Shown piece by piece: positions 1-64,000 of a stretch of 64,000 nt of DNA. A program made the translations under genes and the position numbers. The notes beneath the pieces were generated by a model. The model did no database searches and had not been told where the DNA came from. It saw nothing but the letters and a program-made list of their open reading frames with translations. The DNA comes from Pseudacidobacterium ailaaui. Its GTDB lineage: Bacteria > Acidobacteriota > Terriglobia > Terriglobales > Acidobacteriaceae. Each line of letters starts with the position of its first letter. Within the stretch, counting starts at the first letter, position 1. The DNA lies in contig NZ_JIAL01000001.1 in assembly GCF_000688455.1 (NCBI RefSeq), positions 2,201,001-2,265,000 of the forward strand, given 5' to 3'.

Positions 1-1094
1 TCTTCTGTGATTTCCTGTTCATTGTTCCAGCCAAAGCCATATTTCACCGCTCCGAAGTGTTCATGTTTCGTGATTTCCGGTGAGGGATCTTCGCCATTCA
101 GATAAGCCTGGACGGCCTCTCGGTAATTGCCCATATGCGCATGGTTTACATAGCTCAGGATGCGCGTTACTCCTTTGCGTCCAGGAATGAAGGAGTGGCG
201 GAGCTCAACCTCCATGTTCTGACCGCTGGCGCGAGAGAAGGCCCAGTCCAGGTCAATACCATTGGCGACAACAGGCATGGCCGCGATTCCATAACGTGCG
301 CTCCAGTTGCGGTCGTCGTATTCGGCGACTGCCGCAACGGTATAGCCTCGCGTATCGGCGGCATAGTCCCATGCCCCATTGTTATCTATGGTCCAGTTCG
401 TAAACTGAAGGTGGCTGTCGCTCCCGACAGAGTTGATGTCAAAGACATCGGGCAAACTCAGTTTGCCGATGCGGAACTCGAACCGGCGCACTGGGACCTG
501 CGTGGCCAGTGAAAAAGGTCCGCGGTCGGCCTCGGTGGTTTCCCGGCTAAGGCCAATTGTCTGATGAATTTCACCGCGTGCGAGATATGGTTTGGAGCTC
601 AGGTTCGGGTTGCGGACAACGTCCAGGTTGGTAAATCCGGCAAGTCCCAGGGCCTCGCTGAGTCCACGTCCTCCGGCGCTCTCGAAGTCTACGATGAAGT
701 CCGTGTTATAGCGGACATGCTGATGGGGCTGATATCCCAAAAAGAGCGTCCCCAGCAGGGAGGTCTTGTACTCGCCTGCTCCATGGAGACTGTTTGGGCC
801 TTGATAAGGCGAGTGAAAAGGCGGGTGGGCCTGAAAAATGATATTGGTTTGGCCTGAGATCCACCATGGTGCAGTGTTGCTATGAGGAAACATCGTGATC
901 TCAGGAGCATCTGGAATCTGGCGTTCTTCTGGAGACACCCCCGCTTCGCTCGACGGGCTGCGTTGCGAAAACAGGTCGATTGCGATTCCCCGCTGCTGCT
1001 GGGGGACAGGAGCGGCAGGAAGCGTGGACGAAGTCTGTGCGCCCGCATACGGCGGACACAAAATCAGGAAAAAAATAAAAAATTCTTTGCGCAA
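1..1094 (-). CDS. Carbohydrate porin, OprB-like (3' end off the window)
   Basis: Outer-membrane beta-barrel expected to let sugars diffuse into the periplasm. The TTG start at 1094 follows a TGGAGA ribosome binding site 6 bases upstream and opens a signal peptide (RKEFFIFFLILCPPYAGA, cleavage near residue 20). The mature part has the amphipathic, aromatic-rich strands of a porin, including FTNWTIDNNGAWDYAADTRG, which resembles the conserved segment of the carbohydrate-selective porin family, preceded by FEFRIGKLSLPDVFD. About 364 codons are present and the reading frame is open at base 1, so the C-terminal strands and final aromatic residue are missing. It may share a transcript with the small ORF at 1169-1339. 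The family assignment is from recognition of conserved segments, not a search. Confidence 0.8.
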   Translation of the reverse strand, partial: MRKEFFIFFLILCPPYAGAQTSSTLPAAPVPQQQRGIAIDLFSQRSPSSEAGVSPEERQIPDAPEITMFPHSNTAPWWISGQTNIIFQAHPPFHSPYQGPNSLHGAGEYKTSLLGTLFLGYQPHQHVRYNTDFIVDFESAGGRGLSEALGLAGFTNLDVVRNPNLSSKPYLARGEIHQTIGLSRETTEADRGPFSLATQVPVRRFEFRIGKLSLPDVFDINSVGSDSHLQFTNWTIDNNGAWDYAADTRGYTVAAVAEYDDRNWSARYGIAAMPVVANGIDLDWAFSRASGQNMEVELRHSFIPGRKGVTRILSYVNHAHMGNYREAVQAYLNGEDPSPEITKHEHFGAVKYGFGWNNEQEITE

Positions 1095-1168
1095 AAAAGT
1101 CTCCAGGTGTGAAAGCCAGCGGACCTTACACTTCCATCCGATCTTTCACCACAAAGATTGCACTTGTG

Positions 1169-1339
1169 TTACAGCGATCGAAGGGCCAGGCACAGGACGG
1201 GCCCAGGCTCGTCCTGCTCCTGGGAAAACTCAAACGCGCAGAGGTCTGTGTCCATCCAGACACAGGCCAGAGGCTGCGCGGGATTCCCTGTCTCAATCCA
1301 GATACATGACAACATGCTGTTCTGGGTATTCAGAATCAT
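1169..1339 (-). CDS. Small 56-residue protein of unknown function
   Basis: I do not recognise this protein. The case for it is its start: AGGAGG lies exactly 5 bases before an ATG at 1339, the best ribosome binding site in the region. The product has four cysteines, no signal peptide and no membrane segment. It contains two similar stretches, CIWIETGNP and CVWMDTD, about ten residues apart, followed by an acidic C-terminal half. It lies between the cytochrome terminator and the porin on the same strand, 74 bases before the porin start and with no terminator between, so it could be the first gene of the porin transcript. It could also be a leader ORF. Confidence 0.5.
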   Translation of the reverse strand: MILNTQNSMLSCIWIETGNPAQPLACVWMDTDLCAFEFSQEQDEPGPVLCLALRSL

Positions 1340-1508
1340 CGCATCCTCCTTTCCTCGGCGTGTTTCCGGGAACACCGGAGAATGCCTCCCGCGGTCACGC
1401 CGGGCAGTTGTTTGTACTTCGGTCCGTCATCATTTGAATTCGGGGACGTTCCCTCCGCAGAGGGTTTGTCCTCTCTTTTATAACATATCCCCCTATGGTA
1501 TAGAGCGC

Positions 1509-1534
1509 AAAAAAAAAGAGGACCTCATGTCCTC
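1509..1534 (-). terminator. Rho-independent terminator of the cytochrome gene
   Basis: Reading the minus strand, a 6-bp stem GAGGAC/GTCCTC with a 5-base loop is followed by nine T residues. It starts 26 bases after the stop codon of the diheme cytochrome and separates it from the small ORF and porin. Confidence 0.85.
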
Positions 1535-1560
1535 GCAGCACGTTGAAGTTTAGGGTCGGG

Positions 1561-2025
1561 CTATTTTTGCATTGCAGGGCCGCCCGGCGGAGCGTGTTCT
1601 GCCGTCTTGGGAACAAAGGGCGCAGGCATGGTATTGCCGCGATGACAGGTCCCGCAAGTTACAGTCTTCATTTCCGGAGTCGCGTCGGGATCGTTAATGG
1701 TAGACAGGTATTTCTGATTAATGGTCTGTGTCATGGCAATCATCGTCCGGGCGATGGCCTTGTCCGGTTTGGCGTCCGAGGCAAAATCTGGCCGATGGGT
1801 CTGCTCGTTGACTTCATGACAGAAGCTGCAATGCACTCCAAGCGCCTGCGAGTAGCTGCCCATCAACTTCATCAATTCTTCGGGCGATATGTCTTTGGGA
1901 AGTACCTGGAGGTTGGTCGGTTTCGGCATGGACATGTGGGGGCGGGGCTGTGCGGGCATCTCTTGAGCAGCCAGGGAAATGCTGAGCAGGAACATCGTGG
2001 CGGTGACGGCGAAAGCGCACTTCAT
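1561..2025 (-). CDS. Diheme c-type cytochrome, reaction-centre cytochrome family-like
   Basis: Periplasmic electron carrier. The 154-residue product has a signal peptide (MKCAFAVTATMFLLSISLAAQ) and two heme-binding CXXCH motifs, CSFCH at residues 66-70 and CGTCH at 124-128. The layout resembles the photosynthetic reaction centre cytochrome subunit family, which is common in non-photosynthetic acidobacteria, where its partner is unknown. The start at 2025 is preferred over an in-frame ATG at 2037 because GGAG lies 7-8 bases upstream and the signal peptide then begins correctly. It is a single-gene unit with its own terminator at 1509-1534 and an inverted repeat at 2093-2106 upstream. Confidence 0.85.
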   Translation of the reverse strand: MKCAFAVTATMFLLSISLAAQEMPAQPRPHMSMPKPTNLQVLPKDISPEELMKLMGSYSQALGVHCSFCHEVNEQTHRPDFASDAKPDKAIARTMIAMTQTINQKYLSTINDPDATPEMKTVTCGTCHRGNTMPAPFVPKTAEHAPPGGPAMQK

Positions 2026-2092
2026 CGAGGTCTCCATAAGCCTTATGGCAGGTGAGCAAGGTGTCCGTGAAAAGGAACCCCACCCTTGTGTT

Positions 2093-2106
2093 CAGACCAA
2101 GGTCTG
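2093..2106. promoter_or_regulatory. Inverted repeat upstream of the cytochrome gene
   Basis: CAGACC-AA-GGTCTG has 6-bp arms and a 2-base centre, 68 bases upstream of the cytochrome start in the 114-base gap after the Mpg gene. The size suits an operator, but no regulator can be named and a chance palindrome is possible. Confidence 0.3.
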
Positions 2107-2139
2107 CTGCCCAAGTATACGGACGAACGGGAGAAAAGT

Positions 2140-2757
2140 TTAGAACTTTCGTGAAATGTATGGATTGCCCGGGATAAGGAAGCGTGCCAGGCGGTCCTTG
2201 GCATGGCGGATTCCGACACGGGGCGTCACCATGAGTTCCTCCGGTTGATATCCGTCATCCTCAATTCTGAGGTCAGAGGACGTGCTGGTTACATCCACTC
2301 CGTTGTGGGAGGACCGGGTAATGTCCAGCGCCTGACAGAGGCGTCCCGGGCCTGAGGCGAGAAGCCGGGATTTCGCCACAGAGGGAAGATGGCGCAGTTT
2401 GGCCATGATTTCCGTTCCGTCCAGAGGCTCAAGTGCGCGGATAAGGACACACCCGGCCTGCCCTTCTGGCTCACAGGAAACATTCAGGCAATAGTACATT
2501 CCATAGATGAAGTAGACATAAGCCACTCCTGGCAGGCCAAAAAGGACAGCATTTCGTGACGTACGTCCGGCCGAGGCGTGGGCGGCCGGATCATCCAGCC
2601 CAAAATAGGCCTCCGTTTCCACGATACGTCCAGAAAGCCTTTGTCCCTGGTAGTCGCGGACGAGGACCTTTCCCAGAAGGTTTTTGGCAGTCACTTCTGG
2701 CGAATGCTCATAGAAGGACCGCGGGAGAAGAGAGACAACCTTATTGGTGGCTGACAT
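2140..2757 (-). CDS. mpg: DNA-3-methyladenine glycosylase (AAG/Mpg family)
   Basis: Excises 3-methyladenine and other alkylated or deaminated purines to start base-excision repair in the cytoplasm. At 205 residues it matches the bacterial Mpg length. Family landmarks are the active-site region GRIVETEAYFG (the glutamate activates water), the NAVLFGLPGVAYVYFIYGMY segment and the C-terminal TPRVGI. The gene runs in the same direction as the cytochrome, 114 bases apart, and is divergent from the glycine-zipper gene at 2788. Confidence 0.93.
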   Translation of the reverse strand: MSATNKVVSLLPRSFYEHSPEVTAKNLLGKVLVRDYQGQRLSGRIVETEAYFGLDDPAAHASAGRTSRNAVLFGLPGVAYVYFIYGMYYCLNVSCEPEGQAGCVLIRALEPLDGTEIMAKLRHLPSVAKSRLLASGPGRLCQALDITRSSHNGVDVTSTSSDLRIEDDGYQPEELMVTPRVGIRHAKDRLARFLIPGNPYISRKF

Positions 2758-2787
2758 ATCCGACTAAAGAAGTTGAGGAGAGGAAGA

Positions 2788-3357
2788 ATGCATCGCTTGA
2801 AAAAGATTGTTACACGGACAGCGGTCGTTTGGACGATGGCCATTTTGGCGGTGACGGCCTATAGTCAGGAAACCGCGGCCTCAGGCCAGATTCCCTCAGG
2901 TACGAAGCTGACTGTGCGCACGACTACCGAGCTCAGCTCGGCAACAGCAGAGGCGGGCCAGACCTGGAGTGGCACGCTGGTCAATGAAATCCGGTCAGGA
3001 AATAAGGTTCTTGCTCCAGCCGGTTCGAGTGTGAGCGGAACCATTCTCGAAGCAAAATCATCCGGGCGGTTGCATAAACCCGGGATTCTGTCTCTGCAGG
3101 TTACCTCAGTCAACGGCATTCCCGTAAATACGGACACGTTGACTCGCGATGGTGAGGGACATACCAAAAGCAATGTAGCCAAGATTGGCGGAGGTGCTGC
3201 CGCTGGGGCCATTCTAGGCGGGCTGATTGGTGGTGGCAAGGGAGCGGCCATCGGTACCTTAGCCGGGGCCGGCGCAGGCACTGCAGGTGCGGCGGCCACA
3301 GGCAAGCGAGAAGCAAAGATCACCGCCGAAACGGCCCTGACGTTCACAGTGCAATGA
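2788..3357 (+). CDS. Exported glycine-zipper protein
   Basis: Function unknown. The 189-residue product has an N-terminal signal sequence ending near AVTAYSQ, a predicted beta-rich middle (residues 25-125) and a Gly/Ala segment at about 130-170 (GGGAAAGAILGGLIGGGKG) with the GxxxG spacing of a glycine zipper that inserts into or spans a membrane. The C-terminus (AKITAETALTFTVQ) resembles acidobacterial envelope proteins of this type. The ATG at 2788 is chosen because GAGGAGAGGAAG lies directly before it; an in-frame TTG at 2773 has no such site. A hairpin terminator follows. Confidence 0.75.
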   Translation: MHRLKKIVTRTAVVWTMAILAVTAYSQETAASGQIPSGTKLTVRTTTELSSATAEAGQTWSGTLVNEIRSGNKVLAPAGSSVSGTILEAKSSGRLHKPGILSLQVTSVNGIPVNTDTLTRDGEGHTKSNVAKIGGGAAAGAILGGLIGGGKGAAIGTLAGAGAGTAGAAATGKREAKITAETALTFTVQ

Positions 3358-3384
3358 CGAAAGAGGAAAGAAGACGAGGTGTGA

Positions 3385-3410
3385 AGGCGGCCATGGACCG
3401 CCTTCTTTAT
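3385..3410. terminator. Hairpin terminator shared by two convergent genes
   Basis: AAGGCGG and CCGCCTT form a 7-bp stem around a 7-base loop, with a CTTTATTTTT tract on the plus strand. It follows the glycine-zipper gene and overlaps the last codons of the convergent peroxiredoxin gene. Confidence 0.75.
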
Positions 3411-3871
3411 TTTTGGATGCTTTTCAGGGTCTCCAACACCTCTTCGGCATGACCTTCAGGTTTGACCTTCGGAAAGACCTTGAGCAGCGTGCGGTCCGGG
3501 CCAATCAAAAAAGTCGTCCGTTCAATTCCTTTTACTTTCTTCCCGTACATGTTCTTTTCTTTAAGAACACCAAACAGATTGCAGACTTTTTCGTCTACAT
3601 CAGCAAGAAGGGGGTAGGGTAAATCATATTTTGCCTTGAATTTGGCCTGGGCCTTCGGCGTATCGCGTGAGATGCCGAGCACGACTGCGCCGGCCTTCTG
3701 GATTTTTTTAAAGACATCGCGAAAGCCACAGGCCTCAATCGTACAGCCTGGTGTATCGGCGCGTGGATAAAAAAACAATACGACCGGAGTTCCGGCGTAA
3801 TCTGAAAGGTGGATGGTTTTCTCCTGGTCATCCAGGAGAGCAAAATCAGGAACTATGTCGTTGACTTCCAT
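3407..3871 (-). CDS. bcp: Thioredoxin-dependent peroxiredoxin, Bcp/PrxQ type
   Basis: Reduces hydrogen peroxide and organic peroxides in the cytoplasm using thioredoxin. The 154-residue protein is full length. The peroxidatic Cys43 lies in PRADTPGCTIEAC and the resolving Cys48 is five residues later, the hallmark of the alpha-helix-resolving Bcp/PrxQ group. The conserved arginine is in the RTTFLIGPD strand region. Transcribed divergently from the DPDRPTLHRR-repeat protein. Confidence 0.95.
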   Translation of the reverse strand: MEVNDIVPDFALLDDQEKTIHLSDYAGTPVVLFFYPRADTPGCTIEACGFRDVFKKIQKAGAVVLGISRDTPKAQAKFKAKYDLPYPLLADVDEKVCNLFGVLKEKNMYGKKVKGIERTTFLIGPDRTLLKVFPKVKPEGHAEEVLETLKSIQK

Positions 3872-3944
3872 AGGTCAGTCCTTGCGCCGGAATCAAGGTC
3901 CGGGACAGAATGATTGTTTCGCAAAAGGCCAGCGCGTGTCACGA

Positions 3945-5327
3945 ATGCACTTGCGGACAGGGGCATTTTGCCTGGTTTTTCTCTGTTCGGCCCTGGGGTA
4001 TGGCCAGTATCAGGGGCCGATGTCGAAGGACACGAACTCCTCGCCAACACTCCGCGCAACGGCGGTCTTTGAATGGACTGGGGAACTGGCGAATCCAAAG
4101 GCAGGTAGGCTGGTCCCCATTGCAGTTTGGGACGGGCAGCAATACCAGCCTGGAGGCGTCTACCTCGCCCAGCCGGAGCCATTGACCGTAGAATCCGGCA
4201 CACTCTATGAGCTTGAAAAGGCCGGAATGCCGCAAGGTACATTTCAGGTCAAGAGCGCGGAGCAGCTGTCCGGCTCATGGATCGGCCTGGGATCAGTCAA
4301 GCTGCAACTGGCGGCTGCCAAGCCGCGACGCCCCATGTCAAAATACCCGCCGCAGGTGGTGAAAGAAGGTGCCCAGGCGCAGACAAACACGCAGCAGGCC
4401 AAGACCACTCCGGAAAGTGTACCTTCGGCCACAACGCCAAAGGAGGATCCGGATCGGCCTACTCTACACCGACGGGACACAGGTGACACAAGCGCGGAGC
4501 AGATGCCTTCCACTTCTTCATCGGACAGCGATCGACCGACGTTGCACCGTCACGATACAGACAGCACAAGTTCCGGTACTTCTGGCGATGATCCTGACCG
4601 GCCGACTCTGCACCGAAGAACAAACCCTGGTAATCCAGGCGCACCGGTTACATCGGTAAGCAGTCCTGATCCTGACCGTCCCAAACTGCGTTATGGTAAG
4701 CCGGAAACACAAGAGGGGCTGGTGGAGCCTTCAAAATTGGAGGGTCTTCCTGCGGACCTAGAGCAGATGGCCGCTATTTCTGACGTGAAGCAGACAGAGC
4801 CGCATTCTTTTGCCCACACCTGGTATGATCCGGCCGACGAGAGCAGGATGAAGGCAGCTATGGAGCAGCTTGCACAGAAGGCGCTGGCTGCGGAGAACCA
4901 AGCAACGGCAGCAATTCCAGAAAATGTGTCAGGAGCAAAGAGCAGGTCAAAGAGAAAATCTTCTCCGGAAGCACCGTTGCCTATGCTGACAGAGGAAAGC
5001 TTCCATGCCTTTGAGCTTTCCTGGAGCAGCGGTGTTACTGCTGTTTTTAGTGCGCAGGCGGTACAAGATGGTCGTACACAATACATCACGCTGATTGCGC
5101 AGCCGGACTTTGAGGGCCAGCCGCAGATCATTTTCAAACAGATCACCAGCGACGACCGCCTGGACGTGACTCCCCGCTTGAGGCTAGTGGATGCTGTGGA
5201 TTGCGATGGTGACGGACGAGCAGAGTTAGTTTTTGAGCTGCGAGGAGTGTCGGGCAGGGAATTCGGCATCTACAGCATTACAAACCGCAGTGTCACGCAG
5301 GTTTTCCATACCGGTCCACAGTCCTGA
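3945..5327 (+). CDS. Secreted protein with four DPDRPTLHRR-type repeats
   Basis: Function unknown. The 460-residue product starts with a signal peptide (MHLRTGAFCLVFLCSALGYGQ); the ATG at 3945 is chosen because it sits at the head of that peptide, although no good ribosome binding site is visible. Residues about 20-130 form a predicted folded domain. Residues about 168-251 carry four copies of a decapeptide, three reading (S/D)xDRPTLHR(R/H) and the last DPDRPKLRYG, at spacings of 26, 22 and 26 residues in Ser/Thr/Pro-rich linkers. The C-terminal 120 residues include DAVDCDGDGRAELVFELRG, which looks like an FG-GAP/integrin-type calcium loop. The repeats may bind cell-wall or surface polymers, but nothing in the sequence proves this. 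Confidence 0.75.
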   Translation: MHLRTGAFCLVFLCSALGYGQYQGPMSKDTNSSPTLRATAVFEWTGELANPKAGRLVPIAVWDGQQYQPGGVYLAQPEPLTVESGTLYELEKAGMPQGTFQVKSAEQLSGSWIGLGSVKLQLAAAKPRRPMSKYPPQVVKEGAQAQTNTQQAKTTPESVPSATTPKEDPDRPTLHRRDTGDTSAEQMPSTSSSDSDRPTLHRHDTDSTSSGTSGDDPDRPTLHRRTNPGNPGAPVTSVSSPDPDRPKLRYGKPETQEGLVEPSKLEGLPADLEQMAAISDVKQTEPHSFAHTWYDPADESRMKAAMEQLAQKALAAENQATAAIPENVSGAKSRSKRKSSPEAPLPMLTEESFHAFELSWSSGVTAVFSAQAVQDGRTQYITLIAQPDFEGQPQIIFKQITSDDRLDVTPRLRLVDAVDCDGDGRAELVFELRGVSGREFGIYSITNRSVTQVFHTGPQS

Positions 5328-5425
5328 AAGCCTGACGGCGTATTTCGATGAGGCCGCCGGGAATATCGAGGCCTGGTTTGATCCGGTCAATAGAATTTCT
5401 TTTTCGTAACTCGGGTGTTGAGGAC

Positions 5426-5431
5426 TATAAT
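5426..5431 (+). promoter_or_regulatory. Candidate -10 element (TATAAT) for the TPR gene
   Basis: A perfect TATAAT lies 84 bases upstream of the TPR start. The -35 region at 17-bp spacing (TTCGTA) is a poor match, so the promoter is tentative. Confidence 0.4.
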
Positions 5432-5514
5432 CGCAAGTCAAAGGCTGGGGCTGCCCGGGTCCCAGTTGATCTTGTAACCCAGGCCCCCTTCTGAAGCCTC
5501 GCAAGGAGGCGAAG

Positions 5515-6306
5515 ATGCGCAGCTTTCATCATCCGCCGGCCATCACGGCCGTAACGCTCGCAGCAGTTCTTGCATTTAGCTCTGCAGGGCAAACGCCGCA
5601 CTCCTATCTCGCCATTGGCAGCTATGCACAACAACCGCCTGTCCGGTCCGATGACGCACCGCATTTTGTTCTGAGCGCAGAAATGCAGGGAGACTTGCTG
5701 ATGGCACGCCAGAGATATGTTGCCGCTCTGGATGCTTACCGTCAGGGGCCGTCGGATTCAGCAGTACTCTGGAACAAGATGGGAATTGCGAACCATCACA
5801 TGTTCAACCTGAAAGCTGCCGAAAATGACTACCGCGAGGCATTAAAGCTGAATCCCCGATATGCAGAGGCCTGGAACAATCTTGGCGCCGTCTATTACGG
5901 CGAAAAGAAGTACCATGACGCCGAAAAGGCCTATCGAAAGGCCTTGAAGATATCTCCAAAATCGGCCACCTTTTACAGCAATCTGGGAACTGCCTATATC
6001 GCTGAGGGGAAATACAAGAAGGGCGCCGATGCCTATCGTACTGCGTTGTCGCTGGATCCCAACGTCTTCAGCGGAGATCCCGCAGCAAAAATTCCTGAGG
6101 CCGGCCCCACGAAAGAGATGGCATACCTGAATTATCTTCTGGCAAAGGCCTACGCCGAGGCGGGACGTAAAGATGAAGCGATCTATTACTTGCGCAAGGC
6201 CCTGGATGAAGGATTCAGCGACCGCAAAAAGATCCTGGAGGAAAAAGAGTTTGCAGGCCTGCGAGATGATCCCGAGTTCCAGCACATGATGACAGCACCA
6301 CGTTAG
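5515..6306 (+). CDS. Exported tetratricopeptide-repeat protein
   Basis: A protein-interaction scaffold, probably periplasmic. The 263-residue product has an N-terminal hydrophobic signal segment (residues 10-25) and at least four TPR units, at about 50-83, 84-117, 118-151 and 152-185, with a fifth near 204-237. Diagnostic motifs are AEAWNNLGAVYYGEKKYHDA and ATFYSNLGTAYIAEGKYKKG. AAGGAGG precedes the ATG. A DtxR-type regulator follows after 32 bases and may be co-transcribed. The binding partner is not evident. Confidence 0.85.
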   Translation: MRSFHHPPAITAVTLAAVLAFSSAGQTPHSYLAIGSYAQQPPVRSDDAPHFVLSAEMQGDLLMARQRYVAALDAYRQGPSDSAVLWNKMGIANHHMFNLKAAENDYREALKLNPRYAEAWNNLGAVYYGEKKYHDAEKAYRKALKISPKSATFYSNLGTAYIAEGKYKKGADAYRTALSLDPNVFSGDPAAKIPEAGPTKEMAYLNYLLAKAYAEAGRKDEAIYYLRKALDEGFSDRKKILEEKEFAGLRDDPEFQHMMTAPR

Positions 6307-6338
6307 TCCTCTGCCTGTGCCGGTGTATTCTGATTGCG

Positions 6339-7013
6339 GTGAAGACTGCAATCAGCGTTTCCAAAGAAGACTATCTCAAGGCCATTCTTGAAGCCGAAAG
6401 TGAAGGCCAGACGGTCATTTCGGCAACGCTGGCGCACTGGCTGAAAGTCTCTCCGCCTGCGGTTTCCATGGCCCTGCGCAGGCTCAAGCGAGACGGATAT
6501 GTGGATGTAAAAAACGATGGCATCATCCGTTTAACACCCAAAGGACGCGAGGCGGCCTATCGTACAGCACTCCGTCATCATCTGGTGGAGCGCATGTTAT
6601 CAGAGATCTTCGGGATGCCGTGGTATGAGGTGCATGACGAAGCTGAGCGTCTGGAGCATGCCGTCTCGGCTGCTTTTGAAGCGCGTCTGCTTGAAAAACT
6701 TGGAGAAAAGGGCACTTGCCCTCATGGCAATTCCGTCCTGCCGGAGACCCCAACGCAGCGCAACAGACAGGGAATCCAGATGCTTTCTACAGCCCGCGAG
6801 GACGCCGATTACACAGTATGCAGTCTGTACGAGCGCGATCCGGAGCTTTTGCGGTTCCTGCATCAGGTAGGAATTGAACCAGGCGGCCGAGTGCGAATCG
6901 TTCGGAAGAATTATGATCAGACGGTGGCCATCGAGACGCCGAGCGGCGCCTTCACGATTGGTGCTCCGGCAGCGGACAAGGTCTGGGTGAAGAAACGGCG
7001 TCCCAAAACATAA
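6339..7013 (+). CDS. DtxR/MntR-family metal-dependent transcriptional regulator
   Basis: Metal-activated DNA-binding repressor. The 224-residue protein has the three-part DtxR architecture: a winged helix-turn-helix at about 6-70 (ISATLAHWLKVSPPAVSMAL recognition region), a dimerisation and metal-binding domain with HHLVERML, EVHDEAERLEHAVS and CPHGNSVLPE, and a C-terminal SH3-like FeoA domain at about 150-220. The Cys in CPHG and the Glu/His in ERLEH match the activating metal site. This is the three-domain DtxR/IdeR-like form rather than two-domain MntR, but iron versus manganese specificity cannot be read. The start is GTG. The rubrerythrin-VIT1 gene 4.4 kb downstream is a plausible but unproven target. 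Confidence 0.88.
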   Translation: MKTAISVSKEDYLKAILEAESEGQTVISATLAHWLKVSPPAVSMALRRLKRDGYVDVKNDGIIRLTPKGREAAYRTALRHHLVERMLSEIFGMPWYEVHDEAERLEHAVSAAFEARLLEKLGEKGTCPHGNSVLPETPTQRNRQGIQMLSTAREDADYTVCSLYERDPELLRFLHQVGIEPGGRVRIVRKNYDQTVAIETPSGAFTIGAPAADKVWVKKRRPKT

Positions 7014-7078
7014 TCTCCACCTTTGGATGGAGTGCTTGTTCCTACTCAGGCTGTGTACTATTCCTTTAAGTCACACAG

Positions 7079-10000
7079 ATGCCGACCCGCGCACAACTTT
7101 GGAAGACCTGCTCTCTTGGGCTGCTCATTCTGTGGGGACTGCAGGTCTTTGCGCTTGATCCGCGTTATGCCCTGGAGCATTACGGATATCAGGCATGGCA
7201 GACCGATGAAGGTCTGCCGCAGAACACGGTCCATGCCGTTCTGCAGACCCGTGACGGCTTTATGTGGTTTGCAACCGAGGCCGGCCTGGTCCGCTTCGAT
7301 GGGGCACAATTCACCGTTTTCGATAAGTCCAATACGTCACAACTGGCAAGCGGAGTCATCAACAGTCTGTTTGAGGACACGCAGGGGCGGCTCTGGATGG
7401 GTACTGCAAATGGCCTGGTGATGTACAAAAACCGGCAGTTCCAGGCCTTTCATGAAGAAGACGGCCTCCCTGTGGGTACGGTTTTTTCGGTCTATCAGGA
7501 CCACAAAGGTGAAATATGGGGGATTACAGCTGGTGGCGTTGCACGCTATGAAAACGGCCATTTTGTAAAGCTCAATGGAGTGCCTGCAGCCAGTCTTATG
7601 GCCGAAGCTCCAGATGGAGAGATGGTCTTTGGGACCGCGGATGGCGTTTGGAACTCGGAAGCCAGACACCTTCTCTTTGGGGAACAACCCCAGGCCCTCG
7701 TCTATGATCACCGGGGCCGCCTTTGGGCCGGCATGAGGCAAGGACTCAAGTTGCTGCTGCCGGGGAAAGGATGGCATGACTTTGCGCTTCCAGCTTCGTT
7801 GGGGGCAGATGTGATGAGCCTATGGTCCAGCAGCAACGGGCACCTCTGGATCGGCACGGCGAAGGGGCTCGGGGAGTTTGATGGTAATGCAGTGCATGTC
7901 TTTCTGGAAAATGACCGCATCTCTGCTCTTTTTGGGGACCGCGAAGGGGCAATCTGGGCTGCCACCGGCCATGGAATTGCACGGGTTGTTTCCGGAAGGG
8001 TGGATGTGCTGACTTCACAACAGGGGCTTTCCAGCAACCAGGCCCTTGCATTTTATGAAGACCGCGAAGGAAGTCTGTGGATCGGCACCGAGGCAGGTGG
8101 AGTGTGTATTCTGCGCGATCGCAAATTTACGACCTTTACCTCGCGGGATGGGTTGACTGATGACCTGGTGCGCTCCGTTTTTCAGGCCCGGAATGGGACC
8201 GTCTATGTTGGCACGAACGGCGGAGGCGTCGACGTATACAGAAACGGAAAACTCTCAGCACTGCCTGAGCAGGGCCGCCTTTCCAGCCAGGTCGCGCTTG
8301 CCCTGGCCGATGATGCACAGGGGAATCTCTGGGTGGGAACCCCGGATGGTCTGAACCGCATCCGTCCCGGCGGGACCAGGCTCTTCACCTCCGCAGATGG
8401 ACTCGCGGACGACTTTGTGCGGTCTCTTTTTGTGGACCGAGAGGGTGCGCTTTGGATTGGCACTCGAAGGGGCCTCACGCGCTATAAGGACGGAAGGTTC
8501 ACTTCATGGTCTGCGATGGATGGCCTGGGAAGTGACTTGGTAGGGGCCGTCATTCAGGACAAGGATGGCAGCTACTGGATTGCTACACTCGGCGGACTGA
8601 CGCATTTTGCCGGGGAGCAATTCACCAACTATGCCCTGCCTGAAGCCGTTACAGCGCTTTATCAGGACGCGGAAGGCACATTGTGGATTGGCACCAATGG
8701 TGGCGGACTGCTGGCCCGCGAGGACGGAAAATGGATCCGGTTCCCCTCTGCGCGCTCCCACCTGCCGCCAGATATCTACGGCATTCTTGAAGACAATCGC
8801 CAGGACCTGTGGCTAGGCACAAATAAAGGCATCTATCGCGTGAGCAAGCTCGATCTGCATCATCTTGCAGCAGGCGTCTTGCCGCAACTTCATCCGGAGG
8901 TTTATGGGACCAGCGATGGGATGCGCATCAGTGAATGCAGCAGTGGAGGGCATCCGGCAGCCTGGAAGACACAGGACGGAATGCTCTGGTTCAGCACCCT
9001 GCGCGGTGTTTCTGTTGTTGATCCAGCGCGCATGCCGATCAATCATGTTGCTCCACTGGTTGCCATCGAAGACGTACTCGTGGATGATCAGCCCTTGCCA
9101 TTGTCTTTTACAGGCGAAATTGCTCCCGGACACACGCGTTTTGCTTTCCAATATGCAGGACTGAGCTTTACTGCTCCGCAAAAGGTCCGCTTCCGGTACA
9201 GACTGGATGGTGTGGACCGCGACTGGGTCGATGCAGGAACCCGACGGACTGCTTACTATACCAACGTTCCCCCCGGAGAGCATCGATTTCATGTTCTGGC
9301 CTGCAATAACGATGGCGTCTGGAGTGAGGAAGCTGCGGTGTTTGCTTTCCGTCTTCGGCCCCGCTTCTATCAGACCTGGTGGTTTTATCTGCTACTCGTG
9401 CTTCTGCTTGGTTTTCTGGTCTATGGTGTTTACCGCTGGCGTGTGCGCCATGTCGAATCGAGCTTTCGTGCAGTCCTTGCGGAACGCAATCGGATTGCGC
9501 GGGAGATCCATGACACGCTCGCACAGGGCTTTGTCGCTGTTTCTGTGCAGTTGGAAGTTGTTGCACGCCTGCTCAATACCTCTGTGGATGCTGCCCGCGA
9601 ACATCTGGAGCAGGCGCGCGCCCTGACCCGGGACTGCATCCAGGAAGCGCGCAGCTCCATCTGGAATTTGCGCTCACAAGGGGCTTCGCAGGATGATCTG
9701 GCAGCCAGCATTACTAATATCGCTGAGCGTATGACCGCAAACGCCAGTGTGAAAACCCGTATTCTTGTCCACGGAACGCGCCGTCCGGTCGCCCCACCAA
9801 TCGCAGCGGAGCTTACCCGGATTGCGCAGGAGGCCATCACAAACGCCTTGCGTCACGCACATGCTGAGTGCATTGAGATTGCTTTACTCTTTGAGGAAAG
9901 GTCGCTTTGCGTGTCGATTAAAGACAATGGCCGCGGTTTTGAAAATCATCCCGAAAGATTTCGGGACAATGGTCATTTTGGTCTGACCGGAATGCAGGAA

Positions 10001-10084
10001 CGTGCCGCGCAACTCAAAGGGAAGTTTGCTGTGATCAGCACCAAAGGAGAAGGCACGGAAGTAAGGATCGAAGTGCCAATTTAG
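7079..10084 (+). CDS. Hybrid sensor: two-component propeller histidine kinase
   Basis: Membrane sensor kinase reading a periplasmic signal. The 1001-residue protein has a signal peptide (to about residue 24), then roughly 640 residues of Reg_prop beta-propeller repeats (recurring LWIGT and GLTDDLV-like motifs, 14 or so blades forming two propellers), a Y_Y_Y immunoglobulin-like domain (about 680-757), one membrane helix (about 763-787), a HisKA_3 dimerisation domain whose phospho-accepting His is in REIHDTLAQG (about 811), and an HATPase_c domain with the N box in EAITNALRHAHA and DNGRGF. It is like the Bacteroidetes/acidobacterial sensors tied to polysaccharide sensing. The response regulator gene follows after 57 bases. 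Confidence 0.93.
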   Translation: MPTRAQLWKTCSLGLLILWGLQVFALDPRYALEHYGYQAWQTDEGLPQNTVHAVLQTRDGFMWFATEAGLVRFDGAQFTVFDKSNTSQLASGVINSLFEDTQGRLWMGTANGLVMYKNRQFQAFHEEDGLPVGTVFSVYQDHKGEIWGITAGGVARYENGHFVKLNGVPAASLMAEAPDGEMVFGTADGVWNSEARHLLFGEQPQALVYDHRGRLWAGMRQGLKLLLPGKGWHDFALPASLGADVMSLWSSSNGHLWIGTAKGLGEFDGNAVHVFLENDRISALFGDREGAIWAATGHGIARVVSGRVDVLTSQQGLSSNQALAFYEDREGSLWIGTEAGGVCILRDRKFTTFTSRDGLTDDLVRSVFQARNGTVYVGTNGGGVDVYRNGKLSALPEQGRLSSQVALALADDAQGNLWVGTPDGLNRIRPGGTRLFTSADGLADDFVRSLFVDREGALWIGTRRGLTRYKDGRFTSWSAMDGLGSDLVGAVIQDKDGSYWIATLGGLTHFAGEQFTNYALPEAVTALYQDAEGTLWIGTNGGGLLAREDGKWIRFPSARSHLPPDIYGILEDNRQDLWLGTNKGIYRVSKLDLHHLAAGVLPQLHPEVYGTSDGMRISECSSGGHPAAWKTQDGMLWFSTLRGVSVVDPARMPINHVAPLVAIEDVLVDDQPLPLSFTGEIAPGHTRFAFQYAGLSFTAPQKVRFRYRLDGVDRDWVDAGTRRTAYYTNVPPGEHRFHVLACNNDGVWSEEAAVFAFRLRPRFYQTWWFYLLLVLLLGFLVYGVYRWRVRHVESSFRAVLAERNRIAREIHDTLAQGFVAVSVQLEVVARLLNTSVDAAREHLEQARALTRDCIQEARSSIWNLRSQGASQDDLAASITNIAERMTANASVKTRILVHGTRRPVAPPIAAELTRIAQEAITNALRHAHAECIEIALLFEERSLCVSIKDNGRGFENHPERFRDNGHFGLTGMQERAAQLKGKFAVISTKGEGTEVRIEVPI

Positions 10085-10141
10085 CTTACAGAAAGCCAAG
10101 GGCCTGAAAGGGCCTTTCTTGCTGAGTGGAGTGAACCATTT

Positions 10142-10768
10142 ATGACCGAGACCATACGCATCATGGTTGTGGACGACCATCACATAGTGCGGCAGGGGCT
10201 GGTCGCCTTGATCGGAACCATACCAGGTATGTTGGTTGTTGCCGAGGCCGCAGATGGCGAGCAGGCCGTCGAGACCTATCGAAAATGCAAACCGGACGTT
10301 ACGTTGATGGACCTGCGGCTGCCCAGAAAAAGCGGCGTCGAAGCCATTCAGCAAATCCGGGAAGAATTTCCCGCTGCGCGGGTCATTGTGCTCACGACCT
10401 TTGATGGTGACGAGGACATCTATCGCGCCCTTCAGGCCGGAGCAAAAGGCTATCTGCTGAAGGGAATGAGCACCGAAGAGCTGACCGAGGCCATTCGCAC
10501 CGTACACGCAGGGAAATCGCGTATCCCCGCCATTGTTGCCGAGCGATTGGCAAGCAGGATGGGCGGGCCGTCCCTTACGGCGCGCGAACTGGAAGTGCTC
10601 AGACGCATCGTGCGAGGCCGTAGCAATAAAGAAATTGCTGGAGACCTCTTCATCTCAGAAGCAACGGTAAAGACACACATCAACAGTATTCTCAGCAAAC
10701 TGGGAGTCGGCGACAGAACGCAGGCTGCAACGACGGCCTTGCAGCGGGGGATTGTGCATCTTGACTAA
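10142..10768 (+). CDS. NarL/FixJ-type response regulator
   Basis: Cytoplasmic DNA-binding partner of the upstream kinase. The 208-residue protein has a receiver domain (residues 6-122; acidic pair D10-D11, phospho-acceptor D57 in VTLMDLRLP, T/K signature at VIVLTTF and YLLKG) and a LuxR-type helix-turn-helix (about 143-205, LTARELEVLRRIVRGRSNKE and ATVKTHINSILSKLGV). The kinase gene is immediately upstream. The exported-protein gene at 10773 starts 4 bases after its stop codon, indicating one operon. Confidence 0.95.
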   Translation: MTETIRIMVVDDHHIVRQGLVALIGTIPGMLVVAEAADGEQAVETYRKCKPDVTLMDLRLPRKSGVEAIQQIREEFPAARVIVLTTFDGDEDIYRALQAGAKGYLLKGMSTEELTEAIRTVHAGKSRIPAIVAERLASRMGGPSLTARELEVLRRIVRGRSNKEIAGDLFISEATVKTHINSILSKLGVGDRTQAATTALQRGIVHLD

Positions 10769-10772
10769 AACA

Positions 10773-11282
10773 ATGAAAAGAATCTGTCTGGTGCTGGCGT
10801 GTTTTTTGACCGCATCGGGCCTGCTCCTGGCCCAGGGTATTTGGCGCGCGGCGACGGATGCTGAGCTGAAAGCATGGGTTCCAGCGCGTGCGCCCGTTGT
10901 GCAGGAACGGATTGAGACAGAGTTCCGCACTGCTTCCGGCATTACAAACGGGAGAGGAAAATACATTGCAGGGGTGGTGTTGATCACTGCCGGATATTCA
11001 GCGGAAGGAAAGTACTCCCATTTTTTGATTACGCAGGTGCCGCTGAAGATTGGCAATGCACGACTCGGTCCCGGTGAGTACCTGATTGGCTGGAAGCACC
11101 ATGCAGAAGACTCGCTGAGCGTCAGCATTTACGAAGCGGCCAGCGGTAAACTGCTGGGCGAAGTGGAAGCCGTCAGGAATGCATCGATTACTCGCGTGGA
11201 GTCTTTCCGCATCTGGCCTCCAGGCGACAAGTCCCTGATGCAGATCGGTCGTTTTACCTTTCCATACCAAATCGAGAACTGA
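10773..11282 (+). CDS. Exported protein coupled to the two-component system
   Basis: I do not recognise this protein. The 169-residue product has a clear signal peptide (MKRICLVLACFLTASGLLLAQ) and then a mixed alpha/beta region of about 148 residues with no cysteines and no membrane segment; it is probably periplasmic. The ATG at 10773 begins 4 bases after the response-regulator stop, with no own ribosome binding site, so it is likely translated by coupling. Its place in the kinase/regulator operon suggests an accessory or target protein of that system. Confidence 0.7.
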   Translation: MKRICLVLACFLTASGLLLAQGIWRAATDAELKAWVPARAPVVQERIETEFRTASGITNGRGKYIAGVVLITAGYSAEGKYSHFLITQVPLKIGNARLGPGEYLIGWKHHAEDSLSVSIYEAASGKLLGEVEAVRNASITRVESFRIWPPGDKSLMQIGRFTFPYQIEN

Positions 11283-11380
11283 ACCCATGCTTTTGCCTAT
11301 GTCCCCGAGAGCAAACGAAATGTAGGCCAAAGCGGTCGTGATTTTACTTTTTCCCGATCTGCTCTAAATTAAAACCACCT

Positions 11381-12568
11381 ATGCCAGATGCAAAGACCCG
11401 CAAGCTTCTGCACGCACTCGAACAAAACTGGCAGGCAGAAATTCGTGGTGCCTGCACCTATCGGGCGCTGGCCCAACGTGAAGACGATCCCGTACGGCAA
11501 AAGACCCTGGAACATCTGGCCCAGGCAGAGGAAAAACATGCTGCTCTCTGGGCCAGGCGGATTCAGGATCTGGGTGGGGCGGAGCCCGTGTATCGTGGGA
11601 GCCCGTCTGGAGACGCCGACTCTATCGTCAACCGTCTCGGCGGTGTGGACATGGCCCTTCGGCGCCTGGAAATTGATGAGAGCCGCGACATTGCCCGCTA
11701 CGGTCAGCAGTTAAAAGAACTTGGAGATGGGCCCAGTGTCTCCATCCTTGAGCGTGTGATTGAAGATGAACGCGAACACTACCAGGAATTGAGTACCCTG
11801 ATCCGCAACCGCTATCCCCGGAGTGCCATCCAGACCCCGGATGCAAAAGCTCAACTGGAAGAGCTGCTGGCCAAACGAGGCGGTCAGGGAAGAAAGGCGG
11901 CTGGATGGATAGGAGATGCGATTTACGGCGTAAATGATGGACTTGGCGCGATCTTCGGCATCGTTTCAGGCGTTTCCGGTGCTACGCTCGGCAATAGTCA
12001 TTATGTGCTGTTGGCTGGAATTGCGGGAATGATCGCCAGCGCCCTTTCTATGGGTTCCGGGGCCTATCTGGCAGCCAAGAGCGAAAGAGAGATTTATGAG
12101 GCCGAGGTTGAACGTGAACGCGAAGCCATCCGGATGAATGGGCCCGAGGCCCGCGAGCTGCTTTCGCTCTATTACCAGGTCAAAGGCATTCCGTCAGAGG
12201 ATGCGGACCATATTGTGGAGCACCTTGCCCGGGATGAGGCCCAGTTTCTTCGCGCACTCGCGGCCGAAAGGCTCAATGCAACGGAGGAGGCGCTGCCCCA
12301 ACCCTTCGTCTCAGCCTTTTCAGGGGCTGCTTCGACGGCTGTGGGTGCTTTTATCCCCATCGTCCCCTTTTTCTTTCTTACGGGATATCCCGCCGTCTTC
12401 CTTTCGGCTGCGGTTTCGCTTGCCGCACACTTTGCTGTCGGCGCGGCCAAATCTCTCATCACCGTGCGTTCCTGGTGGAGCAGCGGTCTTGAGATGACCC
12501 TGGTAGGGGCGGTGGAAGGCATTGTGACCTATGTGATTGGCATTGGACTAGGGCACGTTGGTGCATGA
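11381..12568 (+). CDS. Rubrerythrin-VIT1 fusion iron/manganese transporter (MbfA-like)
   Basis: Membrane transporter expected to export iron or manganese and relieve metal or peroxide stress. The 395-residue protein joins an N-terminal rubrerythrin-type ferritin-like domain (residues 8-145) to a VIT1/CCC1 transporter domain (about 165-395). The diiron ligands are all visible: E20, E50-x-x-H53, E100 and E130-x-x-H133. The VIT1 part opens with AIYGVNDGLGAIFGIVSGV, the family's first-helix signature, and shows the usual five helices. The architecture is that of rhizobial MbfA. It stands alone, 98 bases after the previous gene. I see no clear Fur- or DtxR-type box upstream. Confidence 0.9.
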   Translation: MPDAKTRKLLHALEQNWQAEIRGACTYRALAQREDDPVRQKTLEHLAQAEEKHAALWARRIQDLGGAEPVYRGSPSGDADSIVNRLGGVDMALRRLEIDESRDIARYGQQLKELGDGPSVSILERVIEDEREHYQELSTLIRNRYPRSAIQTPDAKAQLEELLAKRGGQGRKAAGWIGDAIYGVNDGLGAIFGIVSGVSGATLGNSHYVLLAGIAGMIASALSMGSGAYLAAKSEREIYEAEVEREREAIRMNGPEARELLSLYYQVKGIPSEDADHIVEHLARDEAQFLRALAAERLNATEEALPQPFVSAFSGAASTAVGAFIPIVPFFFLTGYPAVFLSAAVSLAAHFAVGAAKSLITVRSWWSSGLEMTLVGAVEGIVTYVIGIGLGHVGA

Positions 12569-12603
12569 AGAGACGTGCCGCCCACGCGCCAAACGCGCAC
12601 GCC

Positions 12604-13827
12604 TCATTCTTTGTCTGCTTTTAACCCGAGGGCTTGCAGATATCCAGGATTGAGGTGGCTGTTGGAAAACTGCACCTTTTTCAGCAGATCATCAAAGGCC
12701 TCCTGGGCCTCTTCTACCGAGGGACGTGCAGCAATCCGTTTTTCGGCATTTCCTGTTCCGGCAGGTAGCTTGGCAAATGCGATGATCTCGTCCCAGTGTT
12801 TTGGCCGGTCAAATGTCACAACAGAGGAAGTTGCATCCATCTTTTTATAGGGCCAGAAGCACCAGCCTACGTGATTGGCCTCAAGTGTCTTTACGAATGC
12901 GGCAATCCACTCGTCCTTGTTCTCGCCGGACTCCCCTAACCAGATGGGCACATGGTATTTGTTGCGAAAATCGAGATATTCCTGAATCACGCTTACATCG
13001 GTGGGTGACCAGTATTTATGGAAGGTGTACATGACGTTGGAATCAAAGGGCGGCCCAAAGACTTTAAAGTTTGTGTCCCACTGCGCCCCGCCCAAAATCA
13101 CAACATGGTTTTTGTCCACGGAGCGCACCGCTGCCACGAGTTTTCGATAAACCGGCTCCAGGTCAGGATTGTACTGCTGCAGCCGGGGATAATGCGGGAC
13201 AGGCTCATTCAGGAGATCGTAGCCCAGCACAATCGGCTCGTTCCTGTAGCGGGCGGCAATTCTATGCCAGATGGCGGCCGTATGCTCCTGCGCCTCCTTG
13301 CTGCGGTAAAGCCAGGGGTAACCCCAGCTGTCGTCGATGTTCGACCCTGTTTGTCCGCCTGGCGCGCAATGCAGGTCCAGAATTAGGTAAATGCCGTCCT
13401 TTTTGGCCCAGGCCACAAGGCGATCGAGCAAACGGAAGCCCTCGGCCTGGTCGCTGTCAAAAAACTTCCAGTGCAGCGGGACACGGACAGAATTGAAGCC
13501 GCTCTTTTTGATCAGGTCGATGTCGTTCTGGGTAATGTAGTTTTCGCGCCACTGCTCCCAGAATGCCCTGGCTTTCTCAGGGCCGATCAGCTCATAGCTC
13601 AACTCTTCAATTTCCCGGGGAGACTGCGGCCCTCCGTCGAAGTGGAACATATACCCCTCTGGCTCAAACCAGTTGCCTAAATTGGTCCCCCGCAGCAAGA
13701 GCGGCTTCCCTTGAGCATCCACTAGATCCGGGCCATGGGTGTGGACAAAACCGCGCTGTGCCCAAAGAGGCAGACCGGGGACGGTAAGCAGAGACAAGCA
13801 GAAGAAAGCAGTCTTCAGAAATTTCAT
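12604..13827 (-). CDS. Secreted glycoside hydrolase family 5 (endoglucanase/exo-glucanase type)
   Basis: Hydrolyses beta-linked glucans or mannans outside the cytoplasm. The 408-residue protein begins with a signal peptide (MKFLKTAFFCLSLLTVPGLPLWAQ), which is why the ATG at 13827 is preferred over upstream in-frame codons. GH5 landmarks are RGTNLGNWFEPEGYM, NSVRVPLHWKFF, the acid/base E208 in DLLNEPVPHYP, and the nucleophile E299 in IWLGESGENK. The start resembles fungal-type exo-beta-1,3-glucanases, but exact specificity cannot be read. A palindrome at 13850-13862, almost identical to one before the GH3 gene at 59503, lies just upstream, suggesting common regulation. Confidence 0.9.
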   Translation of the reverse strand: MKFLKTAFFCLSLLTVPGLPLWAQRGFVHTHGPDLVDAQGKPLLLRGTNLGNWFEPEGYMFHFDGGPQSPREIEELSYELIGPEKARAFWEQWRENYITQNDIDLIKKSGFNSVRVPLHWKFFDSDQAEGFRLLDRLVAWAKKDGIYLILDLHCAPGGQTGSNIDDSWGYPWLYRSKEAQEHTAAIWHRIAARYRNEPIVLGYDLLNEPVPHYPRLQQYNPDLEPVYRKLVAAVRSVDKNHVVILGGAQWDTNFKVFGPPFDSNVMYTFHKYWSPTDVSVIQEYLDFRNKYHVPIWLGESGENKDEWIAAFVKTLEANHVGWCFWPYKKMDATSSVVTFDRPKHWDEIIAFAKLPAGTGNAEKRIAARPSVEEAQEAFDDLLKKVQFSNSHLNPGYLQALGLKADKE

Positions 13828-13849
13828 GATGGCGGAAGCATATAGGAAA

Positions 13850-13862
13850 ACAAATCGTTTGT
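13850..13862. promoter_or_regulatory. Candidate operator ACAAA-TCG-TTTGT for the GH5 gene
   Basis: Inverted half-sites ACAAA and TTTGT flank TCG, 23 bases upstream of the GH5 ATG. On the coding strand the site lies just before a TATATG -10-like hexamer. The flanks (AAAAC on one side, GTCTT on the other) also match the palindrome at 59371-59382 before the GH3 gene, with one inserted base in the centre. Confidence 0.5.
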
Positions 13863-13977
13863 CTTGTGACTGAGTCGGGAGACCCTGCCCTCCGTTTGGG
13901 GCCTCTAAGTTTTCCCGTTTTGGTACTAGTTTCCCCAAATGGGTCCTGCGCACCCTCAGAATCCTTCTGCCTTCTTT

Positions 13978-14072
13978 ACTTTTTGATCGTCAAAAGTCAA
14001 CTTTCTTAGCAGGGAACTCGTCTTCCCTTAAGAAAAGCTTAAGAGACATTTCCCGCCAGCGAAGAGTGGCGG
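13978..14072 (+). other. Three consecutive hairpins upstream of the envelope operon
   Basis: The 354-base gap between GH5 and the YVDPGSG gene holds no convincing gene. It contains three inverted repeats in a row: ACTTTTTGA/TCAAAAGT (13978-13997), CTTAAG/CTTAAG with loop AAAAG (14027-14043) and CCGCCA/TGGCGG with an 8-base loop (14053-14072). They could be operators or a structured 5' leader. None has a T-tract typical of a terminator. Confidence 0.35.
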
Positions 14073-14181
14073 CTTACATTTCCGAGGAGAACCATCAACC
14101 CACGCCACCACAATGATGGCTAAAGCGACTTTGTGCTCAGATTCGTGTTTTGAGACAGAGTAGATTTGCGGAAGGCCCTAA

Positions 14182-14451
14182 GTGAAGTTACGATTCATAG
14201 CGTTCTTTTTTTGTTTCATCGAACTATGTGCTCTTTCCATTGCGCTTGAACAGAAGGCCCATGCATATGTGGATCCGGGTTCTGGCCTGTTGATCTTTCA
14301 GGTAGCGGGCTCTATGTTGACTGGCGCATGTTTCGTGCTTCGAAAGAAGCTGCGCAGCCTTCTCCATTTGGGGCCGTCAATCAAGGACACCGAGCAAAAC
14401 CAGGCTCGGGAAGGTGAGGCACAGGACAGTGGTGCGGACGTTCCCCGCTGA
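14182..14451 (+). CDS. Small YVDPGSG-motif membrane protein
   Basis: Function unknown. The 89-residue product (GTG start) has a hydrophobic N-terminus (residues 4-23) and a motif YVDPGSG at 29-35 followed by a second hydrophobic stretch (36-55) and a charged tail. This motif and size are familiar from small proteins found beside capsule or surface-polysaccharide genes in many phyla, but their role is not established. The next gene starts within its last codons (overlap of 38 bases), so the two are translationally coupled. Confidence 0.75.
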   Translation: MKLRFIAFFFCFIELCALSIALEQKAHAYVDPGSGLLIFQVAGSMLTGACFVLRKKLRSLLHLGPSIKDTEQNQAREGEAQDSGADVPR

Positions 14452-15832
14452 AGGTCAGCAGATTGCTACGTTTCGAGACCCCGCAGGCTCACTACGCATA
14501 GAAAAAGACCGTGTGCTTCGTGTGCTCCACAGTGACTATGCAGATTCTGTTCTTGGGTTTGTCCGCTCTGCCACGGGCGAGGCCTGGGCCGACTCTGGCC
14601 GCTTGGTTCGCACAACAATCTTGCCGGAGACAGAAGCGGATGGTGGGCGGATCGTGGAACATCCGCGCATCTTTTTCCCCTCGTATCCGTGGGAATGGAC
14701 CCCAGGGCAGTGGATTGCTGCTGGCGATCTGACCCTGGACCTTTGCGAAGACCTGCTGGCAAACGGTCTGATTTTGAAAGACGCAACCCCGTTGAATGTC
14801 TTGTTTGATGGCCCTCACCCGGTTTTTGTAGATGTGGCCTCGGTGGAACGCCGCGATCCGGAAAGCCCGGTCTGGATGGCATGGGCACAGTTTGTGCGCA
14901 CATTTCTTCTGCCGCTGGCGGCCTATAAATATCTGGGATGGCCGCTTGCCGCCAGTGTGCAGAAGCGGGATGGATATGAACCGGCGGATTTGTATCCCCA
15001 CCTTTCCTTTTTGCAGCGCTGGTGTACTTCTTTGCGGTCGCTGGTGACGATGCCGCACCTGCTCGAAGCTCGCCAAAGTTCCTCCAGACCTGCTGTATCG
15101 GCACGGAAATGGAAACAATCGCCGGACGTGGCTCTGGCTGTATTGCGCCGGAACCTGCGATTTTTGCGCAGAGCACTGCACTCGCTTTCTCCGGAAAAAT
15201 TTGCATCGCGCTGGAGCACGTATCCGGAAAATGCAGCGCATTACAGCGCAGAAGACCACTCGGCAAAGCAGCGATTTGTGTGCGATGCCCTACTGAAGAC
15301 CTGCCCATCGACTGTACTGGACATTGGAGCCAATACAGGAACATATTCGCGCATTGCAGCCAGCCTGGGGGCGCGCGTCGTGGCGATGGACTCAGACGCC
15401 CAGGCCTGTGAACGGAATTGGCGTGATGCACAGGCGCAAAAGCTCTCTGTCCAGCCATTGGTGGCCGACGTGGCCCGCCCCACACCTGCGGTCGGCTGGC
15501 GTAATGCGGAATCACTTTCGCTTCTGGACCGTGCGCGCGGGCGTTTTGATTGTGTTCTGGTTTTGGGGCTTGTCCATCATCTGCTTCTGGCCGACCAGCT
15601 TCCACTAGGAGAAATCGCGCAGTTGTTGCGGGACGTGACCAAAAAATGGCTGATTGTGGAGTGGGTCCCCTCCGCAGATCCCAAGTTTCAGGAACTGCTT
15701 CGCGGCAGAGACCATCTTTACAATCATCTGAATGAAGAACGATTCCAGGAGGCATTCAGCAGGTTTTTTGCGTTTCCGCTGCGTGAACCGTTGAAGAACG
15801 GCCGGGTCCTCTTTCTCATGGAAGCGCGATAG
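14414..15832 (+). CDS. Class I methyltransferase with kinase-like N-terminal region
   Basis: Probably methylates a surface glycan or its lipid-linked precursor. In the 472-residue protein residues about 300-420 form a Rossmann SAM-binding domain (TVLDIGANTGTYSRIAASLG, then VVAMDSD), related to the NoeA-type large methyltransferases. Residues about 1-150 contain LILKDATPLNVLF and PVFVDVASVE, spaced like the catalytic and metal-binding loops of aminoglycoside-phosphotransferase/kinase folds (D123, N128, D140). The activity of that region is unknown. The GTG start overlaps the YVDPGSG gene; nearby alternative GTG codons exist. The membrane sulfatase-superfamily gene follows after 19 bases. Confidence 0.82.
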   Translation: MRHRTVVRTFPAEGQQIATFRDPAGSLRIEKDRVLRVLHSDYADSVLGFVRSATGEAWADSGRLVRTTILPETEADGGRIVEHPRIFFPSYPWEWTPGQWIAAGDLTLDLCEDLLANGLILKDATPLNVLFDGPHPVFVDVASVERRDPESPVWMAWAQFVRTFLLPLAAYKYLGWPLAASVQKRDGYEPADLYPHLSFLQRWCTSLRSLVTMPHLLEARQSSSRPAVSARKWKQSPDVALAVLRRNLRFLRRALHSLSPEKFASRWSTYPENAAHYSAEDHSAKQRFVCDALLKTCPSTVLDIGANTGTYSRIAASLGARVVAMDSDAQACERNWRDAQAQKLSVQPLVADVARPTPAVGWRNAESLSLLDRARGRFDCVLVLGLVHHLLLADQLPLGEIAQLLRDVTKKWLIVEWVPSADPKFQELLRGRDHLYNHLNEERFQEAFSRFFAFPLREPLKNGRVLFLMEAR

Positions 15833-15851
15833 ACCAAAAACTGAGGATGGA

Positions 15852-17405
15852 ATGAAAGTAAGTTTGTTTTTTGAAAGTGCGGGAGTGGCAATTCTCGCAT
15901 TGTTGCCCTTTTTGTGGGAATTTTTGCTGCCAGACCATTTGGTGATTTATCACAATCTTCAACCGGTCTCTACCATTACTGGTTCCCTTGCCATCATCCT
16001 GCTTCTGGCCATTGTTTTTGCCTTGATTCTTCTGTTCTTTCTTGACCGATTTGATCCTGGGTATAACAGCCTGGGGTGGGCTGCCGTCCTGATATGGGCC
16101 TTTGCCCGGAGCACGGGCAACTTGTTCTTTTTGCTCAGTTATTACGATGTGGAGACCTTTCCCGGAAGGCATGTGAAAACCCTCCTCCAGTACGGAATTG
16201 CGGCTATCGTTCTGTTCCTCTGGTGGCGATTGCGCGGGAAATTCCAAAGCGCGGTCCGGGCCAGCCGGGTCTTATTTTTCTCCATTGGATGCTGCGTTGT
16301 ATGGATGCTTCCTCAGCTGGTCGCCATTACTGTACACTGTGCGGCCCCGGTCCAGTCTTTCTCCCGCCCAAAGCTGAAGGACTCTGTCAACTCTTCATCG
16401 GCCCGAATTGTCTGGGTCCTTTTTGATGAATTGTCGTATGCCCAGGTTTTTGAGCATCCTCAGCCCGGGCTTTCTCTGCCAAATTTCGAGCAATTCAAGA
16501 AAAAAAGCGTCTCTTTTGCCAATGTTCAGCCAGCCGGGTACTTTACCGACATTATTGTCCCCTCGCTTTTTCTGGGGCGGAGATTAGACAAGGTCCGAAG
16601 CTCAATCCAGGGAGACTTGTTCATTTATCCCAGAGAGACGCAAAAGTGGGAGCCTTTTCGTCCGGACGAGACGGTCTTTCATGATGCGCAGCATCTGGGA
16701 TGGAGCACCGGTGTTGCAGGCTGGTATAACCCATATTGCCACATCCTTGCCAGCGTTTTGGATTTCTGCTTCTGGGAATCTATCAATCCGTTCTTTCACG
16801 GAATGTCAGACCGCGCTCCCATGCTGGTGAATGTCCGCGACTTTTTGGTCGAACTCAGCTTCTCCCGAATCAAGGGAAACTCCGCCAGTGTGCATTTTGC
16901 CAGTAACGCACATGCGCAGGAATATGAAAATATTCTCCCTGCCGCCGAGGCCCTGGCCGGCAATGATGCTATTCGATTTGCTTTTATCCACCTTCCCGTG
17001 CCGCATCCTCCGGGAATTTATAACCGGGCCACGCATACCTACAGCGAGCATGGTACGTATCTTGATAATCTTGTCCTGGCAGACCAGACGTTCTGTGCTC
17101 TTTTACAGGCCCTCAAGCACGGCGGCGGCGATTCTCATACCATTTTGATTGTCTCTTCGGACCATTCCTGGCGTGTTGGGATGTGGAAGATGAACAACAC
17201 GACGTGGACGAAGGAGGAAGAGCGGGCCAGCGGCGGAAAGTTTGACCCTCGTCCTGTATTGATGGTGCATTTCCCGGACGAGACCACCGGAGAAACAATT
17301 GCTCAACCGTTTGCAGAAATCAAAACACGGCAACTGATTGATGCCATGTTGCAGGGCCAATTGCATTCACCGCAGGACCTGGACCGCTGGCTTGCCACCA
17401 AATAA
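15852..17405 (+). CDS. Membrane-anchored sulfatase/alkaline-phosphatase superfamily protein
   Basis: Likely transfers or removes a phosphate- or sulfate-linked group on an envelope glycan. The 517-residue protein has four or five membrane helices in residues 1-170, as in phosphoethanolamine- and phosphoglycerol-transferases, and a periplasmic catalytic domain from about 185. Superfamily landmarks are WVLFDELSY (first metal aspartate), GYFTDIIVPSLFLG (probable nucleophile Thr), FIHLPVPHPP and SSDHSWR (second metal site). No Cys-type sulfatase signature CxPxR is present, so phosphotransfer is more likely than sulfatase activity. It is the third gene of the operon starting at 14182, closed by a hairpin. 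Confidence 0.82.
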   Translation: MKVSLFFESAGVAILALLPFLWEFLLPDHLVIYHNLQPVSTITGSLAIILLLAIVFALILLFFLDRFDPGYNSLGWAAVLIWAFARSTGNLFFLLSYYDVETFPGRHVKTLLQYGIAAIVLFLWWRLRGKFQSAVRASRVLFFSIGCCVVWMLPQLVAITVHCAAPVQSFSRPKLKDSVNSSSARIVWVLFDELSYAQVFEHPQPGLSLPNFEQFKKKSVSFANVQPAGYFTDIIVPSLFLGRRLDKVRSSIQGDLFIYPRETQKWEPFRPDETVFHDAQHLGWSTGVAGWYNPYCHILASVLDFCFWESINPFFHGMSDRAPMLVNVRDFLVELSFSRIKGNSASVHFASNAHAQEYENILPAAEALAGNDAIRFAFIHLPVPHPPGIYNRATHTYSEHGTYLDNLVLADQTFCALLQALKHGGGDSHTILIVSSDHSWRVGMWKMNNTTWTKEEERASGGKFDPRPVLMVHFPDETTGETIAQPFAEIKTRQLIDAMLQGQLHSPQDLDRWLATK

Positions 17406-17431
17406 TGCAGGCGCCCCGTGAGGCGCCTGCA
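17406..17431 (+). terminator. Strong hairpin after the envelope operon
   Basis: TGCAGGCGCC and GGCGCCTGCA form a 10-bp perfect stem with a 6-base loop, starting directly after the stop codon. There is no T-run after it, so it may act as an mRNA-stabilising end or a factor-assisted terminator. Confidence 0.6.
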
Positions 17432-17487
17432 TCTTCCAGTCTTGCAGCATCCCTCCCCCCAGTGAAGCTGCATGACTGAAACCTGCT

Positions 17488-18111
17488 TTACATGGGCAAT
17501 CCGTTATATGCATCCACGTAGGGCTTTAACTGGTCGAGCACGACTTCAATGGGTACGGCCTGTCCCTGCTCTACCTTCAGGCGTGGGTCCTCTACGATTG
17601 GCACCAGTACCAGCCTGTCCTCCACACGTCGGCCCACAAAGTACATATTGAAGGCCGGGATGCGAACAACAAACTCATTCTCATTGTGACGGTTGCCTGC
17701 AAGGCGTTTCACAATGTCTGCATTGCCAAAGCTGGAGGGCGTGTAACCGGATTCGTTATGGACAATGGTTACGCCTGTCTTCACCTGACCATCTACCGTA
17801 ACGGGGTACATGGTTTCGGTGCTCTGCGTCAGCAACGTATTCGGGTCCTGGCCGGCCTGATAGCTTTTCAATCTGTCCAGACCAATGTTGTAGACCTGCA
17901 GAGGCGGGGCCAGCTGCGCACGCCGGACCTGGTCCAGTGAGTCAAAGCCCAGGCTTTTGTAGTTTTGTTCGTTGACAAGCTTCTGTAACACGCCGATGGC
18001 GTCCTGTGCTGCCTGCTGCGGCTGCTGCGCCGGAGGCTTAGGCTGACTGGGGTGCTTAGAGCAACCTGCCATGAAAAGAACACCCAGGGCAAAAATTCCC
18101 AGATACCGCAT
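17488..18111 (-). CDS. Lipoprotein partner of the C70 protease
   Basis: Function unknown. The 207-residue product starts MRYLGIFALGVLFMAGCSK, a lipoprotein signal with lipobox MAGC, followed by a Pro/Gln-rich linker (residues 20-35) and a folded domain of about 165 residues. The ATG at 18111 follows GGGAGGG and lies 1 base after the stop codon of the upstream protease gene (TAACATG), so both are made from one message. The pairing suggests a substrate, inhibitor or anchoring partner of the protease. Confidence 0.72.
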   Translation of the reverse strand: MRYLGIFALGVLFMAGCSKHPSQPKPPAQQPQQAAQDAIGVLQKLVNEQNYKSLGFDSLDQVRRAQLAPPLQVYNIGLDRLKSYQAGQDPNTLLTQSTETMYPVTVDGQVKTGVTIVHNESGYTPSSFGNADIVKRLAGNRHNENEFVVRIPAFNMYFVGRRVEDRLVLVPIVEDPRLKVEQGQAVPIEVVLDQLKPYVDAYNGLPM

Positions 18112-18112
18112 G

Positions 18113-18700
18113 TTATTGCCCTCCCGTGTAGGTGATGTTGTAGAAATCGTTCCAGTGGGTGTGGTCCCAGCCCGTGCCACCCACATATTTGTCATAGGTA
18201 TAGACTTCCTGCACGCCACCTGTAGGGGGCCATGGATTGTTCACGCTCACATAATTTGTGCCGTCTATCGTTACATATCCAGTGGCCACCATCATGTGCC
18301 CACCTCCGCCATTCCAGTGCCAGGAGAAGGCAAAGGGCTTCTTGGAGCAATAAATCTGGCTTTGGATCTGCGCCCAGCTCAAGGGTGCATCCGAAGTACT
18401 ATCTGCTTTGAAGCTGTATTTGTCATATTCCGGCCAACCGCCATTGACACAAGCCGAGGGTACAGGAGAATTGCAGCAGTCGCTGCGTCCGAACTCCTTG
18501 TTCGCCTCATCACACTGCTGGATGTTCGAAGCCGGATGAATGTAGTTCATTGTCATTTGTCCGCTCGCCGCCCAGCACCACATATTGGTCTGCTGTCCAT
18601 TGAGCGTCACTGGTACGGAACCAATGTTGCCCGGGTTGCAGCATCCCGCCAAAGAAGCAGACAACGCAAAAATGCACGCCGTCTGCACCGCTTTCCACAT
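18113..18700 (-). CDS. Papain-like cysteine protease lipoprotein (C70/AvrRpt2-like)
   Basis: Envelope-anchored protease. The 195-residue protein has a lipoprotein signal with lipid-accepting Cys20 (SLAGC). The catalytic region resembles the C70 family (AvrRpt2 and bacterial relatives): nucleophile C42 in QTNMWCWAASGQ, His135 in GGGGHMMVATGY and Asn155 or its neighbour in VNNPWPP. Five further cysteines (63, 75, 76, 84 and 118) may form disulfides in the periplasm. It is divergent from the Gcr-family gene at 18835 and coupled to the lipoprotein at 17488-18111. Confidence 0.8.
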   Translation of the reverse strand: MWKAVQTACIFALSASLAGCCNPGNIGSVPVTLNGQQTNMWCWAASGQMTMNYIHPASNIQQCDEANKEFGRSDCCNSPVPSACVNGGWPEYDKYSFKADSTSDAPLSWAQIQSQIYCSKKPFAFSWHWNGGGGHMMVATGYVTIDGTNYVSVNNPWPPTGGVQEVYTYDKYVGGTGWDHTHWNDFYNITYTGGQ

Positions 18701-18834
18701 GGAACGCCTCCTCGCGCCGGCCCTCCTTCAGGACTTGCGGGCCATTTGCTATGCAGGGTAGTGCGTTGCAATGCAAGGGCGTTTCATCAGAAGTGCGTCA
18801 TTTCACGCAAAACACGCTAGTATTTGGAAAAACA

Positions 18835-20940
18835 ATGCCTTTCTTGCGAACAACGCGCCGTTTTTTCCGTCAACGCCGACTGGGCAGGCGGGCCATTTTT
18901 GTCCAACCGGACCGTAACCTGAGAGAGCGCACGCAGTCCTTTTGTGAAGCATCGACGGCCATGGCCCGCAGGCGTCATCTTGTGGCCCTGTTTTCGTATA
19001 TCTGGCACCGGCCCAACGAACGGGGATTCGCCTTTGTTTTGCTGCGCTGGATCCGTCTACTGGAACAAAACAAAGAGCTTCGGCTCAAGTTTGAAAGCGC
19101 CTGGAAGGTCTTTCTTGCAGAGCATGACACAGTGCCGCTTCTCTCAGACACAGGGCTTTCCTTCCATCCTGCCCTCATCCCCGAAGTTTTTCGGCGGTTT
19201 TTTCAGAGATTGTTGCCCTCCGCGCGTGAAGACGAGGACATCGGCCGTTTATTCACGGCGATTTTTTCATCGCCCCATGCGGTCCGACGCTTTCTGGATT
19301 TGGACGGAACAACTTTCCGTCGTCTGATCCGTTTGTTATGGCCAAAGCACGGACTTGCTGCGTTGCCCCGCTTACGCGAAGACTTGTGCCAGTCATTGAT
19401 TCTGCTGGCTACACGCGTAGCCGGACGAGGTGCTTCCGCTGCGCTCCGCCGACGAAGCACAACTGCACGGGTCGAGGACTCGCCCTTTTACAAACTTATC
19501 TTCGCCACGGAGACCTTTGTCCAGTCTGTTGAAAAAGACCCTCACAGCGCGTTGCAGCAGCTTCTGGAGGCAGTGCAGGCGTGTCGCGCTGAGATGCGTC
19601 AGATTCACGCTCACATGGAGGAAGCAGGAGTCAGCACGTCCCTGGTCTTTGACCTCAACAGTATGGACGCGTCGCTCGATCGTATGCAGCAGATTGCCGC
19701 TGCGTTTGTGTCGAATATCAAACAGGACCTGCGTCCTGTGCGTCAGTTGCTTACTGCTCTGATTGAAGGACGGCTGGAAGACACGCGCATTCTGCCGTTG
19801 ATCCGTCAGAATGTGAATCTGCTTGCACGTAAGACCGTCGAAAGGACAGGACACAGCGGCGAGCACTATATCGCAAACAATCGTGAAGAATATTGGCAGA
19901 TGTGGCTGGCTGCCGCCGGAGGAGGTCTGCTCACGGTCTTTACAGCGGCCCTCAAGCTGCGCATCATGGAGAGCCCGCACTCGCTTTTTGTAGAAGGATT
20001 TCTGATTGGCACAGACTACGCCATCAGTTTTCTGTTGATGCACACACTCGGTCTTGCGCTTGCCACCAAACAGCCCTCCATGACCGCTGCGGCCTTTGCT
20101 GGAATCGTACGTGAAAACCGAGGCGTTTCTCGCTGGAGCAAGATTGCAGAGTTTGCAGCGCGGATCTGTCGGACGCAGCTTGCCGCGGCCTTTGGCAATG
20201 TGCTCGCAGTCTGCCTGGGGGCGGTGGCTTTTGAGCAGTTATGGGTGCGCATTTTTTCGGCGCCTTATCTGCCGCAAAAAACTGCGGCCTATGTGTATGA
20301 ATCGTTGCATCCGCTGACTTCCGGTACGGCCATCTACGCTGCTGTTACTGGAGTGATTTTGTGGCTTGCCGCAGTCATTGGCGGTTGGTGCGAAAACTTT
20401 GCCGTATACAATCGCATACCCCAGGCAATTGCCCAACATCCGCTGGGCACAAAAATTGGTGCACGCCGGATGCAGCGCCTCGCAAACTGGTTTGAGAACA
20501 ATATTTCTGGCTGGAGCACAAACATCACGCTCGGCTATATGCTGGGTTTTACGCCAGCGATTGCGCACTTTTTCGGCGTCCCGCTTGATGTGCGCCACGT
20601 AACGCTGAGTACTGGAATGATGGCCCTCGCTGCTGCGCGTTTTGGGCTGAGCACGCTTGGTCATCACTGGTTTTACATGGCAATCGCCGGTTTGGGGATT
20701 ACCTTTTTTCTGAATCTCGGCGTCAGTTTTTTAATTGCTGCCAATACGGGACTGCGTGCCTACAATGTTCCCCATCATGAGCGGATGCAGATCCTCAAAT
20801 ACCTCGTCAGTCAGATATTCCGCTCTCCGATACGGTTTGTATTGCCCATGTATGGAAAGGAAGTGGGTCCTCTGTCAGACAAAAACTCCGGAGTTGCGGC
20901 GGAGCGCCCGTATCACGATGCCGAATCATGGCGCACGTAG
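18835..20940 (+). CDS. Gcr-family 'site-specific recombinase' membrane protein
   Basis: The 701-residue protein belongs to the family named after gonococcal Gcr. The family name says recombinase, but the sequence looks like a membrane protein: residues about 1-340 are soluble and helical, and the second half has several hydrophobic helices (for example FLIGTDYAISFLLMHTLGLA, ITLGYMLGFTPAIAHFFGVP, MAIAGLGITFFLNLGVSFLI). No Tyr- or Ser-recombinase active site is visible. The ATG at 18835 is preferred; in-frame codons upstream have no ribosome binding site. No inverted or directly repeated target DNA is seen nearby. Confidence 0.8.
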   Translation: MPFLRTTRRFFRQRRLGRRAIFVQPDRNLRERTQSFCEASTAMARRRHLVALFSYIWHRPNERGFAFVLLRWIRLLEQNKELRLKFESAWKVFLAEHDTVPLLSDTGLSFHPALIPEVFRRFFQRLLPSAREDEDIGRLFTAIFSSPHAVRRFLDLDGTTFRRLIRLLWPKHGLAALPRLREDLCQSLILLATRVAGRGASAALRRRSTTARVEDSPFYKLIFATETFVQSVEKDPHSALQQLLEAVQACRAEMRQIHAHMEEAGVSTSLVFDLNSMDASLDRMQQIAAAFVSNIKQDLRPVRQLLTALIEGRLEDTRILPLIRQNVNLLARKTVERTGHSGEHYIANNREEYWQMWLAAAGGGLLTVFTAALKLRIMESPHSLFVEGFLIGTDYAISFLLMHTLGLALATKQPSMTAAAFAGIVRENRGVSRWSKIAEFAARICRTQLAAAFGNVLAVCLGAVAFEQLWVRIFSAPYLPQKTAAYVYESLHPLTSGTAIYAAVTGVILWLAAVIGGWCENFAVYNRIPQAIAQHPLGTKIGARRMQRLANWFENNISGWSTNITLGYMLGFTPAIAHFFGVPLDVRHVTLSTGMMALAAARFGLSTLGHHWFYMAIAGLGITFFLNLGVSFLIAANTGLRAYNVPHHERMQILKYLVSQIFRSPIRFVLPMYGKEVGPLSDKNSGVAAERPYHDAESWRT

Positions 20941-21048
20941 GTTATTGAGAGATGTCCTGCCCTGGAGCATCCCATCAGGAAAGTGGTTGGGGCGTCTGGA
21001 CTGTAACTGCATGTTAAAAAATTTCATTGACATCAACGAGACAAAACA

Positions 21049-21078
21049 ATGATCTTCATCGACTCCAATATCTTCTAA
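21049..21078 (+). pseudogene. Possible vapC (PIN toxin) stub
   Basis: An ATG at 21049 reads MIFIDSNIF and then stops. These nine residues match the usual start of VapC PIN-domain toxins, including the catalytic Asp5. The ATG overlaps the stop of an upstream frame ending ETKQ (ATGA overlap), as in vapBC operons. Nothing of the remaining 120 or so toxin codons survives. The next gene's ribosome binding site begins 12 bases later. With only nine residues a chance match is possible. Confidence 0.3.
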
Positions 21079-21102
21079 GCTTGATGTCAGGAGGAGGGCC
21101 CA

Positions 21103-22152
21103 TTGCGAATCAGCGCTACGTCAGCCGTCTATCCGCCGCACTATTACACACAGCGGCAGGTCGTAGAGGCACTGCTGGAGTTCTGGGGTAGCAATCCGGA
21201 AAAGGCCCAGGTCCTGGAGCGTCTCCACGCGCGAACGGGTGTGGAGGGGAGATACTTTTCGTGCAGGCTGGAGGAGTATCGCGCGCTAGACACATGGGGA
21301 AAAGCCAACGATATCTGGATCAAAGTTGCTGAGCAGCTTGGGGAAAGGGCGATTGATTGTGCGTTACAATCAGCCGGACTCGCCCGCGACCAGATAAACG
21401 CAATCTTTTTTGTGTCTGTTACCGGCGTTGCCAGTCCATCCATCGATGCTTTGTTGGTAAATCGTCTTGGACTTTCGGCTCATATCAAGCGAAATCCTAT
21501 GTTTGGACTTGGTTGTGTCGCCGGAGCGGCCGGCTTGGCGCGTGCTGCTGACTATGTGCGCGCTTATCCGGATCAGATTGCTTTGCTGCTCTCGGTAGAG
21601 CTGTGCTCGCTTACATGGCAGCGTGATGATCTTTCCGTAGCAAACCTGATTTCCTCCGGTCTGTTTGGCGACGGCGCAGCGGCTGTGCTGATTGCAGGCG
21701 AAAAGACAGGGCTGAAGGGGCCGCGCATTCTGGGGAACCATCAGGTCTTTTACCCGAATACGAAGGACGTGATGGGCTGGAGAATTTCTGAGAAGGGCTT
21801 CACAATTGTGCTTTCCCCAGATGTGCCAAGGGTTGTTGAGGAGAACCTTGGCCGCGATGTAGACGCCTTTCTGATGGCCCAGGGGATGACGCGCAAGGAC
21901 ATTGGGAGGTGGATCATGCACACCGGAGGGCCAAAAATTCTGGAGGCCACGGCCAGGTCTCTGGGGCTGAAAGACAGTGATCTTGCTGTTTCCTGGGAGA
22001 TGCTGCGCCGTGTGGGAAATCTTTCCTCTGCTTCGGTCCTGGTGGTACTGGATGAAGTGATGAAAAAACATCGTCCGCAGCCAGGCACCACGAGTGTTCT
22101 GGCCGCCATGGGGCCAGGTTTTTGCGCAGAGATGCTGCTTCTGGAGTGGTAG
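21103..22152 (+). CDS. Type III polyketide synthase (chalcone/stilbene synthase family)
   Basis: Condenses acyl-CoA starters with malonyl-CoA to make alkylpyrones, alkylresorcinols or similar lipids in the cytoplasm. The 349-residue protein has the catalytic triad Cys138 (PMFGLGCVAGAAGLARA), His273 (IMHTGGPKILE) and Asn306 (RRVGNLSSASV). The start is TTG at 21103 with GGAGGAGGG upstream. The acidic VELCS and GDGAAAVLI segments are also typical. No methyltransferase, oxidase or acyl-activating gene adjoins it, so the product cannot be predicted. A hairpin follows the stop codon. Confidence 0.92.
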   Translation: MRISATSAVYPPHYYTQRQVVEALLEFWGSNPEKAQVLERLHARTGVEGRYFSCRLEEYRALDTWGKANDIWIKVAEQLGERAIDCALQSAGLARDQINAIFFVSVTGVASPSIDALLVNRLGLSAHIKRNPMFGLGCVAGAAGLARAADYVRAYPDQIALLLSVELCSLTWQRDDLSVANLISSGLFGDGAAAVLIAGEKTGLKGPRILGNHQVFYPNTKDVMGWRISEKGFTIVLSPDVPRVVEENLGRDVDAFLMAQGMTRKDIGRWIMHTGGPKILEATARSLGLKDSDLAVSWEMLRRVGNLSSASVLVVLDEVMKKHRPQPGTTSVLAAMGPGFCAEMLLLEW

Positions 22153-22160
22153 GAAGAAAA

Positions 22161-22188
22161 CCGGAGCGCCGGGCATCTGACGCTCCGG
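22161..22188. terminator. Hairpin between convergent genes
   Basis: CCGGAGCG and CGCTCCGG form an 8-bp stem with a 12-base loop, 9 bases after the polyketide synthase stop. The T-tract is weak, so its efficiency is uncertain. Confidence 0.5.
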
Positions 22189-22207
22189 AAATCAACAGGA
22201 ACACACT

Positions 22208-22480
22208 TTACTGGAACTGCTTGATTGCGTCCCACACATAGACGCCAATTATGGTTGCGGACAAGATACAGGTTGCGCCTGTTGCCAGGCGGACAAGAGG
22301 TTGAAGTCGGTTTACCTTCTGCACAATCTCACTCTGTTGCTGCTCTTCATGGCTTCCTGCCGGATCGAGAAAGAGCTGGTCTTCCTCATAACGGGTGAGT
22401 GTTCCACGATAAGCGAGAAGGACCAGAAGGAAGGCTGTGACGACGGCCCAGACGATCCACAGAACAAGCATGATGCTCAT
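22208..22480 (-). CDS. Small two-helix membrane protein
   Basis: Function unknown. The 90-residue product has hydrophobic helices at about 3-23 (IMLVLWIVWAVVTAFLLVLL) and 64-85, with a charged central loop (EEDQLFLDPAGSHEEQQQSE), giving both ends on the same side. The ATG at 22480 follows TTGAGGTG. It is convergent with the polyketide synthase gene and separated by a hairpin. Confidence 0.7.
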   Translation of the reverse strand: MSIMLVLWIVWAVVTAFLLVLLAYRGTLTRYEEDQLFLDPAGSHEEQQQSEIVQKVNRLQPLVRLATGATCILSATIIGVYVWDAIKQFQ

Positions 22481-22692
22481 GGAGCACCTCAAGGGTTCGA
22501 ATTAGAGCCGGTCCCAGGTACGAGCGGGCCGAACGGATGGCCCGGGGGTAAGTGAGGCCGTTCGCAGACATATTAGTCCCAAACGCCTCAAAATGAATAG
22601 TGTCTTTTTGTTGAGAATGAAGCTGGATTGGCAACCTCTTGCTATGCAAGCGATTCCATATAGCTGTATCGCTTGACGGAGGGCCATTCAGC

Positions 22693-23136
22693 ATGATTTC
22701 GTCCCGGAAATTTCGTTCCGTCCAGTGGGTTGCTACTCTGCTGGCCAGCGTTGCCCTCATCTGGTTGGCCGGCTGCACGTCAAGGCCCCACTCGGATGAA
22801 CAGCTACAGCAGCAGGCAGCCAAAACTACGGAACAGGTAAAGGCCGGAGCCAAGCAGGCGGCTGAGGATGCCAAGGTCGCAGCGGCCAACGCCGAACGCA
22901 AGATCAACGATGTTGCTCAGGGGGTAAAAGAGGGATGGAAGAGCGGCTCCCCGGCCCGGGTCAATATCAACACAGCTTCCCAGCAGACCCTGGAAACCCT
23001 GCCCGGAATTACGCGGTCCCGGGCAGCACGCATCATTCAGGGACGACCCTATGCGGACCGGCAGGACCTGGTCAGTAAAGGGATCCTCACGCAGCAGCAA
23101 CTGGACCGGATCTCAGAAAAAATCACCACAGAATAG
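22693..23136 (+). CDS. Lipoprotein with ComEA-like helix-hairpin-helix domain
   Basis: The 147-residue product starts with a lipoprotein signal (lipobox LAGC, lipid Cys28), continues with an Ala/Lys/Glu-rich helical stretch (residues 35-85) that would extend from the membrane, and ends in a helix-hairpin-helix domain (residues 88-147) with INTASQQTLETLPGITRSRA, the same motif as in ComEA DNA-uptake proteins. GGAGGG precedes the ATG. A DNA-binding or ComEA-like role in the envelope is inferred; no competence genes adjoin it. Confidence 0.82.
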   Translation: MISSRKFRSVQWVATLLASVALIWLAGCTSRPHSDEQLQQQAAKTTEQVKAGAKQAAEDAKVAAANAERKINDVAQGVKEGWKSGSPARVNINTASQQTLETLPGITRSRAARIIQGRPYADRQDLVSKGILTQQQLDRISEKITTE

Positions 23137-23263
23137 CAGAGAAAGATGATTTTCCCACCCGATTGAGCAACAGAGAGGTTGAATCCAGCGCGGTCTCCCT
23201 TTCATCCAATAAACCGAGTTTGTGCGTTAAACTGATAGAAGCAGCTTTCTCAAGGAGAACCGC

Positions 23264-23635
23264 ATGGCAACGACAACGGTAACCCCCGAAACCACGGAAG
23301 TGAAAAAAACGCCGATTACGCTTACCAGTAAGGCAGTGGAAAAGGTCCGTGAAATTATGGCAACGCAGGACCCTCTTCCGGCAGGGCTGCGCATCGGTGT
23401 AGTGGGTGGCGGATGTTCCGGTTTCCAGTATTCGATGTCATTTGAGAATCAATCTGGCATGATGGACAAGGTCTTCAACTTTGATGGCTTGAAGGTCTTC
23501 GTGGATGCGACCTCGCTGATGTATCTGAATGGCTGCACAGTGGATTACGTCGAGACCCTGGAAGCGGCTGGCTTCAAGTTTGACAATCCTAACACCAAGA
23601 GCACCTGCGGTTGCGGATCTTCTTTCAGCGTATAA
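23264..23635 (+). CDS. erpA: Iron-sulfur cluster insertion protein ErpA/IscA
   Basis: A-type carrier that delivers Fe-S clusters to apoproteins in the cytoplasm. The 123-residue HesB-like protein has the three cluster-binding cysteines C51 (GGGCSGFQYSMSF), C115 and C117 (STCGCGSSFSV). ErpA is favoured over IscA by the spacing and by the absence of iscSU neighbours, but the two are hard to tell apart without alignment. AAGGAGAA precedes the ATG. A terminator follows at 23672. Confidence 0.9.
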   Translation: MATTTVTPETTEVKKTPITLTSKAVEKVREIMATQDPLPAGLRIGVVGGGCSGFQYSMSFENQSGMMDKVFNFDGLKVFVDATSLMYLNGCTVDYVETLEAAGFKFDNPNTKSTCGCGSSFSV

Positions 23636-23671
23636 GCTATCGGCTGGCGGGGTAGGACAGGGTCTGAAGAG

Positions 23672-23700
23672 AAAGGCGTGGTCATCCACGCCTTTTCTAT
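23672..23700. terminator. Bidirectional terminator after erpA
   Basis: AAAGGCGTGG and CCACGCCTTT form a 10-bp perfect stem with a 4-base TCAT loop and a following TCTATTT tract. It serves erpA and the convergent CPBP gene, whose stop codon lies at its edge. Confidence 0.85.
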
Positions 23701-24380
23701 TTGAGCGAACTCCCGATGGGTCCTCTGGAAACCTGCTGCACCTCTCTGGAATAGGTAATGTAGCCGGTCCCTACACGCATATGGTGATGCAGGGAGTCGG
23801 GTACGGTGACGGCAACGCAAATCCCTAAGACGGCGTGTGCCATGCCCAGCGTATAGAGATTGCGATAGCGCAGATAAAGCGGACAGGCAATCAGTCCCCA
23901 GAGCAATGTAAGTACGGTCAGGACTGGATTTGGCAGATGTGCGATGGCAAACAGACCAGAGCTGAGGCCTATGGCAATTGCACGATTACGGAAAAGATGC
24001 AGCAGACGCAGCAGAAAATAGACCTGCAAAATGAATTCCTGAAGCAATGACCACAAAGCATACCCGCCGATACGCACAGCCAGCGGCGCTTTTTTGCCAA
24101 AAAGAGGATGGAATGTTCCGACGCGCATTGCGATGAGGACGGCAATGCCGCAAAGGGTAGCGGCAGCGAACAGGACCCAAAGAGAAGGCAGCAGGCCGCT
24201 GAACGTCAGGCCCATCGCAGAAGGTTTTTCGCCCCGGAGAAACGTAATGAGAAGGACCCAGGCAAAGGCAATCCAGAACAGGATTTGCTGCGCAGGCATT
24301 GGGGTCCAGAGGACGGCAAGAATCAGGGCATAGGCGGAGACAATCTCAAAGGAATCGCGCAACTGCGGCCGGGGATTCAT
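23697..24380 (-). CDS. CPBP-family intramembrane protease (Abi-like)
   Basis: Membrane protein of about six to seven helices (227 residues) in the CAAX-protease/bacteriocin-processing family. Motif 2 is FAIAHLPNP (FxxxH) and motif 3 is in MAHAVLG. Motif 1 is unusual: the expected EExxxR reads QEFILQ, so one glutamate and the arginine are missing, and catalysis may be altered. The ATG at 24380 overlaps the stop of the Trm112-like gene (ATGA), so the two are translationally coupled. Confidence 0.75.
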   Translation of the reverse strand: MNPRPQLRDSFEIVSAYALILAVLWTPMPAQQILFWIAFAWVLLITFLRGEKPSAMGLTFSGLLPSLWVLFAAATLCGIAVLIAMRVGTFHPLFGKKAPLAVRIGGYALWSLLQEFILQVYFLLRLLHLFRNRAIAIGLSSGLFAIAHLPNPVLTVLTLLWGLIACPLYLRYRNLYTLGMAHAVLGICVAVTVPDSLHHHMRVGTGYITYSREVQQVSRGPIGSSLK

Positions 24381-24541
24381 AAGGCCCGTTCTGCAAGCAG
24401 TACCGGTATGTTGTCTTCTATTGGATACTTGCGGCCGCAATTACGGCAAAGAACAGCATTTTCATCCCATGCAAGGCTGCCGTGGCATACCGGACAGACA
24501 AGCTGGGAGAGAATTTCCGGCGAAAGAACAGGTGCTGGCAT
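24377..24541 (-). CDS. Trm112/YcaR-like zinc-ribbon protein
   Basis: A 54-residue zinc-ribbon protein with C16-x-x-C19 and C32-x-x-C35 (LVCPVCHGSL, LCRNCGRKYP) and the family's YPIEDNIPVLL C-terminus. Trm112-type proteins activate methyltransferases in eukaryotes and archaea; the bacterial UPF0434/YcaR role is not clear. Longer in-frame starts exist upstream but would overlap the folD promoter. It is coupled to the CPBP protease downstream by a stop/start overlap. Confidence 0.8.
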   Translation of the reverse strand: MPAPVLSPEILSQLVCPVCHGSLAWDENAVLCRNCGRKYPIEDNIPVLLAERAL

Positions 24542-24577
24542 AAGAACAGTGTACGCATCCTTTACCATGAACATGAG

Positions 24578-25498
24578 ATGACTACTCCACGCATTCTTGA
24601 TGGAAACGCGATTGCCACGCAGATTAAAGCGGAGGTAGCTGCAGAGGTCCGGCAGCTGTCCGGGCAGGGAGTGCGCCCTGGCCTGGCGGCGGTGCTGGTT
24701 GGGCATGTGCCGGCTTCAGAGATTTACGTGCGCAACAAGGTCCGCACCAGTGAGCAGCTGGGACTGTATTCAGACCTGATTACTCCCCCGGACACGGTAA
24801 CGACCGAAGAGATGCTGGACCTTATCGCCGCGCTGAATGCGCGCGAGGACATCGACGGCATCCTCATTCAACTTCCGCTACCCAAACAGGTGGACGCGAA
24901 ACGGCTTCTGGAAGCTGTTGCACCTGAGAAAGACGTGGATGGATTTCATCCGGTGAATGTGGGTCGCCTGCAGACCGGACAACCAGCACTGTCCCCCTGC
25001 ACCCCGGCTGGAATGATCGAAATCCTCAAGCGCAGCCATCTGCCGATTGCAGGCCAGAATGCTGTCGTCCTTGGCCGCAGTGATATTGTTGGCAAGCCCA
25101 TTTCCATCCTGCTCTTGCAGGAAAACGCAACCGTGACCATCTGCCACAGCAAGACGCGCGACCTTGCGAGCTTTACCCGGAAGGCAGACATTCTTGTGGC
25201 TGCCATCGGGCGTCCCGGGTATGTAACGCCGGACATGGTCAAGCCCGGCGCGACGATTCTGGATGTGGGCATCAACCGCATTACTACACGCGAGGAGTTC
25301 GATCAGTATTTCGCTGGAGACAAGAAGCGCGAAGAAGCCTTTCTGCTAAAGGGTTCTACGATTGTCGGGGATGTGCATCCGGCGGCTTTTCGACATGCCG
25401 GTGCCTATACGCCTGTGCCGGGTGGGGTTGGTCCACTGACCATCGCCATGCTGATGTCAAATACTGTGCGCGCGGCCAAGCTGCGGCGTGGACTCTGA
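24578..25498 (+). CDS. folD: Methylenetetrahydrofolate dehydrogenase/cyclohydrolase FolD
   Basis: Interconverts methylene-, methenyl- and formyl-tetrahydrofolate in one-carbon metabolism, using NADP. The 306-residue protein shows the catalytic Lys in SEIYVRNK, GILIQLPLPKQVD, KDVDGFHP and the nucleotide-binding loop GRSDIVGKP, ending with TPVPGGVGPLT. It is slightly longer than E. coli FolD because of an insertion near residue 250 (DQYFAGDKKREEA). The stop overlaps the coaE start (TGATG). Confidence 0.97.
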   Translation: MTTPRILDGNAIATQIKAEVAAEVRQLSGQGVRPGLAAVLVGHVPASEIYVRNKVRTSEQLGLYSDLITPPDTVTTEEMLDLIAALNAREDIDGILIQLPLPKQVDAKRLLEAVAPEKDVDGFHPVNVGRLQTGQPALSPCTPAGMIEILKRSHLPIAGQNAVVLGRSDIVGKPISILLLQENATVTICHSKTRDLASFTRKADILVAAIGRPGYVTPDMVKPGATILDVGINRITTREEFDQYFAGDKKREEAFLLKGSTIVGDVHPAAFRHAGAYTPVPGGVGPLTIAMLMSNTVRAAKLRRGL

Positions 25499-26151
25499 TG
25501 CTTCGTGTAGGACTCACCGGCGGCCTAGGCAGTGGAAAGAGCACTGTGGCCCGAATGTTTGCTGAGCGGGGAGTTTTTGTCACTTCTGCTGATGAAGTCG
25601 GCCGCAGGCTTATGCAGCCAGGAGAAGCGGTCTATCAGAAAATTCTTGAGTGCTTTGGCCCTGAGGTATTACTGCCCGGAGGAGAACTGGACCGCAGGAA
25701 GCTGGCGACCCTGGCTTTTCAGCAGGGCAGGCTCGATGAACTGAACAGAATTGTTCATCCGGCCGTGATTGCTGACCAGGAAAAGTGGATGGAGGCAATT
25801 TTTGTCCACAACCCGGGTGCGATTGCCATGGTCGAGTCGGCGCTGGTTTTTGAGGCCGGTGCTTCCGGCAGCGTCCCGGGTTGGCACAAGCGCTTTGACC
25901 GCATCGTTCTCGTCACGGCCCCGGACGAATTCAAGGTCCGGCGCTTTGTAGAGCGTGTGGCGGCGGACAAGAGCGAAATCGAGCGGCAGCAAATCGAAGC
26001 GGACGCAAAAGCAAGACTACGGGCGCAGATGCCGGATGACCAGAAACTCTCCTGGTCCGATTATGTGATTGACAACAGCGGACCATTGGAAAACACTGCG
26101 CAGCAGGTAGAAAAGGTACTGGCCCAGCTTCGCAACCATGCAAATTATTAA
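25498..26151 (+). CDS. coaE: Dephospho-CoA kinase
   Basis: Catalyses the last step of coenzyme A synthesis, phosphorylation of the 3'-hydroxyl. The 217-residue P-loop kinase has GLTGGLGSGKST at residues 5-16, the substrate-binding DEVGR segment near 31-35 and the lid region VRRFVERVAADKSE. Start and stop codons overlap with folD (TGATG), so the genes are translationally coupled. The HtrA-like protease follows 57 bases later. Confidence 0.96.
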   Translation: MLRVGLTGGLGSGKSTVARMFAERGVFVTSADEVGRRLMQPGEAVYQKILECFGPEVLLPGGELDRRKLATLAFQQGRLDELNRIVHPAVIADQEKWMEAIFVHNPGAIAMVESALVFEAGASGSVPGWHKRFDRIVLVTAPDEFKVRRFVERVAADKSEIERQQIEADAKARLRAQMPDDQKLSWSDYVIDNSGPLENTAQQVEKVLAQLRNHANY

Positions 26152-26208
26152 AATGGAAGGTGATGCTTTCTACGTGCCTGCGTCGATGGGAGCAGGCAGG
26201 ATTGGACA

Positions 26209-27390
26209 ATGATTGCCATGATCTTTCGCAGAATTGTTTTGGTGCTTTTGCTGGTGGGCGGTTTTTGGTATGTAGTCAACCACAACCACCCAGCAAGCCT
26301 GCAAACCGGCAGCGGTTTTGGTGACCTGCATCTGACCGAGGCCCATGCTGCCCCGGAGTATGACGCCGAAGAGCTGAACAATATCGCCGTCTATAAGAAA
26401 GTGCTGCCTTCGGTGGTGAACATCACTGCCACATCGCAGGCCTTCAACTTTTTCTACGGAATCGTACCGCAACAGGGACAGGGGTCCGGTTTCATCCTCA
26501 CGGCCGACGGCAAAATCCTCACCAATTTTCACGTAATTTCCAACGGCAATTCTCGTGTCAGCCGCGGCACGGTCGTGGATGTAACGACCTACGACAAACA
26601 TCACTATAAAGCCAGTATCGTGGACGTGGATCCGCATCATGACCTTGCCCTGCTGCAGATCCGAGGTGCGGCTCATCTGACGCCGGCAGTCCTGGCTGAT
26701 TCGCGGAATCTCGTCGTAGGACAGAAAGTTTATGCCATTGGTAACCCATTTGGCCTGAATGGAACCATGACCACGGGCATCATCAGCGCCATTCGTTCGA
26801 TTCACGGTCCGATGGGAGACCCGATTGAAAACGCAATCCAGACCGACGCTGCCATAAATCCGGGCAATTCCGGTGGCCCACTGCTCAATTCGCGCGGTGA
26901 GGTCATCGGCATCACTTCGCTGATTGCTACCAATCCCAATGAACCGGTCGAGCAGAACGCAGGCATTGGCTTCGCGATTCCCATCGATACCGCAAAGGCC
27001 GTTCTGAGCGATTTCCAAAAGTACGGCCGTGTGCGTCGGCCCTGGCTGGGCATCTCGTCTCTTGAGATAGGCCCGGACCTGGCCGAGCAAATGGGCCTGC
27101 CCGCCGAATATGGCCTTCTGATTGATCGGGTCATTCCCGGAGGGCCTGCGGAGCGTGCAGGGCTGCGTGGTGGCAATGAGCCCGCTTTGCTGGACAACCA
27201 GCAGATCCACATTGGCGGTGATTTGATTGTGGCCATTGATGGGAGGCAGGTGACCAGCCAACAGGACCTGGCCGACATCATGGTCAACCATCAGGTAGGA
27301 GACACCGTAAATGTGACCTTCTATCGTGGGCGGAGGAAACTCTCTACGCGCGTCACTCTGGGAGAAGCCCCCAGCGACCGGTCTTTATGA
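26209..27390 (+). CDS. Trypsin-like serine protease, HtrA/DegS type
   Basis: Periplasmic quality-control protease anchored in the inner membrane. The 393-residue protein has one N-terminal hydrophobic segment (residues 5-22), an HtrA protease domain (about 55-280) with triad H108 (TNFHV), D145 (HHDLALL) and S221 (GNSGGP), and one C-terminal PDZ domain (about 290-390). One PDZ domain and an N-terminal anchor suggest DegS-like topology. Its stop overlaps the mmuM start (ATGA). Confidence 0.93.
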   Translation: MIAMIFRRIVLVLLLVGGFWYVVNHNHPASLQTGSGFGDLHLTEAHAAPEYDAEELNNIAVYKKVLPSVVNITATSQAFNFFYGIVPQQGQGSGFILTADGKILTNFHVISNGNSRVSRGTVVDVTTYDKHHYKASIVDVDPHHDLALLQIRGAAHLTPAVLADSRNLVVGQKVYAIGNPFGLNGTMTTGIISAIRSIHGPMGDPIENAIQTDAAINPGNSGGPLLNSRGEVIGITSLIATNPNEPVEQNAGIGFAIPIDTAKAVLSDFQKYGRVRRPWLGISSLEIGPDLAEQMGLPAEYGLLIDRVIPGGPAERAGLRGGNEPALLDNQQIHIGGDLIVAIDGRQVTSQQDLADIMVNHQVGDTVNVTFYRGRRKLSTRVTLGEAPSDRSL

Positions 27391-28295
27391 AAGCCGTCTC
27401 TCTTTCCAGCTTTTCCGCCATCCGTGTTCTCGATGGCGGAATGGCCACGGAGCTGGAGCGTAGAGGATGCAATATCAGCGGCCCTTTGTGGTCAGCGCAC
27501 GTTCTTGAAGACAGTCCGGAGACCATCGAGGCCGTCCATCTCAGTTATCTTGAGGCCGGGGCCGACTGCATCCTGACTGCCAGCTATCAGGTCTCTGCCC
27601 TGGGATACGGAGACATGCAAAAAGCGGCCGTGGCGCTACGGCGGTCTGTGGAGCTGGCCCTTCGTGCCCGGGAACAGTATTGCCGGCAATCGCTTCGTCC
27701 CGTCTGGATAGGGGCCTCGCTCGGCCCTTATGGCGCGTCCCTGCACAATGGCGCAGAGTATCACGGAAACTATGAGATCAGCCACGCCCAGCTGGTCCAG
27801 TTTCATGCAGAACGGCTGGCGGTCCTTCAAGACACAGAGGCGGACTTTGTGGCCTTTGAAACTGTTCCCTCCCTTGAAGAGGCCAGTGCCATCATTGAGG
27901 CGCTACGGCAATTTCCTGAAGTACGAGGTTGGGTCTCCTTCACGTGCAAAGACGAAGTACACGTTGCACACGGAGAGAGATTGGCGGACTGTGCTGCTTT
28001 TCTGGATACTGTGCCGCAGGTCCTCGCCGTGGGTGTGAACTGCACGCATCCTAAATATGTGCGTTCACTGGTCCACGAGCTGAAGCGGAGCACTCAGAAG
28101 GCGATTGTCGCTTATCCCAACTCTGGCGAGGTGTGGGACGCGGAAAGGCGCTGCTGGACGGGGAAGTCCAATGCGGCGGAATTTGGCCGTCTTGCTTCAG
28201 AGTGGGCCGAGGCTGGTGCGCAGACGATTGGTGGATGTTGCCGCACCGGCCCGGAACATATTCGGTGTGTTGCCGAAGCCCTAAAAGCGGAATAG
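27387..28295 (+). CDS. mmuM: Homocysteine S-methyltransferase
   Basis: Transfers a methyl group from S-methylmethionine (or SAM) to homocysteine to give methionine. The 302-residue protein has the zinc-binding cysteines C219 (GVNCTH) and C284-C285 (GGCCRTGP), and the start DGGMATELERRG. It overlaps the htrA stop by four bases, so it is probably expressed with coaE and htrA. Betaine-type methyltransferase is an alternative, but length and motif fit MmuM. Confidence 0.9.
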   Translation: MKAVSLSSFSAIRVLDGGMATELERRGCNISGPLWSAHVLEDSPETIEAVHLSYLEAGADCILTASYQVSALGYGDMQKAAVALRRSVELALRAREQYCRQSLRPVWIGASLGPYGASLHNGAEYHGNYEISHAQLVQFHAERLAVLQDTEADFVAFETVPSLEEASAIIEALRQFPEVRGWVSFTCKDEVHVAHGERLADCAAFLDTVPQVLAVGVNCTHPKYVRSLVHELKRSTQKAIVAYPNSGEVWDAERRCWTGKSNAAEFGRLASEWAEAGAQTIGGCCRTGPEHIRCVAEALKAE

Positions 28296-28341
28296 AACAC
28301 GGAAGGCCGCCACGTTGTGCTAGATGGACGAGTTTCTGGCG

Positions 28342-29319
28342 TTAAATCATCTCCGTTTCCCATAGATCATGCAGATGGATCACCCCCTCGATCTCTCTGT
28401 CGCGGTTGACGACAATCAAAGAAGTGATTTTCTTTTCTTCCATGATGCGTAGGGCTTCCACCGCAAATTCTTCTGCGTGGATGGTCTTGGGAGAAGGGTT
28501 CATGGCCTCTCCGGCGGATTTTTCAAGTGTTCGTGGACCTTCGCGCTGGAGCAGGCGGCGCAGGTCGCCGTCGCTGATGATGCCTGCGAGTTTTCCATCC
28601 TTCTCCACCGTCGTGATGCCGAGGCCCTTGCGTGACATCTCATAAATCACCTCGTCCATCCGTGTTTCTGGTCCCACTCTGGGTACTGAGTCGCCGGTAT
28701 GCATCATATCGCGCACGCGAGAGAGCCTTTTTCCCAGCTTGCCGCCCGGATGCAGTGCGGCGAAGTCCTCAGCTCGGAAGCCTTTACGCAGAGAAACGGC
28801 AATGGCGAGCGCGTCACCAAGGGCGAGCATGGCTGTGGTGGAAGCCGTCGGCGCCAGCCCCAGACCACAGGCCTCTTGCCTGACGCTGCAATCCAGCGCA
28901 ACATCGCTGGCCTGGGCGAGTGTAGACGCCATGTTGCAGCAAAAAGAAATCACCGCATCACCAATACGCTTGATCGTTGCCAGCAAACGCAGGATCTCTT
29001 CCGTCTCGCCACTGGCCGAAAGTGCAAGGATAATGTCACCCCGCGTGACCATACCCAGGTCGCCATGCACTGCCTCTGCCGGATGCAGAAAGAGTGCCGG
29101 ACTTCCGGTCGAGCTGAGGGTGGCTGCGATCTTCTGCGCGATGATGCCGCTCTTACCCATGCCGGTCACAACGATGCGCCCTCTGGACTGACTGCATTGG
29201 ACAATCAGATCTACGGCGCGCTCAAAGTCCACTGACATAGGGCCTTCCAGACGTGTGGCAAGCTCTTCGAGCGCCTGCGCTTCAATGCGCACCAGTTCTG
29301 CTGGAGTCAGGTGATTCAT
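28342..29319 (-). CDS. kdsD: Arabinose-5-phosphate isomerase KdsD/KpsF
   Basis: Converts ribulose-5-phosphate to arabinose-5-phosphate, the first step of Kdo synthesis for lipopolysaccharide. The 325-residue protein has an N-terminal SIS sugar-isomerase domain (about 40-175; RIVVTGMGKSGIIAQKIAAT, HPAEAVHGDLGM, LALSASGETEE) and two C-terminal CBS domains (about 205-320). ATG at 29319 is taken as the start because it gives the usual length; a TTG at 29367 would add 16 residues. Divergent from tlpA at 29369. Confidence 0.93.
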   Translation of the reverse strand: MNHLTPAELVRIEAQALEELATRLEGPMSVDFERAVDLIVQCSQSRGRIVVTGMGKSGIIAQKIAATLSSTGSPALFLHPAEAVHGDLGMVTRGDIILALSASGETEEILRLLATIKRIGDAVISFCCNMASTLAQASDVALDCSVRQEACGLGLAPTASTTAMLALGDALAIAVSLRKGFRAEDFAALHPGGKLGKRLSRVRDMMHTGDSVPRVGPETRMDEVIYEMSRKGLGITTVEKDGKLAGIISDGDLRRLLQREGPRTLEKSAGEAMNPSPKTIHAEEFAVEALRIMEEKKITSLIVVNRDREIEGVIHLHDLWETEMI

Positions 29320-29368
29320 AGGATCAAAATGGATGGTAACAGGCGCGTCCCGTAAAATTGTAGTCAAG

Positions 29369-30016
29369 ATGAAACGTAATCATGCAGTCCTGCTGGTTCT
29401 GGTGGTAACGCTTGTACTGATGGTCTGGGCAGGAATCAGCAATTATCGCCGGCGCAAGGCCGAAGAGGCACGCATGCGCCAGATGCAGGCCTTACTCATG
29501 TCGTCCGCTCCTGCGGCAAGTTCCTCCTCGTCGGACGAGGATGAAAAGTCCCCCTTGGAGGGGAAGCCTGCTCCGCAATTTGAGTTGGAGGACCTGAGCG
29601 GAAAGAAAGTATCACTTGCCAGCTACAGGGGCAAGGCGGTGCTGGTGAATTTCATGGCGACATGGTGCGCTCCCTGTAAGGTGGAGACGCCTTGGCTGAT
29701 TCAGCTCCGCAACCAGTATGCTCCCCAGGGATTTGAAATTCTCGGCATTTCCACTGACGATCTGGACAAGGACGATCAGAAAAAGAACGCGGAGGACAAG
29801 GCGGAAATTGCCAAGTACGCTGCCAACATGCACATCGATTATCCAGTGCTAATTGATGGCGAGTCCATTTCACAGAAATATGGCGGCGTGGATGCCCTTC
29901 CCACATCGTTTTTCATTGATCGCAGCGGGAAGATTGTTGCTGCGACAACTGGTCTGCATGACCGAGATGAGCTTGAGGCCGACATTAAAAAGGCGCTGGC
30001 AAGTGGGGGTGCTTGA
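29369..30016 (+). CDS. TlpA-family thiol-disulfide oxidoreductase
   Basis: Membrane-anchored periplasmic thioredoxin-like protein that reduces or isomerises disulfides, often for cytochrome c maturation. The 215-residue protein has one N-terminal membrane helix (residues 6-24), a low-complexity Ser/Asp/Glu linker (45-62) and a thioredoxin-fold domain with C100-APC-C103 (FMATWCAPCK) and the cis-proline in ALPTSFFID. Its stop overlaps the start of the DsbD alpha-domain gene, so the two are one unit. Confidence 0.9.
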   Translation: MKRNHAVLLVLVVTLVLMVWAGISNYRRRKAEEARMRQMQALLMSSAPAASSSSSDEDEKSPLEGKPAPQFELEDLSGKKVSLASYRGKAVLVNFMATWCAPCKVETPWLIQLRNQYAPQGFEILGISTDDLDKDDQKKNAEDKAEIAKYAANMHIDYPVLIDGESISQKYGGVDALPTSFFIDRSGKIVAATTGLHDRDELEADIKKALASGGA

Positions 30017-30504
30017 TGCTGAAGATTTTCCTTATGGCGATCTTGCTTGCACCCTTTGCCGGGCCTGCACAAAAACTCGCCTGGCAGTCTGAGGCGCAAT
30101 CAAAACTGCCGCAGCAGGTGCAATTTCTTTACCCGGAACAGGTGACCATGCCCGCCGGGAAGCCAGGCACGGTAGAACTGCACTTTCGGGTCAATGAAGG
30201 CCTGCACATCAATTCCCACACGCCAAGGGAAAAGAGCCTCATTCCTACACAATTGCTTGTGGAAGAGCCAGCGGGATTAAAGGTCGTCTCCGTAGACTTT
30301 CCCTCAGGCACGGACTATTCGCCTGCTTTCAGTCCCAAGGATGTCTTGAGTGTCTATACGGGCGAGTTTGTGCTGCGTATGCATGTGATAGCGCAGGCTG
30401 GGGAACACCTGATGCAGGCAGCGCTGCGCTACCAGGCATGCGATGCAAATTCGTGCTATCCACCAAAGAAGGCCCCGGTGGCCGTGGATGTCGTCGGCAG
30501 ATAG
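30016..30504 (+). CDS. Stand-alone DsbD N-terminal (alpha) domain protein
   Basis: Periplasmic thiol protein of 162 residues with a signal peptide (to about residue 19) and a single domain like the alpha domain of DsbD. The redox pair is C142-x4-C147 in YQACDANSCYPP, as in DsbD's substrate-binding domain. The membrane beta domain and thioredoxin gamma domain of full DsbD are missing, but the TlpA gene immediately upstream overlaps it (TGATG), supplying a thioredoxin-fold partner. The electron source across the membrane is not encoded here. Confidence 0.85.
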   Translation: MLKIFLMAILLAPFAGPAQKLAWQSEAQSKLPQQVQFLYPEQVTMPAGKPGTVELHFRVNEGLHINSHTPREKSLIPTQLLVEEPAGLKVVSVDFPSGTDYSPAFSPKDVLSVYTGEFVLRMHVIAQAGEHLMQAALRYQACDANSCYPPKKAPVAVDVVGR

Positions 30505-30521
30505 CTTTCCGCGGTTGATGT

Positions 30522-31967
30522 TCATGCAATCCGGGGTGCAAGGGCCAGCCGTCGGACCGTCCGCTCCCTGCCCAGATTTACCATCACGGCAAAAAGACTC
30601 GGAGCTACCGCCTGCCCAGTCAGCGCCACGCGGGCCCCATTGATGAGTGCTCCTGCCTTTATGCCCTTCTCTTCAGCGAAGGCGCGGAGTGTCTGCTCGG
30701 CAGAGGCTTCACTCAATTCAGCACTGGATTCGTAGCGTGATGCAAGTTCGGCCAGAAGGTGGCGTACGGATTCCTCTTTGAGAAATTTTGCAACTGCTGC
30801 GGGATCATATTCAAAGCGATCGCAGAAGTAAGCACGGAAGGCCCCAGCAAAGTCCTTTAAATTGCGCGCTCGGGGCTTTACTAAATCGATGGTCGAGAGA
30901 ATTTCTTCTTTAGGCCGCTCTGGGGTAAAGCCGGTCTTACCCCATTCTTCCTCAATCAGCGGCAAAAGCTTTTCTGCGGAATACGCGCGGATGTACTCGG
31001 TATTAAACCAGGCGAGCTTGTCGTTGTCGAAGACGGCATTGGACTTCGAAATCCCTTCCAGCGAAAAAAGCTGGACCAACTCCTCAGAGTTGAAGATCTC
31101 GCGATCTTTATAGGCCGGTCCGGGGGTCCAGCCGAGCAGGGCGAGGAAGTTACGGAAGGCTTCAGGGACGATGCCCATGTCTTTGTATGCCATTACGCTG
31201 GTGGCGCCGTGGCGCTTGGAAAGGCGCGTCTTGTCTGGACCAAGAATGAGGGGCACATGTGCAAAGACAGGCAGGGGTGCGCCGAGTGCGCGATATTGCA
31301 GCACCTGCTTGGGCGTGTTGGAGATATGGTCCGCGCCGCGGATGATGTGGGTAAGGCGCATGTCGATATCGTCCGCCACGACGCTGAGATGATACGTGGG
31401 TATGCCATCGGAGCGGAGCAGCACAAAGTCTTCAATCTCAGCATTTGCAAACTCGACCTTGCCAAAGACCGCGTCATCGAAGCTGGTCGAGCCTTCTTCC
31501 GGAACAGCAAAGCGCACGGCGCAGGCTTCTCCAGAGGCTTTGCGTGCGCTGGCGACGGCCGGATCGATCTGGCGGCAGCGGCGGTCATACATTGGCGGAC
31601 GTCCTGCTGCTGCGGCTTCTGCTCGGCGCTTTTCCAGCTCTTCTTTGGTGCAAAAACAGTAGTAGGCGTGTCCGCTGGCAAGGAGCTTTTCCGCTGTCTG
31701 GCGATAGAGGTCAAGGCGCTTCGACTGGTAAAAGGGGCCTTCATCCCAGTTCAGTCCGATCCAGCGCATGCCTTCAAGAATGCCTTCGACCATGTCCTCA
31801 GAGGAGCGCTCGAAATCAGTGTCCTCGATACGGAGAATGAATGTTCCGCCAAAGTGGCGGGCGAAGAGCCAGTTAAAGAGAGCAGTGCGCGCTCCTCCAA
31901 CATGGAGATAGCCGGTGGGTGAGGGTGCAAAACGAACACGGGGAGCAACTGGAGATTCTGACATCAT
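30522..31967 (-). CDS. gltX: Glutamyl-tRNA synthetase
   Basis: Charges tRNA with glutamate in the cytoplasm. The 481-residue class I synthetase has the HIGH-type motif as HVGG (SPTGYLHVGGARTALFNW) and the KMSKS-type motif as KLSKRHG, plus FRIED-type ILRIEDTDFERS. The C-terminal anticodon-binding domain ends near residue 470. The ATG at 31967 is chosen; a GTG at 31979 would add four residues. Only one gltX is seen, so its discriminating or non-discriminating nature is not decided here. Confidence 0.96.
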   Translation of the reverse strand: MMSESPVAPRVRFAPSPTGYLHVGGARTALFNWLFARHFGGTFILRIEDTDFERSSEDMVEGILEGMRWIGLNWDEGPFYQSKRLDLYRQTAEKLLASGHAYYCFCTKEELEKRRAEAAAAGRPPMYDRRCRQIDPAVASARKASGEACAVRFAVPEEGSTSFDDAVFGKVEFANAEIEDFVLLRSDGIPTYHLSVVADDIDMRLTHIIRGADHISNTPKQVLQYRALGAPLPVFAHVPLILGPDKTRLSKRHGATSVMAYKDMGIVPEAFRNFLALLGWTPGPAYKDREIFNSEELVQLFSLEGISKSNAVFDNDKLAWFNTEYIRAYSAEKLLPLIEEEWGKTGFTPERPKEEILSTIDLVKPRARNLKDFAGAFRAYFCDRFEYDPAAVAKFLKEESVRHLLAELASRYESSAELSEASAEQTLRAFAEEKGIKAGALINGARVALTGQAVAPSLFAVMVNLGRERTVRRLALAPRIA

Positions 31968-32390
31968 ATTTGGAGCCACTTTTTGATGCTACGAGAGCCT
32001 GCGTGTCAGTGCAAAATGCTGGAACTCAAAGTGGTCATCGCGGCCTGCGGATTAAGCCCTTCTATGTGTTTTCATAGGCTGGATAGCTAAATTCTTCATA
32101 AATTGGAAATCGATCGTTCCCTAGTTATCAAAGGAAAGAATAATGAAATCGTTAAATGATAAGTAAGTATAAAGTATATTCCCAGTTAACAACTCCCTTG
32201 TCTGTCTCAAAAAAAAACAGCATTTCCTCTCATTTGAAGGACCTTTTCGGCTTTCGAAAAATGAATGCATTTGCAAAATGGCATGGCAAATGCATACGGA
32301 ACGACAAAATTTCACATGAAAATGTGGTTCGGCACTTACTTGGACCTAGAACACCAGGAAGTCAATTTTCATAGAGAGGGGTGGGATTGC
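31968..32390. other. AT-rich intergenic region upstream of the TonB receptor
   Basis: About 420 bases with no convincing gene, distinctly richer in A+T than the surroundings. It carries the divergent promoters of gltX and the receptor, a 10-bp inverted repeat at 32265-32295 and an A-tract near 32213. No -35/-10 pair with good spacing could be assigned by eye. Confidence 0.5.
32265..32295. promoter_or_regulatory. 10-bp inverted repeat before the TonB receptor
   Basis: ATGCATTTGC and GCAAATGCAT are exact inverse complements separated by 11 bases, about 95 bases upstream of the receptor ATG. The spacing of 21 bases between arm starts (two helical turns) fits a dimeric operator; the same element could also fold as an mRNA hairpin. 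Confidence 0.45.
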
Positions 32391-35300
32391 ATGAAAAGAA
32401 CAATTTATCTGTTCTTGGTATTTTTGGTGTCTTCGTTGCTTGCGCTGGGACAAGGCATCACTACCGGAGGAGTTTCAGCCACTGTCGTAGACAGCAGTGG
32501 GGCCGTGATTCAAAATGCGCAAATCACAGCAGTAAATGATGCAACGGGTGAAAAGTTTATGCAGGAAACCCGACAGGATGGGACCTTTTCCTTCGTTGCG
32601 ATTCCTCGTGGGACTTATACGATCACGATTGACGCCTCTGGTTTCAAGAGCCTGAAGCTGGTAGGCGTGAATGTGGATGTAGGGATTATTCAGCTTGGAC
32701 AAGAGAAATTGTCTGTGGCTACCAGTGAGAGCGTCGAGGTCACGGCTGAAAGCCAGTTGCTGGAAACCTCAGAAGCACAAGTCTCTGCAACTTTTGATAC
32801 ACAACAAATCGTAAACCTGCCTTTTGGTGGCGGCTTTGATACAACGGCGCTGCTGACACCCGGAGTTGTGATTACCCATGACAACAGCTTCAGCAACAAC
32901 AATGGTGCCTATGGCGGGTTTTCTTCCCAGGGAGAGCGCGGCCGCTCCAACAATTTTGAGATTGACGGGCAATCCAACAACGATAATTCTGTAGCTGGGC
33001 CTCAGGTCTTTTTCTCTAACCAGGACGCCATTAGCGCAATCCAGGTCATTACGAATAACTTCAGCGCACAGTATGGTCGCAATGCTGGTTCTGTAGTCAA
33101 TTACCTTACGCGTACTGGCACTAATTCATTTCATGGTACTTTGTTTGAATTCTATGAGGGCAACTGGGGAGAGTCCTTTGCGCAGGGACAAAAGAGTCCC
33201 TTTTTAGGGTTTTGTGCTCCCGGAGAAAGCCCCGCGACGACAAACTGCACACCCGCTACACTTCCTCGATATGTTGACAATCGTTTTGGAGGTAGTTTGG
33301 GTGGTCCGATACTCAAAAACCGCCTTTGGTTTTTCGGCAGCGCCTACTTTGATCGTTATCGCAATGGAGGTGGCACGTCGGTCAGTGGGCCTACAACTCT
33401 GACCCCGACGCCAACGGGACTGCAGCAGCTGCAAAGCGCTTTTCCTAACCAGCCTGGTGTTGCAGCCCTCGTCAATAATGGTCCTTACTCCATCAAAACA
33501 GGGAATCCACGGGTCATTGGCACACCTGTAAATCTGCCGGTTACCGTGAATGGCAAGACAGCACCCATTGAGTTTAGCGAAATTGGACGAACGGTCCCAT
33601 CGTTGTCCAATGATGAAGAACTGCTGGGAAGGATCGACTGGTCCCCGACATCAAAAGACCATGTCTTCATCCGATATTTCTACCAGGATGATCCCTATTT
33701 CAATGCCGGAGGGAGTGTAACCGCAGGTAGTTGGTATAACGTACCGGACACTGCCCATTCCGTAGGTGCAGACCTGACACATACATTTTCGCCCTCATGG
33801 GTCAATCAGATCCGATATAGCTTTCAGCAAACTTCTTTGTTGTTCCAGGGTGGTGCTCAACCTAAGTGTGTGGCCACCTCGCCTAACCAGTGCACCGCCA
33901 GCATAGGAATTGCCGGCAAGATTGCTGCTGGAACTGCCTACACCAATCTTGGATTTGGTTACGCAGCCAACATCCCTCAGGGGCGGGTAGTGAAAGTAAC
34001 GCAGGTCCAGGACAATGCCACATGGACCCATGGAAGACAGACCATCCTGTTTGGAGGGGAATTTGATTATCAGAATTCTCCCAATCCCTTCCTGCCTGAC
34101 TATTCCGGGGCCTTCAGCTTCAGTAGCTTTAGCGGATTTCTTTCCGGGACAGGTTCGTTGACCCTGGGGAATGGGAACTTTACGACCAAGTTCACTGAGC
34201 CTGACGCGGCCGCGTACATTCAGGATGACTGGAAAGTGTCTCCCACAGTGACGCTGAATCTTGGATTGCGCTGGGAGTTTTTTGGGCAGGCTGTGAATCT
34301 CCTGCACGATGAGACTGTGAAGCGCGAAACAAATCCCGCCACTGCGTTTTGGGACATGTCTCTCCCGCTTTCCGTTCGGACATTTCCTTCGACAAACGAA
34401 AACTACAAGAACTTCCAACCCAGAATTGGATTTGCCTGGAATCCAGAGAGGTTTAAGAGCCGTTTTGTCGTTCGCGGTGGGTTTGCAATCAATTTCGATC
34501 CCGAGTTTTACAATATGTTCCTGAACTCGGCCACCGCTGCTCCGGTTGTGAATCTGGGTACAATTACAGGATGTGGCACCACGAAACAGTGCCTGCCGTC
34601 CAATGGGGCTTTGGGTACTCAGGTCCGGGCGCAGTCTTTGGGATATATACCGATTGGTGCGGGGGTAAATCCCGGAGGCCGCAATACGACGATAAACACG
34701 CCGAACTTTCATAATCCTTATACCGAGTCCTATAGTCTGGGAGTTCAGTATGGGCTTGGCGAGCACGCGGTCATCGATATTCACTATGCCGGCAATCATC
34801 AGGTCGGAAATTTCCTAAGTACCGATGGAAATCCTTATCTGCTTCCGATAGCGCAAAAGTATCCGAACTACACCTCCGGCGTGACGCTGTGCGGCACCTC
34901 TGGTGCAATCGGATATGGGCGTCTGGACTGCACCCATGCCAACGTTCGTGAACGCACCAATGGAGGTTTCGCCATTTACAACTCTCTGCAGGCGAAACTC
35001 TCTACTCGTAGCTGGCACGGGCTTCTTTCAGACCTAAACTATACATACAGTCGCACAATTGATAACGGATCAGAGGTATTTAGCACTTTTGCTGGTGGCA
35101 ACACCATCGCATTTGCTGAAAACCCATTAAACACCGACCAGCCGGAACGGGCAGTCAGCGGGATTTCCATGACTCATGTAGTCTCGGCCGACTTCGTCTA
35201 TGAACTTCCCTGGTTCAAAGAACAACATGGTTTCCTGGGAAAACTCCTGGGGGGATACCAGCTTAACGGTATCTATACCTTCAATACAGGACAGCCAGTC

Positions 35301-35813
35301 AGTGTATATCAGTATGGATTTTTCGGGTCAGGCGCAGGTTACCAAAGCTATTGCAGCGACATAAACTTTATGAACTGGCAGTTGAGTGGATACGATGTCT
35401 GCCGCCCGGTTTTATCAAATCCAAAAGCGCCTGTGACAACCGTTGGTGTTTATGACGGAACAGGATATTACGATTGGTATACAGGCAACGCTATCTCTCC
35501 GTCCGATGTGCATTGGTTACGAAATACACAAACGCTGGCAAGCCTGCAGGGCACAAATCCGTATATTGGCGTAGGAAGGAACACTCTCCGTGGCCAGTCA
35601 TGGAACAACCTGGATGCCAGTCTGTTTAAGTCAACGAAGTTGTCAGAAAAGCTGACGTTGCAGCTTCAGTTGATTGCATTCAATTCGCTCAACCGCCAGT
35701 ATCTGGGCGCTCCGGATACGTTAATTGATGATGTTGGCGGGTCCTTTATGGATTATCGCTATAACTACGGCAGTAATCGAAATACACAACTCGGCATCAA
35801 GTTTATTTTCTGA
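32391..35813 (+). CDS. TonB-dependent receptor, Oar-like with carboxypeptidase-regulatory domain
   Basis: Outer-membrane transporter or adhesin. The 1140-residue protein begins with a signal peptide (MKRTIYLFLVFLVSSLLALGQ), then a carboxypeptidase-regulatory-like beta domain (about 22-105, VVDSSGAVIQNAQITAVND), a plug domain (about 120-240, NNFEIDGQSNNDN) and a large beta-barrel ending in the outer-membrane-type FIF. Acidobacterial genomes carry many of these; the ligand is usually a glycan or unknown. GAGAGGGG precedes the ATG at 32391. Several extracellular loops contain paired cysteines (for example FCAPGE and NCTPAT). A strong terminator follows. Confidence 0.92.
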   Translation: MKRTIYLFLVFLVSSLLALGQGITTGGVSATVVDSSGAVIQNAQITAVNDATGEKFMQETRQDGTFSFVAIPRGTYTITIDASGFKSLKLVGVNVDVGIIQLGQEKLSVATSESVEVTAESQLLETSEAQVSATFDTQQIVNLPFGGGFDTTALLTPGVVITHDNSFSNNNGAYGGFSSQGERGRSNNFEIDGQSNNDNSVAGPQVFFSNQDAISAIQVITNNFSAQYGRNAGSVVNYLTRTGTNSFHGTLFEFYEGNWGESFAQGQKSPFLGFCAPGESPATTNCTPATLPRYVDNRFGGSLGGPILKNRLWFFGSAYFDRYRNGGGTSVSGPTTLTPTPTGLQQLQSAFPNQPGVAALVNNGPYSIKTGNPRVIGTPVNLPVTVNGKTAPIEFSEIGRTVPSLSNDEELLGRIDWSPTSKDHVFIRYFYQDDPYFNAGGSVTAGSWYNVPDTAHSVGADLTHTFSPSWVNQIRYSFQQTSLLFQGGAQPKCVATSPNQCTASIGIAGKIAAGTAYTNLGFGYAANIPQGRVVKVTQVQDNATWTHGRQTILFGGEFDYQNSPNPFLPDYSGAFSFSSFSGFLSGTGSLTLGNGNFTTKFTEPDAAAYIQDDWKVSPTVTLNLGLRWEFFGQAVNLLHDETVKRETNPATAFWDMSLPLSVRTFPSTNENYKNFQPRIGFAWNPERFKSRFVVRGGFAINFDPEFYNMFLNSATAAPVVNLGTITGCGTTKQCLPSNGALGTQVRAQSLGYIPIGAGVNPGGRNTTINTPNFHNPYTESYSLGVQYGLGEHAVIDIHYAGNHQVGNFLSTDGNPYLLPIAQKYPNYTSGVTLCGTSGAIGYGRLDCTHANVRERTNGGFAIYNSLQAKLSTRSWHGLLSDLNYTYSRTIDNGSEVFSTFAGGNTIAFAENPLNTDQPERAVSGISMTHVVSADFVYELPWFKEQHGFLGKLLGGYQLNGIYTFNTGQPVSVYQYGFFGSGAGYQSYCSDINFMNWQLSGYDVCRPVLSNPKAPVTTVGVYDGTGYYDWYTGNAISPSDVHWLRNTQTLASLQGTNPYIGVGRNTLRGQSWNNLDASLFKSTKLSEKLTLQLQLIAFNSLNRQYLGAPDTLIDDVGGSFMDYRYNYGSNRNTQLGIKFIF

Positions 35814-35838
35814 ATTTTCAGGTTTTGGTGGTTTTTCC

Positions 35839-35862
35839 GGGGCCCTGTAGGGCCCCTTTTTT
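35839..35862 (+). terminator. Rho-independent terminator of the TonB receptor gene
   Basis: GGGGCCC and GGGCCCC pair over a 4-base TGTA loop, followed by six T residues. It lies 25 bases after the receptor stop and overlaps the end of the convergent DinB gene. Confidence 0.9.
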
Positions 35863-36346
35863 ATTTCCAGCCTTGGTGGATCCTCTCCAGCTGATTCAGG
35901 TGGTTCAGGTCATGGCCGGCCATGGTTTGCACGATGGTAAAAAAAGACATGGTGCCCCGTTCAGGATGGGTGACTGGTTTCAGTCGCTGCTCCGGAGTTG
36001 TGCTTCGGATCAGGGCGAGGTTCCAGCGGCGCAAAGAGGAAAATACAGCAAAGGCAGCATTCGTGTCGTAAGCTGCGTAGTTTGCGGCCCAAATTGCCTG
36101 GTCGAAGGGCTGGATGATGTGGTGATCTTCGGCGAGGGTCTGGCGCAGACGGAAGGCGAAGGCAATTTCGCAGTCGGCCAGATGTGCCAGGATCTCGCGG
36201 GCGTTCCATTTGCCAGGAGCAGGTGGTTTTTCCATGCCCTCCGGGCCGAGTTCTTTCAGAAACATTCCAAGCTGGCCTGCAGTTTCGGAAAGGACTTCGA
36301 GCGGGTCCCGGGCTCCGAGAAATTTTGTGTATGGATTGAGTTCCAT
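35861..36346 (-). CDS. DinB-family protein
   Basis: Four-helix-bundle metalloprotein of 161 residues in the DinB/YfiT superfamily, whose members often act as thiol transferases or are uncharacterised. The metal-binding histidines are visible in ILAHLADCEIAF and MAGHDLNHLNQLERI. The gene ends against the receptor terminator. The class II aldolase gene lies 9 bases upstream on the same strand, so the two may be co-transcribed. Confidence 0.88.
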   Translation of the reverse strand: MELNPYTKFLGARDPLEVLSETAGQLGMFLKELGPEGMEKPPAPGKWNAREILAHLADCEIAFAFRLRQTLAEDHHIIQPFDQAIWAANYAAYDTNAAFAVFSSLRRWNLALIRSTTPEQRLKPVTHPERGTMSFFTIVQTMAGHDLNHLNQLERIHQGWK

Positions 36347-36355
36347 CCTCCGATT

Positions 36356-37186
36356 CTACTGGCAGTTCTTCAGATATTTCTCTCGCGCTTGTTTCAATTG
36401 ATCGACGGCCGTGTTTTCCAACGGACGGGGAGAGCCGATTTCGCACGTCGCGAGGCACACCTGGGCGAAGTGTTCTGTGGTTTCCATTTTCATCATCGCG
36501 TCCTGTAGGTCTTTCCCGAAGGTGACAGCGCCGTGATTGGCCAGCAGGATCGCATCGTGGTCCGGCAAGAGCGGTTCGATACTCGCGCCCAGCTCTTCTG
36601 TTCCAGGAGTGGCATAGGGGGCCAGTGGGATGGAACCCAGCGCCATGACGAGTTCGGCGCAGAGAGGTGTATCCAGGGCGAGTCCGCAGGAGGCAAAGGC
36701 AGTTGCGATAGGGGGATGGGCATGGACGACGGCCTCGACATCAGGCCGGTTGCGGTAGATGGTCAGATGCATTCCGATTTCGCTGGTGACGTTGCGAGTG
36801 CCCGAAAGAAGATGGCCGTCGAGGTCGGTGATGACCATATCTGAAGGGCGCAAAAGGTACTTGCTGCATCCGGTGGGAGTGGCGAGGATGCGTTCCTTGT
36901 CCAGGCGTACCGAGAGGTTTCCAGCCGTGCCCGGGGCATAGCCAAGGCGGGAGGTCCACTTTGAGAAGCGGGCAAGTTCGCGGCGCAATTCGGTTTCGCG
37001 CAGCTCCAGTTTGGCTGCGTCAATCCGGACAACGTTGTCCTGCGGCCGAAATTGCCAGGGCCTGCCACTGACAGCATCGCGAAGCAAGCGCTGTGGCGTA
37101 TCGAGCAGTTTCGTGAGAGGAATCCCGGCTGCGATCCTGCTATAGCCTGCCAAGGCCAGTCGAAAAATCAGCGTTTGCGATTTCAT
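36356..37186 (-). CDS. Class II aldolase/adducin-family protein
   Basis: Zinc-dependent aldolase-fold enzyme of 276 residues; fuculose- or ribulose-phosphate aldolase or 5-methylthioribulose dehydratase type. The zinc histidines are in VVHAHPP (HxH) and LLANHGAV, and the catalytic glutamate region is in TSEIGMHLTIY. The first 70 residues are an N-terminal extension not part of the usual fold. GGAGGAGAG precedes the ATG. Substrate cannot be deduced. Confidence 0.88.
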   Translation of the reverse strand: MKSQTLIFRLALAGYSRIAAGIPLTKLLDTPQRLLRDAVSGRPWQFRPQDNVVRIDAAKLELRETELRRELARFSKWTSRLGYAPGTAGNLSVRLDKERILATPTGCSKYLLRPSDMVITDLDGHLLSGTRNVTSEIGMHLTIYRNRPDVEAVVHAHPPIATAFASCGLALDTPLCAELVMALGSIPLAPYATPGTEELGASIEPLLPDHDAILLANHGAVTFGKDLQDAMMKMETTEHFAQVCLATCEIGSPRPLENTAVDQLKQAREKYLKNCQ

Positions 37187-37241
37187 GTCTCTCCTCCTGC
37201 GGGATGGGCTTTTTCATATTCCGGGAGAGCGACGGTACCCA

Positions 37242-37511
37242 TTAACAGCGTAAGACCGCGGTTTGGGGCAAAGGAGGGTGAGGCGGTATGGAGCAGGGTG
37301 CAGGTAAAGCGGCAAAACAGGCCGGAAGGGCATGCGGCGGCTGGATCACGACATGGCGGAAACTGGCTGCCAGGCCGGCCAGCATGACCAATGCTGCTAG
37401 TTTAAGCGCCTGCGGAGTGGTTTGCGGCGGATCTACCCAGGGGGCGACTGCGAGCGCAACCAGGCAGGCAAGGCAAAGCAAAATGATTGCTATCCGGTCC
37501 TTTGCCATCAT
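37242..37511 (-). CDS. Small membrane protein with Pro/His-rich tail
   Basis: I do not recognise this 89-residue ORF. It would have two hydrophobic helices (about 8-24 and 37-50) and a proline- and cysteine-rich tail (HALPACFAALPAPCS). It has no clear ribosome binding site, but the hydrophobic pattern is stronger than expected by chance and it fills the gap upstream of the aldolase gene on the same strand. The long frame continuing upstream is antisense to rimP and is not coding. Confidence 0.4.
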   Translation of the reverse strand: MMAKDRIAIILLCLACLVALAVAPWVDPPQTTPQALKLAALVMLAGLAASFRHVVIQPPHALPACFAALPAPCSIPPHPPLPQTAVLRC

Positions 37512-37578
37512 CGTAAGTAGATTAGTGTTTGGGCTTTGTAAACTGCAACAGATCCATGAACAGAAAATCTGGTTGCAT

Positions 37579-37607
37579 TTGAAATCCTGTGCCGGGAGGA
37601 GTAATCT
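37579..37607 (+). promoter_or_regulatory. Candidate sigma-70 promoter of the rimP operon
   Basis: TTGAAA and TAATCT lie 17 bp apart, about 110 bases upstream of the rimP ATG, in the only gap before the operon. The predicted start of transcription would be near 37614, placing the hairpin at 37669 in the 5' leader. Confidence 0.5.
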
Positions 37608-37668
37608 AAGAGTGCAGACGAATTTGTCCGCGCTGTTTCCGTGAGTCTGCCGGAGCGCGGAGGAATGA

Positions 37669-37694
37669 GTGGGCCTGAAGCCCACTTTTCTTTT
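37669..37694 (+). terminator. Terminator-like hairpin in the rimP leader (possible attenuator)
   Basis: GTGGGC and GCCCAC form a 6-bp stem with loop CTGAA, followed by TTTTCTTTT. It lies downstream of the candidate promoter and 22 bases before the rimP ATG, so it would end the transcript before the operon unless read through. Just before it stands GGAGGAATGAGTG, a start-like sequence. Confidence 0.6.
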
Positions 37695-37715
37695 GCTGCA
37701 AAGCTCTTCAGCCAG

Positions 37716-38279
37716 ATGGCTCTGAATCTCGACCAAATTCGCGCTACAGCAGAGCGGGTCGCCGCTTCCCACAGGCTTGACGTTGTCGACCTGGAGTTCC
37801 AGGGAGGAGGGAAGCACCGTATTTTGCGCGTCTTTATTGAAAAGAATGCAGAAGAGCGGGCCAGGCTGGCGCAGGCCGGGGGGCTTCCTCCGGGTGTGGA
37901 GGCTGACCAGTTGGCGGGCGTGACGCATGGTGACTGCGAGGCCTTCAGCCGGGACTTTGGGACAGTGTTGGATGTGGAAGATCTGGTCCCTGGGGCCGAA
38001 TATACGCTGGAAGTTTCCTCGCCGGGCCTGGACCGCCGGCTGTTTGGGGAGAAGGATTATCGCCGCTTCGCAGGCAGTCTGGTCAAAGTCCAGACATTCG
38101 ATCCGGTCTTGGGCAACCGTCACTGGCGGGGAAGGCTCACAGAAGTGAAGGAGGGGCGCGTGGTCCTGGAGCCCGGTACGGTGCGGCAGAAGGGCAAAGG
38201 AAAAGGGCCAGGGCCAGTGGAAGCCGTTGAGATTGAGATGAGCAATATTGAAAAAGCGAACCTCATTCCGGAAATATGA
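37716..38279 (+). CDS. rimP: Ribosome maturation factor RimP
   Basis: Helps assemble the 30S ribosomal subunit. The 187-residue protein has the N-terminal alpha/beta domain (LDVVDLEFQGGGKHRILRVFIEK) and the C-terminal Sm-like domain starting near YTLEVSSPGLDRRLF. It carries an unusually long insertion (EERARLAQAGGLPPGVEADQ) between strand segments. The ATG at 37716 is chosen because the protein then starts MALNLDQIR; a GTG at 37641 would put the leader hairpin inside the coding sequence. Confidence 0.92.
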   Translation: MALNLDQIRATAERVAASHRLDVVDLEFQGGGKHRILRVFIEKNAEERARLAQAGGLPPGVEADQLAGVTHGDCEAFSRDFGTVLDVEDLVPGAEYTLEVSSPGLDRRLFGEKDYRRFAGSLVKVQTFDPVLGNRHWRGRLTEVKEGRVVLEPGTVRQKGKGKGPGPVEAVEIEMSNIEKANLIPEI

Positions 38280-38397
38280 AACAAGCGGTGGCATCTCTGG
38301 TGGGAGTGAAAAGTTGCCGCCCGGGGCAGGATGGAAAGAGATTTTGTTAAAACCGGGCAGATGTGCCGTTTTAGAAAGAGTTTGAAAAGAGATCCAT

Positions 38398-40026
38398 ATG
38401 GCAAGTGCGCTGTATCAAAGTATTGAAGCATTAAGCCGGGACAAGGGCATTGATCCCGCAATTGTCGTTTCCGCTGTTGAAGACGCGATCGCACTGGCTA
38501 CGCGCAAGTATTACAAAACACAGGAAAATATGCGCGCCGAGCTGGACAAGGAAACCGGTGAAATCCGGGCCTATGCGTATAAGACCGTCGTCGAGTCGCC
38601 AGAGCAGATTGAGGACCCAGTCAATCAGATAGCGCTTGAGGAGGCGCGGCAGATTGCCCCCGACGTAGAGGCCGGAGGCGAAATCCGCTACTACAAGCCG
38701 ACTGACGTGCTGGGGCGAATCGCGGCCCAGATGGCCAAGCAGGTCATCTTCCAGAAGGTACGCGAGGCCGAAAGGGACATTGTTTTTCAGGAATACAATC
38801 ATCGCGTCGGTGAAGTGCTCACGGCCACAGTAAAGCGGATTGAGCCGCAGGACGTAATTTTTGACCTGGGCAAGGCCGAGGCACGGATGCCAAAGCGCGA
38901 GCAGTCGCGTCTGGAGCAGTTTGCTGTGGGCGAGCGCGTGCGGGTCGTGCTGCTGCGGGTGGACAAAGCGGCAAAGGGGCCGCAGGTGATTGTTTCCCGC
39001 GCCGCCCCGGAACTGGTGCAGAACCTCTTCCAGACCGAAGTGCCGGAGATTTATGACGGGACCGTGGCCATCAAGGCCATTGCGCGCGAAGCAGGGGAGC
39101 GGACCAAGATTGCCGTGCAGTCCCGCGACAAGGACGTGGACCCGGTCGGCGCTTGTGTGGGCATGAAGGGAATGCGCGTGCAGTCCATTATCCGCGAGCT
39201 GCGCGGCGAGAAGATTGACATTATCGAATACAGCGACGAGGTGACCACCTTTGCTGAGAAGGCCCTGCAGCCAGCAAAGGTGAGTCGGGTGAGCATTACC
39301 GACCTCGGGGAAAAGCAATTGGAGGTCATCGTAGACGACACGCAGCTTTCTCTGGCCATCGGCAAGAAGGGCCAGAATGTGCGGCTGGCGGCGAAACTCC
39401 TCGGCTGGAAGATTGACATCAAGAGCGAGGAAGAGAAGCGGCAGGAGGTCGAGCAGCAGATGCAGGCCATGGCTGGCGGCCCAACGACCCCGATCGAGCG
39501 GGTCAGCGAGCTGGGTGACGCGATCATCCAGAAACTGATTGCCGCAGGCATTACCACGGTGGAAGGCCTTGCCGATATGACTCCCGAGCAGCTTGAGGAG
39601 ATTCCGGGCATCGGAGAAAAGACCCTGGAAAAGATCGGGACAGCCGTGCGCCATTACTTCGGGCAATATGAGGAAGGCGAGGACCGGCCGGCTGGGGAGG
39701 ACCTTGCCCAGGCGGTGCACATTGCTGATGCTCAGGCTGCGGTGGAAGTGGATTCTTTAAAGCAGGACCTGAAGCAATCCGGTGAAGACAGTCCAGCTGA
39801 GGATGGTTCCGGTTTCATCAGCGACGAGGTTGCCGAAGAGCGCATTGCTGAAGTGACAGAGACCGGGCCTGCACTGGAGGACGAGGGCGCATCGACCGTG
39901 GTCCCGGGAAGGGAAGACACTAGCCAGGAACTGGCCGCACACCACGCCGGAGCCGAATCGACGCAGGCGGATGAGGGTGGACGGCAGGAAACTGAGGAAG
40001 CAGAAAAAGATGAGGGGGGCGCATAA
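38398..40026 (+). CDS. nusA: Transcription termination/antitermination factor NusA
   Basis: Binds RNA polymerase and nascent RNA to control pausing, termination and antitermination. The 542-residue protein has the NusA N-terminal domain (1-130), S1 domain (about 135-205), two KH domains (about 210-350; VGACVGMKGMRVQSIIREL and LAIGKKGQNVRLAAKL) and a C-terminal helix-hairpin-helix region (about 365-425; EQLEEIPGIGEKTLEKIG). The last 110 residues are an acidic, low-complexity tail. The stop overlaps the ATG of a 32-codon ORF (TAATG). Confidence 0.97.
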   Translation: MASALYQSIEALSRDKGIDPAIVVSAVEDAIALATRKYYKTQENMRAELDKETGEIRAYAYKTVVESPEQIEDPVNQIALEEARQIAPDVEAGGEIRYYKPTDVLGRIAAQMAKQVIFQKVREAERDIVFQEYNHRVGEVLTATVKRIEPQDVIFDLGKAEARMPKREQSRLEQFAVGERVRVVLLRVDKAAKGPQVIVSRAAPELVQNLFQTEVPEIYDGTVAIKAIAREAGERTKIAVQSRDKDVDPVGACVGMKGMRVQSIIRELRGEKIDIIEYSDEVTTFAEKALQPAKVSRVSITDLGEKQLEVIVDDTQLSLAIGKKGQNVRLAAKLLGWKIDIKSEEEKRQEVEQQMQAMAGGPTTPIERVSELGDAIIQKLIAAGITTVEGLADMTPEQLEEIPGIGEKTLEKIGTAVRHYFGQYEEGEDRPAGEDLAQAVHIADAQAAVEVDSLKQDLKQSGEDSPAEDGSGFISDEVAEERIAEVTETGPALEDEGASTVVPGREDTSQELAAHHAGAESTQADEGGRQETEEAEKDEGGA

Positions 40027-40124
40027 TGCGCCGCCTGCAAGATGACAGGCCTGAGAAGAAGATTTCAGGGGATAATACAAACAGTAATGACTCCCACGGC
40101 CATGAGGTTGCTATGAACAGCTGA
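40026..40124 (+). CDS. 32-codon ORF coupled to nusA in the usual ylxR position
   Basis: The ATG shares its A with the nusA stop (TAATG), an arrangement that favours re-initiation. The product ([18 protein letters not shown] and so on) is hydrophilic, with Asn/Asp/His-rich residues and no known motif. Many bacteria have ylxR between nusA and infB; here only this ORF and 31 bases separate the next gene. It may be a remnant, a small protein or non-coding leader. Confidence is low. Confidence 0.3.
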
Positions 40125-40155
40125 AGCTTGGGACGGTATAAAGATAAAGGGGCGG

Positions 40156-43100
40156 ATGAGTAAAGTCAGAATCAACGATTTGGCGCGCGAGCTGGAAGTC
40201 AAGAGCAAAGCGATCCTGGATGTGCTGCCGGAAATTGGCGTGACAGAGAAAAAGACGCATTCCAGTTCGCTTGAGGCAGATGAAGCAGAACGTGTGCGTG
40301 CGCATTTTCAGCGCGGCGGCAACAAAGCCGGAACAGCCGCCTCAAAAACCGAGGCTGAGCCGAAGCCGAAAATAGACTGGTCGCGTGTTTCCAAGCCTGG
40401 TGATGTTCTGAAGGCAATCCAGCAGCGCAAGGAGCAGGAAGAGGCCTCCGCACGCAGCGCGGCGGCGAAGTCGGCAGCCGCACCCGTTCCCCCGCCCCAA
40501 CCCAAGCCAGCTCCTCCTGCACCCCAGCAGCCCGCCGCGGCAAAACCGAGCACACCAGCTCCCGCCCCGACTGTGGCGGCAGCGCCGCCAGCACCGCGAA
40601 AGATCGTTCCCCAGCCCCGGCCAGCGCCCGCAGTCATCGCGCCGCCCCCTCCAGCGCAGCAGTCGCCTGCGATTGCCGCCAAGCCCCCGGCGGGTCCAGT
40701 GGTCGCTAAGCCTCCCGTGCCTGCTTCCGGCACGGAGATGAAGCCTGCCATTGCTACTCCGCCTCCGGCAGCTCCGGTTGCAGTAAAGCCGCCCGCAGCT
40801 CCGACGGTCCCGACGCCTGCTCCGGTTCCGGGGCCAGCGCCGGCGCCAGTGGTCCGGGAAGTCCAGGCTCCGGCAGCAGCGTCAGCACCAGCGGCGCCGG
40901 TTACACCGGCTGCGCCCTCTACATCATCTGCTCCATCTGCCCCTGCTGCTTCGTCTGCACCCGCTGCACCGGCGGCCCCGGCACCTCCCGCCGCTCCGGC
41001 GCGTCGCGTCATTATGCCTCAGACTGGGCCGCGTCCTGTCTATACGGCCCCACCTCAGGCCGCAGCGACGATTGCTGGTGGACTGCAGCGCGGCAAGCCC
41101 ATCTTTGACCGGCGTCCCGCCACAACACAGAGACCGCCACAGCAGCAGTATCCAGGCGGACGCCGCCCCATGCATCCCACACGGAGCCAGCCGGGAGGGG
41201 GTGCTCCTGGAGGGCCGCGGCCAGGATTTGGGCAACGTCCGGGCGGGCGTCCGGGCATGGGCGCTCCTGCGCTGATTCCTCCGCCTCCGGGGGAGGCGCC
41301 CCGCGGACAGCGTCCCGGGGGGCCGCAGCGCCGCGGTCGTCAGGAGTATGAGATCAAAGAAGGCCCGATGAAGGGCTTTGCGCCACCGCGGATTGGTGCA
41401 GCGCAGGTCCCCAGTGGGCCAGTCCCGATTACACGCACCATTACGGTCACCGAAGGGATCAGCGTCAAAGACCTGGCAGAAAAGCTTGAGATCCGGGCCA
41501 AGGACCTGATTGCCACGCTGCTGATGCGGGGTGTTTTCGTCACGGTGAACCAGTCACTTGATACTGAGCTGGTGAAGGACGTGGCACGCCAGTTTGGTGC
41601 AGATACACAGGTCATTTCCTTTGAAGAGCAAATGGCCAATGAGGCCCTGGAAAGTATGCTTCAGCAGGAGAACCCGGATGAACTTGAGGTGCCGCGTCCT
41701 CCTGTTGTGACCGTCATGGGCCACGTAGACCACGGCAAAACATCGCTGCTCGACGCCATCCGGGAGACGGACGTGGCCGGCGGTGAGGCCGGAGGCATCA
41801 CGCAGCACATCGGGGCATACAAAGTCCGCATCGGCAAGCAGGATTCGCCTGCCTTCGGCCGCGAAATCGTCTTTCTGGATACGCCGGGGCATGAAGCCTT
41901 TACCCGGATGCGTGCCCGCGGCGCCAAGGTCACAGACATTGTTGTTGTGGTGGTTGCAGCCGACGATGGTGTCATGCCGCAGACCCTGGAGGCCATCGAC
42001 CACGCGCGGGCGGCCAACGTTCCGATCATCGTCGCCGTCAACAAGATAGACAAACCAGAAGCACAGCCGGAGCGCGTCAAGAAGCAGCTTGCAGACCGTG
42101 GTCTGGTCCCCGAGGACTGGGGTGGTTCCACCGTCTTTGTTGAGGTTTCGGCCAAGAAACACCAGAACCTGGACCTGTTACTGGAGATGATCTGTCTGGT
42201 TGCCGATCTGCAAAATCTGAAGGCGACGCCGGGACGCTCCGCAGTGGGTACAGTGATTGAAGCCAAACTTGACCGTGGACGCGGCGCTGTGGCCTCAGTG
42301 CTGGTCCAGAACGGTACGCTCCGTCATCAGGACAGCTTCATCGTCGGAAACACCTTCGGCAAAGTCCGGGCCATGTTTGACGACCGGGGCCGGGCCGTCG
42401 AAGAGGCCGGGCCTTCCACGCCGGTTGAAATCCTCGGACTTGAAGGCATTCCGGATGCCGGAGACACTTTCCTGGTGGTCAGCGACCGCGACAAAGCCAA
42501 GAGCATCGCGCAGTACCGTAAGATGAAGGAGCGCGAGGCGCAATTGGCCAAGTCTTCCCGGGTCTCTCTCGAAGGGCTGGCCGAGCAGATTCGTCAAGCC
42601 GGAGTCAAGGAACTCCCCATTATCCTCAAAGGTGACGTGCAGGGATCCGTCGAAGTGCTGGCTGATTCACTGCAGAAGATGTCGACCGAGAAAGTGCGCA
42701 TTAAAGTCATTCGCTCGGGCGTCGGCGCAATCACTGAGAGCGATGTCCTGCTGGCTTCAGCATCCAATGCCATCATCATTGGCTTCAATGTGCGCCCGGA
42801 GCGCAAGGCGGCCGATCTGGCCGAGCAGGAGAGCGTGGAAATCCGCCTGCACTCGATCATTTACGAATTGCAGGATGAGATCCGCAAGGCCATGCTTGGG
42901 CTGCTTGAACCGGTCTTCAAAGAAAACTACCTGGGTCGCGCTGAAGTGCTCAACGTCTTCAAGATCCCGAAGGTGGGCACCATTGCCGGCTGCCGCGTGA
43001 CCGATGGTGTTCTGCGGCGCGATGCTGACATCCGTCTTATGCGCGATGGAGAGCAGGTCTATAAGGGCAAACTTACCTCGCTCAAGCGCTTCAAAGATGA

Positions 43101-43224
43101 CGTTCGCGAAGTTACGAATGGCATGGAGTGCGGCGTAGGCCTGAATTTTGGTGACATCAAAGTCGGCGACACGGTCGAGGCCTTCATCACAGAAAAGGTC
43201 GCCGCTGAGCTGACAGCCAGCTAA
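40156..43224 (+). CDS. infB: Translation initiation factor IF-2
   Basis: GTPase that brings initiator tRNA to the 30S subunit. The 1022-residue protein is long because residues about 90-400 are a Pro/Ala-rich, then Gly/Arg/Pro-rich low-complexity region. Before it is an IF2_N domain (1-50), after it a second IF2_N domain (about 420-475), then the G domain with [12 protein letters not shown] (P-loop, about 522), DTPGHEAF and NKID, followed by the beta-barrel and C-terminal domains. GGGGCGG precedes the ATG. It ends at a terminator. No rbfA or truB gene follows. Confidence 0.97.
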
Positions 43225-43231
43225 AAACCAC

Positions 43232-43264
43232 ACGGCGCAGTCCCCCTGCGCCGTCGCTCTTTTT
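43232..43264 (+). terminator. Rho-independent terminator of the rimP-nusA-infB operon
   Basis: ACGGCGCAG and CTGCGCCGT form a 9-bp stem around TCCCC, followed within a few bases by a CTCTTTTTC tract. It lies 7 bases after the infB stop codon. Confidence 0.85.
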
Positions 43265-43415
43265 CTACCCTTCTGGCCCTAAGGCCACATCTTTTATGTT
43301 GCTCGGCACTGTTCTCGGAAAACGAGCACGACTGTTTCTCCCGACGAAAGTTTGATTGCCTTCTTGTAACGCTTTCCGGCAAACTATCGACCATTCCCCC
43401 AGAAGAGGAAACTTC

Positions 43416-44504
43416 ATGGCGCTTTTTGACATGGTTTTCAAAGGCGGCGGCGCCAAGGGAATGGCGTTTGTCGGAGCATTGCAGGCCTTTTCGGCCGCAA
43501 ATCATCAACACCGGCGTCTGATAGGGACATCGGCTGGTGCCATCACGGCCATCATGACAGGAGCCGGGTATTCTCCGCAGGAAATGCTGGAGGAATGTAC
43601 AAAGACGGACGCTGTCTCCGGCAAACCCATCTTTGCCACCTTCATGGATGCTCCGAAGGAGGACGATTTTTCTCCGCAAATGGTGGACAACTGCGAAACC
43701 ATGACCTTAATCCGACAGGCGGGATTGACCCTGCCGGGACTGGCGATGGTGGAAGAGAAGATCATCAAGGGCCTCCTTCATCTGGAACTGTACCGTGAGC
43801 TGTTTTCCTTTAATGAGTGCGGCGGATTTTATGCCGGAGATGCAGCGCTGAACTGGATCCGGGACCGTCTGGTACAGAAGGGCCTTGCTGCAGATGTCAC
43901 CTGGGCACAGTTCGAGCAGACCACTGGCAAGGACGTTTCCGTAGTCACGACCGATGTCACTGAGGAAGAGATGGTGGTATTGAATGCACGTACTGCTCCC
44001 CAGTGTCCTGTGGCAGAATCTGTGCGCATGTCGATGAGCATCCCTTTTGTCTGGCGCGAAATGATCTGGCAGCCGGAGTGGGGCCAGTATAGGGGGCGGG
44101 ACAAATCAGGGCACATTTTTGTTGATGGTGGTGTGCTGTCCAACTTTCCGCTGCGACTGATTGCCGAATCGACTCCGGACGTAGTGGCCATTATGGGGAG
44201 TACGGATCCGAATGGGGCCGGGAACCTCGGACTTTTTCTCGATAGTTCTGTTATGGTTCCGGGAGCGCAGGAATCAGACACGGTCCGGCCCCGGCTGAGG
44301 GTCGCCGATCGTGTGACCCGGCTGATGGACACACTTACCGACAGCGCGGACCTGGCCGTCATGCGACGTTACCAGAACGATGTTTGCTGCATCCCGGTTG
44401 GCGGCTATGGCACGACAGAGTTCCGCATGTCGAGTGCACGGCAACAGTTGCTGATTGCTTCCGGCAAGACAGCCATGGAGAAATATCTGGCCGGGAACGC
44501 ATAG
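43416..44504 (+). CDS. Patatin-like phospholipase
   Basis: Serine lipid acyl hydrolase of 362 residues. The oxyanion loop GGGAKGMAF is at residues 10-18, the nucleophile Ser39 lies in IGTSAGA (GxSxG), and the catalytic aspartate is in FVDGGVLSNFP near residue 237. There is no signal peptide, so it is cytoplasmic or an effector. GAAGAGGAAA precedes the ATG. The orphan ABC-type ATPase gene follows 37 bases later. Confidence 0.92.
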   Translation: MALFDMVFKGGGAKGMAFVGALQAFSAANHQHRRLIGTSAGAITAIMTGAGYSPQEMLEECTKTDAVSGKPIFATFMDAPKEDDFSPQMVDNCETMTLIRQAGLTLPGLAMVEEKIIKGLLHLELYRELFSFNECGGFYAGDAALNWIRDRLVQKGLAADVTWAQFEQTTGKDVSVVTTDVTEEEMVVLNARTAPQCPVAESVRMSMSIPFVWREMIWQPEWGQYRGRDKSGHIFVDGGVLSNFPLRLIAESTPDVVAIMGSTDPNGAGNLGLFLDSSVMVPGAQESDTVRPRLRVADRVTRLMDTLTDSADLAVMRRYQNDVCCIPVGGYGTTEFRMSSARQQLLIASGKTAMEKYLAGNA

Positions 44505-44541
44505 ATGGGCTGCTGCAGTGCGGGCAAGTATCATTTCTTTT

Positions 44542-45420
44542 GTGGACGCTCTGCTCGAACTCGACCAACTCTCCATTTCATTTGATGGGCGCATGGCAAG
44601 GCCGGCCGTCGACCGGTTGACGCTGCGTCTTTGTTCCGGAGAAGTCCTGGGACTGGTAGGCGAATCCGGATCAGGAAAGTCGGTCACAGCTTTGGCCATT
44701 CTGCGCCTGCTGGACCCTGCGGCCCGGGTGGAGGGCGCAATCCATTTTCAAGGTCGCGACCTGTTGGCCCTGAGCCAAGAACAGATGCGGCGCCTGCGCG
44801 GCAGTGAGATTTCCATGGTCTTTCAGGAGCCGATGACGGCCTTGAATCCGGTAATGCCTGTAGGAGAGCAGATTGCTGAGGCCGTGCGGGCACACCACCC
44901 AAAATACAACCGCAGACAGGTAAGGGAGGCCGTGTTGGAAGCCATGCACGCCGTGGCCCTGCCCGAGCCGGAGCAGCGGATGCGCGACTTTCCACATCAG
45001 TTTTCCGGAGGCCAGCGCCAGCGCATCCTGATTGCCATGGCGATTGTCAACCGTCCACGCCTGTTGATCGCCGACGAGCCGACCACGGCGCTCGATGTGA
45101 CGGTGCAGGCGCAGATCCTCGATCTGCTGGCCAGTTTGCAGACGCGCTATGGGCTTTCCATGCTTTTTATCTCGCATGATCTTGCTGTGGTTTCCAGAAT
45201 TGCCGATCGTGTTGCGGTGATGCGGCACGGCCTGCTGCTGGAAGAGGGGCCAAAGACGGCAATTTTTCAGTCGCCGCAACACCCTTATACGCGCAGTCTG
45301 CTGGGGGCCGTACCTACCATGCAGATGGAGATTGCACGGCCTTTGTCCACCCTGCCTGCGGAAATCTCCCAGGGCCATACATGGCGGGAGTCTTCGCCAG
45401 GACACTGGGTCCGCTGCTAA
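44542..45420 (+). CDS. Orphan oligopeptide-type ABC transporter ATPase (DppD/OppD-like)
   Basis: ATP-binding subunit, 292 residues. Walker [10 protein letters not shown] loop in [11 protein letters not shown], signature FSGGQRQRI, Walker B LLIADEP and the switch His in LFISHDLAV are intact, and [18 protein letters not shown] marks the Opp/Dpp branch. The usual C-terminal oligopeptide extension ([12 protein letters not shown]) is present but short, without the conserved cysteines. No permease, binding protein or second ATPase gene adjoins it. The start is uncertain: GTG at 44542 lacks a ribosome binding site; GTG at 44518 is another option. Confidence 0.85.
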
Positions 45421-45445
45421 AGCATCTATATTAGATTGGAAGTTG

Positions 45446-46198
45446 ATGCGCGCACTCATCATCTCGGACATCCATGCCAATCTGGAAGCGCTCCAGGCAG
45501 TTCTGGAGGCCGCACCATCGCATGACGTGGTATGGAACCTTGGGGACGTGGTGGGTTATGGCGCCAGCCCTAACGAAGTCATTGACCGGGTGCGTGCTCT
45601 GGGGAATGTGTTTGTGCGTGGAAACCATGACCGCGTCTGTAGCGGCCTGCCGGGCATCGAGGATTTCAATCCCATCGCCAGCCGTGCAGCGCGATGGACC
45701 CAGTGTGTGCTCTCGGCGCAGCATATCGCCTGGCTACGGCAGCTTTCCGAAGGGCCAGTGATGCCGGACGGGCCCAATGTCGCCTGTACCCACGGTTCCC
45801 CGCTGGATGAAGACGAGTACATCCTTTCGATGCGCGATGCCTGGCAGCCGCTGTTGAAAGTGACCACAGGGATCAACTTCTTCGGGCACACCCATTTGCA
45901 AGGGGGCTTTGCCACCAATGGGGAAGAATGGTTCAAGCTCGTTCCAGATTATGCAACGCACAATGAGCCAGAAGAATATGAAATCCAGCTTCGTGAAGGC
46001 GTGCGCTATTTATTGAATCCTGGATCTGTAGGGCAGCCGCGGGACGGAGACTGGCGGTCCGCCTTTGCGATTTATGATGATGCCCGGCGCGCGGTAACGT
46101 TTTACCGTATTCCCTATGATGTGCGTATGGCCCAGATGCGCATCCTGCGCGCAGGACTGCCCGACCGTCTGGCCACCCGTCTGCGCGATGGGCGCTGA
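45446..46198 (+). CDS. Metallophosphoesterase (YfcE/MJ0936-like)
   Basis: Dimetal phosphoesterase of 250 residues. All superfamily motifs are visible: SDIHAN (DxH), NLGDVVGYG (GD), RGNHDRV (GNHD), the TCTHGSP-equivalent ACTHGSP and FGHTHLQ (GHTH). No signal peptide is present, so it is cytoplasmic. It starts 25 bases after the ABC ATPase stop codon. The ATG at 45446 follows GATTGGAAG. Confidence 0.92.
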   Translation: MRALIISDIHANLEALQAVLEAAPSHDVVWNLGDVVGYGASPNEVIDRVRALGNVFVRGNHDRVCSGLPGIEDFNPIASRAARWTQCVLSAQHIAWLRQLSEGPVMPDGPNVACTHGSPLDEDEYILSMRDAWQPLLKVTTGINFFGHTHLQGGFATNGEEWFKLVPDYATHNEPEEYEIQLREGVRYLLNPGSVGQPRDGDWRSAFAIYDDARRAVTFYRIPYDVRMAQMRILRAGLPDRLATRLRDGR

Positions 46199-46200
46199 AT

Positions 46201-46575
46201 CTATCTCCCGCGCAGCCGGACGAGCTGGCGGCGCTCCCGCTTGGTGGGCCGGCCTTCAAGGAAGTCAAATTGCGGCATGGCTTTCCGCTCTTCTGCGAGC
46301 TTTCGGCGAAGCTCGCGACTGGCCTCGGTTTCGCGGTAAAGCGTCTGGGCGACAGCAGCTGGGCCGCGTGTATCGCTCAATTGCAGAACTTCCACCTGAA
46401 ATTCCCCGCTCTCGTTCTTGATGTGCAACAGGTCTCCCACATGCACTTCGCGGGCCGGCTTGGCAATCTGTCCATTGGACGTGATGCGGCCAAGCTCGCA
46501 GGCGCGTGCAGCCAGAGCGCGGGTCTTGAAGAACCGCGCTGCCCAGAGCCATTTGTCCATGCGGACGGAGGTCAT
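46201..46575 (-). CDS. hslR: S4-domain RNA-binding protein, Hsp15-like
   Basis: Binds 50S subunits carrying stalled nascent chains in heat-shock recycling. The 124-residue protein has an S4 domain (residues 4-65; MDKWLWAARFFKTRALAARA and VHVGDLLHIKN) and a basic C-terminal tail (GRPTKRERRQLVRLRGR), as in Hsp15/HslR. The stop is 2 bases from the convergent phosphoesterase stop. Confidence 0.9.
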   Translation of the reverse strand: MTSVRMDKWLWAARFFKTRALAARACELGRITSNGQIAKPAREVHVGDLLHIKNESGEFQVEVLQLSDTRGPAAVAQTLYRETEASRELRRKLAEERKAMPQFDFLEGRPTKRERRQLVRLRGR

Positions 46576-46584
46576 GAGGGCAGT

Positions 46585-47907
46585 TTAAACCCTCGGCTCC
46601 CAACCTTTTTCATAGGTACGGCGGCGAAGCCTGTTGGCTTCCTCGTCTCCGAGAAAGGCGCTGGTAGAGGAATCGAGCTTTAACTCGCGCTGTATCTCCC
46701 AAGCAATGTTCGACATCAGCAGGATAGAGACGGAGGGATATACCTCGTCGATGGGAGAATGCAGTTTCGCCCCTGTCCGGATGCCATCAATAAAGTTCTT
46801 GAAGTGCAACTGCGTCATGGAATCACTGCCGACAAGATCCGCGCTCGATGTCTTTCCAGCTTTCGGCACACGGTATTGGTTGATCAGCTTTCCCTTCAGG
46901 TCGCGGACCTCGTAACCATCACGGTCCACAATCACGGTGCCGTCCGTGCCGTGGATGGCCGATCCGCGGTCGCGATCATACAAGGGCATTCCATTGCAGG
47001 ACATGCTCTCCCAGGAGATCAATTTGTCGGGATATTCAAAGCTGGTTACCAACGTATCGTAGAACTGCCAGTCATCTTTGTAGTGATAGCGGCCGCCGGA
47101 AGAGGTGATGCGCTCGGGCCATTTCACATCAAGCGCCCACCGGCAGACATCGACCTCGTGTGTGCCGTTATTGAGCGCCTCGCCGGTTCCGTAAATTCTG
47201 AGCCAATGCCAGTTATAGGGATGAATATTGTCCTTGTAAGGACGGCGCGGAGCAGGGCCCTGCCACAGGTCCCAGTCGAGATTCGGTGGTACGGGAACAA
47301 CTTTTCCTGTACCCATGGACTTGCGCACATTGCTGTACCAGGCTTTAGCAAAATAAGCGCGGCCAATCAGACCGGAGTGGATCTTCTCAATGATTTCTAT
47401 GGTATGCGGCGACGAGCGCTGCTGGTTGCCCATCTGCACCAGCTTGTTATATTTCCTCTGCGCCATCACCAGGAGTTCACACTCATGGACATTCTGACTG
47501 CACGGCTTTTCGACATATACGTGCTTCCCTGCCTGCAGCGCCATGATGGCCATCGGAGTGTGCCAGTGGTCCGGCGTGGCAATCGTAAGCGCATCCACGT
47601 CTTTGGATTCGAGTGTTTTGCGAAAGTCCTGGTCAGCTTTGGGAGCAGATCCGGTGACCTTTTCGACAAAGCCCGCATATTTGCCCAGGATATTGGTGTC
47701 CACATCAGCAACATGGGTAATCCGAGCCGTATCGCGATTTGCATGGAGTCCATCAAAATGCGCATAGGCACGGCTGTTGAGGCCAGCGATGGCAAAATTG
47801 ACGCGCTCATTGGCCCCCATAATCTGGGAGTAGCTTTTTGCCGTCGTGGCAACTGAGAGTCCGGCTGTCGTAGCAAGTCCTTTGGCAAATTCGCGGCGTG
47901 TGAACAT
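46585..47907 (-). CDS. Tat-exported Gfo/Idh/MocA oxidoreductase
   Basis: NAD(P)-dependent sugar-type oxidoreductase of 440 residues. The start MFTRREFAKGLATTAGLSVA is a twin-arginine signal, so a folded, cofactor-bound enzyme is exported to the periplasm. The Rossmann domain follows (VNFAIAGLNSRAYAH), with the catalytic-region lysine motif YVEKPCSQNV near residue 135 and the C-terminal Gfo domain beginning near KSMGTG. Such Tat-exported members are common in planctomycetes and acidobacteria; substrates are unknown, probably sugars. GGAGAA precedes the ATG at 47907. Confidence 0.9.
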   Translation of the reverse strand: MFTRREFAKGLATTAGLSVATTAKSYSQIMGANERVNFAIAGLNSRAYAHFDGLHANRDTARITHVADVDTNILGKYAGFVEKVTGSAPKADQDFRKTLESKDVDALTIATPDHWHTPMAIMALQAGKHVYVEKPCSQNVHECELLVMAQRKYNKLVQMGNQQRSSPHTIEIIEKIHSGLIGRAYFAKAWYSNVRKSMGTGKVVPVPPNLDWDLWQGPAPRRPYKDNIHPYNWHWLRIYGTGEALNNGTHEVDVCRWALDVKWPERITSSGGRYHYKDDWQFYDTLVTSFEYPDKLISWESMSCNGMPLYDRDRGSAIHGTDGTVIVDRDGYEVRDLKGKLINQYRVPKAGKTSSADLVGSDSMTQLHFKNFIDGIRTGAKLHSPIDEVYPSVSILLMSNIAWEIQRELKLDSSTSAFLGDEEANRLRRRTYEKGWEPRV

Positions 47908-48047
47908 GGTTCTCCAAAAGAAAGTTGATTGTAACGCGCAGCACTTTCCCGGTTGGGTCAAGTGGGAATTGCAGAAAGAAAATTTCTGCAAGAACCAAGC
48001 CTATCAGGAGGAGAGACACCTGTGTACCGATGGGTGAAACAGGCGCG

Positions 48048-48084
48048 CAAAATGAAAGAAGCCACCCGGCAACAGGGCGGCTTC
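48048..48084 (-). terminator. Rho-independent terminator within the gap
   Basis: On the minus strand GAAGCCGCCC and GGGTGGCTTC form a 10-bp stem (one G-T pair) with a 7-base loop, followed by TTTCATTTT. Confidence 0.8.
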
Positions 48085-48134
48085 CTTCCTTAGGGAGAAT
48101 AGTTCCAACGGAGGCAAAACCATCAGAACTTTCT
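48050..48134 (-). ncRNA. Candidate small RNA of about 85 nt
   Basis: A consensus-like promoter (TTGACA, 17 bp, TAGTAT at 48141-48169) predicts a start near 48134; a strong terminator ends the transcript near 48050. Between them there is no frame with a ribosome binding site. It would be either an independent small RNA or the attenuated leader of the Gfo/Idh gene 145 bases further on. No known RNA family is recognised. Confidence 0.4.
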
Positions 48135-48140
48135 GGCGAA

Positions 48141-48169
48141 ATACTATGGGCACGCCGGAGGGGTGTCAA
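48141..48169 (-). promoter_or_regulatory. Strong sigma-70 promoter on the minus strand
   Basis: TTGACA at 48164-48169 and TAGTAT at 48141-48146 are separated by exactly 17 bp. It is the best-matching promoter noticed in the window. Confidence 0.65.
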
Positions 48170-48372
48170 GGCAAAATCCGGACGAGATATAAACCATGAA
48201 AATTCAGTTACTTAAACTGGAGAGATTTGACAGATCCCAGGCTGGATATTTTCTCCTTTTCTTCGTATTTTCCTCGTGCTAAGGACCTAACCTGTCTATT
48301 TTGTTAGATTTACCCGTAGATGCACAGTTCGATGTGCAGTTGCGTCCACGACATCATGGCGCAGGGGGTAGG

Positions 48373-49482
48373 TCAGCGCAGCTTGAGCCGGATGAATTCC
48401 TCATCGCTCAACGAAGAGACGGGCTTCCCTCTCAGGCGGCGCAAGAGAGCGCGGCCTCCGCCGAAGAAGAAACCGAGAAGTATGGCAGCAGCACCGAGGA
48501 TACCAACGAGGGCAGCGATCCCCAGAAGAAGCCGTGCTGTTTTTGAGGCTTCGCTGACATAGCCTTCGGTATGGTTCCACGTTACGTCCGCGGTGTAGTT
48601 TACGGATTCCAGCAGGCGGCGCGCTTCCGTGGCAGAAAAATTTCCGTTAGTGATGGCGAGAATGGGGCCGCTGCGGCGTATTTGCAGCGCTTCGCTCGAA
48701 CTCTCAGCAAGCGGCTGCGGCCATTGCGGTGAGCTGCCGGATTTTAAGAAGTTCTCGATGGCCTTTGCACGCTCTCTTGCAATCTGTGGAGTCGGATACA
48801 TGAGCAGCGTTAAAGTACCTCCGCCATGTGCCGAGGAGTAATGGGCAGTCACGGCTTCAGCATCTCGGTCAAAGCCCACCTGGGCCGGGACAAGGACACC
48901 TCCGCCCAGGCGATAAGAGTCAGGACCCAAAGCGTAACGAACGCTGCTGCTTTCCAGGGCGGCAGGGGGCAGATATGAGGGCAGAGCAGGCGGTATAGAA
49001 CTAGGGCCGGAGATGCCGGGCAGTTGCTGTGCCAGCTCACGCAGTTGCGCTGCCGACATCGCAGAGAGATGTTCGAAAGACGCATCCACGAGGACTGCGC
49101 CTTTCCAGAAGAGCACATGGGAGCCGTCGAAGGCGCCTTCAGTGCCAATATCTTCCCGGCGCATTTCCGGCTGGCGGTAAAAAGTAAATGCTCCATAGGC
49201 TCCGGTGGCGTCTCCAAAGCGTATGGCACGGATGCTGAGCCTGTTGCCGGGCTGACTATAGTTGGCGGACACAAACTCAGCGAAACCATATTCGCGCAGG
49301 ACGGAGGCGTTGACTGGGTCTGCGGCGTCAGGGGACGTGCTCTGCTGCGCTGGAGCAATCTCGTGCCATCCGGCAAAATCGCCAGGCAGGAGCGTTGCCT
49401 GCTGGGTCGCAAGGGCCGTCCGGGCAGCAAGCGGACTGAGGAAGACAAGAACAATCGCGATGGAAAGCCAGCGGCGCAGCAT
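48373..49482 (-). CDS. Exported protein of unknown function with C-terminal membrane helix
   Basis: I do not recognise a named family with certainty; it resembles acidobacterial proteins beginning FAGWH after the signal. The 369-residue product has a signal peptide (LRRWLSIAIVLVFLSPLAARTALA), a long periplasmic domain (about 30-300) with two similar halves (each containing YG-(A/G)F or YPTP-type strands), one membrane helix (about 315-340, LLLGIAALVGILGAAAILLG) and a short basic cytoplasmic tail ending EFIRLKLR. The ATG at 49482 is used. Confidence 0.72.
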   Translation of the reverse strand: MLRRWLSIAIVLVFLSPLAARTALATQQATLLPGDFAGWHEIAPAQQSTSPDAADPVNASVLREYGFAEFVSANYSQPGNRLSIRAIRFGDATGAYGAFTFYRQPEMRREDIGTEGAFDGSHVLFWKGAVLVDASFEHLSAMSAAQLRELAQQLPGISGPSSIPPALPSYLPPAALESSSVRYALGPDSYRLGGGVLVPAQVGFDRDAEAVTAHYSSAHGGGTLTLLMYPTPQIARERAKAIENFLKSGSSPQWPQPLAESSSEALQIRRSGPILAITNGNFSATEARRLLESVNYTADVTWNHTEGYVSEASKTARLLLGIAALVGILGAAAILLGFFFGGGRALLRRLRGKPVSSLSDEEFIRLKLR

Positions 49483-49530
49483 AGATACAGCCTGCCTTGA
49501 GACTACCACTGCGTGCTCTTTTATGCAGCG

Positions 49531-50259
49531 CTATGGTTTGGCCGGCGCAGACTTCCCCTCCAGAATGTTTCCGCCAAATCGAAATGCCAGACCGATGGAA
49601 GCGCGGGTGGTCCAGCGGCTGTCTTTGAGCAGATCATTGAACAAGTGGTTGTAGACCTGGTCCGCCTGGAGGCGCAGGGCCAAGTGTCGGGAGAAATTCC
49701 AGTCCATTCCGCCGCCGAAGCCGTAGAAGCTGGCCCAGCTGGTTTTATGTCCAGAAGGTGCGAGCTGCTGCACGATGAGCACGGCAATCGGGTCCCGAGG
49801 GCGCGGCGTAGCTTCTTCACGGATCGCGCCCAGGTCTGGGCGGACGAAAAGCGTGACGGGGACAAAGTGCCGGTAGGAAAACTGTGTTCCCGCGGCAAAG
49901 GTCTGTGTCGAGGAATCCGTGGGGACCGAAAGCTGATACCCAGGGGGAAGCAGCCCGGCCAGCGCCAGGTCTTTTAGTGCTGTGGCCACCTGGAGTTGCA
50001 GAGATTCGGTCAGTAGATCGGGTGTGAGGGAATTATGCCCTGTAACAATGGAATAGTCGAAACCAAGCGTCAGCAGCCGGCTTGTGTTGTATCCAGCTTG
50101 AAGATGGTAGCCATGTTCGGCCAGGTTCAGACTGGGCGAACTGAAGTAGGTAAAGCCTGAATAGAGGTCCAGGCGTTCAATGTCCGTTTGCTGTGCCTGC
50201 AAAAAAAGAGGAAAACCAAGCAGAACAGCAGCGGTGGCAAGGAAGAGTTTCATGGCCAT
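49531..50259 (-). CDS. Outer-membrane beta-barrel protein
   Basis: Porin-like small barrel of 242 residues, function unknown. A signal peptide (MAMKLFLATAAVLLGFPLFLQAQ) is followed by alternating strands (LDLYSGFTYFSSP, HGYHLQAGYNTSRLLTLGFD, FRFGG), matching the outer-membrane protein beta-barrel family. GGAGG lies 5-6 bases before the ATG at 50259, deciding the start. It is 49 bases upstream of the exported protein at 48373-49482 and may share its transcript. Confidence 0.82.
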   Translation of the reverse strand: MAMKLFLATAAVLLGFPLFLQAQQTDIERLDLYSGFTYFSSPSLNLAEHGYHLQAGYNTSRLLTLGFDYSIVTGHNSLTPDLLTESLQLQVATALKDLALAGLLPPGYQLSVPTDSSTQTFAAGTQFSYRHFVPVTLFVRPDLGAIREEATPRPRDPIAVLIVQQLAPSGHKTSWASFYGFGGGMDWNFSRHLALRLQADQVYNHLFNDLLKDSRWTTRASIGLAFRFGGNILEGKSAPAKP

Positions 50260-50344
50260 GCGGTCCTCCGGGGAAAGGAACAGCCCTCTTTCTCAAAGAC
50301 AGACGAGATTACTCATGCCACAAGGGGATTGGCAAGAGTTAGTT

Positions 50345-51298
50345 TCAATCTCTTTGGAAAAGTCTGGCCAGATGGAAGTAACGACGGGCCTGCTGCACAT
50401 CGCGCAGAATCTGCTCCTTGAGCGCATCCGGGGTCGGAAAGCGCATCTCCGGACGGATGCGACGGAGAAAGATAAGTTCCAGTGGCGTGGTGTCGGACAA
50501 CTCTACAGGCTGGAAGTCGAGAAGGTGCGTTTCCACGGCAAAGGACACTCCGTCAAATGTGGGACGGTTGCCGATGTTGGTGACTGCATCCAGGACGGGG
50601 CCATTGCCAATGCTCATGCGTGTGATGTAGACCCCGTTGGCGGGAAGCAGTTCGTCATAGGGGGCAAGATTGATGGTCGGAACGGTAAGCTTGGATCCGA
50701 TGCCGCGTCCGCGCGTCGGAGTGGAGTGGACCGAAAAGGGCCGGCCCAGAAGGGCACGGGCCGCGGTCATGTTTCCGGAAGCAATTAATTCGCGGATTTT
50801 GCTGCTGGATACAGGAAATCCACGCACGATGCGTGTGGGATGTGCAATGACGGAAAATCCGTAGAGATTTCCCATCGCGATGAGGTCGCGGATCCCGGCC
50901 TGCGCCTGGTGGCCAAAGCGGAAGTTGTCGCCTTCGTGGACCTCGACTGCGTGCAGGCCGTCGCGCAATATGCTGCGGGCAAACGTCTCGGCAGATAGGC
51001 AGGAGAACTCGCTGGTGAAAGGTAGTACAAGGGTGGCATCAAGGCCGGTCCCAGCCAGCAGGCGTAGGCGTTCCGGCAGGGGAGTAATCAGCCGGGGTGC
51101 AGCTTCAGGCCGCAGCACGCGCACTGGATGAGGATCGAAAGTCACAGCCACGCATTTTGCACGGAGCTTCTCTGCCCGTTGCCGAGCGTGGTCAATGATC
51201 CAGCGGTGGCCGCAATGGACGCCATCAAAATTGCCAATGGCGATGACGGTTGGGCCATAGCTGGCGGGAAGATCTGAGAGCGCGCGAAATACCTGCAT
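50345..51298 (-). CDS. ribF: Bifunctional riboflavin kinase/FAD synthetase
   Basis: Makes FMN from riboflavin and FAD from FMN. The 317-residue protein has an N-terminal adenylyltransferase domain (residues 15-180, IAIGNFDGVHCGH) and a C-terminal riboflavin kinase domain (about 185-310; GRGIGSKLTVPTINL, where GxxLGxPTxN is typical, and NGVYITR). The C-terminal NIGNRPTF and the ETHLLDF motif are conserved. The start lies 2 bases after the stop codon of the MBL hydrolase, so the genes form one unit. Confidence 0.95.
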   Translation of the reverse strand: MQVFRALSDLPASYGPTVIAIGNFDGVHCGHRWIIDHARQRAEKLRAKCVAVTFDPHPVRVLRPEAAPRLITPLPERLRLLAGTGLDATLVLPFTSEFSCLSAETFARSILRDGLHAVEVHEGDNFRFGHQAQAGIRDLIAMGNLYGFSVIAHPTRIVRGFPVSSSKIRELIASGNMTAARALLGRPFSVHSTPTRGRGIGSKLTVPTINLAPYDELLPANGVYITRMSIGNGPVLDAVTNIGNRPTFDGVSFAVETHLLDFQPVELSDTTPLELIFLRRIRPEMRFPTPDALKEQILRDVQQARRYFHLARLFQRD

Positions 51299-51300
51299 CG

Positions 51301-52080
51301 TTATAACTCAAAGGGAATACGCAGCCCGTCGTAAGCCAGACGGACGTGGGGTGGAAGCTCTTCCTCAGTTTCGGCGTGAAGCAGTTCATGCGACATGTGT
51401 GTGAACCATGCAGCGCGGGGTTTCAGGACCTCGACCCAGCGCAGGGCCTCTTCGAGATTGGCATGACTGGGATGCGGTGCTTTCCGCAAGGCGTCCATGA
51501 TGACGATGTCCAAGTCCATGAGCAGCGGAAGGCTCTCGTCCGGAATGCGGTTCATGTCAGTGAGATAGGCAGCTTTCCCAAAGCGAAAGCCCGCGGCCTG
51601 CTGCTGGCCATGAATGAGCGGGATGCGTTGAAAAGAAACACCCTGGACGATGACAGATTCTGTGCCTTCCAGCCGGTTCATCCTGACACGGGCGCGGGTC
51701 GGATATTTCGATTCCGCTGAGAAGGTATAGTCGAAGACCTTTTCAATAATGCCGGCGGAGAAATCATCCGCATAAAGAGGGATATGCCCGTTGGGATGAT
51801 GGAAGCTGAGCGGACGCAGGTCATCAAGGCCAAGAATGTGGTCGGCATGGGAATGTGTATAGAAGACAGCGTCCACGTGACGAATGTTTTCGCGCAGGGC
51901 CTGCATGCGAAAATCTGGTCCTGTATCAATGAGTACGCAGTGGCCTTCCCATCCAATGGCCACCGAGGGGCGCGAACGTCGGTCGCGAGGATCGCGCGAT
52001 GTGCAGACACGACATTCGCACCCCAGCGTGGGCACGCCCATGGATGTTCCGCTGCCGAGAATGGTAAGAGTGGCTTGCAT
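51301..52080 (-). CDS. MBL-fold metallohydrolase, PhnP-like
   Basis: Dimetal hydrolase of 259 residues. The metal motif THSHADHILGLDDL (HxHxDH) is at about residue 76, with further ligands in HGQQ, LTDMN and THMSHE. The cysteine cluster CECRVCTS near residue 20 is the extra zinc site of the PhnP/phosphoribosyl cyclic phosphodiesterase group. No phosphonate genes are nearby, so its substrate is open. It is directly upstream of ribF. Confidence 0.9.
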   Translation of the reverse strand: MQATLTILGSGTSMGVPTLGCECRVCTSRDPRDRRSRPSVAIGWEGHCVLIDTGPDFRMQALRENIRHVDAVFYTHSHADHILGLDDLRPLSFHHPNGHIPLYADDFSAGIIEKVFDYTFSAESKYPTRARVRMNRLEGTESVIVQGVSFQRIPLIHGQQQAAGFRFGKAAYLTDMNRIPDESLPLLMDLDIVIMDALRKAPHPSHANLEEALRWVEVLKPRAAWFTHMSHELLHAETEEELPPHVRLAYDGLRIPFEL

Positions 52081-52188
52081 GATTGAGGCAAATGAGAAAC
52101 GGAAAGCACACAGAAGCCTCAGGACCGGGTATCGCGCAGACCTACAGCAAACTCATACGCGAAGTGGCCCGCTGGCTGAAATCAGGGC

Positions 52189-52752
52189 TTATTTCCTTCC
52201 CGGCGGAGGCTGCTGTGCTGATTTTGAAATGGCATTCGTAATCTCGACATACATCATACGCAGGTCGAAGAGGGCATTCTGCAGCAGTCGTAACTCCTTT
52301 TCTGTCAGGTTGCCCTGGGTCTTCTGTTCCAGGACAGCAAGCATATCAATGCTCTGGCGGGCGCCCAAAATATCAATGCGGGCCTTCTGGCCGGGTTCAG
52401 TGCCCGCGCCCATGGCCACCAGGGCCGAAAGATAAATGGACTGAATGACGTGCTCGAATGTGACCTCCTGGGGCGCATCCAGGTCCGGGTTGGCCTGGCG
52501 CAGCATGTGATCGATTTCGCGCGTGGACTTCTGATAGGCTGCATGCTGCTCGGCAGATTCCTGGGCGGTCGGTCCTGTCTGTGGTTCCGAGAGGGTCTCA
52601 GGTGCGGGGGCAGGGTCCTGCTTGGGCGCGGGCATGGTAATGACGCGCGCGCTGGTTTCCGCAGGCCTGTCCTGTTGTTCTGGTTTCAATTCGCCTTCTG
52701 CGGTAAATTTACGGCGGTCTGTGACCGTAAATGCTGGCTGTTTCTCGTCCAT
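52189..52752 (-). CDS. DUF1844 protein
   Basis: The 187-residue protein has a disordered Pro/Glu-rich N-terminal half and a helical C-terminal DUF1844 domain (about 98-170; FEHVIQSIYLSALVAMGAG and LLQNALFDLRMMYVEI). The domain is common in Acidobacteria and delta-proteobacteria but has no known role. No signal peptide is present. It is co-directional with YgfZ (gap 15 bases) and probably one transcript. Confidence 0.88.
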   Translation of the reverse strand: MDEKQPAFTVTDRRKFTAEGELKPEQQDRPAETSARVITMPAPKQDPAPAPETLSEPQTGPTAQESAEQHAAYQKSTREIDHMLRQANPDLDAPQEVTFEHVIQSIYLSALVAMGAGTEPGQKARIDILGARQSIDMLAVLEQKTQGNLTEKELRLLQNALFDLRMMYVEITNAISKSAQQPPPGRK

Positions 52753-52767
52753 AATTCCCTTTCCAGA

Positions 52768-53847
52768 TTAAGGCAAGACCGGCGGAGCTTGCAGCGGTAC
52801 AGCGGTACCACCCGCATAACGCAGGGCCGTCTTGCGCTCTAAAATTTCTACCCGGACATAGCCGAGCGCGAGCGCGCGGGTAAATCCAGGCAGGGCAAAA
52901 TGCGCGGCGCTGGTCAATTCTCCCACCGGTTTGTCTTCGCCTTCGGCATAAAGCTCCGTACCCGGTTGGGGCAGGTCCCCGTCTAACTCAAACTGCCGCA
53001 GAGAGCGATGGATGGTGGCCCGGGAGCGGATGCGTTCGACAATCTCCTGCCCGAGGTAGCATCCTTTGCTGAAATTTAAGGCGCGCATCTGGTTGGTTTC
53101 CTGCGGCAGATGGCGGTCGAAGATATCAACCCCGTATTGTGGTACTCCGGCAAAGATGCGCAGTGCATCCACGGCGGCAAAGCCTGCGGGTCTGGCCCCG
53201 GCATCAGACAGGAGCTTCCACATGGTGCCCACATGACTGGCATCAAACCAAAGTTCAAAGCTGGGGACGTGGACGTCTTCCAGGCGGACGAGGGTCACCG
53301 GGACACCGCCGATTTCCGTGGGTACAAAGCGCAGATTTTCCGGGACAGGGGCCTTGAAAGATTCCAGAAGCTCGATGGTCTGAGGTCCACAGAGGCCCAG
53401 AGCGGTCTCTGATGCGTCTAACTCATGGAGTACTACATCATCCATGATGATGTAGTGGTTCAGATGGTTGAGGAGCCGGGGCGCTTGCAGGCGGTCAGTT
53501 TCCATCAGAAAATCCTCCGCCGAGCGGAAGACATGGCCATCGCCCTGGATCCGCCCCTGGGCGTTCAACACAAAGGTGTACAGGACGGAGCCTTCGGCCA
53601 TGTCCCGTACGTTATTGCTGACCATTCCATTCAGCCAGCGAACGCGGTCTCTTCCCGTAATGCGGATGCGTGTTCGGTAGCCCAGGTCATAGATGGTAGC
53701 GGCGTGCATCAGATGGCCCAGCTCCAATGCGCAGTCCTCAAAGGCCTGGGGCGTAAGCTGGCCAAAGTGCATCTGAAGGTCAGATGCAATCCCGAGCGCT
53801 GCCAGCGGAGTGCGGTGGTCCTCAATGGCTGGTGGCGTTTGGCCCAT
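52768..53847 (-). CDS. ygfZ: Folate-binding protein YgfZ (GcvT-like)
   Basis: Tetrahydrofolate-dependent helper for repair or synthesis of certain Fe-S enzymes. The 359-residue protein has the YgfZ signature KGCYLGQEIVERIRSR and the C-terminal barrel (PVGELTSA). The N-terminal GcvT-like fold opens near residue 47 (ATIYDLGYRTRIRITGRDR). It pairs functionally with ErpA at 23264. The start at 53847 is divergent from the metalloprotease gene. Confidence 0.92.
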   Translation of the reverse strand: MGQTPPAIEDHRTPLAALGIASDLQMHFGQLTPQAFEDCALELGHLMHAATIYDLGYRTRIRITGRDRVRWLNGMVSNNVRDMAEGSVLYTFVLNAQGRIQGDGHVFRSAEDFLMETDRLQAPRLLNHLNHYIIMDDVVLHELDASETALGLCGPQTIELLESFKAPVPENLRFVPTEIGGVPVTLVRLEDVHVPSFELWFDASHVGTMWKLLSDAGARPAGFAAVDALRIFAGVPQYGVDIFDRHLPQETNQMRALNFSKGCYLGQEIVERIRSRATIHRSLRQFELDGDLPQPGTELYAEGEDKPVGELTSAAHFALPGFTRALALGYVRVEILERKTALRYAGGTAVPLQAPPVLP

Positions 53848-53879
53848 AACAAAATTATAGTCGGGTAAGGATGCTGAGG

Positions 53880-55379
53880 ATGAAGACGGTAAATTGGCTT
53901 GCTCTGGTGTGGATGGTGGTATTGGGAATGTGTTTCGGGCAGGCCGCCGAGAAAGTCGCCCCGCGAGAGACGCACATTACCCCGGCGCAGGCCCGGGAAT
54001 TGTTTCATTCTGTAGGGGTGATTCTGAAGTTTGCTTCCGAGGACACCGGTCTGCCTGTCCGGCATGATGTGAAGCGCAAACTGACCACACGTGAAGCGGT
54101 GGAACAGTACCTCATCGAGAAAATGAACGATGATAAGGACGCCCGGCGCATGGAGCGGTCCGAGATTGTTCTGAAAAAGTTTGGTTTGCTGGACCGCGAC
54201 TTCCAGCTGCGGCCCTTTTTGCTGGCGCTGCTCAAGGAACAGATCGAGGCCTACTATGACAGCAAGACCAAAACTGTGAATCTGCTGGACTGGGCAACAC
54301 CCGAGACACAGAAGCCAGTTCTGGCCCATGAGCTGACACATGCCCTCCAGGACCAGCATGTAGACCTGGACAAATGGGAAGATGTGACCAGCGAAGACCT
54401 CTCGCGTACTGCAAAGCAGGACAACGAGCACATACAAACGGACGAGGCCGATACGGCGCGAGAGGCGGTCCTCGAAGGTCAGGCAATGGCCGTCTATGTC
54501 GACTATTCGCTGGCCCCTTCGGGCAAGAGCCTTCTGACGGCGCCAGACCTGGATGCCGAAGATCTGGGCGGCGACTCATCGGATTCCCCTGTACTTTCCC
54601 GTGCTCCGCTGGTTCTGAAGGAGTCGCTGTTGTTTCCATACCAGGACGGATTGCACTTCGAGCAGGTGCTGCTCAAGAGTGAGGGCAAGGACGCTGCCTT
54701 TGCCGGAGTGCTCGACCGCCCTCCCGCATCAAGCTATGAAATCATGAACCCGCGCGCTTACATGAGAAGGCAAAAGGTCCCAGTGCTTGCCATGCCCGAT
54801 GTGCATCCGCTGCTCGATGCGGACTACAACCCATACGATGTGGGCGTCATGGGGCAGTTGGATGTAAGAATGCTGACGGAATTATTCGGCGGCGACCAGC
54901 TTTCCCGACTGCTTACACCCGCATGGGACGGCGGCATTTATTATGCAGTGCAGAGCAAAAGGGCGAAGACCGATGCTGAAAAGGACTCGACGGCCTCTGT
55001 TGCATTGCTCTACCTTTCCCGCTGGAAATCACCAGAGGCGGCAGCCGCATTCGCGAAAATGTATGCCGGCGAGCTGAGCAAGAAATATTCCGGAGTGAAA
55101 AGGGACCAGGGCCAGGAAGCCGACCAGACCGAACAGGTTTACCAGACCAGTGAAGGTCCTGCGCTTATGGTTACAAGAGACCGGATGGTCTTTATCAGTG
55201 AGAGCTTTGACCTCGCTACGGCCCGCAAGCTCGCTTTCATGATGATGGGGGCGCAGCAGGACGAAGGGAGCCTGCAGGCGGTAAAGCTGCATATGGCGCG
55301 TCCGGTGCGGCATGAATTAACAGCCAGCATGGTCCGCTTTTTCGCCGGCTGTGGTCTGATGCGCTCCGCAGTCCGTTAA
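53880..55379 (+). CDS. Exported HExxH metalloprotease-like protein
   Basis: Not a named family that I can state with certainty. The 499-residue product has a signal peptide (MKTVNWLALVWMVVLGMCFGQA) and a gluzincin-like zinc motif: H150-E151-L-T-H154 in VLAHELTHALQDQH, with a probable third ligand E199 in EAVLEGQAMAVY. The C-terminal 200 residues have no motif. ATG at 53880 is preferred because TAAGG stands 9 bases upstream; another ATG at 53871 is possible. Divergent from ygfZ. Confidence 0.78.
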   Translation: MKTVNWLALVWMVVLGMCFGQAAEKVAPRETHITPAQARELFHSVGVILKFASEDTGLPVRHDVKRKLTTREAVEQYLIEKMNDDKDARRMERSEIVLKKFGLLDRDFQLRPFLLALLKEQIEAYYDSKTKTVNLLDWATPETQKPVLAHELTHALQDQHVDLDKWEDVTSEDLSRTAKQDNEHIQTDEADTAREAVLEGQAMAVYVDYSLAPSGKSLLTAPDLDAEDLGGDSSDSPVLSRAPLVLKESLLFPYQDGLHFEQVLLKSEGKDAAFAGVLDRPPASSYEIMNPRAYMRRQKVPVLAMPDVHPLLDADYNPYDVGVMGQLDVRMLTELFGGDQLSRLLTPAWDGGIYYAVQSKRAKTDAEKDSTASVALLYLSRWKSPEAAAAFAKMYAGELSKKYSGVKRDQGQEADQTEQVYQTSEGPALMVTRDRMVFISESFDLATARKLAFMMMGAQQDEGSLQAVKLHMARPVRHELTASMVRFFAGCGLMRSAVR

Positions 55380-55431
55380 ATAAACTTACACCTTGTTCGG
55401 GTGTAGATGCATCCCTTGGGACGTGGACCGA

Positions 55432-56112
55432 TTGCATCCGCTTGAAAATCTTATTTGGCATTCGCTGTCTGCAAATCATATGCGGTTTGCAGAAGGGAAT
55501 GCTCTGGCCCTGCGGTATCTGCCTGAGATTGGGCCGCTGGCGGCCGTGCGGGAACAAAGCCCCGGTGCATACAAGGCGCTGGCGGAATTGCTGGGGCAAG
55601 AGGAGGTGGCGGTGCTTTTCCTGGATGCTCCGCCACAAGTACCAGAGGGATGGCGTATCGTACTCCATACCAGGATGGAGCAGATGGTGCTTGAGGGCGA
55701 AGTTCCCGCTTCAGAGCATGGCAGGCATCTCCAGGAACTTTGCCTCAAAGACGTTCCGGAGATGGTCGCCCTGGCACGCCTTACCGAACCTGGACCATTC
55801 CGTGAGCGCACCATAGAGCTGGGAGGATACTACGGCCTTCGTGAGCAGGGACGCCTGGTGGCGATGGCAGGACAACGCACGAATCCGCCGGGCTTTGTTG
55901 AGGTAAGCGCTGTCTGTACCCATCCGGATTTCCGTGGCCGCGGATATGCGCAGTTATTGGTCTCCTCAGTGGCACGCGCCATAGTTTGCTCTGGTCAGAC
56001 GCCGTTTCTTCATGTGCGACAGGAGAATACGACGGCGATTCGTGTCTATCAAAGGCTCGGTTTCAGGAGCCAGAGATCAGTTGACTTATTGGTCCTGAAA
56101 CGCCCCGTTTGA
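55432..56112 (+). CDS. GNAT-family N-acetyltransferase
   Basis: Acyl-CoA-dependent acetyltransferase of about 226 residues. The C-terminal GNAT domain (about 110-226) shows VSAVCTHPDFRGRGYAQLL, the acetyl-CoA-binding RGRGYA loop, and LHVRQENTTAIRVYQRLGF. The N-terminal 100 residues are less conserved. The start is not settled: TTG at 55432 (LHPLENLIW) matches the expected N-terminus, while GTG at 55423 and TTG at 55393 are in frame. No good ribosome binding site decides it. Confidence 0.85.
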   Translation: MHPLENLIWHSLSANHMRFAEGNALALRYLPEIGPLAAVREQSPGAYKALAELLGQEEVAVLFLDAPPQVPEGWRIVLHTRMEQMVLEGEVPASEHGRHLQELCLKDVPEMVALARLTEPGPFRERTIELGGYYGLREQGRLVAMAGQRTNPPGFVEVSAVCTHPDFRGRGYAQLLVSSVARAIVCSGQTPFLHVRQENTTAIRVYQRLGFRSQRSVDLLVLKRPV

Positions 56113-56211
56113 AACTTATTTTCCCTGCACTGCGTCATCATCCTCACGCATTTTCTGCCGAAGTCTGCTATTCTTCACACTTCCTTGGAAAACCTTTTGG
56201 AGGACCTAAGC

Positions 56212-57984
56212 ATGTTTGATTGTTGCCGCCGGGCGCTTCCGGCCTTCCTGTTGATTGCATCCATTCCGGTATTTGCTGCAGACAAGACCAAGTCCAAAGC
56301 TCCGGTCGAAGACAACACTCCATCCTATGACCAGCCCCAGCCAGCCATAGAAAAGATTGATCTCACAATGTACCAACGTATCCGAGAAGAGGGGCTGCAG
56401 CATTCGCATGTGATGGAATATGCATCGGCATTGACCGATGACATTGGGCCGCGCCTGACCGGGTCGCCGAACATGGCCAAGGCCAATGCCTGGACCCGCG
56501 ATCAATTGGCTGCGATGGGCTGCGTGAATGCGCATCTTGAGGACTGGGGTGAGTTCGGAATGGGCTGGCAGCAGCTGAATACGTGGGTGCGTATGACCTC
56601 TCCGGACACTGCCGTGTTGATCGCCCAGGCCACACCCTGGTCTCCTTCTACAAACGGTGCTGTGAGCGGCGAAGCTGTGTATGTGAATATTCAGGAGGAG
56701 AAGGACTTTGACAAGTATCGTGGCAAGCTCGCCGGAAAAATTGTTTTCCTCGGCGAGATGCGTGATGTGCCTCCGGTGGACAAGCCCCTCTTTGAGCGGT
56801 ATTCCGAGAAAGAACTGGAAGAGATAGCGCAGTATCCGGTGAGCGACCGAGAAGGGCGGGACATGCAGGCCCGTCTGCGTATGTACTTGCAACGGTATCA
56901 GTTGGTAGACAAGATTGCGCAGTTTCTCGCCGATGAGAAGGCACTGGCCGTAGTCCGCCCCAGCCGCGATGGCAAAAACGGCGGTGGCTCCGGTGGAACG
57001 ATCTTTGATGATAACGGCGCCGCGCTTGGGCGGCAGCCTTACCTGGCCGACCATAAAGTGAAGGTGCCCGTAGTCGTGATGGCGATTGAAAACTATGGCC
57101 GCGTTTACCGTCTGTTGCAGGCCCATGTTCCTGTGACCATTGAGATGGATGTGGAAACAAAATTCACTGGAGAGCACGAGCACGGCTATGACACCATCGC
57201 GGAAATTCCCGGAACGGACCCGAAGTTGAAAGACGAAATTGTGATGGTCGGGGGCCATCTCGACAGCTGGATTGCCGGTACAGGCGCAACCGATAACGGT
57301 GCAGGTTCCGTCGTTGCGATGGAAGTGATGCGCATTCTCAAGGCGCTCGACGTGCATCCACGGCGGACCATTCGGATTGCGTTGTGGAGCGGCGAAGAAG
57401 AAGGGCTCTTTGGTTCGCGCGGATATGTCAAGCAGCATTTTGGCTTTGCTCCTCCCCTGGAAATGCCCGACCAGAAGGCTCTGCCGGAGTTTTTGCGCAA
57501 GACCGGGCCGCTTGAGATCAAGCCAGAGCAGAAGCTCGTCTCTGCCTACTTCAATGTAGACAATGGATCAGGCAGGATCCGTGGTGTGTATTTGCAGGAG
57601 AATGCTGCTGTTGCGCCCATCTTTGCGCAGTGGATCGCCCCGCTCAAAGACCTGGGCGTCACCACGCTTTCCATGCGCAATACCGGAGGCACGGACCATC
57701 TCTCCTTTGATGCGGTCGGCATTCCCGGATTCCAGTTCATCCAGGATGATCTGGACTACGAAAGCCGGACCCACCATTCAAACATGGATACTTATGAGCG
57801 TCTTCAGGCTGCGGACCTCAAGCAGATTGCAACGGTGGAGGCAATCTTTGTTTACAATGCGGCGATGCGCGAACAAATGCTTCCGCGCAAGCCCTTGCCG
57901 CATCCTGAGCTGCGGGACAAACAAAATGCACCCATTCCGGACCTTTTCCCGGGAGCGGTGCCGCCAGCAAAGGAGCAAAAGTAG
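56212..57984 (+). CDS. Secreted M28-family zinc aminopeptidase
   Basis: Periplasmic or secreted dizinc peptidase of 590 residues. The signal peptide is MFDCCRRALPAFLLIASIPVFA; GGAGGA precedes the ATG at 56212. The M28 domain shows GGHLDSW (HxD), DNGAGSV (bridging Asp), GEEEGLFGS (catalytic Glu and ligand), the N-D-region VDNGSGR, and the last His in TDHLSFDAVGIP. An internal PA-like segment at about 140-270 (KIVFLGEMRDVP) is typical of glutamate carboxypeptidase-like members. It stands alone. Confidence 0.92.
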   Translation: MFDCCRRALPAFLLIASIPVFAADKTKSKAPVEDNTPSYDQPQPAIEKIDLTMYQRIREEGLQHSHVMEYASALTDDIGPRLTGSPNMAKANAWTRDQLAAMGCVNAHLEDWGEFGMGWQQLNTWVRMTSPDTAVLIAQATPWSPSTNGAVSGEAVYVNIQEEKDFDKYRGKLAGKIVFLGEMRDVPPVDKPLFERYSEKELEEIAQYPVSDREGRDMQARLRMYLQRYQLVDKIAQFLADEKALAVVRPSRDGKNGGGSGGTIFDDNGAALGRQPYLADHKVKVPVVVMAIENYGRVYRLLQAHVPVTIEMDVETKFTGEHEHGYDTIAEIPGTDPKLKDEIVMVGGHLDSWIAGTGATDNGAGSVVAMEVMRILKALDVHPRRTIRIALWSGEEEGLFGSRGYVKQHFGFAPPLEMPDQKALPEFLRKTGPLEIKPEQKLVSAYFNVDNGSGRIRGVYLQENAAVAPIFAQWIAPLKDLGVTTLSMRNTGGTDHLSFDAVGIPGFQFIQDDLDYESRTHHSNMDTYERLQAADLKQIATVEAIFVYNAAMREQMLPRKPLPHPELRDKQNAPIPDLFPGAVPPAKEQK

Positions 57985-58064
57985 CAACTACAACACAGGG
58001 GGCGTGGCGTCCATGCCGCGCCCTCCGGTTTGCTGGAAAGGGTGGGGGATGTCATCCTTAAGGG

Positions 58065-58526
58065 ATGCGGCGAAATTTTTTGCTTCTCTTGATCATGGGA
58101 CTGCTCCAGGCAGGCAGTCTCACTGTGCTTGCGCAGGAGTTGGGTTACTGGCGCGCAACCAGTTCGACGGCCCAGTCCATTACCGGGGACATCGCCTTTT
58201 CTGACGCCAAACTGCTGATTAATTTTACGGCTTTTCCCATTGTGCAGGCGCGAGACCTTGCCCCGGCCGAGGTAAGCGCAGTTTTTGATGCCGACAGCAA
58301 CTCCGGCGCAAAGGGGCATCTTTACAAGATTGATGTCCCCGCACAAAAGAAATTTCTACATAAAAACACGCTGTGCGGCCAGGAAGATGTGCAGTGGATG
58401 GCCACCTTTGTGCAGGGAAGGTCTTTGTCCGTCGCCTTCTTCTCCGGGCAAAAGCCGCCCATGTTCACACTCGATGCTATTCAGAATTCGACCAGCCTTT
58501 GCGGGACCTTCTTCTATTCACGCTGA
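58065..58526 (+). CDS. Small exported protein coupled to a methyltransferase
   Basis: I do not recognise this family. The 153-residue product has a signal peptide (MRRNFLLLLIMGLLQAGSLTVLAQ) and then about 130 residues predicted to be mostly beta, with cysteines in NTLCGQEDVQW and TSLCGTFFY that could pair. TTAAGGG precedes the ATG. Its stop overlaps the methyltransferase start (TGATG). Its role with a cytoplasmic enzyme is not obvious; co-translation may only reflect operon packing. Confidence 0.7.
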   Translation: MRRNFLLLLIMGLLQAGSLTVLAQELGYWRATSSTAQSITGDIAFSDAKLLINFTAFPIVQARDLAPAEVSAVFDADSNSGAKGHLYKIDVPAQKKFLHKNTLCGQEDVQWMATFVQGRSLSVAFFSGQKPPMFTLDAIQNSTSLCGTFFYSR

Positions 58527-59278
58527 TGGAGCACTCTGACGCCATATCGAAGGCCTTTGGGCCGGCCGCGGCGGCCTATCTTACCAGCGCCGTCCATGCG
58601 CAGGGTCAAGAACTGGAACTGGTGGCCTGCCAGATTGCTGCTACTCCGCAATCGCGTGTGCTCGATGTAGGCTGCGGGGCGGGACATATGAGCTTTGCCG
58701 CAGCCTCTTCCGCCCAGGAAGTGGTTGCCTATGACCTTACGCCGGAGATGCTTGCGGTGGTCGAGCAGGAAGCGGCACGCCGAGGACTTTCCAATATCAA
58801 AACCCGGCAGGGAAGCGCGGAAGCGCTGCCTTTTCAAGATGCAAGCTATGACTGGGTCGTCAGCCGCTATAGCGCCCACCACTGGCGCGATCTCCGGCAG
58901 GCGCTCCGGGAGATCCGGCGCGTGCTGAAACCCGGAGGCACTCTCTGCCTGATAGACATTACAGGTGGACATGAGCCTTTGCTCGATACCTATCTTCAGG
59001 CCGTTGAAGTACTGCGGGACCCCTCCCATGTGCGCGATTACACAGAGTCGGAATGGCTTGCCTTCCTGCACGAGGCCGGATTCCGGTCCGAGGTCGCGCG
59101 CCGCTGGCGTGTTCCGATTGAATTTGCGGCCTGGGTCCGGCGCATCGGTACTCCTCAGGACCGTGCTTTGGCCATCCTTTCGTTATGGATGGCCGCTCCT
59201 GCGGTTGTCCGGCAGGCCTACTGCGTGCAGCCTGATGGTTCCTTTGTGATGGATGCGTGCATGATGATGGGGACCTAG
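58526..59278 (+). CDS. Class I SAM-dependent methyltransferase (UbiE-like fold)
   Basis: Small-molecule methyltransferase of 250 residues. SAM motif I is VLDVGCGAGHMSFAAA (residues about 44-59), motif II VAYDLTPEMLA, and post-motif VLKPGGTLCLIDIT. It resembles the methyltransferase-11/UbiE branch; the substrate is unknown. The ATG at 58526 overlaps the upstream stop (TGATG), so a longer in-frame start further upstream is rejected. Confidence 0.9.
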   Translation: MEHSDAISKAFGPAAAAYLTSAVHAQGQELELVACQIAATPQSRVLDVGCGAGHMSFAAASSAQEVVAYDLTPEMLAVVEQEAARRGLSNIKTRQGSAEALPFQDASYDWVVSRYSAHHWRDLRQALREIRRVLKPGGTLCLIDITGGHEPLLDTYLQAVEVLRDPSHVRDYTESEWLAFLHEAGFRSEVARRWRVPIEFAAWVRRIGTPQDRALAILSLWMAAPAVVRQAYCVQPDGSFVMDACMMMGT

Positions 59279-59333
59279 CAGATCTTCAAAGGCCTTTCTC
59301 ACGGTCCTTTGTCCCCGCCCCCGCTCAGATTTT

Positions 59334-59362
59334 CGGTTGTCAGATGCTTTGGTTTCTATAAT
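59334..59362 (+). promoter_or_regulatory. Candidate promoter of the GH3 gene
   Basis: A perfect TATAAT lies at 59357-59362; the hexamer at 17-bp spacing (CGGTTG) is a weak -35, which suggests activation or another sigma factor. The predicted start near 59369 lies right at the operator. Confidence 0.45.
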
Positions 59363-59369
59363 ATAGAAA
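59353..59369. promoter_or_regulatory. 17-bp palindrome overlapping the GH3 -10 element
   Basis: TTTCTATA-A-TATAGAAA has two exact 8-bp arms around one A. It covers the whole TATAAT element, so a protein bound here would block polymerase. Confidence 0.5.
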
Positions 59370-59370
59370 A

Positions 59371-59382
59371 ACAAACGTTTGT
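59371..59382. promoter_or_regulatory. Candidate LacI-type operator ACAAACGTTTGT for the GH3 gene
   Basis: A perfect 12-bp palindrome with central CG, starting about 2 bases after the predicted transcription start. CG-centred palindromes of this size are typical of LacI/GalR regulators. A nearly identical site stands before the GH5 gene at 13850-13862. A second shorter palindrome, AAACGTTT, is at 59425-59432. Confidence 0.55.
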
Positions 59383-59424
59383 CTTTGTAAAATCGAGAGA
59401 CTGTTTTGGATTTTCTTCAAAGTA

Positions 59425-59432
59425 AAACGTTT
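59425..59432. promoter_or_regulatory. Second CG-centred palindrome AAACGTTT
   Basis: Perfect 8-bp palindrome whose centre is 52 bp from the centre of the operator at 59371-59382, close to five helical turns, so two sites would face the same side of the DNA. Confidence 0.35.
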
Positions 59433-59502
59433 GAGCTTGACGAACGGCTTTTGCAGCCGATAGCATCTCATCGAAGAATTTCCGGAAGGAAGACCCAGAT
59501 TC

Positions 59503-61698
59503 ATGCGTATGTTGAGGAAATATCTGCCAGTGGTACTGCTGGCGTCCCTCCCTGCTTTTGCCCAGGACCGTCCCTGGATGAACAAAGGACTGTCTCCGGA
59601 GGAGCGTGCCGATCTTGTTCTGAAGCAGATGACCCTGGACGAGAAAATCGATCTGCTGCACGGCAACGGGATGGCCCACACTGGAAACTGGCAGATGCCG
59701 CTCACGCACCTGTCCAACGGGGGCGCGGGCTATGTCGTAGGTGTGCCGCGTCTGGGAATTTCCCCTCTGTATATTTCTGATGCCGCCTATGGAGTGCGCT
59801 CCAGCGGTGAAAATGGACGCTACTCTACTGCGCTGCCCTCAAACCTGGGTGCGGCCTCAAGCTGGGACCCGCAGGCAGCCTGCGAATATGGCGCCTTAAT
59901 CGGGCGCGAACTGCGTGCGCAGGGCTATAACATGACACTCGGTGGCGGTGTGAACCTGACGCGCGAGCCCCGCAATGGTCGTACCTTCGAGTACATGGGT
60001 GAAGACCCGCTGCTGGCTGGAACCATGGTTGGCAATCTGATGAAGTGTGAGCAGGCGCAGCACGTGGTGGGTGACATCAAGCATTACGCCATGAATGACC
60101 AGGAGACGGGGCGCAACATTGTCAATGCCGTCATTTCCAAACGCGCGATGCGTGAAAGCGATTTGCTGGCTTTCCAGATTGGATTGAGGATCTCCAATGC
60201 TGCTGCGGTGATGTGTTCATACAACCGCGTGAATGGCGACTTTTCCTGTGAAAACAAGTATCTGTTGACCGATGTTCTGAAGCATGACTGGAACTTCAAA
60301 GGCTTTGTGCTTTCCGACTGGGGTGGCACGCACAGCACAGAAAAAGCCTCGGCTGCAGGGCTGGACCAGGAGCAGCCCATGGCAGACTATTTCGGGCCAA
60401 AGCTGAAGGAGGCCGTGGAGGCAGGACGTGTGCCCATGTCTGAAATTGACGACCATGCGCGCCGCGTGCTCTGGGCCGAATTTGCTTCCGGAGTTATCGA
60501 TGATCCGGTGCAGAAGAGCGTGGTAGATGCCGAGGGTGGTCTAGAAATTGCCCAGCATCTGGAAGAGCAGAGTATTGTCCTGCTGAAGAATGAAAAAGGC
60601 GTTCTGCCGCTCGACGCGGCAAAGTTGCACCGTGTGGCCGTCATTGGAGGACACGCTGATGTGGGTATGATCTCAGGCGGCGGTTCGGCTCAGGTTGACC
60701 CGCCGGGTGGAAACGCCATTGCTCCGCCGGGACAAAAGGCTACCACCTGGCAGGCGCATATCTGGTTCCCAACCTCTCCTTTGAAGGCATTGCGTACAGA
60801 GCTGCCGAATGCAAAGGTTGAATACAACTCCGGCGAAGATCCGGATGCGGCCGCGGAGCTGGCGAAGAACTCTGATGTGGCCATTGTCTTTGCCTATCAG
60901 TGGGAGTCCGAAGGGATGGACCTGCCGAATCTGTCGCTACCAGACAACCAGGACGCATTGATTGAGCGCGTGGCCGCTGCAAATCCCCATACGATCGTGG
61001 TGCTGGAAACAGGCACAGCCGTGACCATGCCCTGGATCAATCAGGTCAGCGGGATTGTAGAGGCATGGTACGCGGGCAGCAGCGGACATCGCGCGGTTGC
61101 GAATGTCCTGCTGGGTAAGGTAAACCCGAGTGCCAAGCTTGCCATGACCTTTCCGAAGAGCGAGCAGGACCTGCCGCGTCCGGTGATCGCCCCGCTTTCG
61201 CGGGAAGACTTCGGGCAGGGAACGGGAGCTGTGAACGGTCCTGCCCATGTGCAATCCAGGTACAGCGTGCATTATGACGAAGGAGTAAAAGTCGGATACA
61301 AGTGGTATGAAGCTGAGCACAAAGCGCCGCTGTTTCCCTTTGGATTTGGCCTGTCATATACAAGCTATGCTTATTCCGGCATAAAGACAGACAGCGCGCA
61401 GAGGACCGTCACCTTCACCGTAAAAAACACAGGCAAGCGGGCCGGGACAGAAATTGCCCAAGTTTATGCCGTGCTGCCGGAAGCGGCTGGGGAGCCTTTC
61501 AAGCGGCTCGTTGGCTGGCAGCGTGTCTCGCTTCAGCCCGGAGAAGCAAAGACGGTGTCCGTTGTTGTGGACCCATTGATGTTGTCCATTTTCGATGAGC
61601 AGAAAGACGGATGGGAGCTGCTCCCGGGTACTTACGCCATTTTGGCCGGTCCTTCTTCAGAGGAGACACCGCTGCACGGAACATTCGAGATCCATTGA
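59503..61698 (+). CDS. Secreted GH3 beta-glucosidase/xylosidase
   Basis: Exo-acting beta-glycosidase of 731 residues. A signal peptide (MRMLRKYLPVVLLASLPAFAQ) is followed by the GH3 N-terminal barrel with the catalytic nucleophile Asp in GFVLSDWGGTHS (about residue 270), GDIKHYAMNDQE for substrate binding, the C-terminal alpha/beta sandwich (about 350-560) and a fibronectin-III-like domain (about 640-720). GGAAGGAAG precedes the ATG. Glucosidase is favoured over xylosidase by the SDW motif; specificity needs assay. Operators upstream link it to the GH5 gene. Confidence 0.93.
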   Translation: MRMLRKYLPVVLLASLPAFAQDRPWMNKGLSPEERADLVLKQMTLDEKIDLLHGNGMAHTGNWQMPLTHLSNGGAGYVVGVPRLGISPLYISDAAYGVRSSGENGRYSTALPSNLGAASSWDPQAACEYGALIGRELRAQGYNMTLGGGVNLTREPRNGRTFEYMGEDPLLAGTMVGNLMKCEQAQHVVGDIKHYAMNDQETGRNIVNAVISKRAMRESDLLAFQIGLRISNAAAVMCSYNRVNGDFSCENKYLLTDVLKHDWNFKGFVLSDWGGTHSTEKASAAGLDQEQPMADYFGPKLKEAVEAGRVPMSEIDDHARRVLWAEFASGVIDDPVQKSVVDAEGGLEIAQHLEEQSIVLLKNEKGVLPLDAAKLHRVAVIGGHADVGMISGGGSAQVDPPGGNAIAPPGQKATTWQAHIWFPTSPLKALRTELPNAKVEYNSGEDPDAAAELAKNSDVAIVFAYQWESEGMDLPNLSLPDNQDALIERVAAANPHTIVVLETGTAVTMPWINQVSGIVEAWYAGSSGHRAVANVLLGKVNPSAKLAMTFPKSEQDLPRPVIAPLSREDFGQGTGAVNGPAHVQSRYSVHYDEGVKVGYKWYEAEHKAPLFPFGFGLSYTSYAYSGIKTDSAQRTVTFTVKNTGKRAGTEIAQVYAVLPEAAGEPFKRLVGWQRVSLQPGEAKTVSVVVDPLMLSIFDEQKDGWELLPGTYAILAGPSSEETPLHGTFEIH

Positions 61699-61732
61699 GT
61701 TTTTAGCTGGAAGGACTCTCCGGCTATCTCCC

Positions 61733-61764
61733 GCCCATCTTCCTGATGGAAGATGGGCTTTTTT
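61733..61764 (+). terminator. Rho-independent terminator of the GH3 gene
   Basis: GCCCATCTTCC and GGAAGATGGGC form an 11-bp perfect stem with a TGAT loop and six T residues. It starts 35 bases after the GH3 stop. It could also serve the convergent ggt gene, though that lies 130 bases further on. Confidence 0.92.
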
Positions 61765-61895
61765 CTCTCCGGCTTGAAAGTCAGTAGCGATACAGGCGTG
61801 GTCTGGAGCGGGTTCGCGATTTTGGGGCCATTCTGTGGAGATATTTCCATCAACTCCTGGAAACCGCGGGGCCATCCGGCCAGACGATTTTTGTA

Positions 61896-63629
61896 TCAGT
61901 ATCCTGCAGCCTTGCCATAATGGTGCCGGTGGTCCTGTCCACCCTCAAGCTCACCGGTTTGTGGATCGACAGCGATGCATTCGCCGTCGCTCCAGTGTCC
62001 CTTGCTGACTTTTACCTCGTATCCAAAGGCGCGGAGGGAGTTCACCGTGGCATCTGGAAATTCGGGTTCAAGGTAGAGAACATCAGGCAAGTACTGGTGG
62101 TGAAAGCGTGGTGCATCCACCGCCTGCTGAATGTTCAGGCCCTCTTCAGCGACGCTGAGAAAGATATTGGCGACGGTTGTAATAATACGTCCCCCTCCGG
62201 GAGATCCAAGCACCATGGCCACCTTACCATCTTTAAGAATGATGGTTGGCGTCATGCTGGAAAGAGGCCGCTTGCCTGGAGCAATGGAGTTGGCCGGTCC
62301 CTGGATTAGGCCAAACATGTTCGGTGAGCCTTGCTTTGAGGCAAAGTCGTCCATCTCATCGTTAAGGAGAAAACCGAGTCCTGCGGCGGTGACATAAGAG
62401 CCGAAGCTGTTGTTCAGTGTTGTCGTTACCGAGACGGCGTTCCCGTCGGCATCCATTACCGAGTAATGCGTCGTCTGCGGCGATTCATGGCGGACATCGG
62501 CCATCGTCGGCGGAGGCGGCAGGAAGCCTGCAGGGCGCTTCAATGCGGCCGAGGGAGTGGCCTGGTCTTCACGGATTCCGGCGCGCCATGCGGCAGCGTA
62601 TTTCTTGTCCGTCAGTTGCTCGATGGGAATCTTGACATAATCGGGATCGCCAAGGTAATCCGAGCGGTCCATGTAGGCGCGGCGGAAGGCCTCAGTGATA
62701 AGGTGCATCTCGGCCGGAGAGCGGTCGCCAAAGCGGCTGAGGTTGTAGCCCTCCAGAATGTTCAGGATTTCCAGCAAGGCCACGCCTCCTGAGGAGGGAG
62801 GCGGCGAGGAAATGACCGTATAGTCCTTGTAGGTCCCGATGAGGGGCTCGCGCTCTTTCACTTCATAGGAGGCCAGGTCTTTTTCTGTAATCAGACCGCC
62901 CCCCTTCTCAATGTCCGCGGCAAGCTGTTTTGCAATCTGGCCGTGATAAAAATCCTGCGGGTCTTTGGCAATACGACGCAAAGTTGCAGCGAGCTCCGGC
63001 TGCTTGAAGACCTCGCCCGCATGATAATAGTTGCCGTCCCGCTGGAAAATATGCTTCGATTCCGGAAACTCGGCCAGGCCGGATTCATGCAACTCCTGTG
63101 CCTCCTCTTCTGTCAGAACAAATCCCTCAGAGGCCAGTCGGATGGCGGGTTCCATGACCTTGGCCAGCGTCAGTCTGCCATATTTCTGTTCTGCGTAGGC
63201 CATGCCGGCGACGGAACCGGGAACACCAATGGCCTTATAGCCAACAACACTCATTTCGGGGACAACATTGCCTTTGCCGTCGAGGTACATATTCGCTGAG
63301 GCAGCAAGAGGGGCCTTTTCCCGATAGTCCAGAAATGTGGACTTCCCATCGTGGAAGTGGATCAGCATGAATCCCCCTCCGCCAAGGTTTCCTGCCGCCG
63401 GATGCACTACCGCAAGTGCGAACCCTGTGGCCACGGCAGCATCCACAGCATTGCCGCCTTCTTTGAGGACCTCCACGCCTGCATCCGTGGCCAGGTGGTG
63501 GATGCTGACTACCATGGCATGTTTGGTCCGGACCGGCGTTTCCTGTTGTACCGCAGCCGGAACGGTCTGAGCGGCGAGAAAGAGGGAGCAGAGGCAGAGA
63601 GCAAAAAAAGCAAGTACGCGTTGGCTCAT
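61896..63629 (-). CDS. ggt: Gamma-glutamyltransferase
   Basis: Periplasmic N-terminal nucleophile hydrolase that cleaves glutathione and transfers gamma-glutamyl groups. The 577-residue precursor has a signal peptide (to about residue 20). The autocatalytic cleavage site and nucleophile Thr are in ESPQTTHYSVMDADGNAVS, and the substrate-binding GGNAVDAAVATGFALAVVHP and PLSSMTPTI segments are conserved. It is divergent from accC, with 38 bases between the starts. Confidence 0.95.
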   Translation of the reverse strand: MSQRVLAFFALCLCSLFLAAQTVPAAVQQETPVRTKHAMVVSIHHLATDAGVEVLKEGGNAVDAAVATGFALAVVHPAAGNLGGGGFMLIHFHDGKSTFLDYREKAPLAASANMYLDGKGNVVPEMSVVGYKAIGVPGSVAGMAYAEQKYGRLTLAKVMEPAIRLASEGFVLTEEEAQELHESGLAEFPESKHIFQRDGNYYHAGEVFKQPELAATLRRIAKDPQDFYHGQIAKQLAADIEKGGGLITEKDLASYEVKEREPLIGTYKDYTVISSPPPSSGGVALLEILNILEGYNLSRFGDRSPAEMHLITEAFRRAYMDRSDYLGDPDYVKIPIEQLTDKKYAAAWRAGIREDQATPSAALKRPAGFLPPPPTMADVRHESPQTTHYSVMDADGNAVSVTTTLNNSFGSYVTAAGLGFLLNDEMDDFASKQGSPNMFGLIQGPANSIAPGKRPLSSMTPTIILKDGKVAMVLGSPGGGRIITTVANIFLSVAEEGLNIQQAVDAPRFHHQYLPDVLYLEPEFPDATVNSLRAFGYEVKVSKGHWSDGECIAVDPQTGELEGGQDHRHHYGKAAGY

Positions 63630-63667
63630 GGTTAGCGCCAGTGTAACGCGATAGAATCCTTTCTGAA

Positions 63668-64000
63668 ATGAACTTTCGGAAGGTCCTTATTGCGAACCGG
63701 GGTGAGATTGCTCTGCGCATCCTTCGCGCCTGCCGTGAGCTTGGCATCCGTACTGTGGCTGTTTATTCAGATGCGGACCGCGCCGCGTTGCATGTCATGG
63801 AGGCCGATGAGGCCTATCGTCTTGGTCCGGCTCCGGCAACGGAATCCTACCTGCGCGGCGACCTGATTCTGAACATTGCGCACCAGACCGGGACAGATGC
63901 AATCCATCCTGGATACGGGTTTCTCTCAGAAAATGCAAACTTCGCTGAAGCCTGCGAAAAGGCCGGAGTCAAGTTCATCGGGCCGCCGTCCTCGGCGATG
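63668..64000 (+). CDS. accC: Acetyl-CoA carboxylase biotin carboxylase (3' part off the window)
   Basis: Carboxylates the biotin of AccB in the first step of fatty-acid synthesis. The first 111 codons are present: [31 protein letters not shown], and [20 protein letters not shown] followed by FIGPPSSAM, all typical of the biotin carboxylase N-terminal domain. The sequence continues past base 64000. Propionyl-CoA or pyruvate carboxylase subunits share this start, so accC is the likely but not the only choice. Confidence 0.88.

Follow-up and report, generated by a model that had tools for sequence, protein, structure and literature searches.

A putative NoeA/NoeB-type envelope-modification unit with a small YxDPG[ST]G membrane protein as a conserved third component

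Three closely spaced genes in the window (the whole 64,000-nucleotide stretch of DNA that was analysed) raise the question of whether a small membrane protein, a methyltransferase-like protein and a membrane enzyme belong together and, if so, what they do. The genes, referred to here as P1, P2 and P3, and a hairpin at their end are arranged as follows.

14182-14451, + strand: P1, 89 aa, with AHA followed by YVDPGSG
14414-15832, + strand: P2, 472 aa, NoeA homologue
15852-17405, + strand: P3, 517 aa, membrane alkaline-phosphatase (ALP)-superfamily enzyme
17405-17432, + strand: RNA hairpin, 11 bp stem and 6 nt loop (-22.4 kcal/mol, z -4.37)

The tight packing noticed in an earlier sequence-only reading is confirmed by these coordinates, with P1 and P2 overlapping by 38 nt and a gap of 19 nt between P2 and P3. 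Two inner GTG starts of P2, at 14429 and 14432, are equally possible. The hairpin lies directly at the P3 end, has no T run and is a possible terminator of the operon. The genes on either side (12604-13953 and 17488-18219) are on the opposite strand, and P1, P2 and P3 therefore constitute an isolated three-gene operon. A promoter scan returned nothing over chance level. The single 3.69 Mb contig of the host genome contains one copy of each gene. Comparison with the nearest relative (L102) demonstrated purifying selection on all three, with dN/dS of about 0.25/1.29 for P1, 0.16/2.1 for P2 and 0.31/3.3 for P3. The possibility that P1 is a chance open reading frame was ruled out by its conservation, its adjacency to P2 and its dN/dS. 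Elsewhere in the window, positions 11381-12568 appear by eye to encode a ferritin-like domain fused to a VIT1-type membrane transporter (MbfA-like).

Co-occurrence was evaluated in a class sample of 200 genomes using cut-offs of E < 1e-7 for P1 and E < 1e-80 for close P3, with one genome holding a partial methyltransferase match (G054) left out of the P2 count. P2 was present in 43 genomes, P1 in 43 and both in 41 (Fisher p 1e-37, uncorrected for relatedness); close P3 was detected in 30, all 30 of which also contain P1 and P2. In one genome (G060) the trio genes lie at 1.75, 2.15 and 4.13 Mb and all are kept, and scattered yet complete trios occur in several genomes of one genus (G060, G095, G131 and G179). 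P1-P3 pairs without an adjacent P2 were found (loci L186, L191, L194 and L195; genomes G066 and G197, and two further cases in G080), and genus g20 has P2 lineages with P1 and without a close P3 nearby. A scan of named genomes with P2 as the sole query, plasmid matches included, produced 83 loci distributed over Acidobacteriota, Gemmatimonadota, Verrucomicrobiota, Planctomycetota, Chlamydiota and proteobacteria. P1 adjoins P2 at 73 of these loci, an ALP gene at 65 and both at 62; the seven with neither partner comprise five of the Edaphobacter/Granulicella type and two cut contigs. P1-motif ORFs no more than 600 nt upstream of P2 numbered 59 in the 83 loci, against an expectation of 0.18 based on the remaining parts of these loci. 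Among 299 Pseudomonadota genomes, P2 is present in 7 and P1 in those 7 plus one. A reverse search of the 299 with P1 as the sole query gave 7 new matches, 6 of them adjoined by P2 and 6 by an ALP-superfamily gene, and the gene orders in this phylum include both P1-P2-P3 and P1-P3-P2. Relatives share history and the co-occurrence counts are thus non-independent events, but the changed gene order, the dispersal and the spread over many phyla indicate a functional link between the three proteins. The sequence-only reading had named a lack of co-occurrence in other genomes as the result that would speak against it, and the genome searches clearly found the opposite. P1, P2 and P3 are a real, conserved functional trio.

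Several individual loci display further arrangements. In one relative (L036:5532-10175) the trio sits between nadD-like and rsfS-like genes; in other members of that genus P2 stands alone beside rsfS, with P1 and P3 elsewhere. In an alphaproteobacterial MAG (L124:4820-5350) an adenylylsulfate kinase-like gene is located just upstream of the trio on the opposite strand. At L194:2128-6675, an O-antigen-ligase-like gene (Wzy_C) and a gene for a flippase-looking multi-helix membrane protein come after a P1-P3 pair without P2, and L195:4842-6806 holds an extra P1-P3 pair without P2.

P2 displays full-length homology to the annotated Sinorhizobium meliloti NoeA (28.8% identity over 95%, E 4e-29). 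It is composed of a kinase-like N-terminal domain (about residues 18-260) and a class I SAM methyltransferase domain (about 262-472). Pfam matches are solely to methyltransferases and are confined to residues 285-406 (Methyltransf_25, 2.7e-7), in agreement with the initial description of a methyltransferase with an extra N-terminal region. In the AlphaFold2 model (pLDDT 92), residues 263-472 match methyltransferases with Z 16-18; methyltransferases fill the structure-match list of this whole-chain model. A PDB sequence search with the single P2 protein gave no match. Across 65 P2 homologues the invariant residues are R36, K122, D123, N128 and D140 in the kinase-like part and D303, G305, N307, G309, H388, H389 and R464, motif I included, in the methyltransferase part. 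A 2022 survey described the NoeA/Lani_1194 family as predicted kinase-methyltransferases with conserved neighbours, in which Arg replaces the Lys72 of PKA, the equivalents of D166, N171 and D184 are conserved and the ion-pair Glu was not found (PMC9758233). R36, D123, N128 and D140 of P2 match these published catalytic positions. The kinase-like character suggested earlier is consequently supported as a prediction by the homology to this family and by these four invariant residues. P2 has the full-length similarity, the kinase catalytic positions and the C-terminal methyltransferase expected of a NoeA, with a predicted kinase activity.

The methyltransferase domain provides a second point of comparison. 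WbdD, from E. coli O9a, adds a phosphate to the terminal mannose of the O-antigen and subsequently methylates that phosphate, and its H132-H133 pair is essential for phosphate methylation (PMC3482155). WbdD is the best PDB match of the P2 methyltransferase profile (E 6e-8, with the next at 1.8e-5), and the invariant H388-H389 of P2 align with H132-H133. NodS and RebM have a pair of His or of Tyr residues at the same position and lack Arg203 (PMC3482155); the His-His pair is therefore not diagnostic of phosphate methylation. In structure fit to the P2 methyltransferase domain, ChlM and NodS are equal to or better than WbdD. The invariant R464 and Y270 of P2 are candidate equivalents of Arg203 and Tyr16, provided that no gaps occur at the ends of the structural alignment, and the methyltransferase-only profile alignment to WbdD stops short of Arg203. 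The kinase segments of P2 (K-D-A-T-P-L-N) and WbdD (H-D-D-V-R-P-W-N) align at catalytic positions, without reaching significance. These data also bear on an alternative that we consider improbable, namely that the kinase-like domain is a pseudokinase or scaffold and that P2 acts as a sugar or glycolipid O-methyltransferase. The replacement of Lys72 by Arg and the missing ion-pair Glu (PMC9758233) would fit such a role, as would the lack of a Pfam kinase match in any of the 65 family members. However, the invariance of R36, D123, N128 and D140 would be unusual for a dead kinase, and among PDB entries the methyltransferase domain best matches by profile a phosphate methyltransferase that is itself fused to a kinase.

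In P3, membrane helices at the N-terminus precede a catalytic domain that starts near residue 181. It matches PF00884 (Sulfatase) with a Pfam E value of 1.1e-5, and its AlphaFold2 model (pLDDT 91.6) matches sulfatases with Z 24 over residues 181-517; the five helices with which the model begins probably span the membrane. A PDB sequence search with the single P3 protein returned sulfatases at E 0.28-0.37 only. D192, T232, H385, Y403, D437 and H438 are invariant in 54 P3 homologues, and the fold match together with the invariant nucleophile and metal ligands assigns P3 to the ALP superfamily. Where sulfatases carry C/S-x-P-x-R, P3 has Thr232-D-I-I-V-P237, which led us to reject a formylglycine sulfatase and upholds the original view of a membrane sulfatase/phosphatase-superfamily enzyme without the sulfatase signature. 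A tblastn search of P3 against plasmids gave no match, and its likeness to NoeB therefore required profile comparison. Alignment of the two with hhalign gave a probability of 98.9% (E 2.4e-17) over the catalytic domain only, at 11% identity, and the identity over this domain was 11-13% across the comparisons. The two proteins share the ALP-superfamily catalytic domain with an aligned Thr and metal-ligand pattern, but with an alignment restricted to this domain and of low identity, strict orthology between P3 and NoeB may not hold. At one locus (L063:4593-7811) P2 is directly followed by two tandem membrane proteins, the first of which aligns with NoeB-like ALP proteins and has no Pfam match; this arrangement may suggest a P3 duplication.

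P1 is built from a predicted signal peptide ending in AHA, the YVDPGSG motif, one hydrophobic helix and a basic tail. In 123 distinct homologues collected by profile search, Y29 is conserved in 123, D31 in 121, P32 in 123, G33 in 116 and Q40, which lies inside the hydrophobic helix, in 122. The signal-peptide-like start of the homologues mostly ends in A-x-A or A-x-G, and some relatives have no leader and start with M-YTDPGSG. Literature searches for the YxDPG[ST]G motif in several spellings, covering 5.39 million papers, found none on these proteins; the 12 papers with a DPGSG or DPGTG string seemed unrelated, as judged by title. It is highly unlikely, in our view, that P1 is a substrate or covalent carrier modified by P2 or P3 instead of a subunit of P3. 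In favour of such a role, the mature protein begins with a motif that hardly varies, with Ser or Thr at the hydroxyl position in 112 of the 123, and P1 is found in nearly all P2 genomes, unlinked cases included. Yet the other 11 have Ala, Asn, Met, Ile or Leu at this position, while the Asp, Pro, Tyr and Gln show almost no variation, which disfavours a Ser/Thr carrier, and the outer face of the membrane would be hard to reach for a cytoplasmic P2. Variant small proteins with AYIDPNMGG and AYIDPNAGS (L200:1558-3941 and L224:5753-8022) adjoin longer ALP proteins with a strong PF00884 match, perhaps a second type of P1-P3 pairing, and a Wzz-like gene is present upstream of the variant pair at L200.

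We favour, at a probability of roughly 0.5 for the full mechanism, the interpretation that the three gene products make up a NoeA/NoeB-type unit that modifies the cell envelope. For P2 we infer enzymatic activity of both domains, a glycan substrate and a methyl-phosphate product: in the cytoplasm, the kinase-like domain would phosphorylate a saccharide, probably lipid-linked, and the methyltransferase domain would then methylate that phosphate in the manner of WbdD. P3 would be polytopic with a periplasmic catalytic domain, which may use Thr232 and bound metal to act on this glycan at phosphate or phosphodiester groups; a transferase activity is more likely here than that of a plain phosphatase. 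The order of these steps is part of the proposal, as are the P1 topology and the P1-P3 contact. P1 would be a one-helix membrane subunit; once its signal peptide is cleaved, the mature N-terminus (Y-x-D-P-G-S/T-G) would lie on the outer side of the membrane beside P3, with the Gln of the P1 helix packed against P3. Polysaccharide genes located beside related trios or P1-P3 pairs encode a flippase, a pyruvyl transferase, a heptosyltransferase, a GDP-mannose dehydratase, a UDP-sugar dehydrogenase, WecG and an O-antigen ligase, which supports a glycan substrate; within the window, no glycan genes adjoin the trio. Taken with the WbdD profile match and the aligned His pair, these neighbours favour phosphorylation of an envelope saccharide and methylation of the phosphate by P2. 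The surface-glycan modification module proposed in the sequence-only reading fits the polysaccharide clusters around related trios and pairs, with glycan modification itself still putative. A broader and more doubtful proposal, against which we would set the odds, is that P1, NoeA and NoeB form a general bacterial machine that decorates envelope glycans with methyl-phosphate or a related phosphodiester, P1 being an obligatory subunit of the periplasmic enzyme that was overlooked in nodL-noeA-noeB.

The S. meliloti operon is listed as nodL, noeA and noeB and associated with host-specific nodulation by Ardourel 1995, as cited in PMC9758233 and PMC4053727. In the annotated pSymA record of S. meliloti ml66, a gene for a hypothetical protein of 71 aa accompanies nodL, noeA and noeB. 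The 71-aa ORF between nodL and noeA (L072:4799-5014), annotated as hypothetical only, contains AYLDPGTGS and corresponds to P1; the protein reads MPIIMSVVGFLILSIVPAHAYLDPGTGSMLVQGLIG... and the end of the ORF overlaps noeA. The same ORF is present in S. meliloti strain 1021 and Rhizobium T1470. Among the papers on the nodL-noeA-noeB operon, none was found that names the small gene. This setting invites another explanation, that the target of the unit is a secreted signal or a small glycolipid and not a surface polysaccharide, with NoeA decorating a lipo-oligosaccharide in the cytoplasm and NoeB trimming or modifying it outside. NoeA and NoeB have been hypothesised to modify Nod factor (PMC9048898, PMC9758233), and the S. 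meliloti trio resides within this very operon. We nevertheless regard the explanation as unlikely, given how widely the trio occurs in Acidobacteriota, Chlamydiota, Verrucomicrobiota and other groups without known Nod-factor symbiosis. In UniProt, NoeA and NoeB are described as apparently having no part in Nod factor synthesis, which counts against it as well. The earlier statement that no function is described for the trio is thus correct only in part, for the noeAB module, although biochemically uncharacterised, is known from genetics as host-range nodulation genes (PMC9758233).

With NoeA and NoeB placed beside a third small protein in a unit present across many phyla, the question of what they do, posed since 1995, shifts from symbiosis to general envelope chemistry. 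The conserved unit makes this chemistry testable through the 71-aa S. meliloti gene, through D123, H388, H389 and R464 of P2 and through T232 of P3, with a phosphorus NMR signature as the readout for methyl-phosphate. If true, this would be the first role for YxDPG[ST]G proteins.

Comparison with known systems places the unit more precisely. Like P3, the LtaS, PbgA and EptA-type enzymes have membrane helices at the N-terminus and, after these, an ALP domain with a Thr nucleophile, and LtaS and PbgA are among the Foldseek matches of P3; the top Z-scores of P3, however, go to soluble sulfatases. To our knowledge, a P1 partner and a link to P2 are not features of these enzymes. WbdD, like P2, combines a kinase and a methyltransferase in one chain, but in the order methyltransferase, kinase and coiled coil, whereas the methyltransferase of P2 is C-terminal; WbdD also has no P1 or P3 partner and works with an ABC-transporter O-antigen pathway. 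On domain order P2 falls outside the WbdD type, and by analogy it probably works like WbdD. Lani_1194 of Legionella shares the kinase-methyltransferase build and the catalytic positions and likewise adjoins an ALP-fold protein, Lani_1195 (PMC9758233). Of 816 neighbourhoods, 65% include Lani_1193 (PMC9758233), and the 71-aa P1-type ORF may belong to its family. Lani_1194 and its neighbours were read as possible effectors (PMC9758233); the distribution and membrane anatomy of the trio fit an envelope unit better. The closest likeness is to the noeAB module, in which a small YxDPG[ST]G ORF overlapping noeA, then noeA, then noeB reproduce the arrangement of P1-P2-P3. The present operon differs in lacking nodL and a nod operon context, in probably having no part in symbiosis and in a P3 that is only remotely similar to NoeB. 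Taken as a whole, P1-P2-P3 is a member of the NoeAB-type module, and what is new is the third component and the breadth of distribution, not a new category.
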